Source: Synechococcus sp. CS-1330 (lineage in GTDB: Bacteria; Cyanobacteriota; Cyanobacteriia; PCC-6307; Cyanobiaceae). From it: 64,000 nt of DNA. The number at the start of each line of letters is the position of its first letter. Position 1 is the first letter of the stretch. Of this stretch, positions 1-64,000 are shown piece after piece. The stretch lies in contig JAHLYR010000068.1 in assembly GCA_025128025.1 (NCBI GenBank), forward strand, positions 1 through 64,000. Reading direction: 5' to 3'. Both the position numbers and the translations under genes were made by a program. The notes below the pieces were generated by a model that did not search any database, was not told the origin of the DNA, and worked only from the letters and a program-made list of their open reading frames with translations.

Positions 1-172
1 AGCCTAAAAAACCAGCCCAAAGTGGCTGAACATGAGACCAAAAGTCCTCAGAAAATGGCCTCAGAGGCAATTCTCGGTCAAAGGCACTCTTTCCTGCTCA
101 CTGCCTCCGCTCAAGCCCCGTTTGTCCAGAGATTCCCTAGCATTAATTTTTTGCGTTTACGCCAATATTTGC

Positions 173-184
173 ATTTGCGCAAAT
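173..184. promoter_or_regulatory. 12-bp perfect palindrome upstream of the sulfatase gene
   Basis: The sequence atttgcgcaaat is a perfect palindrome about 105 bases before the preferred sulfatase start, in an AT-rich stretch unlike the surrounding coding DNA. It could be an operator for the sulfatase/FGE pair. No regulator is identified and a 12-mer palindrome can occur by chance, so this is only a candidate. Confidence 0.25.
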
Positions 185-288
185 AAATTCTGACCTAAAT
201 ATTTGGGTGTGAAGAAGTGCATAGCTTTCTTGCGATGTGCTGCCGGCATTCCATCCTTCAAGCAGGCGTAATCGTCTCTTCCCTTCCC

Positions 289-1791
289 ATGCCAAACGGA
301 AAACCCAACGTTCTCATCCTCTGGGGTGACGACATCGGCCAAAGCAATCTGAGCTGCTACAGCGATGGCTTGATGGGCTATCAGACCCCAAATATTGACC
401 GCGTAGCTAAGGAGGGTGGTCGCTTCATTCACTACTACGCCGAACAGAGCTGCACCGCTGGCCGTTCGGCCTTCATCTCCGGCCAGAGCGTCTTCCGCAC
501 CGGCCTTAGCAAGGTGGGGCTGCCTGGTGCCGAATCGGGCTTTAGGGCAGAAGATCCCACCATCGCTGAACTGCTCAAGCCCCAGGGCTATCGCACCGGC
601 CAGTTTGGTAAAAACCACTTCGGCGATCGCGATGAGCATCTGCCGACCATGCACGGTTTTGATGAGTTTTTCGGCAACCTCTATCACCTAAACGCCGAGG
701 AGGAGCCGGAGCTGCGCGACTATCCCACGCCTGAAGATTTCCCGAACTTCAAGGAGCGCTTCGGCCCCCGCGGTGTGTTGCATTGCTGGGCAAATGGTGA
801 CGGCACCCAGCGGATTGAAAACACCGGCCCCCTAACCCGTAAGCGGATGGAGACGGCCGATGACGAATTCATCGCTGAGGCAAAGCGTTTTATTAGCGAT
901 GCAGTTGCCTCTGGCGAGCCCTTCTTCGTCTGGTTTAACACCACCCACATGCACTTCCGCACCTATGCGCGTCCCCAAGATGTGGGCCGCAGCGGTCGCT
1001 GGCAGTCGGAGTATCACGACGTGATGATCTATCACGACGAGTGCATTGGTGAAATGCTCAACCTGCTCGACGAGTTGGGTGTCACCGATGACACCATCGT
1101 GATGTATGGCACCGACAACGGTCCCCACATGAACAGCTGGCCTGATGCCGGCATGACACCCTTCCGCAGCGAGAAGAACACCAATTGGGAAGGGGCTTAT
1201 CGGGTGCCAGCCCTAGTGCGCTGGCCGGGGCATATCGCTCCAGGCACAATCTTCTCGGGTATCTGTAGCCACCTCGACTGGCTGCCCACCATCCTTGCGG
1301 CGGCCGGTGAACCAGAGATCAAGGAGAAGCTCAAGGCGGGCTATCAAGTGGGCAATAAGACCTTCAAGGTGCACCTTGATGGTTACAACATGCTCGATTA
1401 CTGGACTGGCCAGGCTGATAAGAGTCCCCGGGTTGAGTTCTTCTACTTCTCCGACGACGGCGATCTCACCGGTCTGCGTTACGACAACTGGAAGTTTGTG
1501 TTCATGGAGCAGCGCTCCCAGGGCACCTGCCAGATCTGGGCCGAACCGTTTACTGCCCTGCGAGTACCCAAGATCTTCAACCTGCTCACCGACCCCTATG
1601 AGCGCGCTGATGTGACATCAAACACCTATTGGGACTGGATGTTTGATCACATTTTCCTTCTGGTACCAGCTCAGACCTACGTGGCCCAGTTCCTCGCCAC
1701 CTTCGCCGAATATCCTCCGCGCCAAAAGGCTGCCAGCTTCTCGCTTGAGCAGGTGATGGAGAAGATGGTGAATACTGTCGGCGGACCCTGA
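289..1791 (+). CDS. Arylsulfatase-type sulfatase
   Basis: Alkaline-phosphatase-fold sulfatase that would hydrolyse sulfate esters; the substrate is unknown. Visible hallmarks, numbered from the ATG used here, are the metal-binding DD at residues 14-15, the modification motif CTAGR at 55-59 (Cys55 would become formylglycine), a GKNHFGD lysine motif, a TDNGPH metal motif and a downstream REKNT-like/VPALVRWPG segment. The product is 500 residues, normal for the family. An upstream GTG at 217 would add 24 residues without family character, so the ATG directly before NGKPNVLILWGDD is preferred. The gene lies 10 bp before a formylglycine-generating enzyme, which strongly supports a Cys-type sulfatase activated by its neighbour. 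The motif has Ala-Gly where classical sulfatases have Pro-Ser. No signal peptide is evident from this start, so it may be cytoplasmic. Confidence 0.88.
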   Translation: MPNGKPNVLILWGDDIGQSNLSCYSDGLMGYQTPNIDRVAKEGGRFIHYYAEQSCTAGRSAFISGQSVFRTGLSKVGLPGAESGFRAEDPTIAELLKPQGYRTGQFGKNHFGDRDEHLPTMHGFDEFFGNLYHLNAEEEPELRDYPTPEDFPNFKERFGPRGVLHCWANGDGTQRIENTGPLTRKRMETADDEFIAEAKRFISDAVASGEPFFVWFNTTHMHFRTYARPQDVGRSGRWQSEYHDVMIYHDECIGEMLNLLDELGVTDDTIVMYGTDNGPHMNSWPDAGMTPFRSEKNTNWEGAYRVPALVRWPGHIAPGTIFSGICSHLDWLPTILAAAGEPEIKEKLKAGYQVGNKTFKVHLDGYNMLDYWTGQADKSPRVEFFYFSDDGDLTGLRYDNWKFVFMEQRSQGTCQIWAEPFTALRVPKIFNLLTDPYERADVTSNTYWDWMFDHIFLLVPAQTYVAQFLATFAEYPPRQKAASFSLEQVMEKMVNTVGGP

Positions 1792-1801
1792 TTCTGCCGT
1801 C

Positions 1802-2770
1802 ATGCCAGCCGGCACCGCCCGATCTCCCGGTCGTCCCCCATTCCCGGGAATGGTGTGGATACCGGCGGGCGGCTTCCGGATGGGGTCAGACCACCACTAC
1901 CCCGAGGAGGCTCCGGCCCATGACGTGGAGGTGGCTGGATTCTGGATCGATCGCACTCCCGTCACTAACGCCCAGTTTCGGAGCTTTGTGAAAGCCACCG
2001 GCTACCGCACGCTGGCGGAGCAGCCAGCAAATCCCGCTCACTATCCCGGAGCTAATCAGGAACGATTGGCTCCAGCATCAATAGTTTTTGTGCCGCCCCC
2101 GGGGCCGCTGGGGCCGGGAAGTCACTACCGCTGGTGGCAATATCTCGCCGGAGCAAACTGGCGTCATCCGGAGGGTCCGGGTAGTTCGATTAAGCACCGC
2201 GAGCAGCATCCGGTGGTCCATGTCGCTTGGGACGACGTTTTGGCTTACGCCAGCTGGTGCGGCAAACAGTTGCCTACGGAGGAGGAATGGGAGCGGGCAG
2301 CTTGGGGCGGCCTGTGCAATGGCGAGTTTGCCTGGGGTGAAGAGCTCTATCCCGGTGGGGTGCCCCTAGCTAATACCTTTCAGGGCGATTTCCCCCACCA
2401 CAACAGCCGCTTAGATGGCTACGAGCGCACCTCCCCAGTAGGCGCTTTTCCTGCTAACGGCTATGGGTTGGTCGACATGATTGGCAATGTGTGGGAGTGG
2501 ACCGATAGCTGGTACGGCCCGCACCAGCAGAGCACTGGAGGCTGTTGCGCCGATGCCGCCGAAGCCAAGGTGCGAGAAGCAAGCATTGATCGCAACTCGC
2601 AGCACGGCGAGCAACCCCGTAAAGCGGTTAAGGGTGGTTCTTATTTATGTGCACCTAGCTATTGTCGCCGCTACCGCCCTGCCGCCCGCATGGCCCAAGG
2701 GCTCGATACCTCCACGGGCCATATGGGTTTTCGCTGCGTGGTGAGGCCCTCAGAGCTGGCGACGCTCTAA
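1802..2770 (+). CDS. Formylglycine-generating enzyme (SUMF1/FGE family)
   Basis: FGE-sulfatase domain protein of 322 residues that oxidises the sulfatase cysteine to C-alpha-formylglycine. The N-terminal GMVWIPAGGFRMGSD, the central VVHVAWDDVLAYASW with LPTEEEWE, and the C-terminal GNVWEWTDSWYG are the family landmarks. The catalytic cysteine pair is visible as C-x4-C in SYLCAPSYC, followed by the typical LGFRC-like ending (MGFRCVV). This arrangement matches true FGE rather than the catalytically different EgtB or non-catalytic relatives. It follows the sulfatase by 10 bp on the same strand and is probably cotranscribed. Its 3' end overlaps the convergent mscL gene by 21 bp. Confident in family and in the functional pairing. 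Confidence 0.9.
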   Translation: MPAGTARSPGRPPFPGMVWIPAGGFRMGSDHHYPEEAPAHDVEVAGFWIDRTPVTNAQFRSFVKATGYRTLAEQPANPAHYPGANQERLAPASIVFVPPPGPLGPGSHYRWWQYLAGANWRHPEGPGSSIKHREQHPVVHVAWDDVLAYASWCGKQLPTEEEWERAAWGGLCNGEFAWGEELYPGGVPLANTFQGDFPHHNSRLDGYERTSPVGAFPANGYGLVDMIGNVWEWTDSWYGPHQQSTGGCCADAAEAKVREASIDRNSQHGEQPRKAVKGGSYLCAPSYCRRYRPAARMAQGLDTSTGHMGFRCVVRPSELATL

Positions 2771-3127
2771 AGCTTCTGCCAGGCGGGTAGCGGCCGCAGC
2801 AAGTTGAGCCTGGGGATCGGGAGCTGAGATCGGTCGTTCGCCACGCTTCATGGCTTCAAGGCCGCGGACGATCAGGAACACCACGAAGGCGATCACGATG
2901 AAATTGATCAGCGCCACAAGCACAGCTCCTGCTGGCCAAGCGCTGATAGCCGACACATTGGCAGCTTTAAGCGCAGGAGCGAGTAGTGAGGTCATTACTA
3001 GGCTGACTACCGCATCCACTACCTTGCCAAAAGCACCGCCGATAACCACGGCAACAGCGAGGTCGACGACATTGCCTTTGCCGACAAATGTCTTGAAGTC
3101 TGAGAGAAAAGTGGTGCGACGTTTCAT
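2750..3127 (-). CDS. mscL: Large-conductance mechanosensitive channel MscL
   Basis: Small homo-pentameric inner-membrane channel that opens under extreme membrane tension to release solutes on osmotic downshock. The 125-residue product has the expected N-terminal amphipathic segment (SDFKTFVGKGNVVDLAVAVV), the TM1 pore helix with VIGGAFGKVVDAVV, a periplasmic loop, a TM2 helix around residues 65-90 and a charged C-terminal helix. The length is close to the usual 130-150 residues. Its stop lies inside the end of the FGE gene on the opposite strand. The gene ahead of it on the minus strand ends only 5 bp away, so readthrough from that gene is possible. Confidence 0.93.
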   Translation of the reverse strand: MKRRTTFLSDFKTFVGKGNVVDLAVAVVIGGAFGKVVDAVVSLVMTSLLAPALKAANVSAISAWPAGAVLVALINFIVIAFVVFLIVRGLEAMKRGERPISAPDPQAQLAAAATRLAEALERRQL

Positions 3128-3132
3128 TTTAG

Positions 3133-4053
3133 TTAGAAGAAGAACTTGAGGCCAATTTCAAAGCCGTTTCGATAGCTGCTGTAGCCACTGTCGGGGGTGT
3201 CGCCAGTATTGTAATTAATCCCCGAATAACGCCATGAAATATTTAGGTCAGTGCTATTGCCCACTGCATAGCCAAGGCCAACTTGGGCGTTCCCGGAAAG
3301 ATCTTCTGATCCACTGAGCCCAAAGCCACCGATGTCGGCACGGGCAAATGCCCGTAAGCGGGGAGACATAAAAATCGTAGCCTGGGTTCCCAAAATAGGT
3401 TGAACCCAGGTGCGTCCAAAAGAACCTTGTCGCTGAAAATTAATTGGCCCTCCTGTGAGCTGGGCTGCCACATCCAACTGGGCATCGATTACCCTTATGC
3501 CGGCGTAGGGGATCAGGCTGAATTGCCCCGGCTTGCCCACCGCAGCTTCTCGATCCCCAAAGCGATAGCGCAGGGCAAGGTCGTAAATCCCCTGAGAGGC
3601 GGTGACTTCAGCGCTTCCAGTGAAGATTCCACGTTGGCCTGTTTTTGATCCGTATTGCCCAAGTTTGACGTAATCCAGATCGACTAAAACACCTAGTCGA
3701 TCCTTCTCGATGCTGCCGCGCAGGGTGGTTGCCCACTTCAGTTTAGAAAGAACTTCACCGAGATTCAGATCGGTGTCCGCACTGAAGTTTCTTGTGCCAT
3801 TTGTGACAGTTGTTGTCCCTGTGCTACGAACGGGAGCAAAGCCATACAGCTCAATTGTGCCGGCCCAAGGAGAGACAGCCGCTGGCTGAGGTGTGGAGAC
3901 AGCGGGAGCTTCTTCTCTAGGGCGATCACCTGCCGCTGGATCAGACTGCTGTGCGCGCAGTTCACTTGTCAGGCCACCGCCCAGGCTGAGTCCTAACAAG
4001 ATGGGTATGGCTCTGGCCTGCTGCCTGGCTTGATTGCCAAGAAGTTGCTTCAT
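3133..4053 (-). CDS. Putative outer-membrane beta-barrel protein
   Basis: Unrecognised secreted protein. The start chosen (MKQLLGNQARQQARAIPILL) gives a signal peptide ending near ELRAQQ, then a Pro/Ala-rich linker and a region of alternating polar/aromatic beta strands rich in Gly, Tyr and Arg. It ends in FEIGLKFFF, the C-terminal aromatic signature of outer-membrane barrels recognised by BamA. The strand pattern recalls small OmpA/OmpW-like barrels. A longer reading frame begins 63 bp upstream but adds no signal-like sequence. It is separated from mscL by 5 bp on the same strand. Function unknown; barrel assignment is inference from composition and terminus. Confidence 0.7.
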   Translation of the reverse strand: MKQLLGNQARQQARAIPILLGLSLGGGLTSELRAQQSDPAAGDRPREEAPAVSTPQPAAVSPWAGTIELYGFAPVRSTGTTTVTNGTRNFSADTDLNLGEVLSKLKWATTLRGSIEKDRLGVLVDLDYVKLGQYGSKTGQRGIFTGSAEVTASQGIYDLALRYRFGDREAAVGKPGQFSLIPYAGIRVIDAQLDVAAQLTGGPINFQRQGSFGRTWVQPILGTQATIFMSPRLRAFARADIGGFGLSGSEDLSGNAQVGLGYAVGNSTDLNISWRYSGINYNTGDTPDSGYSSYRNGFEIGLKFFF

Positions 4054-4172
4054 TATCTCGGCTAATACATGGAAGATAGAACGATGGCTTGCATTTTTTG
4101 CCATCAATTTTTGCAATCAAATTAGTTGGATCTGCCGCTGCTAGGGCGACAGATCCATGGGCTTTTAGCCAG

Positions 4173-5057
4173 TTAAACCGATCCGTATGCCACTTGGCAG
4201 GCGGCATTGAGCAGTTCGGCTTCTTCGGCGTTGCTGGGCTCTTGGCCGTTGATTGTGCCCTGGTTGCAGTTGGCAGTTAGCTGGTAGTTGTTGCCATTGG
4301 CTTGCATCACGAAACTCACCGAATTGCTGCCGGATGGTTGGACCGTTCCGAATAGTAACTGGTAGTTGGTGTTGGGTACCATAATGTAGGTGGTATTGCT
4401 GCTTACAGCATTATTAACGGAGTCGTTAATTATTGCTGCGGTGGCGAGAGTTGCCACGCCCCAGGCCGCTGCCCGGGTGCCCCACCATCCCCAGGTAGGG
4501 GTGGACCAACCGCCATACCAGCCGTAGTTCCAAGGGCGTGCCACTCCCCATCCGGGCCTTGCCCAGCCTGGGCGTACATTGACATTATTGATATTAACGC
4601 TTCGGTTCCAGTTGCGATTAACGTCGCGATTTATATTCCGATTAACGTTGCGATTGGCGATCTGACTTCCGCCTTGGCCTGCGCCTGCTAATTGACGTGT
4701 GCCTGCTGCTGGACGATTAGGGGCCGCTGGCCTGTTTAGGGAAGGCCCTCCGGCACCTCCGGCTCCCGCGCCAACCCTGGCATTGTTGCTCCAGCCACCG
4801 CTGGGCCGGCTTGAGCCGCGATTGAGGCCCGCACCGGCATTGCTGAACCCGCTGTTGCCTCCAGCGCGCTTGCCCCTGCCACCGCCTCGGGATCCGCCAC
4901 CACCACCACGGGCAAGCAGCTGGGCTGTGCTGTTATCCGACATGGCGTTATTCGCCATGGGGCGATCAATGGCAAACGTCGTGCCGATCGGTAGGGCCAA
5001 CACTCCCGCCAGCGCCAGTCCCAGGCCGCTCCACGGGGTTTTGAGAGCACTGTTCAT
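4173..5057 (-). CDS. Hypothetical secreted Gly/Asn/Arg-rich protein
   Basis: Not recognised. A signal peptide spans roughly residues 1-30 (MNSALKTPWSGLGLALAGVL then TTFAIDR). Next come a Gly/Arg-rich low-complexity stretch (about 45-135), an Asn/Arg repeat region with RNVNRNINRDVNRNWNR, an aromatic Trp/Gly/Pro block, a hydrophobic segment near residue 195 and a more globular C-terminal part with two Cys. The composition suggests an extracellular or cell-surface protein. Its start codon overlaps the stop of the upstream secreted protein by 4 bp (ATGA), so the two are translationally coupled and likely functionally related. No function can be assigned. Confidence 0.65.
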   Translation of the reverse strand: MNSALKTPWSGLGLALAGVLALPIGTTFAIDRPMANNAMSDNSTAQLLARGGGGGSRGGGRGKRAGGNSGFSNAGAGLNRGSSRPSGGWSNNARVGAGAGGAGGPSLNRPAAPNRPAAGTRQLAGAGQGGSQIANRNVNRNINRDVNRNWNRSVNINNVNVRPGWARPGWGVARPWNYGWYGGWSTPTWGWWGTRAAAWGVATLATAAIINDSVNNAVSSNTTYIMVPNTNYQLLFGTVQPSGSNSVSFVMQANGNNYQLTANCNQGTINGQEPSNAEEAELLNAACQVAYGSV

Positions 5058-5548
5058 TTGCCGACCCCCTTGCAGCCGTCGTCGTAGCAGGTGAGATCTA
5101 TGCGGCCATCAGCGCCGAACTGCACCTTGATCAGGTCGCGGCCTGCCGTTGAGTCAGGGCGGTCTTCCTTAACACTGTTGAGGTAATTGGGGTTGATCAC
5201 GCACAGGTCACGACCGTTGAAGCAGATCGTATTAGTAGAGAAGCGGGCTGCTGCTGAGTCGAGGCTTTTCCAGGTTTTGGTGCTGTCAACCCAGACACTC
5301 ATGCGCACTGGGTTATCGGTTATTCGAATCGTTTCGACCTTTTTGCCGATGCGGTGCCGGTAGAGGGTTGCATTGCCCTCGTTTATTGCATCCACCACGC
5401 AGGCCTGCGTTTCACCGCCTTTGATGCTGCACTTGGTGTCGAGTTTGTAGAGGGTTTCTGTTTGGGCTAGGGCTGGAGCTGCCGCCAGCAGGCTCGCTGC
5501 AGCGGCCAGCAGGCCGATGCGGCTGCACATGGAGTTGCGGTTCAACAT
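5054..5548 (-). CDS. Hypothetical secreted protein
   Basis: Not recognised. The preferred start gives MLNRNSMCSRIGLLAAAASL and a cleavable signal peptide ending in APALAQ, leaving a mature domain of about 135 residues with several Cys (KCSIKGGETQAC, CFNGRDLC, CYDDGC) that could form disulfides in the periplasm. The ORF remains open a further 192 bp upstream but that part crosses the repeat array and lacks coding character. It is the first gene of a two-gene unit with the Gly/Asn-rich protein and diverges from the Crp-like regulator. Function unknown. Confidence 0.68.
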   Translation of the reverse strand: MLNRNSMCSRIGLLAAAASLLAAAPALAQTETLYKLDTKCSIKGGETQACVVDAINEGNATLYRHRIGKKVETIRITDNPVRMSVWVDSTKTWKSLDSAAARFSTNTICFNGRDLCVINPNYLNSVKEDRPDSTAGRDLIKVQFGADGRIDLTCYDDGCKGVGK

Positions 5549-5694
5549 GAAGGGAAAATCCCCAACGTCGGTGGGAAGCAATTCCAGGTTGCCTAAGGCT
5601 GATGATTTTGGCTGCAACTTGTAGTCCACAGCTACAAAGGCTGACTTTGCGTGCGCTAGGCGATGCAATTGGTGAAAAAGTAGACAAAAAGCGC

Positions 5695-5742
5695 AATTGC
5701 AAGCGAGCTGGGGGCGCTCTCGGGCCCAGCTCGCTTGCAATT
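5695..5742. repeat. 18-bp perfect inverted repeat in the divergent regulator promoter
   Basis: The arms aattgcaagcgagctggg and its exact reverse complement are separated by 12 bp. They lie between the secreted-protein gene on the minus strand and the Crp-like regulator on the plus strand. It can form a strong stem-loop, yet no T-run follows on either side, so an operator or 5'-leader structure is more likely than a terminator. The internal decamer ttgcaagcga / tcgcttgcaa occurs again as a direct copy 30 bp further on. Confidence 0.7.
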
Positions 5743-5760
5743 ACTAGTTGTTATTGAGAA

Positions 5761-5808
5761 TCGCTTGCAAAAGGCGGCGTTCTTGCTTAGGTTGCGAGTC
5801 ATTCGCAA
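5761..5808. promoter_or_regulatory. Additional half-sites of the same operator-like array
   Basis: The decamer tcgcttgcaa at 5761-5770 exactly repeats 5731-5740, at a 30-bp (about three helical turns) spacing. Farther on, ttgcga at 5792-5797 and tcgcaa at 5803-5808 form a second, shorter inverted repeat with a 5-bp spacer. All elements share a TTGC(A/G)A half-site. The array ends 20 bp before the regulator start, suggesting autoregulation by the Crp-like protein; this is inference. Confidence 0.45.
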
Positions 5809-5827
5809 TAAGCCCTCCGCTGCGGCC

Positions 5828-6424
5828 ATGAGTTTTCGCTTCCTGCCCGCCGATTCCCTTGCCGCCGTGCGTATGCCGGTTGGGCAAACCGTGCTGCTCA
5901 ACCCCGCTCTGCGCCCCTCAGGGAGCTGCATTGAGGTTCTGGATGGTGTGGCCCGCGTCTTTTGCCCCTGCGAGGAAACCGAGGGGATGACCCTGGCTTT
6001 TCTGCAGGCGGGGGATCAGCTGTGTACCGAGCGCCTTTGCAGTGAGGGTGTCTGCGTCGAGGCTCTCACCCCTTTGAGTTTTCGTAGTGATGCCATACCC
6101 CGGCAGGGGGAAGGCTTTGATGCCGTCAATGAATGGACCTTGCAGTTGCTGCGCATCCGTCACTTAGGCAGTGCTGACCAGCGGCTGCACGCATTGTTTG
6201 GTCTGCTGGTGCGCCGACTCGGTCGTCGCTGCGGTAGCTGGTGCGATCTGCCGTTTCGTCTCACCCATGAACGGATCGGTGAATTGATCGGCACCACCCG
6301 GGTTACCACCACGCGGCTGATTTCACGGATTCGCCAGGCCCAGCTGCTCGAGGCCCCCGTCGGCGAGGTCGGCATGCGCCTGGCGCCGGAATTGGTCGAA
6401 TCTGCCCCTTTGGCTGCCGCCTGA
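5828..6424 (+). CDS. Crp/Fnr-family-like transcriptional regulator
   Basis: The 198-residue protein ends with a Crp-type winged helix-turn-helix (LTHERIGELIGTTRVTTTRL, about residues 147-166) that would contact DNA. The N-terminal part (residues 5-95) is compatible with a degenerate cyclic-nucleotide-binding-like beta barrel, but the phosphate-binding cassette is not obvious. The ATG before SFRFLPADSL is preferred; the frame stays open upstream through the repeat array. It faces futB convergently with 37 bp between the stops. Location beside futB/futA and the array of repeats upstream suggest a local regulator, possibly of iron uptake or of itself. Target and ligand are not known. Confidence 0.78.
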   Translation: MSFRFLPADSLAAVRMPVGQTVLLNPALRPSGSCIEVLDGVARVFCPCEETEGMTLAFLQAGDQLCTERLCSEGVCVEALTPLSFRSDAIPRQGEGFDAVNEWTLQLLRIRHLGSADQRLHALFGLLVRRLGRRCGSWCDLPFRLTHERIGELIGTTRVTTTRLISRIRQAQLLEAPVGEVGMRLAPELVESAPLAAA

Positions 6425-6461
6425 TTGGAGGGGGCCTGATGGGAGGCCTGATCGGCTGCTC

Positions 6462-8033
6462 TTAGTCGCGCTGCTCCAGGGTGGGCACTAGGGCAAATGC
6501 CGCTAGCAAGCCAAACGCCATGATCATTACGGCGGGTGCCATTGCGGCACCAACCCTTTCATCACTGGCGTATTGGAATACACGCACCGCCAGGGTGTCG
6601 AAATCGAAGGGCCGCAGGGCCAGGGTGATTGGCAGTTCTTTCACCACATCTACAAAGACCAGCAGGGATCCCACCAGTAGTGGCCCCCGCAGCAGTGGCA
6701 GGTGAATCCTGCGCAACACCGCCAGCCAGTCGCAGCCCAGGCTGGTCGCCGTTTCGTCGATGCTGGGGGGTATGCGCTCAAGCGCAGCATCAAGCCCCTG
6801 CTTAGAGACAGCGATGAAGCGGTCGCCGTAGCCCCAGAGCAACAGCAGTACTGGGCTGAAGCCAAGGGGGCCGCCCAGCACGATCAGCCCGAGGGCCAGC
6901 ACACTGCCGGGAATGGCGTATCCCAAGCCGGCGATGAAGCTGAGCTGTTGGACGAGCGGCTGGGGGCTCCAGCGCCGGCAGATGGCCAGCAGCAGCGACC
7001 CCAGACATGTCACCGCAGTGGCAATCAGGGCCAGACCGAGGCTGCGGCTTGCCAGCTGGCCCAGTTCTGCGAACGATTCGCTCTGCAGCCCTTGCCAGCC
7101 CTGCTGAATCCAGAGGGCTGGAATGGCCACAGCAATAAGGGGTGGCAGCACACAGAACAACTGGGCCAGGGCTGCGCGCCAGCCCGCCAGATGCCAAACG
7201 TGGGCGCTGCCCGTTCCGCCTTCCAGGTTCCAGCGCCGACTGCGTTGGCGCAATTGACGTTCGCTGGCGATCAACACCGCAACGATTGCCAGAGCCACCA
7301 GTGATAGCAGCGCCGCACCCTGGGGATCGCCATCCACCTGCCAGCGATCGAGGATGCCAGCAGAGAGGCTGGGCACGCCGAGCAGTCGCACTGCGCCGAG
7401 ATCGTTCACGACCTCCATGGCACTTAGGGCAATGCCGGCGCCGATCGAGGGCAGGGCAATTGGCAGGGCGACGCGAAAAAAACTTCTCCAGGGGCCCACG
7501 CCAAGGCTGCGGCTGGCCTCCAGTAGCCGCCTGCCACTAACAGAGAAGCTCTCGGTGCTCAGCAGGAATACGTAGCTGTAGTTAGCCAGGGTGAGCAGCA
7601 CGATGGCCCAGCCCAGGCCATGGATGCGCAGGCCCCGGTAGCTGCCCCAGTCGATCAGGCTGGCGGCCAGCAGGTAGGCAGGGAAGGCCATCGGCACCAA
7701 TTGGGCGATGCGCAGCCAGCGGCGGCCTGGGAAGCGGCAAACGGCGGTGAGCCAGCCGATGGCAGTTCCCACAACGGCACCTAAGAGCCCCTCCCCTGCA
7801 ACCAGCAGCAAGGTGCCCCGCACCTGTCTGAGCCCGTCAAATCCCAGCTCCAGCTTGCTTTCGCCCCTGTTGATCAACACGTCTTTCAACAGGGTGAGCA
7901 GGGGCAATAGGGCGAGCCCAATGGCCAAAATCACAACCAGTAAGAGCCAGGTCCGGCTGCTGGAGCGGCCCGGTCCCTGCGCGGGGGCGCCTTGTCCCTG
8001 CGCGGGGGCGCCTTGGATCGTGGAGGGCGTCAA
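6462..8033 (-). CDS. futB: Fe(III) ABC transporter permease FutB-like
   Basis: Inner-membrane permease of 523 residues containing two fused permease halves, each with a binding-protein-dependent transport EAA-type loop (EASRSLGVGPWRSFFRVALP around residue 175 and DETATSLGCDWLAVLRRIHL around residue 430). About twelve transmembrane segments are visible. This double-length architecture is typical of FbpB/SfuB/FutB iron permeases. It lies directly downstream of futA on the same strand (15 bp), so the two form an operon. The ATPase FutC is not in the window, which is common because futC is often encoded elsewhere in cyanobacteria. Confidence 0.88.
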   Translation of the reverse strand: MTPSTIQGAPAQGQGAPAQGPGRSSSRTWLLLVVILAIGLALLPLLTLLKDVLINRGESKLELGFDGLRQVRGTLLLVAGEGLLGAVVGTAIGWLTAVCRFPGRRWLRIAQLVPMAFPAYLLAASLIDWGSYRGLRIHGLGWAIVLLTLANYSYVFLLSTESFSVSGRRLLEASRSLGVGPWRSFFRVALPIALPSIGAGIALSAMEVVNDLGAVRLLGVPSLSAGILDRWQVDGDPQGAALLSLVALAIVAVLIASERQLRQRSRRWNLEGGTGSAHVWHLAGWRAALAQLFCVLPPLIAVAIPALWIQQGWQGLQSESFAELGQLASRSLGLALIATAVTCLGSLLLAICRRWSPQPLVQQLSFIAGLGYAIPGSVLALGLIVLGGPLGFSPVLLLLWGYGDRFIAVSKQGLDAALERIPPSIDETATSLGCDWLAVLRRIHLPLLRGPLLVGSLLVFVDVVKELPITLALRPFDFDTLAVRVFQYASDERVGAAMAPAVMIMAFGLLAAFALVPTLEQRD

Positions 8034-8048
8034 CGCGATGCCAAGTCG

Positions 8049-9113
8049 TTACTCCCAGCCAGCCTGCGTCATCAGTTGCACCGCTTCGCGGTTGCGGCGG
8101 CCCAGCTGCTCCATGGAGACAGGTGAGGCCTTAAAAGTGCCAAATGCCTTCAGGGTTGGGTTGTTGCCCCAGCCCTTGAGGGGGTATTCGTTGTTGGCGG
8201 CGGCGTAGCCCTCTCCTGATTGGGGCGAAACCAGGAACTCCAGCAGACGTTGCGCACCCTCTGGGTTGCGGGAGCTGCGGGTGACGCCACCGGCCGAAAT
8301 ATTGACGTGCGTGGGGTTGGGCCACACAACTTTCAGCTTCGAAGCGGTGCTGCGCTCAGTGCTGTTCTTGTCTTGAAGCATGCGCGCTAGGTAGTACTGA
8401 TTGGCCACAGCAGCTCCGCACTGTCCCTGTCCCACGGCCCGCAGCATTGGGGTGTCGGAGGTAAAGAAGGGCCTTTTGGTGTTGGCGAGCATGCCCTGCA
8501 GCCATTGCTGGGTGGCAGGTTTGCCGCGCCGCACCAGCTCATCGGCCGTGAGCGACTGGTTGTAGACGCTGGCGCGGTTGCGCAGGCAGAGCTTGCCTTT
8601 GAGCTCCGGACGGCCGAGGTCGGCGTAGCTGCGGATCAGGCTGGGCTTCACGATTGCTGGGTTGACCATTACGGGGCGGGCCCGGCGGGTCAGGGCAAAC
8701 CAATGCCCTTTGGTGTCCCTCAGGTTGGCCGGCACGTCCTTGTTGAGTTCAGGCGAGCGAATCGCCCTAAACAGATTGGCCTCCTGGGCTCGATAAATCC
8801 GGGCCGCATCAACCAGTACCAGAAGGTCGGCTTTGCTGTTGTTGCCCTCGCTCTTGAGGCGCTGGATCAGCTCATCATCTTTACCCTCCAGCAGGTTCAC
8901 CTTGATGCCGGTGCGCCTGGTGAACTCGTTGTAAAGCTGTCTGTCGGTGTTGTAGTGCCTTCCGGAATAGACGTTCACTTCCTGTGGGCGGTTCTGGGCC
9001 ATGCCCGCTACCCTGATGGCACCGGCAAGGGTGGTAGCGGCTAGGGCGCAAAAGCCAAGATGTCGGCCCCAGGGGCGGAAACCTTGGCAGTTAGTGCTGG
9101 GTGGGTGACTCAC
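8049..9113 (-). CDS. futA: Fe(III) ABC transporter substrate-binding protein (FutA/IdiA family)
   Basis: Periplasmic ferric-iron-binding protein of 354 residues. After an N-terminal export signal (hydrophobic segment about 19-35 ending VAGMAQ) the mature part starts with EVNVYSGRHYNTDRQLYNEF, the FutA/FbpA hallmark that contributes an iron ligand Tyr. The pair of Tyr in AAVANQYYLARML near residue 240 is the conserved iron-binding tyrosine motif. The upstream ten residues include no twin Arg. It is the first gene of a futA-futB unit and is expected to be induced in iron shortage. No convincing Fur box was found in the 121 bp before it. Confidence 0.92.
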   Translation of the reverse strand: MSHPPSTNCQGFRPWGRHLGFCALAATTLAGAIRVAGMAQNRPQEVNVYSGRHYNTDRQLYNEFTRRTGIKVNLLEGKDDELIQRLKSEGNNSKADLLVLVDAARIYRAQEANLFRAIRSPELNKDVPANLRDTKGHWFALTRRARPVMVNPAIVKPSLIRSYADLGRPELKGKLCLRNRASVYNQSLTADELVRRGKPATQQWLQGMLANTKRPFFTSDTPMLRAVGQGQCGAAVANQYYLARMLQDKNSTERSTASKLKVVWPNPTHVNISAGGVTRSSRNPEGAQRLLEFLVSPQSGEGYAAANNEYPLKGWGNNPTLKAFGTFKASPVSMEQLGRRNREAVQLMTQAGWE

Positions 9114-9234
9114 GTTAGAAATGGATTTGGCGTTGACAATGCACTCAGGCTACGAACGCTCACGCTTGCCCCCTGTGATCAATGCAAGCCTTGGACGTAA
9201 CTATTGCTACGCCCAAGGTGGATTTGCTCCTAGA

Positions 9235-10806
9235 TCAGAAGCGGAACTGGGTTTGAATCACTCCGCCCCAGAGATCTTTGTCATTCACCTGGTTAGAACT
9301 GTTGGTGATGTAGAAGAGCCCTGGAGTGATAGAGATGTTGTCAGTTACCTGGAACTTGTAGAAGAGCTCAAGAGAGAGAGGATCATCTATGCCCGTTCCA
9401 GCGCTGGGGTTTTGCCCAATTGCCACACCGGCGATGTTGCCCTTAACGAAGGCGTCATCCCACTGCAAGCCGACATACCAGGACTGGGAATCGGCGGCTC
9501 CAGCTACGCCCCCTGAAATATCAGTGAAGCCATAACCAGCGCTGATCGAGGGGATAATGCCGCTGTCAAGGGGCTGCCAGTAGCCAGCTACGGAGAAGCT
9601 GTTGGAGCTCTGGCCAGAGCTCAGGTTGGTGTTTGCTGTGCCGTTGGCGTTGATGGTGCGGGTGCCGGTGGTGCCGTTGCGGTAGGCGATGGCTGCTCCC
9701 CAGTTGGGGGCTTTGTAGCCGATCTGGGCCGTGGTGTTGAGGCTGCCATCGCTGTCGAAGATGCCCTCGTTGGAAATCTCACCATCCTGGGCGATGTAGT
9801 TGAGCGAGGCGTTCCAGAAGCCCTGCCCTTTTGCTACCTGTTGCTTCCAAACAGCGCCAAATCCTTGGCCGGTTACTTTGTTGTATGCACCAGGGGTGCC
9901 AGCCACGGCGAAGAAGTCGAGCAGCTGGGAGCGGTAGGCACTGGGAATAAAGGCGAGAATTTCAGTGTTGCGCACCAGGGCACCGGCGGTAAGCGTGAAT
10001 TGCTTACCCACCGGGAACTGGTAATAGAGGCGATCGATCGACACCGTATCGATGCCACCAACGCCTGATGCTCCCGCATTCGTGCTGGAGGCCTTATCCA
10101 ACTTGAACAGGCTGTCTCCAGCGTTGAAGGGACTGAAGGCCGTGAAATTACCCGAGCGCAGGCGGGTTTTGAGCAGGTCCTTGCCGGTGAAGCTGGTATC
10201 CAGATTCAGGCGCAGGTCGTAATTGAAGGTGGTGCGATCTTGCCGGCCACTGGTGTCAGAGTTGTATTCGGGAACGCCACCTAGGATGAAGTTCACCTCG
10301 CCTTTGAGCTTTGTGGTGGTGGAAAACTGCTGGGCTTCCAGGCTGCCCACCTTGGCCTCAAGTCCGTCGACGCGGCCCTTCAGCACAGCTAGTTCCTTCT
10401 TGAATTCATCCATCAACCTCTGCAGCTCGTCGGTCACTTCGGTGACACGGTCGAGGCAGGCATTCAATAGGGCCGCCGCCTCGTAGCGGGTCATGGCCTG
10501 TCCACCCTTGTAGGTGCCGTTGGGATAGCCGGCCACGCAACCATATTTTTCAACCAGATTGGTAAGTGCTTGATAAGCCCAGTCGGTGGGCCTTACGTCA
10601 GAAAATTGGTTGACGCTGGTGACCTGGTTGCGGGAGCGCCAAGCCTTGAGCTCATCAATTTCTTGTTGCTCCATGTAGTCATTGATTGCCTCCCGGCTGT
10701 TCAGCGACGAGATTTGATTAGCAACGGCGGTGTCTGGGGCGGCCAAGCTTGGTAAAAGTGCGCCAAAAATGGCGGGGGCCAGCAATAGGCGATGGAACTG
10801 ATCCAT
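9235..10806 (-). CDS. SLH-domain porin (SomA/OprB-like), first copy
   Basis: Major outer-membrane porin of the cyanobacterial Som type. The 523-residue precursor has a signal peptide (1-about 30), a single SLH domain (QFSDVRPTDWAYQALTNLV through MTRYEAAALLNACLDRV, about 67-125) that anchors to the peptidoglycan-linked polysaccharide, a coiled-coil linker (DELQRLMDEFKKELAVLKGR) and an OprB-like beta barrel ending in TQFRF. It would admit small solutes and inorganic ions. It is about 30% longer in loops than the second porin but shares the same architecture. It sits between futA and a small membrane protein. Its ribosome-binding region matches the target sequence of the sRNA Yfr1, suggesting translational repression. 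Confidence 0.93.
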   Translation of the reverse strand: MDQFHRLLLAPAIFGALLPSLAAPDTAVANQISSLNSREAINDYMEQQEIDELKAWRSRNQVTSVNQFSDVRPTDWAYQALTNLVEKYGCVAGYPNGTYKGGQAMTRYEAAALLNACLDRVTEVTDELQRLMDEFKKELAVLKGRVDGLEAKVGSLEAQQFSTTTKLKGEVNFILGGVPEYNSDTSGRQDRTTFNYDLRLNLDTSFTGKDLLKTRLRSGNFTAFSPFNAGDSLFKLDKASSTNAGASGVGGIDTVSIDRLYYQFPVGKQFTLTAGALVRNTEILAFIPSAYRSQLLDFFAVAGTPGAYNKVTGQGFGAVWKQQVAKGQGFWNASLNYIAQDGEISNEGIFDSDGSLNTTAQIGYKAPNWGAAIAYRNGTTGTRTINANGTANTNLSSGQSSNSFSVAGYWQPLDSGIIPSISAGYGFTDISGGVAGAADSQSWYVGLQWDDAFVKGNIAGVAIGQNPSAGTGIDDPLSLELFYKFQVTDNISITPGLFYITNSSNQVNDKDLWGGVIQTQFRF

Positions 10807-10819
10807 GGACTCCTCACAA
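10807..10819 (-). promoter_or_regulatory. Porin ribosome-binding site with a Yfr1-like target sequence
   Basis: Read on the minus strand the leader is TTGTGAGGAGTCC directly before the ATG. Its GAGGAG is the Shine-Dalgarno sequence, unusually close to the start. Ten consecutive bases (TGTGAGGAGT) are complementary to the conserved ACUCCUCACA of the cyanobacterial sRNA Yfr1, which in Prochlorococcus blocks translation of porin mRNAs. The sRNA gene itself is not in this window. Confidence 0.55.
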
Positions 10820-10920
10820 CAGAAGTTTGTTGATGTCCACTAGGGACCCAACTAGCCATACTTCTATTGGATTTAGCCGATGGGCGTGGAGACTATTGAT
10901 TCAAAATGATGTAATCAATA

Positions 10921-11064
10921 TCACCGGTTTTGCCTGACGCGCACTGGGACCAGCACGGGTTGCATCATGCCGCCACCACCATTGTCATCATCGGAATCGG
11001 TGGCGAGCCAAAAAGCCAAGCCAAACAAGGCGACAACGCCGGAGAAAAGGATCAGCTCGGCCAT
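10921..11064 (-). CDS. Small single-pass membrane protein, 47 aa
   Basis: Not recognised. The short product has one hydrophobic helix (residues 2-22, ending FWLATDS), then an Asp-rich patch (DSDDDN), four Gly and a basic tail ending RVRQNR. The ATG used follows a longer upstream open frame that lacks hydrophobic or family character. It stands alone between the first porin and the HupE-like gene on the same strand. Such small acidic/basic membrane proteins are common in picocyanobacteria, but no function is proposed. Confidence 0.5.
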   Translation of the reverse strand: MAELILFSGVVALFGLAFWLATDSDDDNGGGGMMQPVLVPVRVRQNR

Positions 11065-11143
11065 GGCGTTTGATTTCGCTTTGCTAAGCGTAGCTAGATA
11101 AGTAAGGCGTTTGTGTAACAAAAGCGTCCGCTTCGGACGGTTC

Positions 11144-11719
11144 TCACGCCAACGGCGCAAGCGCTAGCAGTGCTCCCCCCATGCTGAGGGCACCTGCCAG
11201 GCGCCGTCCCCAGCTGGGGGCCAGCTGGCGGATCACGGCGAAACTTGCACCGACTACGGCCGCTGAGCTGAGGCTCGCCCCCAGCCACCAGCCGAGCAGA
11301 TCTGCGCTGCTGCCTGTGGCCTCCTGGCCATGCAGCATGGCGTGAATAGCCACTCCTCCTGCCAGCACTACGGCCAGTAGCTGGCCCTGGCGTGCAGCCA
11401 GCGCTAGGCCAAGACCAGACACCATCAAGGCTGCTAATACCTCGGCGCCTGGCAGGTTGCCCCCTAAGGCCCCATACAAGCCGCCAGCAATCGCAGCGGC
11501 TAGCGCCACCAGCAATAGCGATGGGCCTGCCAGGGCGGCAGCGCCGCCAACGCCCAGCAGCAACAGCAAGTGGTCTAGCCCAAGCAGCGGGTGGCTTGCT
11601 CCTGCGGCCAAGCCCGCGCTTGCCAGGCCATGGGCACCTGCTGGCAGGGTCGACAACAGGCTGAGGGCCAGGCCAGCGGCGGCGGCCGGGGCCAGTTGGC
11701 GCAGGGTGGTGGACATCAT
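11144..11719 (-). CDS. HupE/UreJ-family metal permease
   Basis: Polytopic inner-membrane protein of 191 residues with a cleavable-looking N-terminus (ending PAGAHGLASAG) and six to seven hydrophobic helices. The HupE/UreJ signature H-P-x-x-G-x-D-H is seen as HPLLGLDHLLLLLG near residue 43, and a second His motif, AIHAMLHGQEA, lies about residue 125. Members transport Ni2+ or Co2+ and some are linked to zinc or cobalt limitation. It follows the COG0523 GTPase gene by 34 bp on the same strand, inside the zinc locus, so zinc or a metal substituting for it is a plausible substrate (inference). Two adjacent ATG codons are possible starts. Confidence 0.82.
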   Translation of the reverse strand: MMSTTLRQLAPAAAAGLALSLLSTLPAGAHGLASAGLAAGASHPLLGLDHLLLLLGVGGAAALAGPSLLLVALAAAIAGGLYGALGGNLPGAEVLAALMVSGLGLALAARQGQLLAVVLAGGVAIHAMLHGQEATGSSADLLGWWLGASLSSAAVVGASFAVIRQLAPSWGRRLAGALSMGGALLALAPLA

Positions 11720-11753
11720 GAAATTGGCTGGATCCTCTAAGTCAGTATCCCGT

Positions 11754-12836
11754 TCAAGCGAAGCCCTTGCCGGAATCTTTGGCAACGCACACCTGCAGTT
11801 GCTTGCGCAACTGGGCGTGGTCGAGATTTTTACCGATCAGCACGATCTGGTTCTTGCGTCCTGAGCCCTCTGGCCAGTCGGAATCGTCGATCGAGAAGCG
11901 CTTGCCAGCCAGGTGGAAGACATGGCGGCGCTCACTTTCGTTGAACCAGAGGATCCCCTTGGCGCGAAACACCTCGGCTGGCAGCTGGTTGTCGAGAAAG
12001 TTCTGAAATTTGCGCAGGGCGAAAGGCCCCTCGGACGCAAACGACAACGAGGTGAATCCCTCGATGGCAGCGTGGTCGGGGTGATCGGCGTGATCGTGCT
12101 TGTGATGGTCGTGATCGTGATGCTCGTGTTCGCAGTGGCCGTGATCGTGGTCGCAGGAGCTGTGGTCTGGCTCGGCGCCGAGCTGCTGCTGGGCAACAAT
12201 TTTGTCGCTTTCGAACAGCCCCACGCTGAGCAGTAGCGGCAGGGGCACTTCGCCCTTCACCGAGCGCAGGATGCGGGCATCGGTCTTGATCTCGCGCAAC
12301 TGGGCCTCCAGGGCAGCCAGCCGCTCCTCAGCTACCAGGTCGCATTTGTTTAGTAACAGCATGTCGCTGTACACGATCTGGGCCCGGGCCACCTCGCCAT
12401 CCAGCAGCTCGTCGCTGAAGTTCTCGGCGTCTACCAAGGTGATGATCGAATCGAGCCTGGTGGCATCTCGCAGGTCGCTGCCGAGGAAGGTCATGGCCAC
12501 CGGCAGGGGATCGGCCAGGCCGGTGGTCTCCACCACCAGATAGTCCACCGGATCGGGGCGCTCCAGGATGCGGTACACCGCTTCGAGCAGTTCACCGTTG
12601 ATGGAGCAGCAGATGCAGCCGTTGCTCAGCTCCACCATGTCTTCGCCGGTGGCAACAATCAGGTCGTTGTCGATGCCGATTTCACCGAATTCGTTGACCA
12701 GCACGGCGGTTTTGACCCCCTGCTGATTGCTGAGAATGTGGTTGAGCAGGGTGGTCTTACCCGCCCCCAGAAAGCCGGTGAGGATTGTCACGGGCAGGCC
12801 CGTGGGGGTGGCACTGGCGGTCATGGAATGGGGCAT
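11754..12836 (-). CDS. COG0523 (CobW/ZNG1-type) metallochaperone GTPase
   Basis: G3E-family GTPase of 360 residues. Walker A GFLGAGKTT lies at 21-29, the metal-binding CICC at 74-77, the Mg-binding ETTG near 103 and the guanine motif NKCD at 163-166. A His/Asp/Cys-rich loop at 224-255 contains 17 His and probably binds zinc. A CobW C-terminal domain follows. Proteins of this subgroup near Zur sites deliver zinc to client enzymes when zinc is scarce, rather than acting in cobalamin synthesis. It lies upstream of the HupE-like gene and downstream of the second porin, all on the minus strand. I see no Zur box immediately before it, so readthrough from the Zur-boxed porin promoter is possible. 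Confidence 0.9.
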   Translation of the reverse strand: MPHSMTASATPTGLPVTILTGFLGAGKTTLLNHILSNQQGVKTAVLVNEFGEIGIDNDLIVATGEDMVELSNGCICCSINGELLEAVYRILERPDPVDYLVVETTGLADPLPVAMTFLGSDLRDATRLDSIITLVDAENFSDELLDGEVARAQIVYSDMLLLNKCDLVAEERLAALEAQLREIKTDARILRSVKGEVPLPLLLSVGLFESDKIVAQQQLGAEPDHSSCDHDHGHCEHEHHDHDHHKHDHADHPDHAAIEGFTSLSFASEGPFALRKFQNFLDNQLPAEVFRAKGILWFNESERRHVFHLAGKRFSIDDSDWPEGSGRKNQIVLIGKNLDHAQLRKQLQVCVAKDSGKGFA

Positions 12837-12900
12837 GGCTTGGCTGTGATGACCCTAGGAACCCTTTGCTGCATTCCATTGGGGCAGGGGTTAGCTCGAC

Positions 12901-14382
12901 TCAAAACTGGAAGCTGGTTTTGATCAGGGCACCGAATTGGTTGGACCCATCCCCATTCCCCCCAGGATTGTTGAGCACGAAGATCGCCGGTGTCACGGAG
13001 ATGGCGTCGGTGACCTGCCACTGGTACCACCACTCCCAAGCCCACACGCCGGATTCGCTGGCAGCTCCATTGCGGGTGGCGGTTGCAAAGGCGGGTTGGC
13101 CCACTCCCATGCCAAAGCTGTTGCCCTCAGCCAGCACATCGCTCCATTGCAGGCCCACCATCCATGACTGGCTGGTGCGCAGGTCTGAGCCGGAGCTGCC
13201 GTTGACGCCGTAACCAACGCTGATCGAGGGCAGCCAGCCACTCTCGGCCGGCTGCCAGAAGCCGCTGATGCCAAAGGCATTGGTGTTGACGCCGTTCTCC
13301 TCGATCTCGGTGGTGATGAACGGGGTGGCACCGGGCACACCCACACCGGCCTCGACATAGGAATAGAGCGCGGCGATGCCCCAGTTCTCCTGGCCGTAGC
13401 CCAGCTGCACCGTGCTGGTGCCTGCTGAGCTGCTGCTGAACAGGCCCTGGGCGGAATCGGCGCCATTGCCCGCCACGTAGTTAGCGCTCACGCTCCATCC
13501 ATTCTGTTGCCACCAGAGCCCCAGGCCTGGGCCGAGGTTTTTGTTGTAGGCCAGCGGTGCACCGTTGAGGGTGAGCACGTTGGGGATGGTGTCGCCTGGA
13601 TAGGCGCTGGGCCAGAGGGCGAGCATGTCTTCCTGGCCCACCCGGCCGCCGAGGGTGGCAGTGAACTGGCCACCGATCGGAGACCGCCCAAGCGGGAACT
13701 GATAAAAAATCTTGTCGATGCCCACCACATCGGGGCCACCCTCTTCCTGGAAGGCGATCTCCAGGGTGGAGAGGCCGCCGCCGAAGGCATTGCGATCGCC
13801 ATCGAAGTTTCCGGCCCGCAGCACCGTGCGCAACAGATCCTTGCCGCTGAAGCTGGTGTCGAGGTTGAGCTGCAGGTCGTAGTTGAACGTGACCTGCTCA
13901 CCGGCAGGATTGTTGCTCACCCCACCCACCACGAAGCTGGCCAGGCCGGAGAGCTTCGTGGTGGTTGAGAACTGGCTGGCCTCGATTTCGCCCGCTTTTG
14001 CTTCGAGGCCATTGACGCGGCCCTTGAGCACGGCCAGTTCCTGCGCGAACTCGGCCATCAGGCGCTTGAGGGTGTCGGTCACTTCAGTGACGCGATCGAG
14101 ACAGGCGTTGAGCAGGGCGGCGGCCTCAAAGCGGGTCATGGCCTGCCCACCTCTGAAGCTGCCGTTGGGGTAGCCGGCGACGCAGCCGTATTTCTCCACC
14201 AGGTTGGTCAGGCCCTGATAGGCCCAGTCGCTGGGGCGCAGATCAGAGAACTGGCTGATGCCGGTATTGAGGTCGGCGGGTTCGAATTCAGCGGCAGCTG
14301 CGGTGACCGGTGCAACTACTCCAGCAGCAGTTGCTGCAATCAGCAGGATTGGGCGAATTTTCAAGGCTGCTAAGCGGGGCAT
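12901..14382 (-). CDS. SLH-domain porin (SomA/OprB-like), second copy, probably zinc-regulated
   Basis: The 493-residue precursor repeats the layout of the first porin: signal peptide, SLH domain (QFSDLRPSDWAYQGLTNLV to MTRFEAAALLNACLDRV, about 41-98), coiled-coil linker (TLKRLMAEFAQELAVLKGR), and a beta barrel ending in IKTSFQF. It is clearly paralogous to the porin 2 kb away. It lies between znuA and the COG0523 GTPase, with a Zur-box-like palindrome 22 bp before its start codon. This suggests it is the outer-membrane entry route for zinc under starvation. Reported picocyanobacterial Zur regulons include such a porin (established knowledge); direct control here is inference. Confidence 0.93.
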   Translation of the reverse strand: MPRLAALKIRPILLIAATAAGVVAPVTAAAAEFEPADLNTGISQFSDLRPSDWAYQGLTNLVEKYGCVAGYPNGSFRGGQAMTRFEAAALLNACLDRVTEVTDTLKRLMAEFAQELAVLKGRVNGLEAKAGEIEASQFSTTTKLSGLASFVVGGVSNNPAGEQVTFNYDLQLNLDTSFSGKDLLRTVLRAGNFDGDRNAFGGGLSTLEIAFQEEGGPDVVGIDKIFYQFPLGRSPIGGQFTATLGGRVGQEDMLALWPSAYPGDTIPNVLTLNGAPLAYNKNLGPGLGLWWQQNGWSVSANYVAGNGADSAQGLFSSSSAGTSTVQLGYGQENWGIAALYSYVEAGVGVPGATPFITTEIEENGVNTNAFGISGFWQPAESGWLPSISVGYGVNGSSGSDLRTSQSWMVGLQWSDVLAEGNSFGMGVGQPAFATATRNGAASESGVWAWEWWYQWQVTDAISVTPAIFVLNNPGGNGDGSNQFGALIKTSFQF

Positions 14383-14390
14383 GGAACCAG

Positions 14391-14418
14391 TCTATAGCAA
14401 GAATGAGAACGATTCTCG
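14391..14418 (-). promoter_or_regulatory. Zur-box-like palindrome and -10 element before the second porin
   Basis: The core gagaacgattctc (14405-14417) is a perfect 5-3-5 palindrome. Aligned to the 7-1-7 TGATAAT-N-ATTATCA consensus used for cyanobacterial Zur, TGAGAAC-G-ATTCTCG matches 10 of 14 positions. A TATAGA -10-like hexamer follows on the minus strand at 14391-14396, so bound Zur would cover the promoter. The resulting transcript would have a very short leader. Confidence 0.65.
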
Positions 14419-14438
14419 TTGAGAGCGCTGGTTGAGCG

Positions 14439-15491
14439 TCAGCGGATGGCCTGCCAGCGCCTGCTCAGGGCCTGCTGGCCGGATGGGTCGCAGCGGCCTC
14501 CCAGGCCGTTGACGATCAGGCAGGTGTTGGCGGTGAGGGTGGCCACCAGGTTGCCGTTGCCATCGGGTTCCGCTGCCAGACCGTCGGCCACCAGTGGTGC
14601 GGCGGCGATGGGCACACCGCTGAGGCTGCTGACCCGCTGCAGCGCTTTGCCTGCCGGCAGCTGTTCGGCGAACAGCATCGGCACCTGCTCGCGCCGCAAT
14701 TGCTCCAGCACGGCCTGGAAGGCCTGGGGGCGCAGGTTGTCGCTGCTGCTGCTGGCATCCACTACCGCCAGTTCCTGCAGTCCGTAGGCCCGGGCCAGGC
14801 TGGCAAAGGCCCTGTGTCCGGTGGCCAGGGGTCTGGCGGTGGGAATGGTGGCAAGTTGCCGGCGGTTCCAGGTGTCCAGCTGCTGCAAAGTCGCCGTCAT
14901 CGCCTGGGCCCGGGCGGCAATGGGGGCTTGGGCGGCAGGCTTTAGCTCCTGAAGTTGCTGGGCCACCAGCAGCACAAGAGCGGCCGCCTGGGTTGGGTCG
15001 TGCCACACGTGGGGATCCCGGTCGCCATGGGCATGCTCGTCTTCGTCATGGTTTTCCTCGCCATGGCCATCCTCGTCGTGGTGATCGTGGGAATCGGCGG
15101 TCTTGGGCGGCCCAGCTTTTAGGACCGGGCTGTTGGGTACGGCCAGTTCGGCTACGGCAACGGTTTTGGTCTGGCTTGTTCCCGGCTTGCTCAGTGCGGC
15201 GAGGGCTGGGGTGAGGCCGAAGCCGTTGATCAGTACCAGCTGGGCCTGGCTGAGCTCCCGGCTCTGCTGGGGCGTTAGCCGGAATTGATGGGGGTCGTCG
15301 CCCGGCTGCAAAAGGCAGCTCACCCGTAGGTCGCTGGCGGCCAGGCGTTGGGTGATGTCGCAAAGGACCCCGTCGGCAGCGATCACGTCGGCCGGTGGGG
15401 GAGTGCGGCAAGCCTGCAGTCCTACGGCTGCTGCTAATGCCAGAGCGAGAGAGGCAGCTGCGGGAGCGGGTATACGGGTCACAACTGGCAT
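14439..15491 (-). CDS. znuA: Zinc ABC transporter substrate-binding protein ZnuA
   Basis: Cluster A-I metal-binding lipoprotein-like SBP of 350 residues. A hydrophobic leader ends in GLQAC (Cys28), a plausible lipobox. Expected zinc ligands are His68 (DDPHQF), His161/His164 (DPHVWHDP) and His226 (TGHRAF). A His/Asp/Glu-rich loop at 135-157, characteristic of zinc- rather than manganese-specific members, lies between the first two ligands. It is divergent from the unknown membrane gene, znuC and znuB, with a strong Zur-like box in the shared intergenic region. It captures Zn2+ in the periplasm for ZnuBC. Confidence 0.92.
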   Translation of the reverse strand: MPVVTRIPAPAAASLALALAAAVGLQACRTPPPADVIAADGVLCDITQRLAASDLRVSCLLQPGDDPHQFRLTPQQSRELSQAQLVLINGFGLTPALAALSKPGTSQTKTVAVAELAVPNSPVLKAGPPKTADSHDHHDEDGHGEENHDEDEHAHGDRDPHVWHDPTQAAALVLLVAQQLQELKPAAQAPIAARAQAMTATLQQLDTWNRRQLATIPTARPLATGHRAFASLARAYGLQELAVVDASSSSDNLRPQAFQAVLEQLRREQVPMLFAEQLPAGKALQRVSSLSGVPIAAAPLVADGLAAEPDGNGNLVATLTANTCLIVNGLGGRCDPSGQQALSRRWQAIR

Positions 15492-15506
15492 ACTTGGTTC
15501 CGCGAA

Positions 15507-15521
15507 TGATAATGGTTCTCA
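15507..15521. promoter_or_regulatory. Zur-box-like palindrome in the znuA / znu-operon divergent promoter
   Basis: TGATAAT-G-GTTCTCA matches the 7-1-7 TGATAAT-N-ATTATCA pattern at 12 of 14 positions, with a perfect left half. It sits 16 bp before the znuA start and about 54 bp before the ATG of the plus-strand membrane gene, so one site could repress both directions when zinc is sufficient. The zur gene is 2.2 kb away. Confidence 0.72.
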
Positions 15522-15574
15522 CGGTGTCATCTGTGGGTTGGCTGCGGCTCGTTCTGCCGAGCCCCCCAAAAAAA

Positions 15575-16588
15575 ATGGGATTGTTGGAGTTGATGCCGCT
15601 GATTCAGGGCGTGGATAGTTCTGCTTTGACCAGGCCCCACGCCCTGCTGATGGCGGTTGTGCTGATGTTTTTCTATCTCGATGCCTTCGTGCTGGGGGCT
15701 CCGGGCGGGATGGCGTTGGCGCTGTTGTTGCTGGCGCTGGTGGTTCTGCTGGGCTTTTTGCGGCATGCGGGCCATGGCCCCCCTGGAGCGATCCAGACCG
15801 TGCCCGTGCTGCTGGCAGCTTTTGCTGCTCTGGTCGTGCTGGTGCTGAGCCGTGGAGCTCTTGTTCCTGTGGCACTGGCTGCTTCGCTGGTGGGTGTTGC
15901 CGGCGGGCTGGTCGAGGCCATCGGCCATTCCAGCCATCGTTGCCAGGCGGTGGCTGCTCCGGTGTACTGCGGCGCTTTTGCTGGGATGACCTCTGAGCTG
16001 GTGCTCGGCTATCCGGGCTGGGTGGTACTCGCAGGGGTGCTGGCTGGACTGGCGTTGTCGCTCCTGACGAACAGTTGGAGCGGTATCGGCGGCAAGCTTG
16101 GAACAATCGCCTTTCTGGGGGGGCTCGGCGCCACGGGGCTGGCCCTGGTCTCCGGTGCGAGCGGTGCCGGCGCCCCTCTACATGCATTTACCGGCGCAGA
16201 GCGCTGGCTGGTGTTGATCGCCTCCCTGCTCTCTCCGCTACTCACCCATAGGCTCAGCTACTACTGGGGCTTTGGGGTGGTGCTGGGCTCCGCTCTGCCC
16301 TCCCTGCTGGTGGCCCTGCTCCTGGCCCTGCTGCCCCCTTCTTTGGAGCTTGCGCCGGGGCCCTTGGCGGCTATGTGGCTGGGCGCCAGTTTCGTCGGCA
16401 TGACAGCTCCAGAGCGGCTCGCCCCGCGCCCGGTACCCCTACTGCTGGCGATGGGCCTGCTGTTCGCCCTGCTGAGCTTCAGCTTCGCTCCGCGCCTGGC
16501 GGGGATCGGCGGTGACCTCGGGGCAACGGCGGCGGTGTCGGTGTTTGCCGTGCTGGGAGCGCGGGTACTGGTGCTCGACCGTCGTTAG
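15575..16588 (+). CDS. Unknown polytopic membrane protein in the znu operon, with internal duplication
   Basis: Not recognised. From the ATG used the product is 337 residues with about ten hydrophobic helices. Two copies of a motif block are visible. Copy one runs from CGAFAGMTS (132-140) to GIGGKLGT (170-177). Copy two runs from LGASFVGMTAPE (269-280) to GIGGDLGAT (310-318). Repeated G-A-x-x-GMT and GIGGxLG elements suggest a pseudo-symmetric transporter or channel fold. A His/Cys patch GHSSHRC lies at 117-123. It is the first gene after the Zur-box, 26 bp before znuC. The start is uncertain: no Shine-Dalgarno precedes the ATG, which follows a C6A9 run; GTG at 15533 and ATG at 15506 or 15512 are in frame. 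A role in zinc uptake is inferred from context only. Confidence 0.75.
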   Translation: MGLLELMPLIQGVDSSALTRPHALLMAVVLMFFYLDAFVLGAPGGMALALLLLALVVLLGFLRHAGHGPPGAIQTVPVLLAAFAALVVLVLSRGALVPVALAASLVGVAGGLVEAIGHSSHRCQAVAAPVYCGAFAGMTSELVLGYPGWVVLAGVLAGLALSLLTNSWSGIGGKLGTIAFLGGLGATGLALVSGASGAGAPLHAFTGAERWLVLIASLLSPLLTHRLSYYWGFGVVLGSALPSLLVALLLALLPPSLELAPGPLAAMWLGASFVGMTAPERLAPRPVPLLLAMGLLFALLSFSFAPRLAGIGGDLGATAAVSVFAVLGARVLVLDRR

Positions 16589-16614
16589 GTTTGCGGTTGC
16601 CCTGATGGTGTTGT

Positions 16615-17310
16615 GTGTCGCTTGAGGTGAGTGAGCTGCGGGTGCGCCGCGGCGGCGAGCTGGCTCTCGACGGCTTGGCTTTTGCGCTCGAGCCCGGCAC
16701 GCTCACCGCCCTGGTGGGCCCCAACGGCGCCGGCAAAAGCACCCTGCTGCAGGCCATTGAGGGTCAGCTGCCGATCGAGAGCGGTTCGATCCGGCTCGAT
16801 GGGGTGCCCCTCACCTTGGCCCTGGCGCGACAGCAGTTGGCCCTGATGCCCCAGCGGGGGGAGATCGCCTGGCACTTCCCTATCAATGTGCGGGAGTTGG
16901 TTGCCCTGGGGCGGATGGCCGCCAAGCGTCCTGGCTGCTGCGATGTGGAAGCTGCCCTGCAGAGGGTTGGCCTGGCCGGGTTGGCGGGCCGGCGCCTGGA
17001 TCAGTTGTCTGGTGGCCAGCAGCAGCGAGCCCTGCTGGCCCGCACCCTGGTGCAGCCAGCCAGGCTGCTGCTGCTGGATGAGCCCTGCGCTGCCATCGAT
17101 CCCCCTTCACGCACCCAGCTGCTCAAGGTGATGGGCCAGCTGCGCGATGCCGGTCTCACCCTGCTGGTGAGCAGCCACGACTGGGGCCGCGACCTCGATG
17201 CCTACGACCGAGTGCTGGTGCTCGATCGCTCCCTGCTCGCCGACGGCAGCCCCCAGCAGGTGCGCCAGGCCCTCGGCGACCTGCGGGTAGGCAACCACTG
17301 CTGCGGTTGA
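16615..17310 (+). CDS. znuC: Zinc ABC transporter ATP-binding protein ZnuC
   Basis: ABC ATPase of 231 residues that energises zinc import through ZnuB. Walker A is GPNGAGKST (35-43), the Q-loop lies near MPQRGEIAWHFPINV, the signature is LSGGQQQRALLARTL and Walker B is LLLLDEPCAA; the H-loop is SSHDW. The MPQR-x-x-IAWHFP segment is typical of metal-type ZnuC/MntB ATPases. It starts with GTG. It is separated from its permease partner znuB by the antisense zur gene; its stop is just 10 bp from the zur stop. Confidence 0.92.
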   Translation: MSLEVSELRVRRGGELALDGLAFALEPGTLTALVGPNGAGKSTLLQAIEGQLPIESGSIRLDGVPLTLALARQQLALMPQRGEIAWHFPINVRELVALGRMAAKRPGCCDVEAALQRVGLAGLAGRRLDQLSGGQQQRALLARTLVQPARLLLLDEPCAAIDPPSRTQLLKVMGQLRDAGLTLLVSSHDWGRDLDAYDRVLVLDRSLLADGSPQQVRQALGDLRVGNHCCG

Positions 17311-17320
17311 TGGCCTGGCG

Positions 17321-17722
17321 CTAGCTGGCCTGGCGCTGTTGACAGCTTCCGCAGAGACCGAAAAATTCCAGGGTGTGAAACAGCAGCTGGAAGCCCGCGC
17401 TCTGGTCGCCGTCTAGGTGCACGTCGTGCATGGGGCAGTCATTAAGAACCACCGTGGCGCCGCAGTCGACACAGGTGAGGTGGTGCTCGTCCCGATCTGT
17501 GGGGGCGAACAGGGCCTCGCCGCTGGGCAGGTGGCGGCAACGGATCCAGCCCCGCTGCTGCAGCTGGCGCAGGTGGCGGTAAACCGTGGCCAGCCCCATG
17601 GGCTGGGAGCCTTGGCGCAGCAGGGCGTGCAGGTCCTGGCCGGAGAGTTCCCGGTCGGCTTGGCGCAACGCCGTAAGCAGCAGCTGCTGGCGGTCGCTTG
17701 ACGCGGCAACCTGGGAGGGCAT
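17321..17722 (-). CDS. zur: Fur-family zinc uptake regulator Zur
   Basis: Fur-family repressor of 133 residues. The winged helix lies at about 8-75 with the recognition region MGLATVYRHLRQL (42-54). The dimerisation domain carries the structural zinc ligands C84-x2-C87 and C124-x2-C127, and sensing residues are likely in DEHH (78-81) and the HDVH segment. Location within znu genes and near Zur-like boxes identifies it as Zur rather than Fur or PerR. The long upstream open frame (to 18085) is a shadow of znuB; the ATG used begins the family N-terminus. It is antisense between znuC and znuB, only 34 bp from the znuB start, an unusual layout that could give mutual interference of expression. Confidence 0.9.
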   Translation of the reverse strand: MPSQVAASSDRQQLLLTALRQADRELSGQDLHALLRQGSQPMGLATVYRHLRQLQQRGWIRCRHLPSGEALFAPTDRDEHHLTCVDCGATVVLNDCPMHDVHLDGDQSAGFQLLFHTLEFFGLCGSCQQRQAS

Positions 17723-17756
17723 GGTCAGAGTGGCTGGGGCGTAGTGCGCTGATCCT

Positions 17757-18569
17757 ATGGAGACTCTTTGGTGGCTGCTGCCCCTTGTGCTGGCGCTGGT
17801 GATCGGCGGCCTCTGCCCATTGGCCGGCACCTTGCTGCTGGTGCAGCGGCGCCTGTTCCTGGCCAATCTCGTGTCGCACGCGGTGTTGCCGGGGTTGGCG
17901 CTGGCGCTGGCCTTGCGGCTTGATCCTGGCCTCGGTGGGGTGATCAGCGGCCTGGCCGGTGCCCTGTTGGCGGAGCGGCTCAGCCGCGGTGATCGTTCTG
18001 GTGAAGGGGGCGATGAGGCGGTGCTCAACACCGTGCTGGCGGGCTTTCTCGGTTTAGGGGTGCTGTTGATCCCCCTGCTGCACATACGGGTAGATCTGGA
18101 GGCGGTGCTGTTTGGCGATCTGCTGGCCGCCGCTCCTGCCGACCTGCTGCGCAGCCTGCTGGCCCTGGTGGCGGTGCTGCTGCTGCTCGCCTGGCGCTAT
18201 CACCACTACGTGTATCTGGGGGTGGATCCCATCGGCGCCGCCAGTGCTGGTTTGCCGGTGCAGCGGCTGCGGCTGCTGCTCACCCTGGTGACGGCTTTCA
18301 CGGTGGTGAGCGCCATGACCGCCGTGGGGGTGGTGCTGGTGATTGCCTTGATGGGTGCTCCGGCCCTAGTGGCCTTGGCTGGAGCAGCCAGCCTGCGCCA
18401 GGCCCTGGGGCGCTCGGCCCTGGTGGGTATGGGGATCAGCGGTGGCGGCTTTCTGCTGGCGATTCAGCCAGCTGTGAACCTGCCGCCCGGCCCCTTGATC
18501 GGGGTGCTGTGCATGGGCCTGCTGCCCCTGGCCTCCCTGCAGCACCGGCGCCTTTCAGCCGGCGGGTAG
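17757..18569 (+). CDS. znuB: Zinc ABC transporter permease ZnuB
   Basis: ABC-3 family inner-membrane permease of 270 residues with about eight helices. The N-terminal CPLAGTLLLVQRRLFLANLVSHAVLPGLAL is the family hallmark (S-H-A-V-L-P-G), and the C-terminal part has the VGVVLVIALMGAPALVA segment followed by a coupling region. Together with ZnuA and ZnuC it completes the importer. No promoter is apparent in the 34 bp upstream, so it is probably read from the znu operon promoter through the zur gene on the opposite strand. Its 3' end overlaps the convergent neighbour by 15 bp. Confidence 0.92.
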   Translation: METLWWLLPLVLALVIGGLCPLAGTLLLVQRRLFLANLVSHAVLPGLALALALRLDPGLGGVISGLAGALLAERLSRGDRSGEGGDEAVLNTVLAGFLGLGVLLIPLLHIRVDLEAVLFGDLLAAAPADLLRSLLALVAVLLLLAWRYHHYVYLGVDPIGAASAGLPVQRLRLLLTLVTAFTVVSAMTAVGVVLVIALMGAPALVALAGAASLRQALGRSALVGMGISGGGFLLAIQPAVNLPPGPLIGVLCMGLLPLASLQHRRLSAGG

Positions 18570-19874
18570 CCACAGGGCCAGGCGCACCGGCTTGGTCAGG
18601 GGTTGCAGGTTCAAGCTGCTGCCATCCACCAGCACCGGCTTGGCGTGGCTGCCTGAGCGCAGGGTGAGCAGCAGCAGCTGGCCGGTGGGATCAAACAACA
18701 TCGGCGCTCCCGGCTCCACCTCCCAGCCCTTCAAGGAGCGTTGCTTGAGCAGTTGGCCGCGGCGATCGAGGGCCAGCATCAGGGGCTGGGATCCCTGCGA
18801 CCAGTTGCTCACCACCAGCCAGACCCGATCCCCACCCCGGTCGCAGGCGCTGGCCAGGACGGCTTCGCTGCCGATCCAAAGCTGCCGCGGCGGTTGGCCC
18901 GGCTCCACCAGCTCTAGGGAGCGCCGGTAGTCGGGCCAGTGACGCACCAGCAGGGCGCGGCCGCTCACGGGGCAGAAACTGCTGAGCTCCCGGCTGCCGG
19001 GCAGCAGCTGGCGCCGGTGGGGCTGGCCCGGCAGGTTGTGCAGGGTGAGGCCTTCCAGTTCAGGCACCACCACCCCGCCTCCCTCGGGGAGCAGTTGCAT
19101 GGGGCCAGAAGCAGAGTGGGGCAGGGGCCATTGGCGCCCCCGGGCGGTACGCACGCTGGTGCTCCCCGGATTCAGGGCGGTGGTGGACGATTGGACCAGC
19201 AGGTCGCCGCGTCGGTTGCTGCTCAGGTGGGCAAACAGCAGCGCTGCGTCGTCTAGGGGTTGAAGCCCACCCGCCACGGGTTCGGAGAGGCGCCGCGGTT
19301 CGCGCACCAGGTTGTGTTGCTGCAGCGGCAGCAGCCAGAGACGGTGGCTGCCCATGCCATCACCACTGAGCACGGCCACACCGGCACCGTTGCCGAGGGG
19401 CTGCACTTGGGCCAGCTGCGGCCACACCGGGGTCATCGCCTGCCAGCTGCCATCGCGCCGTTGCAGCTGCAGCTGTTCGCCGCCGGCCACGGGCACCACC
19501 GCCAGCAAGCGCGGCCGGGGGTCCCAGAGCCACTGCTGGCGGCCCAGCGGCAGGTTGCGGCGGTCGACCCCTGCCAGCAGCAACCGCAATGGTCCGGGGA
19601 TGGTTTGGCCGGGAAGCAGCAGCAGGCGCAGGGGGTTGCTTTCCCCCAGCCACGTCCAAGCCAGCTGGGGTTGCAGGCTGCTGGAGCCCACCAGGCTGGA
19701 TCTGCGCATCGGTCGGCTGAAGCGCAGGTCCAGGGCCGCTGGACCGGAGCTGGCGCGGCTGGATTTCAGCTCCAGTAGCCGTGGTGGGCGCCGTAGCAGT
19801 AGTTGTTGCTGCAGTAAGGCCAGGGCGAGTCCAGCCGCTAGCACCAACGTGATCCGTTGCCCCGTGGCCGTCAT
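18555..19874 (-). CDS. Hypothetical membrane-anchored protein, probable beta-propeller
   Basis: Not recognised. The 439-residue product has an N-terminal transmembrane or signal anchor (ITLVLAAGLALALLQQQLLL, 8-27). A region that may be Ig-like follows (LDLRFSRPMRRSS, resembling a bacterial-Ig 5 type start). Then come repeated 40-50 residue blocks of beta strands with W/L-rich cores, which suggests a propeller fold in the periplasm. It is the last gene of the minus-strand unit with the TIGR03943 gene, whose stop it overlaps by 4 bp. That coupling ties it to the putative permease system. Function unknown. Confidence 0.65.
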   Translation of the reverse strand: MTATGQRITLVLAAGLALALLQQQLLLRRPPRLLELKSSRASSGPAALDLRFSRPMRRSSLVGSSSLQPQLAWTWLGESNPLRLLLLPGQTIPGPLRLLLAGVDRRNLPLGRQQWLWDPRPRLLAVVPVAGGEQLQLQRRDGSWQAMTPVWPQLAQVQPLGNGAGVAVLSGDGMGSHRLWLLPLQQHNLVREPRRLSEPVAGGLQPLDDAALLFAHLSSNRRGDLLVQSSTTALNPGSTSVRTARGRQWPLPHSASGPMQLLPEGGGVVVPELEGLTLHNLPGQPHRRQLLPGSRELSSFCPVSGRALLVRHWPDYRRSLELVEPGQPPRQLWIGSEAVLASACDRGGDRVWLVVSNWSQGSQPLMLALDRRGQLLKQRSLKGWEVEPGAPMLFDPTGQLLLLTLRSGSHAKPVLVDGSSLNLQPLTKPVRLALWLPAG

Positions 19875-20533
19875 GGTTCCAGGGGCCGCTTGGGCCGGGC
19901 AATCGCGCTGATTCGCTGCGCTACCACCACGCTGCGGCTCTGGCCGTTGCGTTCCTCAATAGCCATGGTGCCCTCCACCGCAAGCCATTGATCCGCCCGG
20001 GGCGGCCGGCCGGCCGGCCAGCGCACAGGTAGGCCCACCGGGGTGGCATCGGCGAGGCAACAGCGCACCAGCAGCCTGGCCAGCTGGGGGGGCTCACCCG
20101 GCTGGGGCAAGACAAAGCCGCTGATCCGCACGGGATCACCCGCGTAGAGGCTGGGGTCGGGTTGGCTGCGCAGCAAGCGCACCCAATCGGTGAGGCTGCG
20201 CTGGGCTGGCGGCAGTACGAAGCTCAGCTCAGTTTCATCGCCCAGCTCGGCAGGCCGGTTGGCGGCCAGGGTGCTGAAGGAGGGGTTGGGGGGAATGGCC
20301 AACACCAGCAAAGCCACTGCGGCACTCAGCCACCAGATTTTCGGGATGGCTTGGCGTCGCGATGGGGCTGGGCTTTCCTGACCCCTGAGCAGCAGGCCAG
20401 CCAGCAGCAGCAAGGCCACACCGCTCAGCGCCACCAGGGGGTGGAAAACGCTGCTGAGCAAGAGATCCAGTCTGCCGCTGAGGCTGCTTTGCAGCAGCAC
20501 GGCTCCCCACAGTCCCAGGGCGAAGGCGCGCAT
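19871..20533 (-). CDS. TIGR03943-family putative permease subunit (YcgQ/DUF1980-like)
   Basis: Protein of 220 residues with two or three N-terminal membrane helices (MRAFALGLWGAVLLQSSLSG to LLLLAGLLLRG, plus one near 75-95) and a C-terminal soluble OB-like domain (VRISGFVLPQPGEPPQLARL with RCCLADATPVGLPV). This is the recognisable pattern of the TIGR03943 family, which is always next to a DUF318 permease. The start used gives an ATGA overlap with the permease stop; an upstream ATG would add eight residues. The Cys pair in the soluble domain could bind metal. In firmicutes homologous pairs are reported under zinc control (established knowledge as I recall it); here the zinc link is inference from the neighbouring znu locus. 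Confidence 0.8.
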   Translation of the reverse strand: MRAFALGLWGAVLLQSSLSGRLDLLLSSVFHPLVALSGVALLLLAGLLLRGQESPAPSRRQAIPKIWWLSAAVALLVLAIPPNPSFSTLAANRPAELGDETELSFVLPPAQRSLTDWVRLLRSQPDPSLYAGDPVRISGFVLPQPGEPPQLARLLVRCCLADATPVGLPVRWPAGRPPRADQWLAVEGTMAIEERNGQSRSVVVAQRISAIARPKRPLEP

Positions 20534-21495
20534 CACAGCCGCAGCAAATTGACCCATTGCCCCAGCACCAGCACGGCCACCGCTGCGGCGGCACTGGTGA
20601 GGGCGATGGCCTTGGGCTTAAACAGCACCCGGAACAGTCCCAACAGTTTCAGGTCGACCACCGGGCCCAGCACCAGAAAGGCCAGCAGCGCTCCCGGGGT
20701 GACCTGGGCAGCGAAGCCCAGGGCGAGGAAGGCATCGACGCTGGAGCAAACCGAAACCACGACCGCCAGCAGCATCAGGCTCAGTACAGAGATGGTTGGT
20801 GCTCCCCCCACCGCCAGCAGCCAGCTGCGCGGCAGCAAGGTTTGCACCGTGGCGGCGATCGCACAACCCAGCACCAGCAGGGCGGCCAGATCGAGAAATT
20901 CGCGGCTGCCGTGCTGGAGCACCTCCTGCAAGGGCGGCCGCGCCACCTTGACGGGCTGCACCTTGGCGCCGATGGCACCGACAAGCCCGCTGCGACGCTC
21001 CAGCAGCCCCACCTGGGTCAAGGGCTGGCTCAGCCGCCGTTCTTCGAGCAGCACTGGATCAAGTAATTCGGCCTCGGGCAGCAGGCGCAGCACCGTGGCC
21101 AGCAGCACCGCCAGCAGCAGGGCTGCTCCGGGGCGGGCTGCCAGCAGCCAGGGCTGGTTGGGGAAGGCGGCCCAGGTGCTGGCCAGCACAATTGGATTCA
21201 GCACCGGCGCGGCAAATAAAAAGCCCAGGGCCGTGCCAACCGGGGCACCACCGGCCAGCAGCCGCCGCGCCACCGGCACGTTGCCGCATTCACAAGCGGG
21301 CAGGGCAAAGCCAAGGGCGGCACCGGTGAGGGGCCCGAGCAGGGGGTGGGCGGGCAACTGCCGCAGCCAGGCACCTCCAGGCGCCAGCCAGCGGGCCAGG
21401 CTGGCGATACCAACGCCAATCAGCAGAAACGGCAGGGCTTCGAGCAGCAAACCCTGAAAAATCGCCCAGGCGGTGGCCAGCTGTGCCAAGAGCAA
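20533..21495 (-). CDS. DUF318/UPF0718-type permease (YcgR/ArsP-like)
   Basis: Inner-membrane permease of 320 residues with about eight to ten helices in two halves. The family motif with conserved Cys is seen as LPACECGNVPVARRLLAGG (about 94-112), and its second-half counterpart is VVVSVCSSVDAFLALGFA. Members include ArsP organoarsenic exporters and YcgR. It forms a translationally coupled pair with the TIGR03943 protein. Upstream on the same strand, 30 bp away, are the DUF3721 genes. Transport of a metal or metalloid is likely; the direction and the ion are unknown. Confidence 0.85.
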   Translation of the reverse strand: MLLAQLATAWAIFQGLLLEALPFLLIGVGIASLARWLAPGGAWLRQLPAHPLLGPLTGAALGFALPACECGNVPVARRLLAGGAPVGTALGFLFAAPVLNPIVLASTWAAFPNQPWLLAARPGAALLLAVLLATVLRLLPEAELLDPVLLEERRLSQPLTQVGLLERRSGLVGAIGAKVQPVKVARPPLQEVLQHGSREFLDLAALLVLGCAIAATVQTLLPRSWLLAVGGAPTISVLSLMLLAVVVSVCSSVDAFLALGFAAQVTPGALLAFLVLGPVVDLKLLGLFRVLFKPKAIALTSAAAAVAVLVLGQWVNLLRL

Positions 21496-21525
21496 CCCGC
21501 AGGGATGGACATCATGGATGCTGAT

Positions 21526-21951
21526 TCAGGGTCTTTGGCTTTGCGCGGCTGGGGGTGGCTCGAGCTCGGGATGGGTGGCGCAGGGCATCCACAGCGAACC
21601 CATCGCATGGACGCCGTTGCAGCCCAGCTGTTTGGCTTTGATCAGGGCTTCCTGCTTGCTTGGGTAGGCGTAGAGGTTTGGGGTATGGGTCCCGGTGGCC
21701 GCTTGGTGGTGCTGGTGGGGGGAGCTAGCTCCGGCATTCCAGATACCCATCACGTTGACGCCAGCCACCACAATGCCCATGCCCACCACGCAGATATTGA
21801 TCACCCCCATGCCCACGGCACCGAGGCTCAGCACGCCCATCGGCACCACCCCAATGCTCACGACCCCCATTGGCACGATGCCGATCGAGATGATGCCTAG
21901 GGGGGCGATGCCGATTGCCAGCAGCTTGGGTTTGTCGCCGCACTTGGTCAT
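21526..21951 (-). CDS. Decapeptide-repeat membrane protein with C-terminal DUF3721 domain
   Basis: The 141-residue product has three parts. After a short MTKCGDKPKL head come six tandem ten-residue units (residues 13-72) of the pattern (I/L)G(I/V)xP(L/M)G(V/I)xS, a hydrophobic Gly-rich array likely to lie in or on the membrane. A His-rich linker (HQHH) follows. The C-terminal DUF3721 domain has YPSKQEALIKAKQLGC and the candidate metal motif C-x3-H-x-MG-x3-MPC-x2-H. The start overlaps the stop of the upstream DUF3721 gene (TAATG), so the two are translationally coupled. Function is not known; metal binding is inferred from the Cys/His/Met spacing and the neighbouring permease genes. Confidence 0.72.
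   Translation of the reverse strand: MTKCGDKPKLLAIGIAPLGIISIGIVPMGVVSIGVVPMGVLSLGAVGMGVINICVVGMGIVVAGVNVMGIWNAGASSPHQHHQAATGTHTPNLYAYPSKQEALIKAKQLGCNGVHAMGSLWMPCATHPELEPPPAAQSQRP
21736..21915 (-). repeat. Six tandem 30-bp units encoding hydrophobic decapeptides
   Basis: The coding sequence repeats with a 30-bp period. The encoded units read IGIAPLGIIS, IGIVPMGVVS, IGVVPMGVLS, LGAVGMGVIN, ICVVGMGIVV and AGVNVMGIWN. The first three are nearly identical and later ones drift, suggesting old tandem duplication followed by divergence at the C-terminal side. Confidence 0.8.
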
Positions 21952-22196
21952 TAGTGGGCCGGCGTATGGCTGCCATGGCCGTCGCCATGTTGGGCGCAGG
22001 GCATCCATTTATCGCCCATCTGGTGCGCTCCGGTGCAGTGGAAGTGCTTGGCGGCTTTTTCGGCCGCGGCCTTGCTGGGATATAGCGCCTGAACCGCACC
22101 TCCACCTGGGCTGGTCTGAGCCAGGGCGGCAGCGGGCAGCATCAGGGCAGTAGTCAGTAGTTGGAGCAAGCGGCCCATCGGGCAGTGGCGGTTCAT
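21951..22196 (-). CDS. Secreted DUF3721-domain protein
   Basis: Small exported protein of 81 residues with a signal peptide (LLQLLTTALMLPAAALAQ, ending about residue 27) and one DUF3721 domain: ALYPSKAAAEKAAKHFHC followed by TGAHQMGDKWMPCAQH. The conserved C-x3-H-x-MG-x3-MPC-x2-H pattern and a His-rich tail (GDGHGSHTPAH) suggest periplasmic metal binding, which is inference. It heads the minus-strand unit and is coupled to the second DUF3721 gene. No Zur-like box was found in the short region before it. Confidence 0.75.
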   Translation of the reverse strand: MNRHCPMGRLLQLLTTALMLPAAALAQTSPGGGAVQALYPSKAAAEKAAKHFHCTGAHQMGDKWMPCAQHGDGHGSHTPAH

Positions 22197-22250
22197 TGAG
22201 GCGCAAGTTAGGAGCCTCGCGCCCCTGGCCCAGTCATTGCTGGCTTGATG

Positions 22251-22715
22251 TCAGGGTTTGAACCACCCGGGCAGGGCTTCAAAACAGGCGGCATTTTTCT
22301 CATTTTCCCTCGCCTCCACTTTCCAGCAGCAGCTGCGGCCGCTGTCGCGGCCGTGCAGCAGTTCGTTGGCCCAGCCCCAAACCAGCTCAGCGCTGGCCTC
22401 CATGCCCACATTGGCCATCACCCGCAGGTCGAGGGCGCCCTGGTCGTGCAGCTGGCGCCAGGTGGAGAGGAGGGGGTCATCGGCATTGGCCAGAAAGGTG
22501 TGGTCGAATTGATCTGCCAGCCGGGCTTCGAGCTGTTTCAGGCTGGAAAAATCCACCACAAAGCCACAGTCGTCGAGTTCATTGGCCCGAAACCAGAAGT
22601 TAAAACTGCGGCTGTAGCCATGCACGAAGCGGCAGTGGCCCTGGTGGCGCCATTGGCGGTGGCAACAGGGATAACCGCTGAAGGTTTTACTGCAGCTGTA
22701 GGCCGGAGTGGGCAT
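22251..22715 (-). CDS. 6-pyruvoyl-tetrahydropterin synthase / QueD-family protein
   Basis: The 154-residue product resembles the PTPS fold of 6-carboxytetrahydropterin synthases. The substrate/zinc motif is seen as [21 protein letters not shown] (about 27-47), followed by [22 protein letters not shown] and then LEATL-like helices with [18 protein letters not shown]. Zinc ligands would be His in GHCRFVHGY. It probably acts in queuosine or pterin synthesis. The overlapping plus-strand frame is a shadow. The gene diverges from hisIE; the two start regions overlap or nearly so, leaving essentially no intergenic promoter space outside coding sequence. Confidence 0.82.
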
Positions 22716-23430
22716 GGGTGAGGATCGGGACAGCAGCAGCGCAAGGGCCTTGTCAGCAGTATTTCAGCCCCCTGACCCTCAATTCATTGGGGCCTTGCGC
22801 TTCAACGAAGCTGGTTTGATCCCCGCTGTCGCCCAAGACTGGCTCGATGGTGCCGTGTTGATGGTGGCCTGGATGAACCAGGAGGCGATCGAGCACACCC
22901 TGGCCAGCGGCGAGGTGCACTACTGGAGCCGCTCGCGCCAGGAGCTATGGCACAAGGGGGCCACCAGCGGCCATATCCAGCAGCTCAAGGGCCTGCGCTA
23001 CGACTGCGACGCCGACGTGCTGCTGCTCAGCATTGAGCAGAGCGGCGATGTGGCATGCCACACCGGTGCCCGCAGCTGCTTCTACGACGCGGGCCCCGAG
23101 CCCACGGCCGGTGGCGCTTTCGCCGCACCGCCCCCGGCAGATGTCTGCACCGAACTGATGCGGGTGATCGAAGGGCGCCGCGACCTTCCCGAGCCCGGCA
23201 GCTACACCAACAAATTGTTTGAGGGGGGCGACAACCGCATCCTCAAGAAGATCGGGGAGGAGAGCGCCGAATTCGTGATGGCCTGCAAGGACGACAACAG
23301 CGAGGAGATCGCAGGCGAAGCCGCCGACATCGTTTTCCACTTGCAGGTGGCGCTTGCTCACCACGGCGTCAGTTGGCGCCAGGTGCAGCAGGTGCTGGCC
23401 GCCCGCCGCGGCGCGGCGCGGCGGGACTGA
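22714..23430 (+). CDS. hisI: Bifunctional phosphoribosyl-AMP cyclohydrolase / phosphoribosyl-ATP pyrophosphatase HisIE
   Basis: Catalyses steps two and three of histidine synthesis. The N-terminal HisI domain (about 25-130) includes [33 protein letters not shown] and the zinc-site cysteines in [20 protein letters not shown] and GARSCFY. The C-terminal HisE domain (about 147-235) has [10 protein letters not shown], the NTP-PPase motif [17 protein letters not shown] and EAADIVFHL. At 238 residues from the ATG it is the normal length for the fusion. A GTG six bases earlier is possible. A strong GC hairpin lies in the last codons, and the gene is convergent with cpcL, 8 bp away. Confidence 0.95.
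23402..23425. other. GC-rich perfect hairpin at the hisIE 3' end
   Basis: The arms cccgccgcg and cgcggcggg are exact reverse complements, 9 bp, with a 6-bp GC-only loop, ending five bases before the hisIE stop. No T-run follows in either direction. It may serve as a transcription pause or mRNA 3'-stabilising structure between the convergent hisIE and cpcL genes. The part encodes an Arg/Ala-rich tail (RRGAARRD). Confidence 0.5.
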
Positions 23431-23438
23431 GAGCCGCC

Positions 23439-24194
23439 TCAACCTGTGCTGAGCATGGCCGCAGCAATCCAGATCACCAGGCCGGTGAGCGCAAAGCCAC
23501 CAGTTGCCACGGTGTATTGCCAGATAGCTTGAACCCTTGGTGTGGGCTGGCCTTCCAGCCAGGCTGGGCGCGGCCAGCCGCCGCCCGCCGTCCAGGGATA
23601 TCCGCCAGCGGGAGCGCGCCGGGCCATCGCCTCACGCCAATAGGAGTCGTAGCGAGGCGCTTGCTGGTTGAAGGGCATGGCGCCTACCGCCTGTCCGGGA
23701 AGCACCCGCGAGCGCTGAAAAGGCACCAGGTTGTCGCCGAAGTTGTCGCGGTATTCGTCGGAATTCAGTAGCGCGTCAACAAATTTGGGCAGCCCCTGCT
23801 CGGCGATCACGATCGACCAGGCGATCTGTTCCGCCTGGCCATGCACCGGCCGGCCCAATACCCGACCCACCACCTGTTCCACCACCCTGTAATTGCTGTT
23901 GCAGCGGTAAAAATCCCTCTGAAACTTCTCCGAGAGCAGGAGTTGGCGGATGAAGTCGCGGGTGTTGATCTGGCCTGAGCGCAGCTGGGATTCCAGCACC
24001 GCATCGCGGTCCACCTTGAAGGCGTGAAAGTAGATCTGGCGGTAGGCCTGCTCAATCAGGGCATCGGTGGCTGCCGGATCCCGCACTAGACAAGTGGTGT
24101 CGCTCTGGCGGGGACTTTCCTCACCGGCGGCCAGAAAGCTGCTGACACGAGCGCTGTTGGTCAGTGGTTTGGTGGCCAGAACGGGCAAGGGCAT
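23439..24194 (-). CDS. cpcL: Phycobilisome rod linker with C-terminal membrane anchor (CpcL/CpcG2 type)
   Basis: The 251-residue protein begins with MPLPVLATKPLTNSARVSSF, the CpcG/CpcL family N-terminus, which fixes the start nine codons into the longer frame. A phycobilisome linker domain spans about 30-165 (IYFHAFKVDRDAVLESQLRS, EKFQRDFYRCNSNYRVVEQV, WSIVIAEQGLPKFVDALL). After a Pro/Gly-rich segment, a single hydrophobic helix at about 225-246 (TVATGGFALTGLVIWIAAAM) ends the protein. This tail separates CpcL from core-binding CpcG1. Known CpcL attaches phycocyanin rods to photosystem I in the thylakoid membrane. It is alone here, away from phycobiliprotein genes. Confidence 0.9.
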   Translation of the reverse strand: MPLPVLATKPLTNSARVSSFLAAGEESPRQSDTTCLVRDPAATDALIEQAYRQIYFHAFKVDRDAVLESQLRSGQINTRDFIRQLLLSEKFQRDFYRCNSNYRVVEQVVGRVLGRPVHGQAEQIAWSIVIAEQGLPKFVDALLNSDEYRDNFGDNLVPFQRSRVLPGQAVGAMPFNQQAPRYDSYWREAMARRAPAGGYPWTAGGGWPRPAWLEGQPTPRVQAIWQYTVATGGFALTGLVIWIAAAMLSTG

Positions 24195-24298
24195 GGGGCG
24201 AAAACTCGTCAGGTCGCGCAACGTATGAGAGTTTTCCGGTGCTCTTTAAAAGATTCGCTCGAACATCAGACAACTTCACAATGGGCAACATCGCGTAA

Positions 24299-24964
24299 TT
24301 AATTGCAGCCGGCCTGGCCTCCGGCTGCAATTGGGTCATTGCCTGGTAGGCCGGGCTGCTGTTGCAGCCACATAAAAGTGGCCCGATCCCTGGCCGTCAG
24401 TTGCAGCACGGGGGTCGCTCTAGGTACGGCCGCCATGGCGTCTTGGGGCTGATCACTGTGTCCCCACATCCCGAAGGCGTGGCCGAGCTCGTGCAGGGCC
24501 GTGGCCTGGATGGCGTCCGGTCGCTGCCCAGGGCTGATGCTCACCACTACCCGCGGCTCGATTCTTGGCGGGTCGCCTGGCTTGTTCGTCGCCAGAGCTA
24601 GCTCGGCGCGGCCATGACTGGCCCGGCCACGCTGCAGAGGTGGCCGGCGCCTCAATATCTGTACTTGGGCCGATTCCCTGCTTTCGCTGCGGTGAATCGT
24701 GACCAATTCAGCCCAACTTGCCAGCGCCGCCTCCACGGCTTGCAGCCAAAGCTGATCCCAGCGGGCGGCAGGCCAGGACGCTGCGGTGGGCTCGATCCAC
24801 ACGCACCAATGCAGACGCTTGGGCCAGCCGTGGGGTGTGGGCACCAGCCGCTGGCGGTAATCACCAGCAGCAGCTTCTACGGCCAAGCCCCCGGCGGGGA
24901 AAAGACCCAGAGCAAGCGCCAGGCCGCAAACCGGCAGGGTCGCTCGGGTTAACCGCCGCCGCAT
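24299..24964 (-). CDS. Metzincin-like zinc metalloprotease
   Basis: Protein of 221 residues with an N-terminal hydrophobic signal (TLPVCGLALALGLFPAGGLA, 9-28). The zinc-binding motif HELGHAFGMWGHS fits HExxHxxGxxH, and a Met-turn-like DAMA follows about a dozen residues later. This resembles archaemetzincin/matrixin-type peptidases of cyanobacteria and would be active in the periplasm or outside the cell. The C-terminal region is short and Gln/Pro-rich. Its start overlaps the upstream DUF2214 gene by an ATGA, so the pair is coupled. Substrate unknown. Confidence 0.82.
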   Translation of the reverse strand: MRRRLTRATLPVCGLALALGLFPAGGLAVEAAAGDYRQRLVPTPHGWPKRLHWCVWIEPTAASWPAARWDQLWLQAVEAALASWAELVTIHRSESRESAQVQILRRRPPLQRGRASHGRAELALATNKPGDPPRIEPRVVVSISPGQRPDAIQATALHELGHAFGMWGHSDQPQDAMAAVPRATPVLQLTARDRATFMWLQQQPGLPGNDPIAAGGQAGCN

Positions 24965-25452
24965 CAGGCAGGCAGGCCGACGCCGCGGGCCATCAAGGTG
25001 GCTAGCAAGGGCACCAGGGCAAAGCCCACCAACTCAATATTGAGAATCCAGCCCAGACGGGTGGCTAGAGCCTCGCTCACTTGGGGCAGCTCGCCCTTGC
25101 GCAGCGGGATAGCCCAGAGGATGTAGGTGATGGTGGGATAGAGGGACAGGCCGCCCACCCCTAGATAGAGCCCAACCTTCCACCAGAACAGGGGGTTCTC
25201 CGTATAAAACTCGCTTCCCTGGCCGAAGTACAGAACCCGCAGAATCCCGCTCACCAACAGGGCAAGGGCTGCCAGGCCATACACCACATCGGTGATCACC
25301 ATCAAGGTGGCATCGGCCTTGTTTGGATTTGGTTTGATCAAGCGCCGCTCCAGCACCAAGGCGCCAAAACAGAGCATGAAGCTCACGTAGTGCACGTAGG
25401 CCACCCCAGCGCGGGAGAGCACTTCAGGGGGGATGGCAGCCAAGCCAGGCAT
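24964..25452 (-). CDS. DUF2214-family integral membrane protein
   Basis: Four-helix inner-membrane protein of 162 residues. Family features include YVHYVSFMLCFGALVLERRL near residue 19, DVVYGLAALALLVSGILRVLYFGQGSEFY (about 54-82), and NPLFWWKVGLYLGVGGLSLYPT. The conserved His and GxGxxFY-like motifs suggest a heme- or quinone-associated role in the related YidE-like proteins, but no activity is established. It is translationally coupled with the metzincin gene downstream. Confidence 0.8.
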   Translation of the reverse strand: MPGLAAIPPEVLSRAGVAYVHYVSFMLCFGALVLERRLIKPNPNKADATLMVITDVVYGLAALALLVSGILRVLYFGQGSEFYTENPLFWWKVGLYLGVGGLSLYPTITYILWAIPLRKGELPQVSEALATRLGWILNIELVGFALVPLLATLMARGVGLPA

Positions 25453-25739
25453 TTGTAGTAGGCAGATGAAGGCAACCGTAACCGGCGGATCAGCTGGCCT
25501 GCTGCCTGCTCAAAAGTGAGCTGGAATCAGCAGCCATTTTGAAAGTCGCAAGCTTTTCGGTGAGTCCGTTTGTGCTTGCCCAGATGTTGCTGTTGAATCA
25601 GCCCCAGGCTGCCCCAGGCGGAAGTGGATGATTTGCTGGGCTGCGAACTACGCAGCATCACCGTGAGCTGAGCAAACTGCGGAAAACCGGCATCGATAGC
25701 GGCTTGGTGGCAGCCGATTAGCTGTCGCTTGCTCCTTGA
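25453..25739. other. Intergenic region with no supported gene
   Basis: This divergent spacer separates the DUF2214 gene (minus) from the DUF1232 gene (plus). On the minus strand an unbroken frame runs from about 25790 down to about 25534 and encodes a plausible-looking peptide (with HQAAIDAGFPQFAQLTVML), but no initiation codon or ribosome-binding site precedes it. It may be a decayed gene end. I see no RNA gene or clear hairpin terminator here. Confidence 0.4.
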
Positions 25740-26147
25740 ATGAGCAGGTTGGCTGCAGTGCTGCCCGTGACCGAGTTCGTAGACCCGACCTCAGGGGATG
25801 CTCCCGTAGTTGATGCCCAGGTGCTGGAGAGCACCGAGGTGAATGAGGTGGTGTTGCTCAAATTGTTGCGCCGGGCTGGCCGCACCCTGGCCAGACCGGC
25901 CCTGGAATGTCTGGAGCTGTTGCTAGACCCCCAAACGCCTGCACCAGCCAAACTCACTGTGCTGGCTGCGCTCACCTACCTGCTGGTGCCCCTAGATCTG
26001 ATTCCAGATTTCATTCCGGCGGCGGGCTTCAGCGACGATCTTGTGGCCGTTACAGCGTTGCTTGGTTTGTGCAGCCGCCATCGCACCCCGGCGGTGCAGT
26101 TGCGGGCCCAGCGCAGACTGGATCAATGGTTTCCCCTGAACCGCTGA
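25740..26147 (+). CDS. YkvA/DUF1232-family membrane protein
   Basis: The 135-residue product carries the DUF1232 core in its C-terminal half: LLDPQTPAPAKLTVLAALTYLLVPLDLIPDFIPAAGFSDDL, split here around LVPLDLIPDFIP, which is the family signature, followed by a second hydrophobic helix (VAVTALLGLC). The N-terminal half is a helical, charged region. Such proteins are small, membrane-associated and of unknown function. The gene is followed at 5 bp by another small protein gene on the same strand. Confidence 0.82.
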   Translation: MSRLAAVLPVTEFVDPTSGDAPVVDAQVLESTEVNEVVLLKLLRRAGRTLARPALECLELLLDPQTPAPAKLTVLAALTYLLVPLDLIPDFIPAAGFSDDLVAVTALLGLCSRHRTPAVQLRAQRRLDQWFPLNR

Positions 26148-26152
26148 AAGCG

Positions 26153-26479
26153 ATGGCCAGCCTCACAGCTGCAGAGCTCGATGATCTGCAGAGCTTTCTT
26201 AAAGACTGGCTGCGCCACACCGGACGCACCCAGGCGGATCTCAGGCGCGCCCTGCAAGCAGCATCGATTCGGATGCCCGTCCTGCTTGAGGTGCTGCAAC
26301 GCACTCACAACCGCGACGGCTTGCCTGGACTCGCCCAGCAGCTGTGTGGAGTTGAGGAGCTCTGGCAAAACGAAGATGGAGCCGGCCAGAGTGAGGGTGC
26401 TGGCCGGCCGGGGTTGGAGGCTTCGCTGGGGCAGCTAGATCTGCTGTTGCAGGAAATTCGCCAAGACCAGCAAACCTGA
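26153..26479 (+). CDS. Hypothetical small helical protein
   Basis: Not recognised. From the ATG used the product is 108 residues: a first helical part (AELDDLQSFLKDWLRHTGRT, QADLRRALQAASIRMPVLLE) that looks like a HTH-type bundle, a short middle and an acidic/Gln-rich end (LLLQEIRQDQQT). An alternative ATG 27 bp upstream would overlap the DUF1232 gene. The helical repeats LRRALQAA and LQRTHNRDGLPGLAQQL suggest DNA or protein binding, not proven. It lies in a run of four plus-strand genes. Confidence 0.6.
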   Translation: MASLTAAELDDLQSFLKDWLRHTGRTQADLRRALQAASIRMPVLLEVLQRTHNRDGLPGLAQQLCGVEELWQNEDGAGQSEGAGRPGLEASLGQLDLLLQEIRQDQQT

Positions 26480-26520
26480 GCATGGCCGTTCAGAGTGGAG
26501 AAATAACAGCTATCGCCTCG

Positions 26521-26763
26521 ATGCAGCTCCCAGGCCTCTCTTTGGCAACCCTTGCCGCCAGCGCCATGCTCGCCATGGCTCCGGCCATGGCCCAGGTTGA
26601 AAGTTTTCTTGTGGGCCCCGGCAGTTCCGTGGGGCCATCCACCAAGGTCAAGCCCAAAAATTGCGTCACAGCGGCGGATGGGTCCATTACTTGTGACACC
26701 CAGCTGGAAAACTCCCCCAGCGACACCCAAGCCCGACCTATCTATGAACAGTTCAAGAATTAA
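26521..26763 (+). CDS. Hypothetical small secreted protein
   Basis: Not recognised. From the internal ATG used, 80 residues begin with a signal peptide (LATLAASAMLAMAPAMAQ). The mature part is short, Ser/Gly/Pro-rich, with two Cys (KNCVTAADGSITCDTQ) likely forming a disulfide. A start 39 bp earlier adds a polar stretch before the signal and is less likely. It ends in FKN one base before the psiE frame begins. Confidence 0.6.
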   Translation: MQLPGLSLATLAASAMLAMAPAMAQVESFLVGPGSSVGPSTKVKPKNCVTAADGSITCDTQLENSPSDTQARPIYEQFKN

Positions 26764-27267
26764 TTGGCGACCGTGATCAAAAAACTGCGCCGGCTCTGGC
26801 AAGACGCCAACTATCTCGAGCTGGTTGATCGCGGCGAGCAATCCCTGGCCAAGCTGCTCGGCATCGTGCTGCTAGTGGTGTTGGTGGCTGGCACCGTGCA
26901 GTTGATGAGTGTTGTAGTCGTGGCGTTGCTGCAGCCCGATACGCCCTGGCTCGGCAGCAAGATGAACGCGGTCTTGGGCGATCTGCTCACCCTGCTAATT
27001 GCGGTGGAGGTGCTCCAAAACGTGACCTCCTATCTGCGCCGTCATGTTGTGCAGATCGAGCTGGTGTTGCTCACAGCCATGACCGCGGTAGCTCGAAAGG
27101 TGATCGTGCTGCCCCCCGGGGCTGAAAACAAGCCCCAGCTCCTCGGCGGGCTAGGTATTGCGGTGCTCGCCCTAGCGGCGGCGTTCTGGCTGGTTCGCAG
27201 CGTCAACATTCGCCAGCCTCCCGCCAGAACAGCGCCAGCCATACGGTCCCCGGGGCAGGATCCGTAG
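26764..27267 (+). CDS. PsiE-family phosphate-starvation-inducible membrane protein
   Basis: The 167-residue protein has an N-terminal amphipathic part and four hydrophobic helices (LAKLLGIVLLVVLVAGTVQL; the LLTLLIAVEVLQNVTSYL; VVQIELVLLTAMTAVARKVI; AVLALAAAFWLVRSV). This is the PsiE fold; in E. coli the gene responds to phosphate and cAMP, but its biochemistry is unknown. The frame starts TTG; a GTG nine bases later is also possible. The 3' end overlaps the convergent Nif11-cupin gene by 65 bp. A truncated copy of the same helix region is found near 61.2 kb. Confidence 0.83.
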   Translation: MATVIKKLRRLWQDANYLELVDRGEQSLAKLLGIVLLVVLVAGTVQLMSVVVVALLQPDTPWLGSKMNAVLGDLLTLLIAVEVLQNVTSYLRRHVVQIELVLLTAMTAVARKVIVLPPGAENKPQLLGGLGIAVLALAAAFWLVRSVNIRQPPARTAPAIRSPGQDP

Positions 27268-27736
27268 CGAGGAGCCGGTGCCGCCGGTGGGCTGGAAGCA
27301 GCAGGCTGTCACCTCGGCAGAGCTCTACAGGCACCGTCTCACCGTCTAGCTCAAGCAGGGCGCTGCCTTGGAGCAGGGTTAGCCACTCGTGTTCCTCTTG
27401 GTCGTACCAAAAACCAGCAGGACTGGCTGCAAGGCAGGAATGGATCCGCTCAAGTCGCCAGTTTTTTTGATCCACTAAAACGACGCTGGTCTCCTGCCCC
27501 GTAGCCGGGCAGGGCGGAGCTAAGAGATTGGCGTCAGGTTGGCGGGGGGGCTCGCTTTCACCCCAACGCCGGCCGATTTCGAAGCCCCGGCTGCGGGCTA
27601 GTTCCACCACCGCGTGGTGATCACTGCAGTCCCGCAGGGCCTGAAGTAAGGCAGGTTCGGCCTCGCTTAGGGCCACGAAGGCATTTAGCTGGCGTACCTT
27701 CTCGAGAAATTGCTGCAATTGGGCTTCAGCCATCAC
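27203..27736 (-). CDS. Nif11-domain / cupin fusion protein
   Basis: The 177-residue protein joins two modules. Residues about 1-60 are Nif11-like (EAQLQQFLEKVRQLNAFVAL, LQALRDCSDHHAVVELARSRGFEIG), a leader-like module of cyanobacteria that also precedes RiPP peptides. Residues about 85-170 form a cupin (HSCLAASPAGFWYDQEEHEWLTLLQGSALLELDG; VELCRGDSLLLPAHRRHRLL) with the two cupin motifs and likely His metal ligands. It follows the GNAT gene by an overlap of 11 bp. A stand-alone Nif11 protein is encoded near 39 kb. No biosynthetic cluster is next to it, so its role is open. Confidence 0.75.
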   Translation of the reverse strand: MMAEAQLQQFLEKVRQLNAFVALSEAEPALLQALRDCSDHHAVVELARSRGFEIGRRWGESEPPRQPDANLLAPPCPATGQETSVVLVDQKNWRLERIHSCLAASPAGFWYDQEEHEWLTLLQGSALLELDGETVPVELCRGDSLLLPAHRRHRLLATDPAPGTVWLALFWREAGEC

Positions 27737-28235
27737 GGCCCATTTCGTTTTGCTCGCTCAGATCTTTGATCATCCGCCAGCGCTGGAAGGATTCCCCAGC
27801 AAATATCACCTTCTCCTCGGCATCGATCTGCCAGCCGAGATGGAGCAAAAGCGGCTTGGAAAGCTGGCTCGCCTCGGTGTGCAACTGGCGGCAACCCTGT
27901 TGCCAGGCATGGCTTTCAAGGGCCTGGAGGATTAGGCGACCCCTTCCCTGCCGGGAGGCACTGCCGCGGCAATAGAGAAGCGATAGCCGTTGCGGCGGAT
28001 CCAGCACCCCAAAAGCTTCAATAATGTTTTGGTTGTTGGCTGCGCAGCTGGCCAGGCCATAGCCCCTATGCAGGGCTTCGCGAACAGCATTGCTGCTGTG
28101 GGCATGGTTGGCCCAAGCTGCAATCTGAGCTTGGCTATAGAGGCCTTTGGCCTGGCTGATCACGGCGTCGTGATACACCGCTGCTACTTGATCGAGATCG
28201 ACGGGATGCAGCACCCGCAGGTTTTCCATCTCCAT
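27726..28235 (-). CDS. GNAT-family N-acetyltransferase
   Basis: The 169-residue protein fits the GNAT fold: AAVYHDAVISQAKGLYSQAQIAAWANH near the N-terminus, then beta strands and an acetyl-CoA pyrophosphate loop of the type R/Q-x-x-G-x-G/A (SRQGRGRLILQALESHAW, about 96-113), followed by LHTEASQLSKPLLLHLGWQI with the typical Asn/Ser-x-x-A-x-x-F-Y-like distal region (LGW). The substrate is unknown. It is the upstream partner of the Nif11-cupin gene on the minus strand, overlapping it. Of two in-frame ATG codons near the start, the first is used. Confidence 0.78.
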   Translation of the reverse strand: MEMENLRVLHPVDLDQVAAVYHDAVISQAKGLYSQAQIAAWANHAHSSNAVREALHRGYGLASCAANNQNIIEAFGVLDPPQRLSLLYCRGSASRQGRGRLILQALESHAWQQGCRQLHTEASQLSKPLLLHLGWQIDAEEKVIFAGESFQRWRMIKDLSEQNEMGRDG

Positions 28236-28415
28236 TGCTGGGTTCAGCCTGCTTTCTATCACCGCTGCCAGCCAGCATCGAAATGGGCTGAATGTTTAGG
28301 CATTGATTTGCCTGGCAAAGCTTGGCAGCTGCAGTTAATGGTGTAAATTCTGAATGTAATTCCCAGGGGCAAACCTCTTAAGCCCCGCCAATTCACCCAC
28401 CAATCCCCTAAATCG

Positions 28416-28781
28416 ATGCTCACTGGATCGGAACTGCTTGCCAAGGTCAAAGAGCTTGGCGATGTGGGCAAGTCGGAGATCGTCCGGGCCTGCGGCTATG
28501 TCTCTAATAAGAAGGATGGCGGCGAGCGCCTTAATTTCACTGCCTTTTATGAAGCCCTGCTTGAAGCCAAGGGCGTTGAGCTTGGCGGTGCTGGCAAGGT
28601 TGGTAAGGGCGGCCGCAAGCTCAGCTACATCGCTACCGTGCAAGGCAATGGCAACCTGTTGATCGGCAAGGCCTATACGGCACTGCTTGATCTCAAGCCC
28701 GGCGATGAGTTCGAGATCAAGCTCGGCCGCAAGCAGATCCGCCTGATTCCAGCCGGTGCCACCGACGAAGACGAAGAGTGA
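28416..28781 (+). CDS. Cyanobacterial AbrB-like transcription factor (cyAbrB)
   Basis: Small DNA-binding protein of 121 residues with LTGSELLAKVKELGDVGKSE and IVRACGYVSNKKDGGERLNFTAFYEALLEAKG at the N-terminus, then a C-terminal AbrB-like region (GNGNLLIGKAYTALLDLKPGDEFEIKLG). This is the cyAbrB family, which regulates carbon/nitrogen balance and other processes in cyanobacteria. The start ATG follows 'aatcg' without a strong Shine-Dalgarno site. A factor-independent terminator follows 47 bp after the stop. The overlapping minus-strand frame is a shadow. Confidence 0.92.
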   Translation: MLTGSELLAKVKELGDVGKSEIVRACGYVSNKKDGGERLNFTAFYEALLEAKGVELGGAGKVGKGGRKLSYIATVQGNGNLLIGKAYTALLDLKPGDEFEIKLGRKQIRLIPAGATDEDEE

Positions 28782-28827
28782 TTGCGGCGTCCCCATTTGA
28801 CGCTGCTTAAGCATCTGTTGATCATTT

Positions 28828-28852
28828 ACCCCGGCTGGTCCGGGGTTTTTTC
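28828..28852 (+). terminator. Rho-independent terminator of the cyAbrB gene
   Basis: The stem accccgg / ccggggt with a 5-base loop is followed by an uninterrupted run of six to seven T (tttttt). The position is 47 bp beyond the cyAbrB stop and just before the convergent SbcC-like gene. It is the clearest intrinsic terminator in the window. Confidence 0.85.
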
Positions 28853-28875
28853 TTGCTGACCAAGACTCTTTTTGG

Positions 28876-31557
28876 TCAGGCGGCTAAAGCGATTTCACTG
28901 CCAAGCTCGGCAGCCAGCGCCTGATAGTCATTCGGGTTGCAGGACAGCAGGATCAGTTGCATGCCGTGGTTGGCCCCTCGGCGCAGCATCTGCTGCAGCG
29001 CTTGCAGGCGCTGTTGATCGCTGTTGGTAAAGGCGTCGTCGAATATCAACGGCAGGCAATCGTCGTAGGCGGGTTGGAGCACCTCCGCTATGGCCAAGCG
29101 CAGGGCGGCGGCTAATTGTTCGCGCATGCCTCCACTTAGCTGCTCGAAGCCAAAGCGGTGTGGGCCCTGCTGAAGTTCGAAATTGCCAAACCCACTTTTG
29201 GGGTCAAAGTCCAGGCTTGCCTGGTGTCTGCCGTTTTGCAGGTAGTGGAGGTAGGGCCCAATGGCCTGCTCCAGCGGTTCGCTGTAGCGCTGGGAGAAAT
29301 CCTGGCGACTCTGGTGAAACAGGTTCTGCAACATCTGTAATGCATGGGTTTGGAGCTCCAGCGCCTCCAGATCTGCCTGGGCCGACTCCCAGGCGGCTTG
29401 GCGATGTTGCACCAATGCCGTTGGATCATCCGAGCTAAGAGTGAGGCAGCGCTGCTCGTTTTGGCCGCGGCTGGTGAGTAGGGCGTCTTTCTCGCCATCG
29501 AGTAGGCGTAGGCGCTGCTCGATGGCGCCGCCAGCTGGCAGCTTGTCGAGCATTTCCTTATCCAGGGCGGCCAACTCCACCTCCTGGATGAGCAGGGCCT
29601 GGCGGCTGCTGTTCACCGCATCAGTTAGTTGCTGCGCATCACCGTGACTGGCTTGTAGGGCTAGTTGGCGTTCCGCCAAGGTGCACAGGGATCCCGTGAG
29701 CTGCTCGAGGTTTCGCTCCAGCTCCTGGCTGGTTCGGTGCTGCTGCTCAAGTTGCTGGCGCCAGCTTGTGCGCTCGGCCTCGGCCTGCTGCTGCCTTTGG
29801 CTGAGCTCATTGGCTTGTCGCCGTAGCTCCTCGATCCAGGCCTCGAGCTCCGCGCGCCCCTGGGGCAGCTCGCCGCGTTCGGCCAGGCTCTGGCGCTGCA
29901 ATTGATGCTGTGCCAGCCGGCTGAGCAGGCGCTGACGCCTCGGCTCAAGGGCGGCGATCTGTTCTTCCAGGCGACTCCAGGGGATGGCGCTGGCCGCTTG
30001 GCGCAGGTTGGCCAGCTCCAGCTCCAGGGCCTGGCGCTGCTGGGCAATCACTTCTGCCGCTTCGCTATTGGCCACGCCAATGGAGGTCTGCAGCTCGCGC
30101 AGGGCCGCGCCGCTGTGCTGCAGGGCCGCTGCAGCTTGGGCGGTCGCCTCCCCTCCTCCAGGGCTGATGCGCAGCCGTACCCCGCAGCCCACAGCCAGCT
30201 CGGCGCTGCCATTGAGCTGAACCGTTCCCCCAGGGGATAGGGGCTGGCCGTCGAGGCTTACGGGTTGATCTGCGTCAATCAAACTGATTGCTGTTGCCAT
30301 GGCCTGGCTGCGGGCTTCGGCCTGGGCCCATTGCTGTTCAGCTTGCCGCAGGGCCTTCACCGCGGCGGCATCGATCGGGGCCAGCTGGGTAAGGCTCTGC
30401 TTGCACTGTTCCGCCTGGAGCTGGAGCCGCTGGAATTGTTGTTGATGCTCTAAAAGCTGCTGAGCCTCCCGCTCGAGGTTGGCTAGATCGAGCAGTTGCT
30501 GGGCCAGCTCGAGACGCTCGACCTGTTGCTGCTGCTGGTTTTTCAGCTCCTGGCAGGCCTGGTCTGAGCTTTGGCAATTGGCTTCCAAGCTGCGGAATTG
30601 CTGTTTCCGGCTGCTGCGTTGCAGCTGCCAGTCCTGCTGCTGTGCTCCAAGTTCGCCCAGCTGCCGCTGCACCGTTTGCAGCTGCGCCTGGGCCTGCTCA
30701 AGATTGCTCAGTTGCTGGCGCAGGGGTTCGATCTGGGCTCGCCGCAGCCGCACCTGGGCCTCCAGCTGGAGAGCGCGCTGCAGCTGCGGCCGCTCCTGGG
30801 CTTCGATCAATTGCAACCGTTCAGCTATTTGGCGCAGGTGCTCCATGGCCGCTTCCAGCTCAGCTTGGAGGGCTTGGGCCTGCTCCAGGTTCAGTAGGGC
30901 GTCTGAGCAGCTCTGGCGGGCCGCGGCCAGGGGGGAGCCGGCTTTTAGCTTGCCTGTGGCCGTGAACTGCTGGTCCAGCCGGATCTGCAGCTGCTCGCTG
31001 ACCAGGCGGTCGAGGGGGGATTCCAGGGCTGCGGCCGCCGCGCCCCGCTGCTGCAGTTGCTGAACGAGCTGTTCAACGTCGTAGGCCTCGCTGGGGCTGC
31101 CCAGCAGGTTGGTGCCGGCCTCCCCCTGGCGCACCCAGAGGTGGGCCCAGCGCAGCGGCAACTGACTGTGGCGCCTGCCCTCGATTGGCCCATCCACCCC
31201 CAGCAGACGGGCCAGCTGCTCCTCCGCCGCCGCCCCCCGCAGGGCCAGGCCAGCATCACTGCTGAGCTGGCAGGTGCCACTTGCCCCGGAAAAGCGCTTG
31301 CGTAGCTCCCAACGGGCGCCGGCCGCCTCAAAGGCCAGCTGCACCTCGGGCAGGCCGCTGTGCAGGCGGGAGCGCATTTCGTCTACCGCCCGGCCCGTGG
31401 CACTGGCCTTCAGGAACAGCACCTTGTGCAGGGCCTCCACCACCGTGCTCTTGCCCGCCTCGTTGGGGCCGCCTAGCAGGGTGAAGCGAGGATCAAACTG
31501 AAGCTCCAGCTGCTGGTGCAAGCGCACCTGGCGCAGGGTGGCGTGGAGCAGGCGCAT
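28876..31557 (-). CDS. SbcC/YhaN-like ATPase of the SMC/Rad50 superfamily
   Basis: ABC-type coiled-coil ATPase of 893 residues thought to work with the metallophosphoesterase gene just upstream in double-strand-break or hairpin processing. Walker A is GPNEAGKST (30-38). The signature LSGGMREQLAAALRLAIAE and Walker B LIFDDAFTNSD are in the last 120 residues. Between them is a Gln/Leu/Glu-rich coiled coil. No CxxC zinc hook is present; instead a short beta-rich insert (about 425-470, with VSLDGQPLSPGG and CGVRLRISPGGG) interrupts the coil. This points to the YhaN-like subgroup rather than canonical SbcC/Rad50. The low-complexity LQQLQ runs explain the many shadow frames. Confidence 0.85.
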   Translation of the reverse strand: MRLLHATLRQVRLHQQLELQFDPRFTLLGGPNEAGKSTVVEALHKVLFLKASATGRAVDEMRSRLHSGLPEVQLAFEAAGARWELRKRFSGASGTCQLSSDAGLALRGAAAEEQLARLLGVDGPIEGRRHSQLPLRWAHLWVRQGEAGTNLLGSPSEAYDVEQLVQQLQQRGAAAAALESPLDRLVSEQLQIRLDQQFTATGKLKAGSPLAAARQSCSDALLNLEQAQALQAELEAAMEHLRQIAERLQLIEAQERPQLQRALQLEAQVRLRRAQIEPLRQQLSNLEQAQAQLQTVQRQLGELGAQQQDWQLQRSSRKQQFRSLEANCQSSDQACQELKNQQQQQVERLELAQQLLDLANLEREAQQLLEHQQQFQRLQLQAEQCKQSLTQLAPIDAAAVKALRQAEQQWAQAEARSQAMATAISLIDADQPVSLDGQPLSPGGTVQLNGSAELAVGCGVRLRISPGGGEATAQAAAALQHSGAALRELQTSIGVANSEAAEVIAQQRQALELELANLRQAASAIPWSRLEEQIAALEPRRQRLLSRLAQHQLQRQSLAERGELPQGRAELEAWIEELRRQANELSQRQQQAEAERTSWRQQLEQQHRTSQELERNLEQLTGSLCTLAERQLALQASHGDAQQLTDAVNSSRQALLIQEVELAALDKEMLDKLPAGGAIEQRLRLLDGEKDALLTSRGQNEQRCLTLSSDDPTALVQHRQAAWESAQADLEALELQTHALQMLQNLFHQSRQDFSQRYSEPLEQAIGPYLHYLQNGRHQASLDFDPKSGFGNFELQQGPHRFGFEQLSGGMREQLAAALRLAIAEVLQPAYDDCLPLIFDDAFTNSDQQRLQALQQMLRRGANHGMQLILLSCNPNDYQALAAELGSEIALAA

Positions 31558-31559
31558 GT

Positions 31560-32759
31560 TTATCCCTGCAACTGGGCCACGGTCTGGTGCAGCTCGCTGA
31601 GGGCTAGACGCACCACCGTGGGGTCGGCGTTGCCAGGGTTCTTCAGGCAGCGATGCAGCTCTTGGGCAACCCGGGCAACCAGGGGATCGCCGGGGCGCTG
31701 GGTGAGCTCGGCTAGTTCGGCATCTCCGGGCGCCGCTTCACAGCGACCCCGCAGCTTCAGGCGCAACAGCTGGGCATCCAGGCGCTCCAGCAGTTCCGCG
31801 TAGCGGCGATGGCCAGCCAGGCTGAGGCTGCCGCCCACCTCCAGCAGCAGCAGGTCGCTGCCGATGCGCCCGCCAAGCAGGCTTTCCAGCTGAGCTTCGA
31901 GTCGCTCAAGATCGCTGTCTTGCTGCAGTTGGATGCGCAGGGGATGCCAGCTCAGCGCTCCGGTGGCTAATGGGCTCACCTGGGGCAGCACGCCCCGCCC
32001 AATCTGCACCTGCAACACCTGGCCGCAGCGGTAGTCAGCGCTGCGGGGAAAGCGATCTGCTTCGGGGGTGCCGCTGTACCAAACCTTCTCCGATACCCGT
32101 TTGAGGCCGTGCCAGTCGCCTAAGGCCACATAGTCAACATGCTCCAGCCAGGCCCCCTCCAGCCGCAGACGGTTGCTGGCATCGCCGGGGTTGTCGTCGT
32201 CTGGCTCGCCAGCGGCATCGAGGTCGGTGGCACCAAAGCCATGAACCGAGCCATGGGCGAGCACCAACCGGGGCTTGTTTTTAGGCAGCTCAGTCCAGTT
32301 GAGGCCGTTGAGCCAGCCGCAGGGATCGCTTGCATCAGTGCGACGCAGAAGCGGGCAGGGCAGTACCAGCACGCTCTCCAGTTCGATGGGTGTGGGCTGC
32401 AGCAACACCTGCAGGTTGGCGGCGCGGCGCCCCTGCTCCGCCTGGAAATAGGGCGTATGCCAGACGCTGCCTGGGGCACCGTGGTCGTGGTTGCCGGGGA
32501 TCACCAGCACGGCACAAGGGATCGCGCCGATGGCGGCACACACGGCACTCACATCCGCTGCTCCAGGGGTGGGTGAGTCGAATAGATCCCCAGCCACCAC
32601 CACCAACTCGGCTGCTGTGGCGGTGGCGTGGGTTGCGATTCGGCCGATTGCCTGGAGCCGCACCTGGCGCAGCAGGGCGCGTTTGTCTGGATCGCTGACC
32701 CGGGCGTAGGGCTTGCCGATCTGCCAGTCGGCGCTGTGCAGCAGGGTGACGGGTGGCAA
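31560..32759 (-). CDS. SbcD/YhaO-like DNA repair metallophosphoesterase
   Basis: Calcineurin-like phosphoesterase of 399 residues and the nuclease partner of the coiled-coil ATPase. Motifs for the two-metal centre are LLHSADWQIG (D-x-H replaced by SADWQIG), VVAGDLFDSP, VIPGNHDHG, LAHGSV and YVALGDWHG. The C-terminal capping region is less conserved. The downstream ATPase gene begins 2 bp beyond the stop. A fully polar divergent spacer separates it from the cytochrome gene. Probably cytoplasmic and active in recombination repair. Confidence 0.87.
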   Translation of the reverse strand: MPPVTLLHSADWQIGKPYARVSDPDKRALLRQVRLQAIGRIATHATATAAELVVVAGDLFDSPTPGAADVSAVCAAIGAIPCAVLVIPGNHDHGAPGSVWHTPYFQAEQGRRAANLQVLLQPTPIELESVLVLPCPLLRRTDASDPCGWLNGLNWTELPKNKPRLVLAHGSVHGFGATDLDAAGEPDDDNPGDASNRLRLEGAWLEHVDYVALGDWHGLKRVSEKVWYSGTPEADRFPRSADYRCGQVLQVQIGRGVLPQVSPLATGALSWHPLRIQLQQDSDLERLEAQLESLLGGRIGSDLLLLEVGGSLSLAGHRRYAELLERLDAQLLRLKLRGRCEAAPGDAELAELTQRPGDPLVARVAQELHRCLKNPGNADPTVVRLALSELHQTVAQLQG

Positions 32760-32847
32760 GGGGCTAGCCAGGACCCAGGTGGCGGCGTAAGACCCTGTTT
32801 AGCGCCTGCAGGCGCACACTGGAATCATCGATAGCAAGATTGCCAAG

Positions 32848-33213
32848 GTGCTGCAGAAGCTGTTGCGGGGGTTGGGGTTGGCCAGATTGGCCTTGTTAGC
32901 CGTGGTGATGGCGGCGCTGGTTATCAGCGCAGAGCCGGTCTGGGCTGCCCCTGCGGCGGATGGGGCAGAGCTGTTTACCAACCATTGCGCTGGCTGCCAC
33001 GTCAATGGCGGCAACATCATCAGGCGAGGCAAAAACCTGCACCTGGCGGCCCTGGAGCGCAATGGAATCGATGCTCCAGAGCGGATCGCCGCAATAGCCG
33101 CCGCGGGCCAGGGCCAGATGTCTGGCTATGCAGCCGTGCTTGGGGATGGGGGGGCAGAGGCGGTGGCCGCCTACGTGTGGCAGCAGGCCCAGCTGGATTG
33201 GCCCAAGGGTTGA
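32848..33213 (+). CDS. c6-type cytochrome (soluble class I cytochrome c)
   Basis: Exported 121-residue precursor with a signal peptide (LLAVVMAALVISAEPVWA, ending about 33). The heme motif is CAGCH in FTNHCAGCHVNGGN, the conserved FRAGKNL-like stretch is IIRRGKNLHLAALERNG, and the distal Met ligand is likely in GQMSGY. The C-terminal VWQQAQLDWPKG is family typical. It carries electrons between the cytochrome b6f complex and photosystem I or a terminal oxidase. Start is GTG. It diverges from the nuclease pair. Confidence 0.88.
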   Translation: MLQKLLRGLGLARLALLAVVMAALVISAEPVWAAPAADGAELFTNHCAGCHVNGGNIIRRGKNLHLAALERNGIDAPERIAAIAAAGQGQMSGYAAVLGDGGAEAVAAYVWQQAQLDWPKG

Positions 33214-33220
33214 ACTTGCT

Positions 33221-33487
33221 TCAGAAGGCCTGGATCCAGGCATACACCTGCACCTCAGTCCAGATGCCATTGCGCCAGTAGACATCTGCCTTGACAAGGG
33301 CTTCAACCTGCTCCTTGCTGCCCGCTTCGTAGATACCGAACACGTGGGTGCTGCCTTCGGTGGGGCCCAGGGTGATCAGGGTGCCGGCGTCCTTAAGGCT
33401 CTGCAGTCCGGCCAGGTGCTCCTCCCGATAGGGGTTGCGCTTTTCGAGGGCGTCATCGCAGTAGGTGCCCCAGAGCACGAAGCGCAT
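33221..33487 (-). CDS. YciI-family protein
   Basis: Small protein of 88 residues with the dimeric alpha-beta barrel fold of YciI: MRFVLWGTYCDDALEKRNPYREEHLAGLQSL, split here around RNPYREEHLAGL, and GPTEGSTHVFGIYEAGSKEQVEALVKADVY. The His in EEHL and the Asp in FVKADV-like position correspond to the family active-site pair, although its reaction is generally unknown. It ends 7 bp from the convergent cytochrome stop. Confidence 0.86.
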   Translation of the reverse strand: MRFVLWGTYCDDALEKRNPYREEHLAGLQSLKDAGTLITLGPTEGSTHVFGIYEAGSKEQVEALVKADVYWRNGIWTEVQVYAWIQAF

Positions 33488-33564
33488 GGTTTTGGGAGTG
33501 ATCGGGGCCTGACATTACGGGGTTACCGGCTTACTGGCTGCTGATCAATGGTGTTAAGAAAGGT

Positions 33565-33843
33565 GTGACAAATTTCCCAATTCACGTGCTGCGCTCCTGT
33601 CTCGTTCTTGCTAGTGCTGCCTTCTTCGCAGCTCCTGCCCAAGCCAACATGATGAAGCAGATCATCGTCAGCAAGTGCTCCAGCGCCATGCAGGATGACT
33701 TCAAGAAGGCAGGCAAAACACCACCTGCTGGCATGGTCGGCGAGACCTGTGGCTGCATTGCCGACGGCTACAGCAAAGGACAAAGCTTGGATCAGGCCAA
33801 GACCGTCTGCGTGAAGCAGTCAACTGCCAAATACAATCCTTGA
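33565..33843 (+). CDS. Hypothetical secreted Cys-containing small protein
   Basis: Not recognised. The 92-residue precursor (GTG start) has a signal peptide (LRSCLVLASAAFFAAPAQA). The mature peptide has KCSSAMQDDFKKAG, then CGCIADGYSKGQSLDQAKTVC, with four Cys. It resembles small periplasmic helix-pair proteins found in picocyanobacteria, with no assigned function. It overlaps the possible TTG start of the aminotransferase by 4 bp (33840-33843). Confidence 0.62.
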   Translation: MTNFPIHVLRSCLVLASAAFFAAPAQANMMKQIIVSKCSSAMQDDFKKAGKTPPAGMVGETCGCIADGYSKGQSLDQAKTVCVKQSTAKYNP

Positions 33844-35111
33844 GTCTTTGGGCTGTGAGCGATCCCGCTTACCCACTACCGGGCCCAAGCCAGCGGTTGG
33901 CGAAGGTACTCAGCCCAATTATTCCTGAGCTGGCTGCCCTGGTGCATCAGACCCCCGGCACCCTGTCGCTGGCCCAGGGCATGGTGAGCTGGGATCCGCC
34001 ACAGGGCGTAGCCCTTGCCGTGGCCGAGGCCCTGGCGACCGGGGGGCCAGCGCTGCACCGTTATGGGCCGCTCCAGGGTGATCCAGAGCTGCTGGCTGTG
34101 ATCACCGCCAAGCTCACCAGCGAGAACGACCTCGATCTCACTGGGGCTGAACTGCTGGTCACAGCCGGCAGCAACATGGCTTTCAACGCGGTAGCTCAAG
34201 TGATCGCAGCGGGTCCCCCCGGGGAACCCAGCGAGGTGATCCTGCCTGTGCCCTTTTATTTCAACCACGTAATGGCGGTGCAGCTGGCCGGAGCCGTGCC
34301 GGTACCGGTGCAGGCCGGCCTGATACCCGATCCCGAGAGGTTGGCGGCGGCAATCACCCCGCGCACCCGGGCCATCGTCACCGTGTCGCCAAATAACCCC
34401 AGCGGCGTGGTGATTCCGGCCCAGGTATTGGCGGCGATCAACCAGCTCTGTGCGTTGCACGGCCTGTTTCACATCAGCGACGAGGCCTACGAGCAGTTCG
34501 TTTACGGCGAGGAGCCCCACTGGAGCGCAGGTTCGCTGCCAGGCAGCGCCGCCCACACCGTGTCGCTGCATTCGCTGTCTAAGGCCTATGGCCTGGCGGG
34601 CTGGCGGTTGGGCTACATGGCCGTACCGCAGGCGCTGCTGCCTTCCTTGTTGAAGGTGCAGGACACGGTGCTGATCTCTCCGCCCCGACTCACCCAGCAC
34701 GCCGCCCGGGCCGCCCTAGCTGCCGGGCCGGCCTGGTGCGCGCCCCGGATTGCAGCCCTGGCGGAGCTGCGCCTGCAGCTGCTGGCTGCCGTGGCAGAGC
34801 AGCAGGCCCAGGGCTTGCCGGTGCGCTTGCTAGCCCAGCCCAATGGGGCCTTCTACGCCCTGCTGCAAGTTGCAGCGCCGTTGCCCTTCGCTGCGGACAC
34901 GCTGATGCGGCGGCTGGTGCTCGAGCACCGGGTGGCGACCCTGAGTGGCTGCAGCTTCGGGCTGGATTCCAGCGACACTGGTCCGGTGTTGCGGCTCAGC
35001 TACGGCCTGCTCGAAGCTGCGGATCTGGCTGAGGCCCTCGATCGGCTGTTCAGCGGTCTGCGCTGCCTGCTGGCTACAGCTGGCGGGCGTAGGCCGCGGC
35101 CACCGCGCTGA
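33840..35111 (+). CDS. PLP-dependent class I/II aminotransferase
   Basis: Aminotransferase of 423 residues in fold type I. Landmarks: TLSLAQGMVSWDPP at the N-terminal arm, VTAGSNMAFNAVAQVIA, the NNPSGVVIP (SPNNPSG) motif near 183-190, DEAYEQFVYG with the PLP-binding Asp/Tyr, and the Schiff-base Lys in SLSKAYGLAGWRLGYM (about residue 245). The C-terminal domain ends with LRLSYGLLEAADL. It probably transaminates an aromatic, aspartate-type or methionine-type substrate; the specificity cannot be read from motifs alone. The frame starts TTG; a GTG at 33855 is also possible. Confidence 0.88.
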   Translation: MSLWAVSDPAYPLPGPSQRLAKVLSPIIPELAALVHQTPGTLSLAQGMVSWDPPQGVALAVAEALATGGPALHRYGPLQGDPELLAVITAKLTSENDLDLTGAELLVTAGSNMAFNAVAQVIAAGPPGEPSEVILPVPFYFNHVMAVQLAGAVPVPVQAGLIPDPERLAAAITPRTRAIVTVSPNNPSGVVIPAQVLAAINQLCALHGLFHISDEAYEQFVYGEEPHWSAGSLPGSAAHTVSLHSLSKAYGLAGWRLGYMAVPQALLPSLLKVQDTVLISPPRLTQHAARAALAAGPAWCAPRIAALAELRLQLLAAVAEQQAQGLPVRLLAQPNGAFYALLQVAAPLPFAADTLMRRLVLEHRVATLSGCSFGLDSSDTGPVLRLSYGLLEAADLAEALDRLFSGLRCLLATAGGRRPRPPR

Positions 35112-35129
35112 ATAAATTGGTTGCCTCGC

Positions 35130-35717
35130 TCATTGACGCTCCAGCACCAGCATTCGATTGTTGGCCGGCAGGGGCAGATCGGCTAGGCGCTCGAGGCCGA
35201 GGTTTTGGGCTTGCTGCACCAGCTCACTGGCATCACGCACCCCCATGGCTGGATCGAGGCTGCGCAGGTGCTGGTCGAAGGCGGCGTTGCTGGCGGCAGT
35301 GTGAACGCCGCCGTCGTGGAAGGGGCCGTAGAGCAGCAGCAGCCCGCTCGGCCGCAACACCCGCGAGGCTCCGGCTAGTAGATGCGGTACGGCCGCTGCC
35401 GACATGATGTGGCAGGTGTTGGCGCTGAAAACAGCATCGAAGCCCTGGCGTGGCCACTGCCCAGCGTCCGTGACATCAAGGGCGATGGCGGGTGGCAGCG
35501 TGGGGCTCAGGACCTCCAGCTGGGCCTGCAGATCCATGAGGCTCTCTTGGCGTTCACTGGTCTGCCAGGTAATGCCTGCGATCTGCTGGCAGAAGAAAGC
35601 TGCGTGCTGGCCGCTGCCTGAGCCGATCTCCAGTACCTGGGCGTGGGCAGGTAGCCACTCTTTAAGCACAGCCAAGATCGGCCCTTTGTTGCGCTCGCAG
35701 GCGGGGGAAAACAGCAT
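35130..35717 (-). CDS. DUF938-family SAM-dependent methyltransferase
   Basis: Small methyltransferase of 195 residues. The start FSPACERNKGPILAVLKEWL is typical of DUF938. The SAM motif I is VLEIGSGSGQHAAFF (about 28-42), motif II ALDVTDAGQWP, and the FSANTCHIMS element, followed by GLLLLYGPFHDGGVHTAASN and RDASELVQQAQNLGL, are conserved. The family substrate is unknown. It is convergent with the aminotransferase and 30 bp from trpA on the same strand. Confidence 0.88.
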   Translation of the reverse strand: MLFSPACERNKGPILAVLKEWLPAHAQVLEIGSGSGQHAAFFCQQIAGITWQTSERQESLMDLQAQLEVLSPTLPPAIALDVTDAGQWPRQGFDAVFSANTCHIMSAAAVPHLLAGASRVLRPSGLLLLYGPFHDGGVHTAASNAAFDQHLRSLDPAMGVRDASELVQQAQNLGLERLADLPLPANNRMLVLERQ

Positions 35718-35747
35718 GAGGGGAAATCCCTGCAGCCTGATCGGGGC

Positions 35748-36575
35748 TTAAGCGTCGAGCCCGGCCCGCAGCTCGGCGCAGAAGCGCCCGGCCGCGGCGG
35801 CAACGTCGCCCTGCTGGCCATGGGCGGCCGCCATCACTTTCACTAGGGCACTACCCACAATTGCCCCATCGGCGCCCCAGTCGCGCACCTGGCGGGCTTG
35901 CTCGGGGTCGGAAATGCCAAAGCCCACGGCGATTGGCGTATCTCCCAGGGTCTTGAGCTGGCCCACCAGATCGCCCACCCGGGACTCAAGGTTTGTGCGC
36001 ACCCCGGTCACGCCGGTGACGCTCACTAGGTAGGTGAAGCCGCGGCTGGCCTGATGGATTCTTCCCATGCGCTCGGCTGGCGTGGTGGGCGCCACTAGCA
36101 GCACCAGATCGAGACCGGCAGCTGCTGCGATTGCTGAGAGTTTCTCGGCCTCTTCAAGGGGTAGGTCGGGCACCACCAAGCCGGCGGCTCCGGCGGCGGC
36201 GGCGGCGGCACAGAAGGCCTCCATGCCGCGGTTGAGCAAGGGGTTGCTGTAGGTGAACAGCACCACGGGCATGGTCAGTTCACCCTTGAGGGAGCTGAGC
36301 ATCTCCAGCACCCCGGCTGGAGTGGTGCGAGCCTTCAGGGCTCGGCTGGCAGCGGCCTGAATCACCGGTCCATCGGCCAAGGGATCGCTGTAGGGAATGC
36401 CTAGCTCCACCAGGTCGGCGCCGTTGGCCTGCAGGGCCAGCAGGCTGGCCCGGGTGTGGGTCAGATCCGGATCGCCCGCCATCAAAAACGGCATCAGGGC
36501 GCAACGTCCCCGTTGGCGAAGGGAGCTGAAACGCTGCTGGATTTTGGTGGGGGCGTTAGACACAGCAGCAGACAC
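35748..36575 (-). CDS. trpA: Tryptophan synthase alpha subunit
   Basis: TIM-barrel subunit of 275 residues that cleaves indole-3-glycerol phosphate and channels indole to TrpB. Motifs: [18 protein letters not shown] (catalytic Glu-containing [20 protein letters not shown]), [25 protein letters not shown] and [13 protein letters not shown] with the phosphate loop VGSALVKV. Catalytic Glu near ELGIPYSDP and Asp in PDLP are present. The frame starts with GTG. It follows ndhL and the DUF3007 gene, a gene order common in cyanobacteria; the trpB gene is elsewhere. Confidence 0.97.
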
Positions 36576-36604
36576 AGCAGCGAGAAGGGCTTCGGCCAGT
36601 GAGC

Positions 36605-36946
36605 CTATGCCTCGCCCTGGGGAGCTTCTGGCAGCTGGCCCGTTTCGCGCAGCAGTCGCTCCTGCTCTTCAGGGCTGAGGGCGTCAAACTTGCGCTGCAG
36701 AGCTTCAGTGGTGAAGGCGTCGTAGGCCTCGCGGTATTGGCGCCGCTGCTGGATAAAAGTCATCTTGCCTGTGACCACCCGAAATAGGTAGCTGCCCGTC
36801 CAGGCGAGTACCAGCACCATCAGCAGGGCAGAGGCGGCGATACCAGCAGAAAAGCCCTCAAAGCCCCCGGCCTGAAAAAGCCAATAACCGCCGCCGCCCA
36901 AGCCAAATACCCCTAAGGCCAGCAGCAGGGCCCGACCGTTGGTCAT
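36605..36946 (-). CDS. DUF3007-family membrane protein
   Basis: The 113-residue protein has two transmembrane helices ([19 protein letters not shown] at 6-24 and [21 protein letters not shown]) and a charged cytosolic tail with [35 protein letters not shown]. This is the cyanobacterial/plastid DUF3007 family, of unknown function, usually beside ndhL. The longer upstream frame is a shadow. Its ATG overlaps the ndhL stop by 4 bp, consistent with an NDH-1-related or thylakoid role. Confidence 0.85.
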
Positions 36947-37200
36947 GAGAGCACGTTGCCCTGGCCTGCCATGCGCAGGTTGATGAAGGGAGCAAACAAA
37001 ATCAGACCAGGGAAAAACAGAAATACCAGTCCGTAGACCCCGAAGCGCTCGAGCTTGCCCATCACTGTCCAACGCTTGATCATCCAGGCGTAGAGCAGCA
37101 GGGGTACAGCCACTAGATAGGTGCCTGCGATCAGGGCGTAGGCCACCAGAACCAGCAGCAGATCAGGTGAAACGGATTGAAGAAACCCGGGCAGCTGCAC
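36943..37200 (-). CDS. ndhL: NAD(P)H-quinone oxidoreductase subunit NdhL
   Basis: Thylakoid membrane subunit L of NDH-1, 85 residues. Two hydrophobic helices ([20 protein letters not shown] and [19 protein letters not shown]) flank the diagnostic [24 protein letters not shown]. The ending [10 protein letters not shown] is family typical. No ATG precedes the domain; the best start is GTG ([10 protein letters not shown]). The frame continuing further upstream runs antisense over the tRNA gene and is not coding. It is cotranscribed with DUF3007 and trpA. Confidence 0.9.
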
Positions 37201-37241
37201 GGCAGACCTTCGTGTTGCCACCAATTTAGGATGGCCAGGCA

Positions 37242-37325
37242 GGGGGCATGGCGGAATTGGTAGACGCAGCGGACTTAAAATCCGCAGACGGCAACGTTGT
37301 GGGGGTTCAAGTCCCCCTGCCCCCA
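37242..37325 (+). tRNA. tRNA-Leu, anticodon UAA, no intron
   Basis: The acceptor arms GGGGGCA (first 7 bases) and TGCCCCC (before the discriminator A) pair exactly. The D-arm, anticodon stem GCGGA / TCCGC, anticodon loop cttaaaa with TAA at 37276-37278, a long variable arm of leucine type and the T-arm GGGGG-TTCAAGT-CCCCC are all visible. The CCA is not encoded. In many cyanobacteria this gene carries a group I intron inside the anticodon loop; here the loop is continuous. Confidence 0.97.
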
Positions 37326-37348
37326 TCGATTTTGGTTGGACTTGCCTC

Positions 37349-38464
37349 GTGCTGATTCGAGAAGTTTTGAGTGGTCGCTGGAAGCTGCTGCTGCTGGTGA
37401 GCGCTGTGGCGATTGTGGTACCGCCTGAGGCGGCGGGCCCTTTCAAGCTCCCCTATTTCCTGCTTTGCGGCCTGGCCCTGATCCCTCTGGCCCAGATCAC
37501 AGCTGAGCTGGTCGATCGACTTGTGCACCGCGTTGGTGAGCGGTTGGGAGGGCTGCTGAACGTCACCCTGGGCAATTTGCTTGAGCTGGTGATCGCCCTG
37601 ACGGCCTTGAAAAGCGGCCTTTACGACCTGGTGGTGTTGAGCATTGCCGGTGCCGTGATCACCAACAGCCTGTTGGTGCTCGGAATCAGCACGATCGTGG
37701 CTGGACGGCGGGAGTTGGTGGTGGATCTCAATCGCCACAGTCGTGGCCTGAGCACCCGCCAGTTGCTGATCAGCGTGATTTTGATGTCGGTCCCCTCGAT
37801 CTTCTTCTGGGACTCGATGCACCCGATCACCGAGGGCAGCAACGTATTGGATCTTTTTTCCGTCTACTCCCTGATCGTGGCGGTAATTGTGATGCTGGCT
37901 TATCTGCTTTCCTACCTATATCAACTGGGTACCCATCGGGGGCTCTTTGCTGCTGAGATGGAGCTGGCAGAAGCTAGTGCTACCAGCGAATCCCAGGCAT
38001 CTCTGCTGGCAATTGTGGGTGTGCTGGTTTTGGTGGCCCTGGCCATTGCCGGGGTTTCGGAGCACTTGGTGGCCGGACTTGAAGATCTGGTCAAAGGCAG
38101 TGCGGTCACCCCCCTATTTGTGGGCATGTTGTTGTTGCCGTTGTTTTCGGCAATTCCAGAAGCTCTGGTCGCCTTTCGGGCGGCCAGTCGAGGTCGCATG
38201 GCCCTGGCGATGGCCAGCACCGTCGAATCCAGCGTCCAGTTGATGTTGTTCGTATTGCCCGTTTTGGTCCTGCTCGGACCGCTGATGGGGCGTTTACTGC
38301 ACCTCACCTTCCCGCCCCAGGCCCTGGCCTGCCTTGGGGCTACCGCCTTTGCCGTGCACTGGGTGACGGAAGGGGATTCCCTGACCTGGTACCAGGGTTT
38401 GCTGCTGCTCAGCATCTACACGGCCCTGTTCGTGGGTGCTTTGTTGCTCAAACCCATCATTTGA
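37349..38464 (+). CDS. Ca2+/H+ antiporter, CAX family
   Basis: Eleven-helix CaCA-superfamily exchanger of 371 residues. The two alpha-repeats carry the [16 protein letters not shown] motif (about 75-90) and [19 protein letters not shown], with GNxxE-like and [13 protein letters not shown] elements forming the ion site. It would export Ca2+ against H+ at the cytoplasmic or thylakoid membrane. The frame starts with GTG 24 bp after the tRNA. A second, distinct CaCA protein is encoded 0.8 kb downstream. Confidence 0.88.
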
Positions 38465-38885
38465 CTTGCTCAGGCGAAGGGGTGCCTGCTCTTGGGTTAT
38501 GGTTGAGGGGTCTGGCAGAAGCCGGCTAGCTCTAAGAGCTTGCGCACGCCAGAACAAGCACCATGCATCCCCTGCGCTTCCTGGGGACGGCCGAAAAGTC
38601 TGCCAAGTCAGATCTGTCGGCCAAGTCAGCTCAGTCCAGTTTGATTGTTCTGCTTAGCGATTGCTTCGTGTGAATTCCCTTTGCGGGAATGGCAATCCTT
38701 CGGTGCGAGATCCATATCGATTCAATTTTCCATGTTTCTTGTTTCCCCGTCCCCATCGCGCTCCAGCCGCACCAGCTATCCCAGCTGTCCGCTCCATTCC
38801 CGTCCCCAAGGACGTCCCACCTCCCAACCGCTCACTTGGGAGGAGTTGCTCGGCCAGCGCTGAGCAGGCCGCAAAGCAGCTGCCC
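38465..38885. other. Largest intergenic stretch, no gene supported
   Basis: Two tiny plus-strand frames (38562-38672, 36 codons, and 38732-38863, 43 codons) are present but neither has a recognisable product or convincing ribosome site. Possible hairpins are caggc...gcctg (38471-38488) and attccc...gggaat (38674-38690), with no T-run. The dodecamer ccatatcgattc (38712-38723) is repeated before the next exchanger gene. Probably regulatory DNA, possibly an unrecognised small RNA; not proven. Confidence 0.4.
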
Positions 38886-39185
38886 TCATGAGACCTGCAG
38901 GCGCTGCCGCTGCAGGTACACACGAATCAACTTTTCGTCCATCAGCCCCTGGCGCGCCAGAGGCGCTTCATTGCAGCGCTGGAACAGGCCCAGCAATGTG
39001 GAGGCCTGGAAGCTGTAGCCCTGATCGGCGGCTATGGCCACCACATCGGGAGCGGTAATCACATCGTTGAGCAGGTCCCGCAGGGCAGGATCCTGCTGAA
39101 TCCGGCCCAGAAAGCTAAAGAGGCTTTCGAGCTCGTCGGATTGGGCCGAGGCAGCTGCGGTGGTTGTGGCGTCTGGATCAATCAC
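38886..39185 (-). CDS. Small Nif11-domain protein
   Basis: The C-terminal 75 residues read ELESLFSFLGRIQQDPALRD, then LNDVITAPDVVAIAADQGYSFQ and ASTLLGLFQRCNEAPLARQG, the Nif11-like repeat of helix, Asp-rich turn and Gly-Tyr-x-F motif. From a GTG start the product is 99 residues; the frame further upstream is not coding. The protein lacks the CAG/GG double-Gly ending of RiPP precursor leaders, so a regulatory or accessory function is more likely than a secreted peptide (inference). Confidence 0.65.
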   Translation of the reverse strand: MIDPDATTTAAASAQSDELESLFSFLGRIQQDPALRDLLNDVITAPDVVAIAADQGYSFQASTLLGLFQRCNEAPLARQGLMDEKLIRVYLQRQRLQVS

Positions 39186-39297
39186 TCGGAATGTCTGACC
39201 GTAATTTAGGCAAAGCCTAGTCGCAGGCACCGGATAACCCCTGTCGGCGAGCGACCGTACAGAATTCCCATATCGATTCTTTGGCAGCCCCTCACCG

Positions 39298-40362
39298 ATG
39301 CCCCTATTGCCAAGCGCCATCGAAATCATCGTTGGCATCCTGCTGCTGTTTGGTGGCGGCGAGTTGTTTGTGGGTGGGTCCACGGCCGTGGCCCTGTTGT
39401 TTGGCATTCCCCAGATCGTGATCGGGCTCACGGTGGTGTCTCTTGGCACCAGCGCGCCAGAACTATTCGTGAGCTTGATCTCCACGATTCAAGGCAGCGA
39501 CGCTATTGCCGTCAGCAACGTTGTTGGTAGCAATATTTTCAACGTGTTGGTGGTGCTTGGGCTCAGTGCCCTCGTGGTGCCGCTGCGAGTTAAAAGCCGG
39601 CTGATACGCCGTGACGTTCCATTGCTGCTTGGTGTGTCGATGGCGGTGTGGGGCATGGCCTCCGGCGGTCGGATCACCTGGCAGGCCGGCCTGGCCCTGC
39701 TGGTCGGCACGGTAATCAACATCATCTGGGAGATGCGCACTGCCGGTGAGAATCCTGATGAGGTTGATGATATTGACGAAAACGATCGGGCTACTCCGGC
39801 TGTAGCTGCGGCCAAATTGGCGGGCGGGCTTGTGCTGCTCGTGGTGGGATCCCAGATTTTGGTTAAGGGGGCCACGGCAGCGGCTCTGGGCTTGGGCATC
39901 AGCCAAGCAGTTATTGGCCTCACGATCGTTTCCGCCGGCACCTCGATGCCGGAATTGGTGACCTCGCTGGTGGCGGCATACCGCGGCAAGGCCGATCTGG
40001 CAATCGGCAACGTTGTCGGCAGCAACCTGCTCAACCAGCTTCTGATACTTGGGGTTTGCGGGGTCTTTTCCGGTGAGGGGCTCCTGGTGGATCAGGTGGT
40101 GATTAGCCGGGATCTGCCGGTGATGGTGCTCACCACCCTGGCCCTGCTGCCCATCCTCTGGACCCGGGGGGTGGTGACCAGACTGGAGGGGGGGATTTTG
40201 GTAGGCCTCTACGGCCTATACCTGGTGGAGCAGTTGCTTACGAATACGGTTACATCAGCAGTTGATGAATTCAGGTTTGTGGCCCTAGTGGCGATCCTGC
40301 CGCTGGTGTTTGTGTTTCTCGTGTGGCAAACCCTGCGCTGGCGCCGGGATCGCTTCGCTTGA
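39298..40362 (+). CDS. Calcium/sodium:proton antiporter, CaCA family (YrbG-like)
   Basis: The 354-residue protein has two homologous halves of five helices. Each has the GTSAPEL / GNVVGSN-type motifs: VVSLGTSAPELFVSLIS with AVSNVVGSNIFNVL in the first half, and IVSAGTSMPELVTSLVA with AIGNVVGSNLLNQLL in the second. These are the YrbG-type Ca2+/cation exchanger signatures, with the Glu residues at the exchange site. A variable acidic loop (residues about 150-170, with DEVDDIDENDR) separates the halves. The protein exports Ca2+ or Na+. Confidence 0.92.
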   Translation: MPLLPSAIEIIVGILLLFGGGELFVGGSTAVALLFGIPQIVIGLTVVSLGTSAPELFVSLISTIQGSDAIAVSNVVGSNIFNVLVVLGLSALVVPLRVKSRLIRRDVPLLLGVSMAVWGMASGGRITWQAGLALLVGTVINIIWEMRTAGENPDEVDDIDENDRATPAVAAAKLAGGLVLLVVGSQILVKGATAAALGLGISQAVIGLTIVSAGTSMPELVTSLVAAYRGKADLAIGNVVGSNLLNQLLILGVCGVFSGEGLLVDQVVISRDLPVMVLTTLALLPILWTRGVVTRLEGGILVGLYGLYLVEQLLTNTVTSAVDEFRFVALVAILPLVFVFLVWQTLRWRRDRFA

Positions 40363-40415
40363 GCCTCCTGGCCAGCAGCGCTTTGCTAGCCCTTTTGAGG
40401 CCTGTTTGCCCTAAC

Positions 40416-40952
40416 CTAGGAGTGGGGGGCTTTTTTGCCGCCAGCCACCAGCCAGGCGCTCAGGGCCAACAACAACACACTGCCGCTGAATACCAGCAGG
40501 TTGGAGATGTTATTGATTGGGAAGACCAACATGGCCTTGAAGGCGGACACTATCAACGCCACTACGATCACCTTCACCAACTTTTCCTTGAGGTCATCGA
40601 GGCTGCGAATGTCGAGCAGGCCGCTGCCGCCGTCTTTCCCGTCCTCGTGCGCCGCTTCAATGTTGGAGATCATCAGCTCATACACCCCGTAGCCGAAGAT
40701 CATCAGGGCGATGCCGATCAGGTATATGTCGACTCCGCCCACCAACTTGCCCAGCTGCATGGCGATTGTGTAACTGGTGTCGCCAGAGCCGTCGAGCAGC
40801 ACTTTCAGGGCACCAAGCACCTCCAGGGTGCCGGCAAGGTATGCGGCTGCAGCACTGAGCAGGCTCATCACCACCGGCACAATCGCGATCAGCCGGAAGC
40901 GCCACAGCCAACGCTCAAATATCCACTCAAGGCGATGTTGATGGTGAGCCAT
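40416..40952 (-). CDS. YqhA/UPF0114-family membrane protein
   Basis: The 178-residue product has three or four transmembrane segments: RFRLIAIVPVVMSLLSAAAAYLAG (about 20-43), a second around GGVDIYLIGIALMIFGYGVYELMI, and a third at VKVIVVALIVSAFKAMLVFPI plus a C-terminal helix. This is the conserved YqhA family of unknown function. The ATG used begins MAHHQHRLEWIFERWL. It is transcribed away from the amino-acid transporter operon, separated by a 70-bp spacer. Confidence 0.84.
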   Translation of the reverse strand: MAHHQHRLEWIFERWLWRFRLIAIVPVVMSLLSAAAAYLAGTLEVLGALKVLLDGSGDTSYTIAMQLGKLVGGVDIYLIGIALMIFGYGVYELMISNIEAAHEDGKDGGSGLLDIRSLDDLKEKLVKVIVVALIVSAFKAMLVFPINNISNLLVFSGSVLLLALSAWLVAGGKKAPHS

Positions 40953-41022
40953 GGCTCTGATCAAGAGCATTAGGGCGCGACTCTAACCTTGATGTAACAC
41001 TGGGCCGAGATCGGAATTGTCC

Positions 41023-42084
41023 ATGGTCCTGCTTCACCGCTTCACTGCCGTCGTACCCCTGATCGCGTCCCTGGCCCTGGTGGGATGCGCAGGCGACGGC
41101 GGTGGAGTTCAAAGCCAAAAAATGGCCGCCATTAAGGCTCGGGGCAGCTTGATCTGTGGTGTGGACGGCAAGCTGCCCGGTTTCAGTTTTGTGGGCCCTG
41201 ACGGCCGCTACAGCGGTCTGGACGTCGATATTTGCAAGGCAACTGCCGCTGCGGTGCTATCGGATCCCGCCAAGGTCACCTACCGCGACCTCAGTGCCAC
41301 CGAACGCTTTGCGGCTCTGAGCAGCGGTGAAGTTGACCTGCTTTCCCGCAACACCACCATGACCCTCAGTCGTGATGCGCCTGGCGGTAATGCGCTTGCC
41401 TTTGCTCCCACCACCTTCTTTGATGGCCAGGCAGTGATGGTGCCCGCCACCAGCGGCATTCGATCCCTTAAGGACCTTGCCGGCAAGCCGATCTGCGTGG
41501 AGACCGGAACCTCCACAGAGCTCAACCTGGCCGACCGGATGCGGGAGCTCAATGCCACCTACACGCCGCTGAAATTCCAGTCTGGGGATCAGACCTTTGC
41601 GGCTTACCTGCAGGGTCGTTGCGTGGCTGTCACCTCTGATCGCTCCCAGCTGGCCGCCAAGCGAACCGGCTTCCCCAACCCCGCAGAGCACCTCCTGCTC
41701 CCCGATATGCTCAGCAAGGAGCCGCTCAACCCAGCCACCATCAATGCTGATCCGGCCTGGGCTGATGCCGTGCGCTGGGTGGTTTACAGCCTTATCCAGG
41801 CAGAGGAATTGGGCGTCACTGCCGCCAACATCGACGCAAAGGTGGCAGAGGCCAAGGCAAACAAAAACCTCGCCCAGCTTCGTCGCTTTTTTGGAGTTGA
41901 GGGTGATCTTGGCAAGCAGCTGGGCCTGCCTGCCGATTTCGTGGTTCGGACTGTGAAGGCTGTGGGTAATTACGGCGAGATGTTCGAGCGCAATGTGGGA
42001 ACTGGTTCACCCCTCAAGCTGGAGCGAGGTATGAATCAGCAATGGCGTCAAGGCGGTCTGATGTATTCGCCTCCCTTCCTGTGA
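41023..42084 (+). CDS. Polar amino-acid ABC transporter substrate-binding protein (BztA/AapJ-like)
   Basis: Periplasmic binding lipoprotein of 353 residues. The leader ends in LVGCAGDGG, a good lipobox. The SBP-3 domain includes RGSLICGVDGKLPGFSFVGPDG, GLDVDICKATAAAVLSDPAK and YRDLSATERFAALSSGEVDLL, then a substrate-binding GLKDLAGKPI-like region (SLKDLAGKPICVETGTS). It binds acidic or neutral amino acids. It is the first of four genes arranged as binding protein, permease, permease and ATPase. A TTG six bases upstream is an alternative start. Confidence 0.92.
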   Translation: MVLLHRFTAVVPLIASLALVGCAGDGGGVQSQKMAAIKARGSLICGVDGKLPGFSFVGPDGRYSGLDVDICKATAAAVLSDPAKVTYRDLSATERFAALSSGEVDLLSRNTTMTLSRDAPGGNALAFAPTTFFDGQAVMVPATSGIRSLKDLAGKPICVETGTSTELNLADRMRELNATYTPLKFQSGDQTFAAYLQGRCVAVTSDRSQLAAKRTGFPNPAEHLLLPDMLSKEPLNPATINADPAWADAVRWVVYSLIQAEELGVTAANIDAKVAEAKANKNLAQLRRFFGVEGDLGKQLGLPADFVVRTVKAVGNYGEMFERNVGTGSPLKLERGMNQQWRQGGLMYSPPFL

Positions 42085-42109
42085 GGTCCATTAGCGCCGT
42101 CTCGCTGCC

Positions 42110-43072
42110 ATGACCAGCCGCTTTCAAATCCCCCCCTGGTGGCGCAACCGCCGCTACCTGCCCTGGCTTGTCCAGGGCGCTGTGGCTCTTGTAATTGCAG
42201 TGGTGGTGGCATTTCTGCTCACCAATCTTCTGCTCAACCTCACCGCCCGGGGCCTGCTGCTCAGCTGGAGCTGGCTGGGGCAACCAGCGGGATTTGATCT
42301 GGCTGAAACAATCCTGCCGTTTGATGCCAGCCTTCCCTACTGGCGAGCCATGCTGGCGGGATTAGTCAACACCCTACGGGTGGTGATCGCCGGTTTGGTG
42401 GGGGCCACTGTGCTCGGCACCCTTATCGGCACTGCTTCTTTCAGCAGCAATGGGCTGCTGCGCAGACTGGCTCGGGTGTATGTGGAGGTGATTCGCAATA
42501 TCCCCCTGCTGCTGCAACTGATCTTCTGGTATTTCGTGGTGTTTCTGGCCTTGCCGAATGGCCGCGACGCTCTGCAGCTGCCGGGGATAGTGCTGGCTAA
42601 ATCAGGACTGTTTTTAGGCTCTCCCGAACTGGTAGATGGCGTTTGGCAGGCCCCCCTGCGCTTCACCGTTGAATTTGGTGCTCTGCTCACCGGGCTAGTT
42701 GTTTATACCGCTGCCTTTATCGCCGAGGTGGTGCGCGGCGGTATTGCCTCAGTGCCTAAGGGCCAGTGGGAGGCAGCCACCTCGTTGGGTTTTTCGCCCC
42801 TGCTGACCCTGCAGCGGATCGTTTTGCCCCAAGCCTTGCGCGTGATTGTGCCGGGGCTCAACACCCAATACATTTCACTTGCCAAGAATTCCTCACTGGC
42901 AGTGGCCTGCGGCTTCACTGATCTCTATTCAGTTTCGGAAACGACCCTCAATCAAACCGGCCGTGCCATTGAGGTGATGTTGATCTTGTTGGGTTCTTAT
43001 TTAGTGATCGACCTTGTGATTTCTGCCCTGATGAACGGGCTGAATGGCTTGGTGCAGCTGAGAGAACGCTGA
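42110..43072 (+). CDS. Polar amino-acid ABC transporter permease (BztB/AapQ-like)
   Basis: HEQRo/His-Glu-Gln-Arg-opine permease of 320 residues. The membrane-spanning core starts with GLVNTLRVVIAGLVGATVLG. The conserved loop reads VRGGIASVPKGQWEAATSLG, followed by LVIPQALRVIVPGLNTQYIS-like sequence. The larger N-terminal extension (residues 1-85, with a first helix) is typical of BztB compared with shorter paralogues. It forms a heterodimer with the next permease and follows the binding-protein gene by 25 bp. Confidence 0.92.
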   Translation: MTSRFQIPPWWRNRRYLPWLVQGAVALVIAVVVAFLLTNLLLNLTARGLLLSWSWLGQPAGFDLAETILPFDASLPYWRAMLAGLVNTLRVVIAGLVGATVLGTLIGTASFSSNGLLRRLARVYVEVIRNIPLLLQLIFWYFVVFLALPNGRDALQLPGIVLAKSGLFLGSPELVDGVWQAPLRFTVEFGALLTGLVVYTAAFIAEVVRGGIASVPKGQWEAATSLGFSPLLTLQRIVLPQALRVIVPGLNTQYISLAKNSSLAVACGFTDLYSVSETTLNQTGRAIEVMLILLGSYLVIDLVISALMNGLNGLVQLRER

Positions 43073-43073
43073 A

Positions 43074-44315
43074 ATGGCAAGTACAGCTCCTCTGGTGGTG
43101 CGAGCTAGTCCTTTGCGCAGATTGCAAAAGGAGCTCTTTGGCAGCCGACTCGATGGTTTGATTTCGATCGCCCTGTTGGCAGCCCTGCTGGCAGCTGGCT
43201 TGGGCTTTTTCCGCTGGGCGCTATTCCAGGCCCAATGGGCCGTGCTCAGTGCCAACAGCACCCTGTTTGCCGTAGGTCGCTACCCAGTGGAGCAGCAGTG
43301 GCGCCTATGGCTGCTCACTAGCTTGCTGGCCCTGGCAACCGGGCTGAGTTGGGGTCTGTTGAGGGCTTTCCCAGGCTCCGGCGCTGTTCGCGCTCTTTGG
43401 CCCCGCAATGACCGCTGGGCCGCCTCAATTCTGGTGGTGCTCGCCCTCTGGCGGCCCATGGCCCTACAGCTAACCCTTGCCATCCAGGCGCGTTGGTGGG
43501 GGATTGCTGCCCTATTGCTTCTCGCCCGCTGGGCCGCCGGGCGCTATGGCCCAGCCATTCCCCAGGCTTGCCGCCGGCTGATTCCCCTGTTTTGGCCCCT
43601 GCTTTATCTGGTGGGCATGGTGCTGATCAGTGGCGGCCTGGGGCTGGTGCAGGTTCCGCCTTCCGAGTGGGGTGGCTTGCTGCTCACGGTGTTGATGGCC
43701 ACCTTTGCCATCCTGCTCTGCTTTCCCCTGGGGGTGCTGCTCGCCCTTGGTCGCCGCAGCGAGCTGCCGCTGCTGCGCTGGGGCTCGGTGATCTACATCG
43801 AGTTCATCCGCGGGGCACCACTTATTACCCTGCTGTTTCTTGGGCAGAACATCCTCGGTTTCCTGCTGCCAGGAGGCCTGGCTCCAGATCGGGTTTGGCG
43901 GGCTGCCTGGGTGCTCACCTTCTTCGCTGCTGCCTATGTGGCTGAGGCGGTGCGTTCCGGGTTGGCGGCTGTTCCTGCGGGGCAACTGGAGGCGGCACGC
44001 TCCCTGGGGCTGCCCATGCCGCTCGCCCTGATCCACGTGATGCTGCCCCAGGCCATACGAGTTGCCCTGCCAGCCACGGTGGGCCAATTCATCACCCTGC
44101 TGCAAGACACCACCGTGCTCTCCTTGATCGGTTTGCTTGACCTAGTCGGCACCGCCCGTACGGTGATGGCCAACCCAATGTTTCTCGGTAAGAACGCGGA
44201 GGTGTATTTGGTGCTCGCCATTTTGTTTTGGACTTGCTGCGCGGCCCTTGGGCTGGGCAGTCGCGCCTTAGAAACTCGCCTTAACACCCATTCCCCCTCT
44301 GCGCCCCAGGCATGA
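43074..44315 (+). CDS. Polar amino-acid ABC transporter permease (BztC/AapM-like)
   Basis: The 413-residue permease is larger than most because of an N-terminal extension with three to four extra helices (from LDGLISIALLAALLAAGLGF to about residue 215), typical of BztC/AapM. The EAA-like loop reads VRSGLAAVPAGQLEAARSLG, then LIHVMLPQAIRVALPATVGQ. It starts 1 bp after the preceding permease stop and overlaps the ATPase gene by 4 bp, so the operon is tightly coupled. Confidence 0.92.
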   Translation: MASTAPLVVRASPLRRLQKELFGSRLDGLISIALLAALLAAGLGFFRWALFQAQWAVLSANSTLFAVGRYPVEQQWRLWLLTSLLALATGLSWGLLRAFPGSGAVRALWPRNDRWAASILVVLALWRPMALQLTLAIQARWWGIAALLLLARWAAGRYGPAIPQACRRLIPLFWPLLYLVGMVLISGGLGLVQVPPSEWGGLLLTVLMATFAILLCFPLGVLLALGRRSELPLLRWGSVIYIEFIRGAPLITLLFLGQNILGFLLPGGLAPDRVWRAAWVLTFFAAAYVAEAVRSGLAAVPAGQLEAARSLGLPMPLALIHVMLPQAIRVALPATVGQFITLLQDTTVLSLIGLLDLVGTARTVMANPMFLGKNAEVYLVLAILFWTCCAALGLGSRALETRLNTHSPSAPQA

Positions 44316-45058
44316 CCAGTTCACCCGCCCTGATGATCGAAGCCCGTGGGGTCGAGAAGTGGTATCCCAACGGCTTCCATGCCCTACGTGGTGTTGATCT
44401 ATACGTGCACCAAGGCGAGGTGGTGGTGATCATGGGTCCTTCTGGCTCGGGTAAGAGCACTTTTCTGCGCACCTTCAACGCCATGGAGGATTTTCAGAAG
44501 GGCTCAATCGTGGTGGATGGCATTGAAATTAGCGACGATTTGCGCCGGATCGATGCGATCCGCCGGGAGGTGGGCATGGTGTTCCAGCAGTTCAATTTGT
44601 TTCCCCACCTCTCGGTGCTCGACAACCTCACCTTGGCACCGGTGAAAGTGCGCAAACGCCCTAAAGCTGAGGTGGAGCGCCAAGCTCTGGAGTTGTTGGA
44701 GCGGGTTGGGATCGCCGAACAGGCCCACAAGTTTCCAGGCCAGCTCTCCGGCGGCCAGCAACAGCGGGTGGCAATTGCCCGCTCGCTTTGCATGGAGCCC
44801 CGCATCATGTTGTTTGATGAGCCCACCAGTGCCCTAGATCCCGAGATGGTGCAGGAGGTGCTGGCGGTGATGCAGGAGCTGGCCCGCGACGGCATGACCA
44901 TGGTGGTGGTGAGCCATGAGGTGCGCTTTGCGCGTCAGGTGGCCAGCCGGGTGGTGCTTATGGCGGATGGCGAGGTGGTGGAGGTGGCGCCGCCGCAGCA
45001 GTTTTTCACTAACCCCCAGCATGAGCGCAGCAAGCAATTCCTCAGTCAGATCAGCTGA
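44312..45058 (+). CDS. Polar amino-acid ABC transporter ATP-binding protein (BztD/AapP-like)
   Basis: ATPase of 248 residues that powers the binding-protein-dependent importer. Walker A is GPSGSGKSTFL (48-58), the Q-loop VGMVFQQFNLFPHLS, the signature LSGGQQQRVAIARSL, Walker B IMLFDEPTSALDPEMV and the switch His VSHE. The VLDNLTLAPVKVRK stretch is characteristic of the glutamine/polar-amino-acid subfamily. It overlaps the BztC stop. The operon ends 40 bp before the P-type ATPase. Confidence 0.95.
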   Translation: MTSSPALMIEARGVEKWYPNGFHALRGVDLYVHQGEVVVIMGPSGSGKSTFLRTFNAMEDFQKGSIVVDGIEISDDLRRIDAIRREVGMVFQQFNLFPHLSVLDNLTLAPVKVRKRPKAEVERQALELLERVGIAEQAHKFPGQLSGGQQQRVAIARSLCMEPRIMLFDEPTSALDPEMVQEVLAVMQELARDGMTMVVVSHEVRFARQVASRVVLMADGEVVEVAPPQQFFTNPQHERSKQFLSQIS

Positions 45059-45097
45059 GTTCTGTCTGATTACTCCACACCAACTGCTCCTGCTTTC

Positions 45098-47884
45098 ATG
45101 ACAATTCCTATGCCCCAGAGCTGGCATGCCATGGATCGTCAGTCGTGCTTGCAGGAGCTGAAGTCCGGGGAGGCCGGGTTGAGCACGGCAGAGGTAAGCC
45201 GGCGTTTGGCAGCTACTGGCCCCAACCGGCTTGAACTTTCAGTTGGTCGCAGCAACTGGTTGATCCTGTGGGACCAGTTCAGCAACGTGATGTTGATCAT
45301 GTTGCTGGCGGTTGCTGCTGTTTCCGCCGGAGTTGCCTATGTGGAGCAGAAGTTCCCTAAGGATGCGATCGCGATTGTGCTGATCGTCGGTCTCAATGGG
45401 CTGCTGGGCTATCTGCAGGAGAGCCGGGCCCAGAAGGCGCTGCTGGCTCTGCGCGATATGTCCCAACCCCAGGTGCAGGTCCGGCGCAACGGCCAGTGGC
45501 AAAAGTTTTCGAGTGAGGAGCTGGTGCCGGGCGACCTGATCCGCCTCGAGGCTGGCGATCGGGTGCCGGCTGATGGGCGCCTGCTGGAAACGGCTGATCT
45601 GGGCGTGCGCGAAGCCGCCCTCACTGGTGAATCGGAGGCCGTGTTTAAGCGGGCCGATCTGGTGCTGGAGCCGGCCACGCCGGTGTTGGAGCGCCAGAAC
45701 TGCCTGTTCCAGGGCACCGAGGTGGTGCGGGGTCGCGGTGTGGCGGTAGTGACCTCTACCGGCATGGCGACTGAGCTGGGGCAGATAGCCACCTTGATCA
45801 ACACCGCGGGCGGAGAGAGCACCCCCCTGCAGGAGCGGCTCGATGGTCTAGCCAATGTGCTGGTTGGCACCTCCCTGGCCTTAGTAGCAGTAGTTGTGGG
45901 CCTTGGGCTGTTACTGGGTCAAGACCCGCTCAACCTGCTCGAAGTCTCCCTGTCGATGGCGGTAGCGATCGTGCCCGAGGGCTTGCCGGCGGTGATCACC
46001 GTCACCCTGGCGATCGGCACCCAGCGCATGGTGCAGCGTGCGGCCCTGATCCGGCGTCTGCCGGCGGTGGAGGCCTTGGGTTCTGTCACCGTGATCTGCT
46101 CCGATAAAACCGGCACCCTCACCCAAAATCGTCAGGTAGTTCAGGAGCTGCGCTTCGGTAACCAATCGGTGCTGGTGGGTGGCCATGGCTACGAACCAAC
46201 TGGAGAATTCACGGCGGTGCCCCTTGCAACCCCTGAGGGTGCCTTGGCCGGGGCCCATCCTGGTTTGCAGAATCTGCTGCTGCAGGCGGGCGTGCTCTGC
46301 AGTGATGCCGAGTTGCGTCAAGGCGCAGAGGGGGCCTGGGAGGTGCTTGGCGACCCCACCGAAGGAGCCTTGGCCGTGGTGGCTGGTAAGGCTGGTTACG
46401 ACGATTTTGAGCTCAGGCGGCGCTATGCCCGCAAGGCTGAGATTCCTTTCAGCTCAGAGCTTCAGTTTATGGCTGTTTGGGTGGACGATCCCGACGGCAG
46501 CCTCCAGGCTCCCCTCGGTGCAGCGGCAGAGGGCTCCCGTCAGTTGATGATCAGCAAAGGTGCCCCTGAAGTGATCCTGGCTAGCTGCAGCCGCTGGCTG
46601 GATGGTTCCGGGGTGATAGATCTCAAAGCCGATCAGCGCCAGTGGTGGCTGGCTCAGGCTCGCGATCTGGCAGCCTCAGGCTTGCGTGTGCTGGCCTTTG
46701 CCTGCGCCCCACACCATCCCAGTCCAGATCAAGACCTATCGGGTTTGGTGTTGCTTGGCCTGATGGCCCAACTCGATCCCGCAAGGCCCGAGGTTGCTGA
46801 GGCGGTGGCGATCTGCCGCGGCGCTGGCATTCGGCCCGTGATGATCACCGGCGATCACCCACTCACCGCCAGGGCCATCGGCGCTGGGATTGGGCTCACC
46901 ACCCTTGATGCTGAGGTGGTGCTGGGCAGGGAGCTGGAAGCTTGTAGTGAAGAGGAGCTGCGTGCTGTGGTGGCTCGCTGCAGTGTCTATGCCCGGGTGC
47001 CGCCTGAACAGAAGCTGCGCATCGTTAAGGCCCTGCAGTCCAATGGCCAGGTGGTGGCGATGACGGGAGATGGGGTCAACGACGCCCCTGCCCTTAAGCA
47101 AGCCCATATCGGTGTGGCCATGGGGATCACTGGCACGGAAGTGAGCAAGGAGGCATCCGACATGGTGCTGCTGGATGACAACTTCGCCACGATTGTTAGT
47201 GCAGTGGAGGAGGGGCGACTGGTGTACGCCAATATTCGCCGCTTCGTTAAATATATTCTGGGTAGCAATGTCGGTGAGTTGGTCACGATTGCGGCCGCGC
47301 CCCTGGTTGGTTTGTTTGGCGTTCCCTTGACTCCTTTGCAGATCCTCTGGATGAATCTGGTCACAGATGGGGTGCCTGCCCTAGCCCTCGCCCTTGAACC
47401 GGCGGAGGCGGGCCTGATGGACCGGGACCCGGCTCGCCCGGGTGAATCGATCTTTGCCAGGGGAATTGGCCGCTACATCGTGCGAGTGGGTGTGGTGTTC
47501 GGCCTAATGGTTATTGCCTTGATGGTGTGGAGTTACCGCACCCAGGGGGCGGATGGCCCCTGGAAAACGATGGTGTTTACCACGTTGTGCCTGGCCCAGA
47601 TGGGACATGCCCTCTCAGCTCGCAGTGATCGCCCCTTGTTGCAAGTGAATCCTTTCAGTAATCCCTGGCTGCTCTGGGCAGTGGTGTTTACAAGTGGCCT
47701 GCAATTGCTGCTTTTATATGTTCCTTGGCTCTCCCGGTTCTTCGGCACCGTGCCCCTGGCCTTTGCCGATCTAATGGTGTGTGTAGGGGTGAGCCTGGTG
47801 TTCTTCACCTACCTCGAGGCTGAAAAAATTCTGCGGCAGTGGTTTGGCCGCCGCAGGGCTAATACCCCGGCAGTGATGCATTGA
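45098..47884 (+). CDS. P-type (P2A) Ca2+-transporting ATPase
   Basis: The 928-residue pump has an N-terminal cation-ATPase-N domain, TGES at 176-179 (actuator), PEGLPAVIT at 293-301 in TM4 with the ion-site Glu, the phosphorylation loop DKTGTLT with Asp336, [10 protein letters not shown] and the hinge [13 protein letters not shown], and six C-terminal helices including the [16 protein letters not shown] ion-site segment. The PEGL and NxxxD features fit Ca2+ pumps of the PacL type. It exports Ca2+, complementing the two CaCA exchangers upstream. Its stop overlaps the DedA start (TGATG). Confidence 0.92.
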
Positions 47885-48546
47885 TGGCTGACCTGTCCGC
47901 CTTGATGGAGAAGCTTCCCCAGTTTCTCCTGGCGGCGGTGGATGCCAATCCGCTGCTGGGTTATGGGGCAATTGCCCTGGTGATGTTGCTGGAAAACCTG
48001 GTGCCACCTATTCCCTCGGAGGTGGTGATGCCGCTAGCCGGTTTTCTGATTCAGCAGGGAAGGCTGCAGCTATTTCCTGTAGTGCTCGCTGGCCTGTTGG
48101 GCACCGTGCTGGGTGCTTGGTTTTGGTATGGAATCGGCCGCTTAATCAACGAGGAGCATCTGGAGCAGTGGCTGGCAAACCATGGCCGCTGGTTTGGGTT
48201 GAGGCCTGCGGACCTGGCCCGCAGCCGCCGTTGGTTTAATCGCCATGGAGTAGCGGTGGTGTTTTGGGGCAGGATTATCCCCGGGGTCCGCACGCTGGTG
48301 TCATTACCCGCTGGCATCGAGTTGATGCCCCAGCCTTTGTTTCTGATTTGGACAACGGCAGGCAGCCTGATTTGGATATTGCTGCTCACTGTTGCCGGTC
48401 AAACGCTGGGAGCTGGCTACGCAGGTGTTGCAGCCGCTCTTAAACCGTTCACCAGCGTTCTAGTTGGGACCCTTTTGGGGGCGGCAGTTGGCGGAGTGTT
48501 GTGGCTGCTTTTGAGGTGGATTGGCAAGAAATTCCACTGGCGCTGA
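47884..48546 (+). CDS. DedA/VTT-family membrane protein, copy 1
   Basis: Polytopic DedA family member of 220 residues. The diagnostic sequence is VMLLENLVPPIPSEVVMPLAGFL (about 38-60), then GTVLGAWFWYGIGRLIN and the F-x-R-(F/W)-x-P-G-x-R motif, here WGRIIPGVRTLVSLPAGI. Such proteins are linked to undecaprenyl-phosphate flipping or membrane homeostasis. It is translationally coupled with the P-type ATPase. A close paralogue is encoded 4.8 kb downstream in the same orientation. Confidence 0.9.
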   Translation: MADLSALMEKLPQFLLAAVDANPLLGYGAIALVMLLENLVPPIPSEVVMPLAGFLIQQGRLQLFPVVLAGLLGTVLGAWFWYGIGRLINEEHLEQWLANHGRWFGLRPADLARSRRWFNRHGVAVVFWGRIIPGVRTLVSLPAGIELMPQPLFLIWTTAGSLIWILLLTVAGQTLGAGYAGVAAALKPFTSVLVGTLLGAAVGGVLWLLLRWIGKKFHWR

Positions 48547-48570
48547 AATAAGTGTTTGATCCAGTTGCGA

Positions 48571-50379
48571 CTAGATCCCAAATTGGCGGCAGATCAGCAG
48601 GGGCACCAGCATGGTCATCACTACGGTGAGGGGGAAGCCGTAGCGGGCCACATCTAAAAAGCGATAGCGGCCAGGGCCAAACACCATCAGGTTGGTTTGG
48701 TAGCCAACTGGGCTTAAAAAGCTCTGGCTGGCCCCAAACAGCACGGTGAAGATCAGCGCCATCGGCGCTATGCCAAGGCCTATGGCTAGTTTGCCGGCGA
48801 TCGGAATCAGCATGGCGACTGTGGCGGCATTGCTCATTACCTCGGTTAGCAGGGTGGTAAACAAGAACACTGCCGCGATGGCCCAGTAGATCGGCCAGTC
48901 ATTTAGGCCGCTGAGCAGTCCCTTGGCCAAGGCTTCGGCCAGGCCTGTTTTCTCAAGGGCCACGCTGAAACTGCCCAGGGATCCCAGCAGCAGGATTACA
49001 TCTAGCCGGATTGAGCGCTGCAGCTCACCGCTGCGCAGGCAGCCTGTGGCCACCATCGCCACGGTGCCAAGCAGTACTGAGGCCACAAGCGGAATTAGCC
49101 CCAAACTCGGCAGCAGGATTGCCAGCACGGCAATAACCAGGGCCAGGCGCTTGCGGCTCACCGTGGGCAGGTCGTCTTCTAGCTGTTCCAGCACCACCAG
49201 ATCGTTGTTGGCTTGAAGACCGCGAATGGCGTCCTTGGGACCCTGCAGCAGCAGCACATCGCCCTCGCGCAGCACCGCCTTGCCAAGGCGCTCCTTAAGC
49301 ACGGAGTTTCCGCGGCGCAGGGCTAGCACCGTCGCGTTGTAGCGCTGGCGGAAACGCAGGTCGCGCAGGCAGCCACCAGCCAGGCTCGATCCGGAAGGCA
49401 GCAACACCTCCACCATGCGCTGACTGCCAGAAAGGGTATCTGCGGTGTCTGGCCTGTCGGGGGTGGGAGCAAGCACCACCATTTGCTCCTGCTGCAGGCG
49501 CAGGAGATCGGCCCGGGTGCAGCGCAGCAGCAGCCTGTCGCCCTGCTGCAGGGGGCGGTCGGCCAGGGGTGGGGTGAAACGTTCTGGGCCCCGATGCAGT
49601 TCGAGCACATCGACATCGAAGCGTCGCTGCAGACGGCTGCCATGCAAAGACTGGCCGATTAATTCCGAGCTGGCTGGAATCATCACCTCGGTGAGATAGC
49701 CACTGCTGGTTAGATCGCCGGCTAGGTCGTTGTCATCGCTGCCGCGATCTGGCAGCAAGCGATCAGATAGCAGGGCCATCACCAGGCTGCCCACGAGCCA
49801 GACGCCGATGCCGATTTTTGTGAAGCTGAACAGGCCGAAGGCGCCATAGCCGAGCTTTTCGCTGACTTCACTGGCCAGCAGATTCACCGAGCTGCCCAGC
49901 AGGGTGAGGGTCCCACCCAGCACCGTGGCAAACGAAAGGGGCAACAGCACCTTGGAGGGAGATATGCGGCGGCGGTGGCACCAGCCCTCCACTACCGGCA
50001 GCAGCGAGGCCACGATTGGGGTGTTGGGCACAAAGGCTGATACCGGACCCACCACTGCCGACAACAAAACAATCATGCGTTTGGGGCTGCGCACCGCATC
50101 AGAGCCGATCAAGCCGCGCAGGCGATCGAGTGCTCCGGAACGAAACAGCCCCGCTGACAAGGCGAACAGGGCCATCACCGTGATCAGTGCCGGGCTGCCG
50201 AAGCCATCGAGGGCTTCTCCCGGCTTGAGTACCCCAGTGGCCATCAGCAGGCCTACCGCCAGCAGGCCCGTGACTTCTGGCGGGATCACTCCCCACACGA
50301 ACAGCACGATTGAGAGGACCAGCACCATCAGGGTGATCAGGGCACCGGGCTGGAGTGAGGCCTGCAGAAGGTCGGTCAC
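48571..50379 (-). CDS. SLC13-type permease with TrkA-C domains (Sac1-like)
   Basis: The 602-residue transporter has two sets of membrane helices (residues 13-195 and 395-600) with the SLC13/ArsB fold and, between them, two RCK-C (TrkA-C) domains (LTEVMIPASSELIGQSLHGS near 230 and VEVLLPSGSSLAGGCLRDL near 325). Conserved PxxSxxSFS-like segments (VSAFVPNTPIVASLLPVVEG; LTEVMSNAATVAMLIPIAGK) are present. In cyanobacteria such proteins include sulfate/Na+ transporters related to Sac1. It starts with GTG and is transcribed with ktrA and ktrB as neighbours on the same strand. Confidence 0.86.
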   Translation of the reverse strand: MTDLLQASLQPGALITLMVLVLSIVLFVWGVIPPEVTGLLAVGLLMATGVLKPGEALDGFGSPALITVMALFALSAGLFRSGALDRLRGLIGSDAVRSPKRMIVLLSAVVGPVSAFVPNTPIVASLLPVVEGWCHRRRISPSKVLLPLSFATVLGGTLTLLGSSVNLLASEVSEKLGYGAFGLFSFTKIGIGVWLVGSLVMALLSDRLLPDRGSDDNDLAGDLTSSGYLTEVMIPASSELIGQSLHGSRLQRRFDVDVLELHRGPERFTPPLADRPLQQGDRLLLRCTRADLLRLQQEQMVVLAPTPDRPDTADTLSGSQRMVEVLLPSGSSLAGGCLRDLRFRQRYNATVLALRRGNSVLKERLGKAVLREGDVLLLQGPKDAIRGLQANNDLVVLEQLEDDLPTVSRKRLALVIAVLAILLPSLGLIPLVASVLLGTVAMVATGCLRSGELQRSIRLDVILLLGSLGSFSVALEKTGLAEALAKGLLSGLNDWPIYWAIAAVFLFTTLLTEVMSNAATVAMLIPIAGKLAIGLGIAPMALIFTVLFGASQSFLSPVGYQTNLMVFGPGRYRFLDVARYGFPLTVVMTMLVPLLICRQFGI

Positions 50380-50473
50380 AGATATCCCTCGCGCATGGAG
50401 ATCTTAAACCACGGTTCCCTGATCGGGATAGGGGGTTTGGCTGGGGGCTGGTGCAGGCCCGCGCCGGCGCACC

Positions 50474-51178
50474 TCAGCTGCCTGGCAGTTTGGCCAAGGC
50501 TTCGCTGGCGCCCATCACCACCAGCAGCTCGCCCGCCTCGAGCACGTGGGAGGCGGGGGGGTTCACGGTGAGCTGGTTGTCAGGTCCGGCGGCCAGCACG
50601 CTGACGTTGTAGTTCTTGCGCAGGTTGATCTCCCGCAGCGACTGGCCGATGAAGGCCTGTGGCACACGGATCTCCTCGATGCTGTTGCGGTCGTCGAGGC
50701 GCAGCCGCTCCAGCAGGTTGGGCCGCACCAGTTCCATCCCTAGGCGGTGGCCCTGCATCTTTGAAGGAAAAACCACCCGATCGGCACCCACCCGCTGCAG
50801 CATTTTCATGTGCAGATCACTGGTGGCCCGGGCGATCACCTGCGTCACCTTGCTGCCGGGGCTGTCTTTAACAATCAAAGTGGCTGTCACACTGGCCTCG
50901 ATCGGCTCGCTCATCGCCACCACCACGGTGGTCATGTCGAGGACGCCAGCGGCCCGCAGGGCTTCTTCGTCGGTGCAGTCCACCACCCGAGCTTCGATGG
51001 CGGGGTCGATTTGACGCAGCTCGTCTATGGCTCTCTGGCTGGCATCGATGGCCAACACCTCTGCTCCCGCTTTGACTAATTCGCTACACACAGCAGAGCC
51101 AAATCGCCCCACCCCGATCACAGCGAAGCCACCTTTAATGGCGCCTTCAGACGGATTCCAATGCCACCAGTTCGTCAT
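50474..51178 (-). CDS. ktrA: K+ uptake regulatory subunit KtrA (TrkA-type)
   Basis: Cytosolic RCK gating subunit of 234 residues. The NAD/ATP-binding Rossmann GFAVIGVGRFGSAVCSELVKAG (about 17-38), a conserved acidic Asp45 region (VLAIDASQRAIDEL) and the second RCK domain (QSLREINLRKNYNVSVLAAG) are visible. It gates the Ktr channel KtrB, whose gene lies 22 bp upstream on the same strand. The upstream part of the longer frame is a shadow of ktrB. Confidence 0.9.
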   Translation of the reverse strand: MTNWWHWNPSEGAIKGGFAVIGVGRFGSAVCSELVKAGAEVLAIDASQRAIDELRQIDPAIEARVVDCTDEEALRAAGVLDMTTVVVAMSEPIEASVTATLIVKDSPGSKVTQVIARATSDLHMKMLQRVGADRVVFPSKMQGHRLGMELVRPNLLERLRLDDRNSIEEIRVPQAFIGQSLREINLRKNYNVSVLAAGPDNQLTVNPPASHVLEAGELLVVMGASEALAKLPGS

Positions 51179-51200
51179 GGAGTCAACCTGTTCAGGGGAT

Positions 51201-52544
51201 TCAGATGTAGATCTCTTCGCGGGGGTAGCCCACGCGGGGTTGGGGCCGGCTGCCGTAGATCGCCGAGAGCAATAGCAGGATGCCCAGTCTGCCGACAAAC
51301 ATCCCCACCATCAGCACCAGCTGGCCCCAGCGGTTTAGTTGGGCGGTCACGCCCAGATCGAGGCCCACGGTGCCGAAGGCAGACATGCAGGTGAAGAGCC
51401 TTTCGAGGAAGTTGAAGCTGGTGCGGGTGGTTTCTCCGGAGGCCGTGGGTCCGAGGCCCAGCAGCATGGTCATCAAAATCACAAAAATTGCTGAAGCTAG
51501 GGTTACCCCCACTGCCCGAAGCACCACGGTTGCGGGGATCTGGCGCCGGTGGATCACCACCTCTTCGCGCCCCTGCAGGGTGGAGCGTGTGGCGCCCATC
51601 AGGGTGGCGAAGGTGGTGGTTTTGATGCCGCCGCCGGTGCCGCCGGGGCTGGCGCCGATAAACATCAGCACGATCAGCAGCAGCAGACCGGCATCGGAAA
51701 AGGTCTGAATCGAGACCGGCACTGTGTTGAAGCCGGCCGTGCGCGCAGTGATCGATTGAAACAGGGTGACCTGGATCCGCTGCCACCACTGCAGATTCTC
51801 GATTACGCCACCGGCGGCGAATTGTTCGGTGAACAGCAGGCCCAGGGCCCCAAACACGATTAATAAGGCAGTGCTGCGCAGCACCAGCCGGGTGTGCAGG
51901 CTGAGGCGGCGCAGGCGTTGCAGCCGGGAGCGGTTGCTCCACAGATCGTTGATCACCCGCCAGCCGATGCCGCCCACCACGATCATCGAGGCGATCACGC
52001 CATTGACCACCGGGTTGTCCCGGTAGCGCACCAGGTTGTCGCCCCAGAGGCCGAAGCCGGCGTTGTTGTATGCGCTGATGCAGTGAAAAAGGGAAGCCCA
52101 GAAGCGCTCAAGCGGGTTGGCGATATCGGTGAATCCGAAGCCGTAGAGCACCACCGTGCCGAGCCCCATCACACAGAAGCCCGTGATCAGGATGCTGTTG
52201 AACGTGGGGCCGATGCCGCCCACTCCAAACTCGTCGAGGGCGCGGCCCCGATCAAGCCTGTGGCGCAGACCCGAGTGCCCCTGCACGAAGCCCTGCAAAA
52301 AGGTGGTGATCGCCATCAGCCCCAGGCCGCCGGTGACGATCAGTCCCGCCAACGTCACCTGGCCGAAGGCAGTGAGATCGCGGCTCACATCGATGATCGA
52401 AAGGCCAGTCACCGTGATTGCCGAGGTCACGGTGAACAGGGCTTGCCATAGCCCCACGTCATCGGTGGAGCAAAGCGGGCTGGCCAGCACAAATGTGCCG
52501 ATGGCGATCACTAAGGCGCCGGTGACCAGCGTGAATTGGGGCAC
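51201..52544 (-). CDS. ktrB: K+ (Na+-dependent) transporter subunit KtrB (TrkH/NtpJ family)
   Basis: The 447-residue transporter has the four M1-P-M2 repeats of KtrB. Filter motifs are seen in VTGLSIIDVSRD, CISAYNNAGFGL, ITARTAGFNTVPV and MSAFGTVGLDLGV, each with the conserved Gly. Together with KtrA it takes up K+ driven by Na+. The start is GTG. The ORF lacks other initiators upstream to the preceding stop. It is divergent from the second DedA gene with a 109-bp spacer that may hold both promoters. Confidence 0.92.
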   Translation of the reverse strand: MPQFTLVTGALVIAIGTFVLASPLCSTDDVGLWQALFTVTSAITVTGLSIIDVSRDLTAFGQVTLAGLIVTGGLGLMAITTFLQGFVQGHSGLRHRLDRGRALDEFGVGGIGPTFNSILITGFCVMGLGTVVLYGFGFTDIANPLERFWASLFHCISAYNNAGFGLWGDNLVRYRDNPVVNGVIASMIVVGGIGWRVINDLWSNRSRLQRLRRLSLHTRLVLRSTALLIVFGALGLLFTEQFAAGGVIENLQWWQRIQVTLFQSITARTAGFNTVPVSIQTFSDAGLLLLIVLMFIGASPGGTGGGIKTTTFATLMGATRSTLQGREEVVIHRRQIPATVVLRAVGVTLASAIFVILMTMLLGLGPTASGETTRTSFNFLERLFTCMSAFGTVGLDLGVTAQLNRWGQLVLMVGMFVGRLGILLLLSAIYGSRPQPRVGYPREEIYI

Positions 52545-52653
52545 CGTAAGGCGTTGACGCCACGTCTTAAGAGCGTTCCAGGGTGTGCTGGTCAGGCTGT
52601 TGTTGCGTTTGTGATGCCTACCCTAATCACAGTCCTGTGCCGGGATTTCCCCT

Positions 52654-53340
52654 TTGATTCAGCAGTTGATCGACGGGCTGCCAGAGCTGATCAGCGCCGC
52701 GGTGGAGACCAATCCTCTGCTCGGTTACGGAGCGGTTGCTTTGGTGATGCTGCTGGAAAATCTCATTCCGCCCATTCCCTCAGAAGTTTTGATGCCCTAC
52801 GCGGGCTATCTGGTGCATGCGGGCCGGCTGCAATTACTCCCCACGGTGGCGGCCGGACTGGTGGGCACCGTGCTGGGTGCCTGGTTTTGGTACGGCATTG
52901 GCCGCTGGATAAACGAGGAGCGGATTGCTGGCTGGCTGGCTTACCGGGGCCGCTGGCTGGGCATCCAGCCAGATGACCTAGCCAAAAGCCGCCGCTGGTT
53001 CAACCGCCATGGCTCGGCGGTGGTGTTTTGGGGACGACTGATCCCCGGGGTGCGGACCCTGGTTTCCGTGCCGGCCGGCATTGAATTAATGCCCCAGGCG
53101 AAGTTCCTCGCCTGGACCACAGCGGGCAGCCTGATCTGGACCACCTTGCTCACCCTGGCGGGCAGGGAGATGGGCCAGGCCTACGGCCAGTTGGAGGGGC
53201 TGCTGGCCCCCTGGGCAGGAGGGATCAAGCTGGTGTTGGAGCTTGCCCTCGTCTGCGGAGTGCTAGCGCTACTGAGGCTGTGGCAGCTACGCCACTGGGC
53301 CGCTGACCCTGAAGACAAAGATTCGGGCGGCCCCGTTTAG
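52654..53340 (+). CDS. DedA/VTT-family membrane protein, copy 2
   Basis: Close paralogue of the DedA protein near 48 kb. It shares NPLLGYGA(V/I)ALVMLLENL, PPIPSEV, GTVLGAWFWYGIGR, RSRRWFNRHG-like KSRRWFNRHG and WGRLIPGVRTLVSVPAGIE. The C-terminal tail differs. It is 228 residues and starts with TTG. It lies at the end of the ktr region, opposite ktrB, upstream of the ndhF3 promoter. Conserved duplication suggests distinct membrane roles or recent gene conversion (inference). Confidence 0.9.
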   Translation: MIQQLIDGLPELISAAVETNPLLGYGAVALVMLLENLIPPIPSEVLMPYAGYLVHAGRLQLLPTVAAGLVGTVLGAWFWYGIGRWINEERIAGWLAYRGRWLGIQPDDLAKSRRWFNRHGSAVVFWGRLIPGVRTLVSVPAGIELMPQAKFLAWTTAGSLIWTTLLTLAGREMGQAYGQLEGLLAPWAGGIKLVLELALVCGVLALLRLWQLRHWAADPEDKDSGGPV

Positions 53341-53477
53341 TTCGCTCCTGTATTTGGCAGCACATTTAGTGATTGATCAGCACTGCTTTTGGTGCCGATT
53401 GGTTTTTCCTGGTCCATAGCCGCCCCAAGCCGTTTTGAGCGTTTCTATGGTGCCCAGCCAAAGCAAAATTGCTGTCG

Positions 53478-53506
53478 TTTGCAGGCCTGATTTGTAGTGA
53501 TTTATA
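53478..53506 (+). promoter_or_regulatory. Candidate sigma-70-type promoter for the ndhF3-cupS operon
   Basis: TTTGCA and TTTATA hexamers are separated by 17 bp, ending 14 bp before the preferred ndhF ATG. The resulting leader would be very short. The pair is AT-rich relative to the flanking genes. No LysR-type (NdhR/CcmR) site is clear. Tentative. Confidence 0.35.
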
Positions 53507-53519
53507 TGCACTGGTTGAC

Positions 53520-55430
53520 ATGATGACTGTTGCCCTGCTTCAAACCGCCTGGCTGGTTCCTTTCTATCCCTTGCTGGCGGCCCTGTTGTCGCTGGCTTGG
53601 TCGCCGGGGTTGATCTCCCGCACGGGTCCGCGCCCCTGCGGCTACCTCAACTTGGCCATGGTGGCCGTGGCCTTCAGCCACAGCCTGCTGGCGCTAACGG
53701 CCTTGCACACCAATGCCGCAGCGGGAGCCCAGGCGCTCTACAGGCCCGTGAGCTTTAGCTGGACCTGGCTCGAGACAGCAGGGCTAAGGGTCGGCTTCGA
53801 CGGGCTCGTGACCGAGCCAGTGCTGATCGCCATGACCGTGATCACCGGCTTGCACCTGCTGGTTCAGATCTACGCCATCGGCTACATGGAAATGGACTGG
53901 GGTTGGCCCCGCTTCTTTGGCAGCCTGAGCTTCTTCGAGGCGGGCCTGTGTGGTCTGGTACTCACCGATTCGGTGTTTTTCAGCTACGTAATTCTTGAGC
54001 TACTCACCCTGGGTACCTACCTGATCGTGGGCACCTGGTACAACCAACCCCTGGTGGTGAAAGGGGCTCGCGACGCCTTTCTGACCAAGCGCATCGGCGA
54101 CCTGATCTTGCTGGCGGGGGTAATTGCCCTGTTGCCCGTGAGCGGCACCTGGAATTTCCATGGCCTGCAGGGCTGGGCCGCCGATCTCACCAACAACGGC
54201 CAACCCCTGCCGGCCGGATTCACGTTGATCCTGCTAGCCCTGATCGCTGGCCCGATGGGCAAGTGCGCCCAGATCCCTTTGCACCTTTGGCTCGATGAGG
54301 CCATGGAGAGTCCCCTGCCCTCCACCGTGCTGCGCAACTCAGTAGTGGTGGTTGGTGGCGCCTGGGTGTTGCTGCGCCTGGAGCCCCTCATCGAACTCAG
54401 CCCAGTAGTGCAGGCCGTGCTGGTTGCCGTTGGCGGCACTACAGCTGTGGTGGCCTCGCTGATTGCCCTGGCTCAGGTGGATGTCAAGCGAGCCCTCTCC
54501 TTTCTGGTGAGCAGCTGGCTTGGTTTGCTGTTTGTGGCGGTGGGTTTGGGGGGCACAGCGGTGGCCGATCACCTGCTGCTCGTCTACCCGCTGCCGATGG
54601 CCCTGATCCTGATGGCCATTGGCACCATCGTGATTAGCAACGTGACCCAGGACCTCACCCAGCTCGGTGGGCTCTGGAGCCGGCGGCCGCTGATGGGCCT
54701 GGCTTTCCTCACCGGGGCCGCTGGCCTGATGGGCCTGCCCCCCTTCGCCAGTTTTGCCGCCTTGCGCGAGCTGCTGGCTCTCACCGCAGCCAGCGGCCAC
54801 CCCTGGCTGTTGGGTGGACTGGTGCTGCTCACCAATGGCCTTATCAGCGCAGGGCTGATTCGCGTATTCGGTCAAATCTGGGGCGGTCGCCCTACACCCT
54901 TCACCCAGCGCTCCGCCGAGGTGTTGTGGTTGATGGTGCTGCCTACCACCGTGCTGATGGGCCTGGAGCTGCACCTGCCCCAGTTGCTGGTGCGCAATGG
55001 CGTTTTTAGCCTCACGCCCCTGCCGGGTTGGGGGCCGCTGGCCTGGCCTCTGCTGGTTTCCACCCTGGTGGGAGGGGGCTTCTCCGCTGCCTTCTACCTG
55101 CGGCCCCACGGCCTGGCCCGGTTGCCCCAGGCCCTCTCCGGCCTGCAGGAGTGGCTCGCCCAGGACATGCAAACCGAGCGCTTTTATCACCGCACCGTGG
55201 TGGCCCTGGTGCTGGCCCTGGCCCGCTTTGGCGCCTGGAGTGATAGCCGCCTGGTGGATGGTTTTAGTGGTGGCACCGGGGCCGCTGCCTTGGCTGGAGC
55301 CCGCCGGCTCAGCCTCACCACCTCCGGCCGCTCCCAGGCCTACGCCCTCAGCTTGGTGCTGGGGGTGCTGCTGATGGCGGCCTGGCTGTTGGCCAGCCCC
55401 GCCCCCTCACCCCTGCCCTTGCTGCCGTGA
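53520..55430 (+). CDS. ndhF3: NDH-1 complex subunit NdhF3 (CO2-uptake type)
   Basis: Antiporter-like proton-pumping subunit of a specialised NDH-1 complex, 636 residues, about 15 helices. Characteristic NdhF3/F4 sequence is LVPFYPLLAALLSLAWSPGL at the N-terminus, then RTGPRPCGYLNLAMVAVAFSHSLLA and LVQIYAIGYMEMDWGWPRFF. Catalytic-channel residues include the Glu in LELLTLGTYLIVGTWYNQP and the Lys in GPMGKCAQIPLHLWLDEAMESPLP. The longer TTG-initiated frame adds 17 residues that do not match the family, so ATG 53520 is used. It starts a four-gene operon with ndhD3, cupA and cupS. Confidence 0.9.
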   Translation: MMTVALLQTAWLVPFYPLLAALLSLAWSPGLISRTGPRPCGYLNLAMVAVAFSHSLLALTALHTNAAAGAQALYRPVSFSWTWLETAGLRVGFDGLVTEPVLIAMTVITGLHLLVQIYAIGYMEMDWGWPRFFGSLSFFEAGLCGLVLTDSVFFSYVILELLTLGTYLIVGTWYNQPLVVKGARDAFLTKRIGDLILLAGVIALLPVSGTWNFHGLQGWAADLTNNGQPLPAGFTLILLALIAGPMGKCAQIPLHLWLDEAMESPLPSTVLRNSVVVVGGAWVLLRLEPLIELSPVVQAVLVAVGGTTAVVASLIALAQVDVKRALSFLVSSWLGLLFVAVGLGGTAVADHLLLVYPLPMALILMAIGTIVISNVTQDLTQLGGLWSRRPLMGLAFLTGAAGLMGLPPFASFAALRELLALTAASGHPWLLGGLVLLTNGLISAGLIRVFGQIWGGRPTPFTQRSAEVLWLMVLPTTVLMGLELHLPQLLVRNGVFSLTPLPGWGPLAWPLLVSTLVGGGFSAAFYLRPHGLARLPQALSGLQEWLAQDMQTERFYHRTVVALVLALARFGAWSDSRLVDGFSGGTGAAALAGARRLSLTTSGRSQAYALSLVLGVLLMAAWLLASPAPSPLPLLP

Positions 55431-56899
55431 CCTCTACCCCGCTGCTGCTACTGCTGCTTATCCCCGGGGTTGCGGGTTTGCTGCTGTCCCGATTACCGGA
55501 GGGAAGTCCCGCCCTGGTGCGCTCCCTGGCAGCCCTGACAGCTCTGGCCCAGTTTTTGGTTGGGGTTTACTGCTGGCTGCAGCCCCCCGCCGACCTCAGC
55601 CTTACCTGGCTGCCTCGCCTGGGCCTTGCCCTGGAGCTCGGCCTCGATGGCATCTCCTTGCCCCTGGTGCTGCTCACCGCCCTGCTTACTGCCATGGCGG
55701 TGTTGGCCTCTCCTGCCGACCAGGGCCGCGCGCGCCTCTACTTCTCCTTAATGCTTGCCACCAACTTCGGGGTGGTGGGCGCCTTCCTCGCCCGCAATGC
55801 CTTGCTGTTTGTGCTGGCATTTGAGCTGGTGTTGATCCCCACCACGTTGCTAGTAGCTATCTGGGGAGGGGAGCGACGAGCAGGCGCTGCCACCCGCTTC
55901 CTGCTTTATGGCGCCGTTTCTGGCCTCAGCCTGCTTGGTGGGGTGCTGGCCTTTGGTTGGTTTGGTCAGGGCGCGGCGAGCAGCACCGTGAGCTTCAGTT
56001 TTGAGGCCCTGGCGGCAACTCCCCTCGCTCCAGGGGCCCAGGCTTGGGTGCTGGCCCTGCTGCTGCTTGCTTTTGGCCTGAAGTTGCCTGTGGTGCCGCT
56101 GCACGGTTGGCAGCCGTTCAGCTACAGCCAGGCCCCTGCTCCGGTGGTGATGTTGCTGGGTGGGGCCGTTTCCAAGCTTGGTGCCTACGGCCTGCTGCGC
56201 TTCGGCGTGGGCCTATTGCCCGAAGCCTGGACCGCTTTCTCCCCCTGGATCGCTGCCGCCGGTGCCGTTAGTGCCGTGTATGGAGCACTCAATGCCGTTG
56301 CGGCTACCGATATGCGCCGCCTGATGGCTTACAGCTCCCTTGGCCATATGGGCTTGCTGGTGTTGGCCCTGGCCGCAGCCACCCCCTTGAGCCTGCAGGG
56401 AGTAATGGCCCAGGTGATTGCTCACGGCTTAATAGTGGCCCTGCTATTCGCCTGCGTTGAGCTAATCCAGCGCAAGACAGGCACCACCGTTATTGCCGAG
56501 CTCTCAGGCCTGCTCAACCCGATTCGGGGCCTGCCCTTCACGATGAGTTTGTTGTTGCTGGCCCTGATGGCCGCCGCTGGTATCCCTGGACTCGCTGGCT
56601 TCCCTGCAGAACTGCTGGTGTTTGAGGGCAGCTGGACCGTCTTCCCCAGGGCAACGTTGGTGTGCCTGGTGGCCTCTGGTTTTACTGCGGTCTATGCGGT
56701 GCGGCTATTCAACCGGGTTGGTTTTGGCCGGCTCGACAACGCCCGAGCTGACTGGCAGGGAACAAGCCTGGTCGAGCGGCTGCCGGCCGTTGTGCTCACC
56801 CTGCTGGTGTTGCTCACTGGCCTATGGCCTTTAGGGCTCACCGGCTGGAGTGAAACCGCCACCGCTGCCCTTGCCCTCCGCACCCAACTGCCCGTATGA
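55427..56899 (+). CDS. ndhD3: NDH-1 complex subunit NdhD3 (CO2-uptake type)
   Basis: Antiporter-like subunit of 490 residues and about 14 helices, homologous to NuoM. Motifs include FELVLIPTTLLVAIWGG with the conserved Glu, GLKLPVVPLHGWQPFSYSQAP and RLMAYSSLGHMGLLVLALAA. The GTG start overlaps the ndhF3 stop by 4 bp (GTGA). With NdhF3 it forms the distal arm of the NDH-1MS complex, coupling electron flow to CO2 hydration. Distinction from the NdhD4 type rests on the downstream cupS gene. Confidence 0.88.
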   Translation: MTSTPLLLLLLIPGVAGLLLSRLPEGSPALVRSLAALTALAQFLVGVYCWLQPPADLSLTWLPRLGLALELGLDGISLPLVLLTALLTAMAVLASPADQGRARLYFSLMLATNFGVVGAFLARNALLFVLAFELVLIPTTLLVAIWGGERRAGAATRFLLYGAVSGLSLLGGVLAFGWFGQGAASSTVSFSFEALAATPLAPGAQAWVLALLLLAFGLKLPVVPLHGWQPFSYSQAPAPVVMLLGGAVSKLGAYGLLRFGVGLLPEAWTAFSPWIAAAGAVSAVYGALNAVAATDMRRLMAYSSLGHMGLLVLALAAATPLSLQGVMAQVIAHGLIVALLFACVELIQRKTGTTVIAELSGLLNPIRGLPFTMSLLLLALMAAAGIPGLAGFPAELLVFEGSWTVFPRATLVCLVASGFTAVYAVRLFNRVGFGRLDNARADWQGTSLVERLPAVVLTLLVLLTGLWPLGLTGWSETATAALALRTQLPV

Positions 56900-58200
56900 C
56901 ACCCACCGTTTCGCCCCCGGGTGTCCGCACACCTCTGATTCCTCCCTCAACCCATCCCTACGCAGAGGTGATCCACCGGCTTGAGGCGGGAGGATCAATG
57001 CTGCCCGATACGCCCGAGAACCTACAGCAGATCATCGGTATCTATAAGGCATACGCCGTGCCGATGGACTTCTATTGGCGCGACCTGCTCTACATCGCCG
57101 AGCAGGTGTTTCTCAACCCGTTGCCAGCCTTCAAATACTTCATCTCCCAGGAGTATCTAGATCTCCCCAATAGCTACGCCGGTGATCAGTCCAAGCTGCG
57201 TATCTGGCGCGGCGGTGAAAAGGCTCATCCGGAGCTACTGGAGTTTATTGAGCGGGGTGAAACCCGGGCCATGCCCAAGCTGCTGCATCACCTTTGGCAC
57301 GACCGGGTGAACATGGAGTTCGCCGAGGCCTGCATGCAGGCGATGTTCTGGCACCAGGGTATGGGTGGCCGCTTCAACGACTTCCTGGAGGGCGAGGCAT
57401 ATCGCGCTAATGCGGATCGGGCGATCAAGGCCTACTTCAAGGGCAATTTGGTGATGCTGGGTCTCTATAAGCTGTTCCCGGATATGTTTATGGAGCAGGT
57501 CAAACAACTCTCCTTCTACGCCAACCTTGGCTTGTTCTGGGAGGTGATGGCGCCGGTGTTCTTCGAGATGAGCGACCTCTACGACGAGGGCAAGCTTACC
57601 TCCGTTACCGAGGCGATGGACTTCCTCGTGAATGGCATCTTCGCGGTGGCGGGGCGGCCGATCTACCACCATGTGTTCATCCGGGGCGAGTGCTTCGAGA
57701 TCATTCCTAAGGGCGAGGGCTTCACCTGGCTCTATGAGGCGGCGTTGCCCTATGTGGAGGCGGTGTTCTACCGCACCTCACCTTTCCGTGGCACCAAGAG
57801 CTACAACGCCCAAGCGGGCCAGGTGCCTGACGATCAAGCTGATTTTCACTACGGCATTCTCTACGCCGATGTTTTCCCGGTGGGATCTGCCGGCATTCCT
57901 CCCACCTTATTAATGCAGGACATGCTGCATTTTCTGCCGCCCTATTTGCAGGAGATGTACAAGACCCACAAGCGCGGTGAGGAAGACCAGCTGATCCAGC
58001 TGGGCATAACCTTCCAGCGCTCGATGTACAACGTGACCTCGGCGGTGATCCAGGCCCTGCGCTGTGCCTTGCTCTATCCCTTAGACGACACCGACCCGGA
58101 GCATCTTGCGGCCAACCGCCGCTTCTTCGAGGCCCAGATGGATCGCTTCCTGCGGCCCGAGGCGCGCCTTGCTGACATTCAAACCCAGGATTACCGCTAG
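56896..58200 (+). CDS. cupA: CO2 hydration protein of the NDH-1MS complex (CupA/ChpY-type, ChpX family)
   Basis: The 434-residue soluble protein belongs to the ChpX/CupA-CupB family, which sits on the cytoplasmic side of NdhF3/NdhD3 and converts CO2 to bicarbonate. Recognisable stretches are [20 protein letters not shown], then [20 protein letters not shown] (His/Cys ligands), [20 protein letters not shown] and [20 protein letters not shown]. It overlaps the ndhD3 stop by 4 bp. Naming it CupA rather than CupB follows from the linked fasciclin-type cupS gene; sequence alone does not decide. Confidence 0.85.
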
Positions 58201-58210
58201 GAGAGCTGCC

Positions 58211-58612
58211 ATGGCCACGATTCTGGAAACCGCCCTCGCCGCCGGCGCCTTCAACACCCTGCTGGCGGCCGTCGATGCCGCCGGCCTGCGCGGCGCCCTA
58301 GAGGGGCCCGGCCCCTTCACGGTGTTTGCCCCGGTGGACGATGCCTTTGCTGCACTGCCTGCGGGGACGGTGCAAACGTTGGTAGATAACCCACCCCAGT
58401 TGGCTCGGATCCTTAAGTACCACGTGCTGGCTGGTTCACATCAGCAAGCCCAGCTGGTTGGCCAGAGCGAGTGGCCGTCTTTGGAGGGGGCGCCGATCCC
58501 AATCCGCCGCAGCGAGCCCTTTGAGGTGAAGAACGCCACGGTGGTCAATGCCGATATCGTTTGCGATAACGGCGTGGTGCATGTGATCGATCGCGTCATC
58601 TTGCCGGGCTGA
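58211..58612 (+). CDS. cupS: Fasciclin-fold subunit of the CO2-uptake NDH-1 (CupS-like)
   Basis: The 133-residue protein is a single FAS1 domain ([40 protein letters not shown], then [14 protein letters not shown] and [12 protein letters not shown], with [12 protein letters not shown]). Fasciclin-type CupS associates with CupA in the inducible NDH-1 CO2-uptake complex. The start is set by an AGGAG Shine-Dalgarno 8 bp upstream; the longer upstream frame is a cupA shadow. It follows cupA by 10 bp. No signal peptide is seen, agreeing with a cytoplasmic/complex-bound role. Confidence 0.85.
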
Positions 58613-58650
58613 TTGGCGCCCTAATCGCGACACTCCCATACCGCACATAA

Positions 58651-59820
58651 ATGGGTTCTTCCCTGCTCAGCACTCTGCTGTTGCTCCTGGTGGGGGCCCT
58701 GTTGGCCAGGCTTACCGCCACTCGCTTGGCGCGTTGGGCCGTGCCGGCGATCGTGCTGGAGCTGCTGGTGGGTTTCCTGCTGGGCAACAGCGTGCTGCCT
58801 TTCAGCAGCATCGCCCCCCTCGCCGGACTCACCGAACTAGGGGTGCTAACTCTCTTTTTCATGGTGGGCCTGGAAGTGCGCGGGGGCTTGCTGGGATCCA
58901 GGCCGGCGGCAGTGCTGCGCACCGTGCTGCTCTCTGCGCTCACGCCACTGCTGGCCTGGTGGCCGCTGCAGCAGGGCTTTGGTCTTTCCACCGCCTCCAC
59001 CGTTTTGTGCGTTGCAGTGCTCAGTGCAACCGGCACCGGAGTGACCCTGCGCGCCCTTGGCCAGGCCTCCGCCCTAAACACGCCTTCGGGCCGTCTTTTG
59101 GTGGGGGTTTCGGTGCTCGACGACCTGCCGGCCATAGCCCTGCTCACCCTTGCGGTAGCACTTGGGGCGGCGCCTGGAGCCTCCAGTCCATACCCCGCCC
59201 TGCTGCTGCCGGCGCTGGCATTGGGGCTGGTGCTGTTGAGCCTGCCGGCTAGTAGCTGGTGGTTGCGGCGCTACAGCCCCTGGCGGCCTGGCTTGCTTGG
59301 GGTGTTGCTGTTGCTGATCGGCTGCAGTTGGATCGGTGAGATGGGCCGGCTCACGAGCCTGCTTGGGGCGCTATGGGGCGGCGTGCTGCTGAGCCGCCTG
59401 GCGCCGATGCCGGAGGGCAGCGCCGAGGCTTCAGACCTGCGCAGCAACCTGGCCCTGCTTTCTGAGGTGTTTTTGCCTCTCTATTTCATCAGCGTGGGCA
59501 TGCGCATCCAGGCCGGGACCCTGCTGCAGCCCGCTGCCTGGGCCCTGGCCCTGAGCCTGCTGCTGCTGGCGATTGGTTGCAAGTTGATCTGTGCCCTGGG
59601 CATCAGTCGCCAGGATCAAGCTGCTGGCATCGATCGCTGGGTGGTGGTGTTCGGCTTGATTCCGCGGGGCCTGCCGGGCTTGGTGTTTGCCTCAACGGCC
59701 CTGGCCAGTGGCGTGATCACCCCGGCGCAGTTTTCGGCCCTGGTGCTGATGGTGAGCTGCACCACGGTGCTTGGCCTGCTGCTGCTGGGCCGCCGTTTGG
59801 CAGCTCTGGCGCCGCCTTAG
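58651..59820 (+). CDS. Monovalent cation:proton antiporter (CPA2, KefB/NhaS-like)
   Basis: The 389-residue membrane protein has about twelve helices. CPA2 features include VPAIVLELLVGFLLGNSVLP, LTELGVLTLFFMVGLEVRGG and the Asp pair in VSVLDDLPAIALLTLAVALG. The protein likely exchanges Na+ or K+ for H+, and its position next to the CO2-uptake genes would suit pH or Na+ homeostasis. It overlaps the convergent bioA stop by 4 bp. No RCK domain is attached. Confidence 0.86.
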   Translation: MGSSLLSTLLLLLVGALLARLTATRLARWAVPAIVLELLVGFLLGNSVLPFSSIAPLAGLTELGVLTLFFMVGLEVRGGLLGSRPAAVLRTVLLSALTPLLAWWPLQQGFGLSTASTVLCVAVLSATGTGVTLRALGQASALNTPSGRLLVGVSVLDDLPAIALLTLAVALGAAPGASSPYPALLLPALALGLVLLSLPASSWWLRRYSPWRPGLLGVLLLLIGCSWIGEMGRLTSLLGALWGGVLLSRLAPMPEGSAEASDLRSNLALLSEVFLPLYFISVGMRIQAGTLLQPAAWALALSLLLLAIGCKLICALGISRQDQAAGIDRWVVVFGLIPRGLPGLVFASTALASGVITPAQFSALVLMVSCTTVLGLLLLGRRLAALAPP

Positions 59821-61085
59821 CCCAAAGCAACTATGGCCTGCTCCAGGGCTTGATAGCACTGCTGCAGCTGCTCATCGCTGCTGCCTAGGGGCGGTAGCAG
59901 ATACACCACGTTGCCGAGGGGGCGCAGGTAGACACCGTGTTCCAGACACTGACGCTGGATCTTTTTGCCGATCGGATTGAGATAGCTATTTTCACCTGCG
60001 TCGAGCTCGAAAGCGGCCATGGTGCCCAGGCAGCGGGGGCGCAGCACCCGGGGCTGGCGGCTCAGCTGCTCCAGCAGGGGGGTGTGCCGTTGCTCAAAGC
60101 CCTCAAAGCGCTCAGGGTTTTGCTGCAGTAAATCCAGGCTGGCCAGGGCGGCGGCACAGCCCAGGGGGTTGGCCGTGAAGCTGTGGCCATGGAAAAAGGT
60201 ATCGCTGGGCTTCTCGCTGATGAAGCCCTGGTAGAGCCGTTCGCTGGCCATCGTTGCGCCCATGGGCAGAAAACCACCGGTGAGCCCTTTGGAGAGGGCC
60301 ATCAGGTCGGGCTGGATACCGGCTTTCTGGCAGGCAAACAGTGCTCCGGTGCGGCCGAAACCGGTGAAGACCTCATCGGCGATCAGCAGCGCGCCAGCAG
60401 CCTGGACCCTTGCCGCCACTGCCCGCAGGAACGCTGGACGCACGACGCGCATACCACTGGCCCCCTGGATCAGGGGCTCAAAAATCACCGCTGCCGTGGG
60501 TGTCTCTAGGGCCAGCTCAAGCTGGCCAAGGGCCTGCTGTTCCCGCGGCTCAACGCTGTCGTCGCCCCAGTGGCTGTGGGGCCAGGCGACCCTGGCCACG
60601 TCAAAAAGCAGGGGCTCGTAGGCGGCGGTGAATAGGGAGCGATCGCCTAGGGCCATGGTGCCCACGGTGTCGCCGTGATAAGCCCCCTCAAAGGCGATTA
60701 ACTGGCGGCGCTCGCTGTTCTGGTTGCGCCACCACTGCCAGGCGATCTTGAGCGCTACCTCCACGGCGGTGGAGCCGTTGTCGGAGAAAAACAGGCGCTG
60801 CAGCCCGGTGAGGGCGCTGAGCCGGGTGGCTAGTTGCTCGGCGGGTTCGTGGCTGAAGTTGGCGAAGATCACCTGCTCCAGCTGCTGGGCTTGGCGCGCA
60901 ACCGCCGCCGCAATAGCCGGTTCGGCGTGACCATGCAGCGTCACCCACCAGCTGCTGATGGCGTCGATCAGGCGCCTGCCATCTTCTAGCTCCAGCTCAC
61001 TGCCGCGTGCCGACTGCACCCTCAGGGGCGCCGGGCTTGTGGCCACCTGGGTGGTGGGATGCCAGAGATGGGGGTGCCAGGTCAT
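59817..61085 (-). CDS. bioA: Adenosylmethionine-8-amino-7-oxononanoate aminotransferase
   Basis: Class III PLP-dependent aminotransferase of 422 residues that makes 7,8-diaminopelargonate in biotin synthesis. Motifs are MTWHPHLWHPTTQ, the substrate DAISSWWVTLHGH, the FFSDNGSTAVEVALKIAWQW, ALFIADEVFTGFGRTGALF-like (LLIADEVFTGFGRTG), and the PLP Lys in ALSKGLTGGFLPMG. The C-terminal part ends LLPPLGSSDEQLQQCYQALE. Upstream on the same strand is the psiE remnant region, so bioA has its own short promoter segment. The bioD gene is not in the window. Confidence 0.95.
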   Translation of the reverse strand: MTWHPHLWHPTTQVATSPAPLRVQSARGSELELEDGRRLIDAISSWWVTLHGHAEPAIAAAVARQAQQLEQVIFANFSHEPAEQLATRLSALTGLQRLFFSDNGSTAVEVALKIAWQWWRNQNSERRQLIAFEGAYHGDTVGTMALGDRSLFTAAYEPLLFDVARVAWPHSHWGDDSVEPREQQALGQLELALETPTAAVIFEPLIQGASGMRVVRPAFLRAVAARVQAAGALLIADEVFTGFGRTGALFACQKAGIQPDLMALSKGLTGGFLPMGATMASERLYQGFISEKPSDTFFHGHSFTANPLGCAAALASLDLLQQNPERFEGFEQRHTPLLEQLSRQPRVLRPRCLGTMAAFELDAGENSYLNPIGKKIQRQCLEHGVYLRPLGNVVYLLPPLGSSDEQLQQCYQALEQAIVALG

Positions 61086-61134
61086 GGGTTCATCAGGCTC
61101 AAAGGTTCCCCACTTGGCATCTTGTTCGGGGACT

Positions 61135-61266
61135 TTATCGAGCTACGGCAGTCATGGCGGTGAGTAAAACCGGTTCAATTTGAACCACCTGATCACGCAG
61201 GTAGGCAGTCAGGTTCTGTTGCACTTCTAAGGCGATAAAAATCAGCGGAAGCCGATTGTCGTTCAT
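61135..61266 (-). pseudogene. Remnant of a psiE-like gene
   Basis: The minus strand encodes 43 residues (ALEVQQNLTAYLRDQVVQI, then EPVLLTAMTAVAR and a stop) that match the middle of the intact PsiE protein near 27 kb almost continuously (AVEVLQNVTSYLRRHVVQIE, LVLLTAMTAVAR). The matches begin at MN and break off where the intact protein continues with KVIVLPPG. The other helices are absent. It is therefore a decayed duplicate between bioA and the bicA terminator, too short to be a working gene. Confidence 0.8.
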
Positions 61267-61329
61267 ATCTATGGATGGTGGAGAGAAATCGTTTGTCGTT
61301 TAACAGATTTATTGGCCATCACCAAAGAC

Positions 61330-61355
61330 AAAAAAAGTGCCCGGTTTTGCCGAGC
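61330..61355 (-). terminator. Probable terminator downstream of bicA
   Basis: On the minus strand GCTCGG, a short CAAAA loop and CCGGGC (one G-U pair) form a 6-bp stem followed by AC and seven T. It lies 23 bp beyond the bicA stop in the direction of bicA transcription. Confidence 0.6.
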
Positions 61356-61377
61356 CCTGGGGGTTTTGATTGGGGCG

Positions 61378-63069
61378 TCAGCCGATGGCTGCGACCGAGC
61401 GCTGGAGAGCGTCGCGACGGCTCAGGTTTGTGCGATCAGGTGTCAGCTTCTTGTAGAGGCCGAGCTTCTCCAAGCGGCGCTGGGTGGTGCCGTTGGCGCC
61501 CACCACGAATACCTCACGCCCTTTCTCGATGGCTTCCTCCACGGCGTTCTCCACGGCAAGTGCTGCGGTTACCCCCAGGTGTGACACCTCGGTGAGGTCA
61601 AAAACCACGGCCTTCACGTCGCCGATGGCGTTGTGTTCACGTCCGATGGCCTTGGCCACACCAAAGATCATGGCGCCGTTGAGCTGGAACAACAACACCT
61701 TTCCTTTGCCTTGGTCGAGCAGAGCCTTCTCGTCGTCGGGCAGCATCAGGTCACCGTCGCCGGTGCTGATCGACTTGACGCTCTTGCTCTGCAGGGAGCT
61801 CATCTTGTCGATCGTGAGGATGTTGGCGATGAACACGCCGATGCCCACAGCAGCGATTAGATCGACCAGCACGGTGAGGGCGATCACCAGATACATGATC
61901 AGGGCGCCGCTGATCGAGATGCGGTGGGCTCGCTTGAGGAAGCCCCAGTCGACGATGTCGACACCCACCTTGAGGGCGATGCCGGCCAGTACCGCCTGGG
62001 GGATCTGGGCTGCGACGCCAGTGAAGGCCAGGATCACCACCATCAATATCAAGGCCCGGCTTATGCCTGAGAGGGCACTGCGACCGCCGGCTTGAATGTT
62101 GACCACGGTGCCCATGGTGGCGCCGGCACCGGCGATGCCACCGAACAGGCCAGAAGCGATGTTGCCTAAACCCTGGCCGATCAGTTCCTTGTTGGAATCG
62201 TGCTCGGTGCGGGTGATGCTGTCGGCCACCACGGCTGTCAGTAGGGCATCAATGCAGCCGAGCATGCCCAGCACGGCGGCATCGATCAGCATTTTGCTCG
62301 CCTGGCTTAGCTCGAAATAGGGCATGCGCAGCTGGGGGAAGCCCGAGGCGATTTCGCCGATGCGGCGAATCTCCTCGCCACCAGCGCCACCGCTGAGCAG
62401 GGTGAGAGAGAGCACCGTGCCTGCGATCAGGGCAATCAGCTGGGGTGGGGCGATTTTTTTGATCGCCGCCGGGGTGAACCAGAGAATGGCCAGGGTGATC
62501 AGAGCCAGAACCACTTCCGGCTGGCGGGCGTTCTGAAGCAGCTGGGGCAGGGCGCTGAGGGTGCCCATCACACCGCCCTTGGGGATGGCCTGGCCGAGGA
62601 AAGGGCCCAGCTGCAGGATGATCAAAATGAGCCCGATGCCGCTCATGAAGCCCGAGATCACCGTGTAGGGCATCTGGGTGACGTAACGCCCCAGCTTCAG
62701 GAAGCCGAAGACGATCTGGAACACGCCGGCCAGCATCACTACGGTGAAGGCCATAGCCAGGCCGTTTTCCGGATCGGCAGCGGTCAAACTCGCGATGACG
62801 GCGGTCATCACCACCGTCATCGGCCCTGTGGGCTCAGAAATCAGGGAAGGGGTGCCGCCGAACAGGGCGGCAAACAGGCCCACCAGCACGGCCCCCCAGA
62901 GGCCGGCGGCGGCACCTGCACCCGAGGCCACTCCGAAGGCAAGGGCCATCGGCAGGGCGATCACCGCTGCCGTGACGCCGCCAAATAGATCGCCTTTGAT
63001 GTTGTTGGTGCTGATGTGGTTCAGCAGCCGCAGGGCCGGGCGCTGGGGCGGCGACGGAGCGGATGTCAT
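61378..63069 (-). CDS. bicA: SulP-family Na+-dependent bicarbonate transporter BicA
   Basis: The 563-residue carrier imports HCO3- at the plasma membrane. The N-terminal half matches BicA strikingly: NIKGDLFGGVTAAVIALPMA, then LAFGVASGAGAAAGLWGAVL, FGGTPSLISEPTGPMTVVMT and GLFGGIAGAGATMGTVVNIQ. About twelve to fourteen helices are followed by a STAS domain in the last 120 residues (VVFDLTEVSHLGVTAALAVE). The C-terminus ends QRSVAAIG. A terminator follows. The gene diverges from a small ORF and the second cation antiporter, a common partner arrangement because BicA depends on the Na+ gradient. Confidence 0.93.
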   Translation of the reverse strand: MTSAPSPPQRPALRLLNHISTNNIKGDLFGGVTAAVIALPMALAFGVASGAGAAAGLWGAVLVGLFAALFGGTPSLISEPTGPMTVVMTAVIASLTAADPENGLAMAFTVVMLAGVFQIVFGFLKLGRYVTQMPYTVISGFMSGIGLILIILQLGPFLGQAIPKGGVMGTLSALPQLLQNARQPEVVLALITLAILWFTPAAIKKIAPPQLIALIAGTVLSLTLLSGGAGGEEIRRIGEIASGFPQLRMPYFELSQASKMLIDAAVLGMLGCIDALLTAVVADSITRTEHDSNKELIGQGLGNIASGLFGGIAGAGATMGTVVNIQAGGRSALSGISRALILMVVILAFTGVAAQIPQAVLAGIALKVGVDIVDWGFLKRAHRISISGALIMYLVIALTVLVDLIAAVGIGVFIANILTIDKMSSLQSKSVKSISTGDGDLMLPDDEKALLDQGKGKVLLFQLNGAMIFGVAKAIGREHNAIGDVKAVVFDLTEVSHLGVTAALAVENAVEEAIEKGREVFVVGANGTTQRRLEKLGLYKKLTPDRTNLSRRDALQRSVAAIG

Positions 63070-63144
63070 TTATGTATGTATTGGTTGGCACAGAACCTTA
63101 GGTAGGGGCCAATGCCGGTTGGGTACTAGCTGCATGCTCTTGAT

Positions 63145-63159
63145 ATTGCTTGTGGCAAT
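63145..63159. promoter_or_regulatory. LysR-type-like inverted repeat upstream of bicA
   Basis: The arms attgc and gcaat with a 5-bp spacer (T-N11-A geometry) form a small palindrome 76 bp before the bicA start. LysR-type regulators of carbon-acquisition genes bind sites of this kind, but the match is short and the regulator is not in the window. Confidence 0.3.
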
Positions 63160-63257
63160 GCGGGTGAGAAGCGGCGCTGATCACAGCAGATAAACCACCT
63201 CTGCGCCCCAATAAGAGATAGGTCGATCCATGCTTTCTTGGCTATTCGGTGGTCTCG

Positions 63258-63416
63258 ATGACCGTGCTGATCCTGCTGGTGTTGGCCTGGTGCGGTTTGC
63301 GCACCTGGCTGATGCTGGCCCAGGTGCTGCGCCATTCCCCGGAGGCCCGGCTCGGGATGGCCTTTCAGCAGGAACTCAAGGATCGGGGCCTGATCGATGC
63401 CCCTGCTGACCACTAG
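63258..63416 (+). CDS. Small membrane protein between bicA and the antiporter gene
   Basis: Unrecognised 52-residue frame that is shorter than usual ORF lists. It has an N-terminal hydrophobic helix (MTVLILLVLAWCGLRTWLML) followed by a charged amphipathic tail (AQVLRHSPEARLGMAFQQEL, KDRGLIDAPADH). No strong ribosome site is evident, but the pattern of one helix then a polar tail resembles real small proteins. It is on the same strand as the following antiporter, 81 bp ahead, and divergent from bicA. It may be an accessory of either. Moderate confidence only. Confidence 0.5.
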   Translation: MTVLILLVLAWCGLRTWLMLAQVLRHSPEARLGMAFQQELKDRGLIDAPADH

Positions 63417-63497
63417 AAAAATCTCGGGACTCCTTGGCTTTTCCACCCCAAACGCAATGTCACCGTCCCTATAAATCCACAACCTTGTTCATTGCCG

Positions 63498-64000
63498 ATG
63501 TTGCCGATCTCTCCGCTGTTACTGGAGTTCAGTTCTCACCAGCTTGAGGTGGCGGAAACCCTGATTCAGGTGGGCCGCTTTGTGGTGATCTTCCTAGCTG
63601 CAAGGGCCATCGCTGAAGTGATGGTGCGCTTGCAGTTGCCCACGATCCTCGGTGAGCTAGTGGCTGGGGTGCTGATTGGTGTTTCGGGACTGCATCTGAT
63701 CGTGCCGCCAGAAACCCAGGCCCAGCTCAGTGCCGGAGTCGCCGACCTGCTTGCCTCCTTGGCCCAGATCAGCCCCGACGCGGCACGAGAGGTTTACAGC
63801 GAAACCTTCCCGAACCTGCAGGCTGTATCCCAGCTAGGCCTGTTTGCTCTGCTTTTTCTTACTGGTCTGGAGAGCGAACTCGACGAACTGGTGGCCGTGG
63901 GCGTCCAGGCCACCACGGTGGCTGTGGCCGGCGTCGTGCTGCCCTTTGCCCTAGGCACTGCTGGCCTCTACTTCATCTTTCATGTGCCGTTAATTCCAGC
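63498..64000 (+). CDS. Cation:proton antiporter (CPA2), 3'-truncated by the window end
   Basis: Starts at an ATG and runs off the right edge, so only the first 167 residues are seen. They include an N-terminal segment (MLPISPLLLEFSSHQLEVAE) and CPA2-type helices IGRFVVIFLAARAIAEVM-like, LPTILGELVAGVLIGVSGLH and LGLFALLFLTGLESELDELV, the family signature. It probably exchanges Na+ for H+, balancing Na+ entering with bicarbonate through BicA, whose gene is divergent. It is distinct from the antiporter beside cupS. No internal stop is present in the visible part. Confidence 0.87.
   Translation, partial: MLPISPLLLEFSSHQLEVAETLIQVGRFVVIFLAARAIAEVMVRLQLPTILGELVAGVLIGVSGLHLIVPPETQAQLSAGVADLLASLAQISPDAAREVYSETFPNLQAVSQLGLFALLFLTGLESELDELVAVGVQATTVAVAGVVLPFALGTAGLYFIFHVPLIP

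Follow-up and report, generated by a model that had tools for sequence, protein, structure and literature searches.

The zinc-transport locus of Synechococcus sp. CS-1330, a freshwater, Cyanobium-type picocyanobacterium whose nearest named relatives are Cyanobium, raises the question of what a membrane protein gene does between the divergent znuA and znuC. We analyzed a stretch of 64,000 nucleotides from contig JAHLYR010000068.1 (the window), in which the gene under study, X, occupies an open reading frame at 15575–16588 on the forward strand; an earlier note on this DNA had given the frame, its position and a 26-bp gap to znuC, all as they are found here. The reading towards which we lean, by a modest degree, is that X encodes a channel-like inverted-repeat permease which conducts a small solute and was brought under Zur control in one clade.

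Layout of the znu locus and its Zur box

The translation start of X in the window is probably the GTG at 15611 (325 residues) or a later codon and not the ATG at 15575 used previously (337 residues), because the relative G007 has an in-frame stop directly upstream of the X start. Residues are therefore counted from 15611 (Table 1). X is a real gene under purifying selection, with dN/dS values of 0.16–0.27 against three relatives, and the corresponding range for ZnuA is 0.18–0.31.

The Zur box between znuA and X, GATAATGGTTCTC, is the sole exact match within the whole 2.5-Mb genome. In eight of the other znu loci scanned it is kept in the space separating znuA from the gene that follows, with 0–2 mismatches; no recognizable match was found in WB8. 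Its GATAAT is also the −10 element of the sole promoter-like site in 14350–16700 (site 15485–15513), and no promoter-like site was found between X and znuC. The box lies over a promoter with no gene intervening before X, as is the case for members of a Zur regulon, and the placing of X first after a Zur box by the earlier note is correct; judged by sequence, a Zur-controlled position for X is supported. In Synechococcus WH8102 a single Zur box overlaps the −10 elements of divergent znuA and znuC, an arrangement that the window shares in having its box over a −10 element between divergent znuA and the next gene, except that znuC follows the box directly in WH8102 whereas X is interposed in the window (PMC9337993). 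The cluster is not one simple operon: znuC and znuB are separated by zur on the opposite strand, so that znuB may be transcribed apart from X.

Table 1. Coordinates of X, its parts and the surrounding znu genes in the window
Feature	Position	Strand	Basis
znuA, binding protein, divergent from X	14439..15491	-	PF01297 E=1e-53
Zur box GATAATGGTTCTC, between znuA and X	15508..15520	+	motif scan, relatives
X, two-repeat membrane protein	15611..16588	+	ORF, relatives, dN/dS, start choice
Two extra N-terminal helices (predicted), residues 3–52	15617..15766	+	AlphaFold2 model
Repeat 1, five predicted helices, residues 63–180	15797..16150	+	profiles, model, loop charges
Motif YCGAFAGMTS, repeat 1, at short helix h5	15965..15994	+	conserved across phyla
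Motif GIGGKLG, repeat 1, predicted cytoplasmic side	16082..16102	+	loop charges, conservation
Repeat 2, five predicted helices, inverted, residues 195–324	16193..16582	+	profiles, model, loop charges
Motif GASFVGMTA, repeat 2	16382..16408	+	conservation
Motif GIGGDLG, repeat 2, predicted outer side	16502..16522	+	loop charges, conservation
znuC, ABC ATPase, 26 bp 3′ of X	16615..17310	+	PF00005 E=1e-29
zur (FUR family), between znuC and znuB on the opposite strand	17321..17722	-	PF01475 E=9e-17
znuB, permease	17757..18569	+	PF00950 E=2e-41

A second Zur-like box, GAGAATCGTTCTC, with 2 mismatches, is located at 14405–14417 (-) of the window, upstream of an OprB/SLH porin gene (12901–14382, -) that is followed by a CobW-type GTPase gene (11754–12836, -). 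Similar Zur-like boxes stand ahead of the OprB/SLH porin in relatives, which suggests that the porin of the window is under Zur control as well. The porin beside znuA in G004 (L100 6588–7314) apparently lacks its middle, matching residues 1–86 and 345–493 only.

A rare duplicated family in split and fused forms

Searches with X return no match in Pfam (up to E=10), NCBIfam (E up to 1) or PHROGs (E up to 0.1), and the same collections yield nothing convincing for its distant relatives. By these searches X belongs to a rare, unnamed family that lacks a Pfam or NCBIfam model, as the earlier note had it in recognizing none. Relatives occur in Cyanobium-type cyanobacteria, Actinobacteria, Planctomycetota and Bacteroidota, on a plasmid of the haloarchaeal genus Natrinema and on a Pseudoalteromonas plasmid; none was found in viral contigs. 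With the starting genomes counted, X is present in 9/300 genomes of its own family, and relatives are present in 3/247, 1/199 and 4/198 genomes of the Bacteroidota, Planctomycetota and actinobacterial groups, respectively. A phylum-wide cyanobacterial sample holds X in 1/244 genomes, that one being the window's own.

X consists of two diverged copies of one repeat. The profiles of its N- and C-terminal halves align over 114 columns with E=1e-16 and a score of 101.7, compared with a maximum of 19.5 among 100 shuffles of the columns and 19.2 for the reversed control, and the N-half profile, used as a query, recovers the second half from the same genomes with E values of 1e-6 to 1e-17. An ancient duplication is supported, and the earlier proposal of such a duplication with a pseudo-symmetric membrane fold agrees with the profile comparison, the split-gene relatives described below, the structure prediction and the loop charges. 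The two sequence blocks behind that proposal are real, with some correction to their details: the pattern GA-x-x-GMT holds for the first block, whereas the second reads GASFVGMT, and the spacing put at about 137 residues measures 138 between the GMT motifs and 140 between the GIGG motifs.

Cyanobacterial, actinobacterial, planctomycete and haloarchaeal copies of X are single genes. In all Bacteroidota loci that were read (those of Christiangramia and two others), the repeats are two adjacent, often overlapping genes of about 187 and 134 aa, and in Pseudoalteromonas they are split into two adjacent genes of 102 and 125 aa. Because the repeats are separate neighbors in these two groups, X of the window is, on comparison of the loci, the fused form of a two-gene repeat pair. 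DUF606-type duplicated membrane proteins show the same evolutionary pattern, with split pairs of opposite orientation as well as fused two-domain forms (PMC3962082); unlike DUF606 (PF04657), X has no Pfam match and is built of five-helix repeats plus two extra helices. The actinobacterial-group genome G1072 (L065 5758–7748) carries two tandem, diverged full-length relatives of X.

Predicted topology, fold and conserved residues

AlphaFold2 models X, from 17 sequences, with a pLDDT of 89.7 and a pTM of 0.89, and models an actinobacterial relative, 38% identical, with a pLDDT of 87.4 and a pTM of 0.87. Structure prediction had been put forward in the earlier note as a check for twofold symmetry, and both models lend it support, with 2+5+5 helices in which the third helix of each five-helix set is short. 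Across 18 relatives, K+R per loop is at least 1.22 in the seven predicted inner segments and at most 0.88 in the six outer loops, and the alternation is also seen in 11 split pairs. With five crossings per repeat, and therefore an inverted arrangement, the two repeats are predicted to lie in opposite orientations, and the loop charges accordingly predict GGKLG of repeat 1 on the inside and GGDLG of repeat 2 on the outside.

Comparison of the X model against the PDB with Foldseek gives nothing below E=1e-3. When the Foldseek candidates are realigned, nine urea-transporter entries come first, followed by Amt-type chains (Z of 5.2 and below) and RnfD/NqrB (4.3 and below); the best, 3k3g, reaches a Z of 6.5 with an rmsd of 5.4 Å over 181 residues, a weak similarity at the level of a common arrangement that counts against the channel reading. 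For the second model the top 22 entries are all urea transporters or Amt/Rh/Mep proteins (3k3f, Z 6.5), with RnfD/NqrB near 4.2. The models are thus suggestive of a fold nearest to urea and Amt/Rh transporters, though a Z of about 6.5 may reflect only a common arrangement. Urea transporters, ammonium transporters and RnfD/NqrB have inverted five-helix halves in common (PMC9588780, PMC12174285).

Like the urea transporter (UT, PF03253; dvUT 3k3g), which is the best structural match of both models, X is predicted to contain two inverted five-helix repeats; unlike it, X lacks the UT motifs NNPxSG and LxGFN, has GAFxGM and GGKLG, and carries two extra N-terminal helices. Amt/Rh/Mep proteins are the next best matches (Z 4.8–5.8) and follow the same repeat plan, whereas X has neither their Pfam match nor conserved (pore) histidines. 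RnfD/NqrB, with inverted five-helix halves resembling those of urea and ammonium transporters (PMC9588780), matches at a Z of about 4.2, and no flavin site, complex partners or sequence match of that kind were seen in X.

Identification of X as a urea transporter (PF03253) was considered and rejected, with no Pfam match up to E=10 and a profile score at noise. Profile-profile comparison with eight urea transporters scores 19.0, while shuffles reach 18.95 and the reversed control 21.9; X is not filed as a urea transporter because sequence profiles show no relation, and the profile search for distant transporters envisaged in the earlier note thus came out negative for this family. Sequence profiles found no solved structure for X, nor was there a match in a viral fold library. 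Elsewhere in the same genome, on contig C72 (L104 1312–2973), a single open frame of 554 codons joins a genuine urea transporter domain (PF03253, E=2e-71) to EF-hands at the C terminus.

Conservation was scored in 25 N-half and 29 C-half rows, and the conserved residues are glycines, Phe, Met, Thr, Ser, the Lys of GGKLG and Cys120. These rows contain no conserved His column, and the only D/E/H/C columns at 60% or more are C120 (84% of rows, missing from several family members) and E/D at residue 197, where helix 8 begins (68%); the two GM methionines are present in 88–93%. The membrane helices hold no conserved His/Asp/Glu ligand set, and X has no match to PF00950 (ABC-3 metal permease), znuB being a separate gene. 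Zinc permeases such as ZIP are unlike X in their pattern of conserved residues. The lack of a conserved His and the near lack of conserved acidic residues argue against X as a zinc permease, and we infer that its residue pattern is better suited to a channel through which a small neutral solute passes.

Taken with the predicted topology, X would be a 12-helix inner-membrane permease that starts with two helices and continues with two inverted five-helix repeats. The short helices of these repeats, which carry YCGAFAGMT and GASFVGMT with a GxGGxLG loop after each, probably come together mid-membrane. In its family an antiparallel protein pair would have been fused into one chain. What X conducts would most likely be a small solute, probably a neutral one, and not Zn2+, judging by analogy from the urea and Amt/Rh channels that come nearest in fold and from the absence of conserved His and near absence of conserved acidic residues; the channel mechanism, the solute and any benefit under zinc starvation are conjecture.

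Linkage to znu and the possible place of X in zinc starvation

X adjoins znuC in five genomes, namely that of the window, G012, G004, G007 and WB8 (in WB8 on two contigs). A gap of 26 bp separates the two genes in the window, G012 and G007, the X–znuC junction sequence is kept in all five znu-linked relatives, and the five copies form one group on the tree (support 93/96). By this phylogeny the linkage has a single origin and is confined to one Cyanobium clade. The more distant cyanobacterial copies G014 and L013 are not beside znu, nor are those of Actinobacteria, Bacteroidota, Planctomycetota and the plasmids; in L012 and G008, X is on short contigs, under 6 kb. Copies outside the znu clade have no common neighbor gene that we found, and the best Zur-like box upstream of unlinked copies matches 10/15 positions, which is noise.

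In G005, ZnuA, ZnuC and ZnuB are 97–99% identical to those of the window and X is lost, leaving a remnant (L094 4375–4570) in which short 5′ and 3′ ends flank an internal deletion between the Zur box and znuC. As the linkage is limited to one clade and G005 has lost X with znu intact, the znu address of X is a single, clade-specific event, which selection has preserved in most of the clade although X is dispensable. G010 and G014 have short znu intergenic regions without X, either ancestral or secondarily lost. G013 retains the final 32 residues of X as a relic (L103 3080–3175), and no strong ZnuB match was found in that genome. In G014 the genes flanking the unlinked X encode a TM_HPP membrane protein and a YHS-domain P-type ATPase (L072 6611–11816).

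The earlier note suggested a zinc permease, an accessory to ZnuB or a sensor, and called for a survey of linkage to znu; the survey finds X beside znu in one clade and absent from it elsewhere among the genomes examined. A direct part for X in the uptake of zinc, whether as an additional zinc permease or as a ZnuBC accessory, would agree with its place first after the Zur box and 26 bp before znuC, with the keeping of that place in five relatives down to 67–72% identity, and with purifying selection similar to that on ZnuA. We nevertheless consider it unlikely, given a family without a conserved ligand set, no linkage outside the clade, a close relative that does without X, and a ZnuB that is separately present; the same one-clade linkage, G005 deletion and missing ligand set weigh against the sensor. 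The genomic address is all that ties X to zinc. Zinc starvation might still favor a metal role that does without His/Asp/Glu, given the conserved Cys120 and pair of GM methionines, which speaks against the small-solute channel. Handling of a soft metal such as Cu(I) through these residues, to which the frequencies of C120 and the two methionines and the ATPase near X in G014 could point, is highly improbable: several family members lack C120, and the remaining neighborhoods share no common metal genes.

X could also be a passenger. In that case a permease of general function would have come to lie in the intergenic region of znu and would borrow the promoter there, with nothing gained that is specific to zinc. 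The patchy family, which stands alone elsewhere and has no common neighbors, and the deletion in G005 are what such an origin would leave, while the position and 26-bp junction kept across the clade, together with the low dN/dS, make it improbable. Under the preferred reading of a small-solute channel recruited to Zur control, X, which in one Cyanobium clade entered the space from the Zur box to znuC a single time, should be made together with ZnuC when zinc is scarce. With X under a Zur box in picocyanobacteria, the zinc-starvation response of freshwater phytoplankton would gain a transporter that is so far unstudied.

Duplication of a five-helix unit is the presumed origin of the urea/ammonium fold. 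More tentatively, X may be the founder of a family of its own, made up of channels with inverted repeats within the urea/ammonium-transporter fold class, and one cyanobacterial clade would have added this pore to its response to zinc starvation; we regard this as possible if somewhat doubtful. If so, living split forms, as an antiparallel pair, and fused forms would show the origin of such pores, and separate, oppositely oriented half-genes would make the duplication history of the fold experimentally testable.

Two Cyanobium genomes, G015 (L097 7134–9131) and G003 (L098 7039–9037), carry two genes between znuC and the Zur box/znuA, encoding a zinc-binding alcohol dehydrogenase of class III type and an S-formylglutathione hydrolase-like esterase. 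These formaldehyde-detoxification-type genes were considered as a second cargo of the Zur slot and rejected, because both are oriented towards znuA, which leaves the Zur box downstream of them. Both genomes also have, within a few kb of the first, a second znuABC set, about 52% identical and with its own Zur-like box (L097 1–1970 in G015 and L098 1–1906 in G003).
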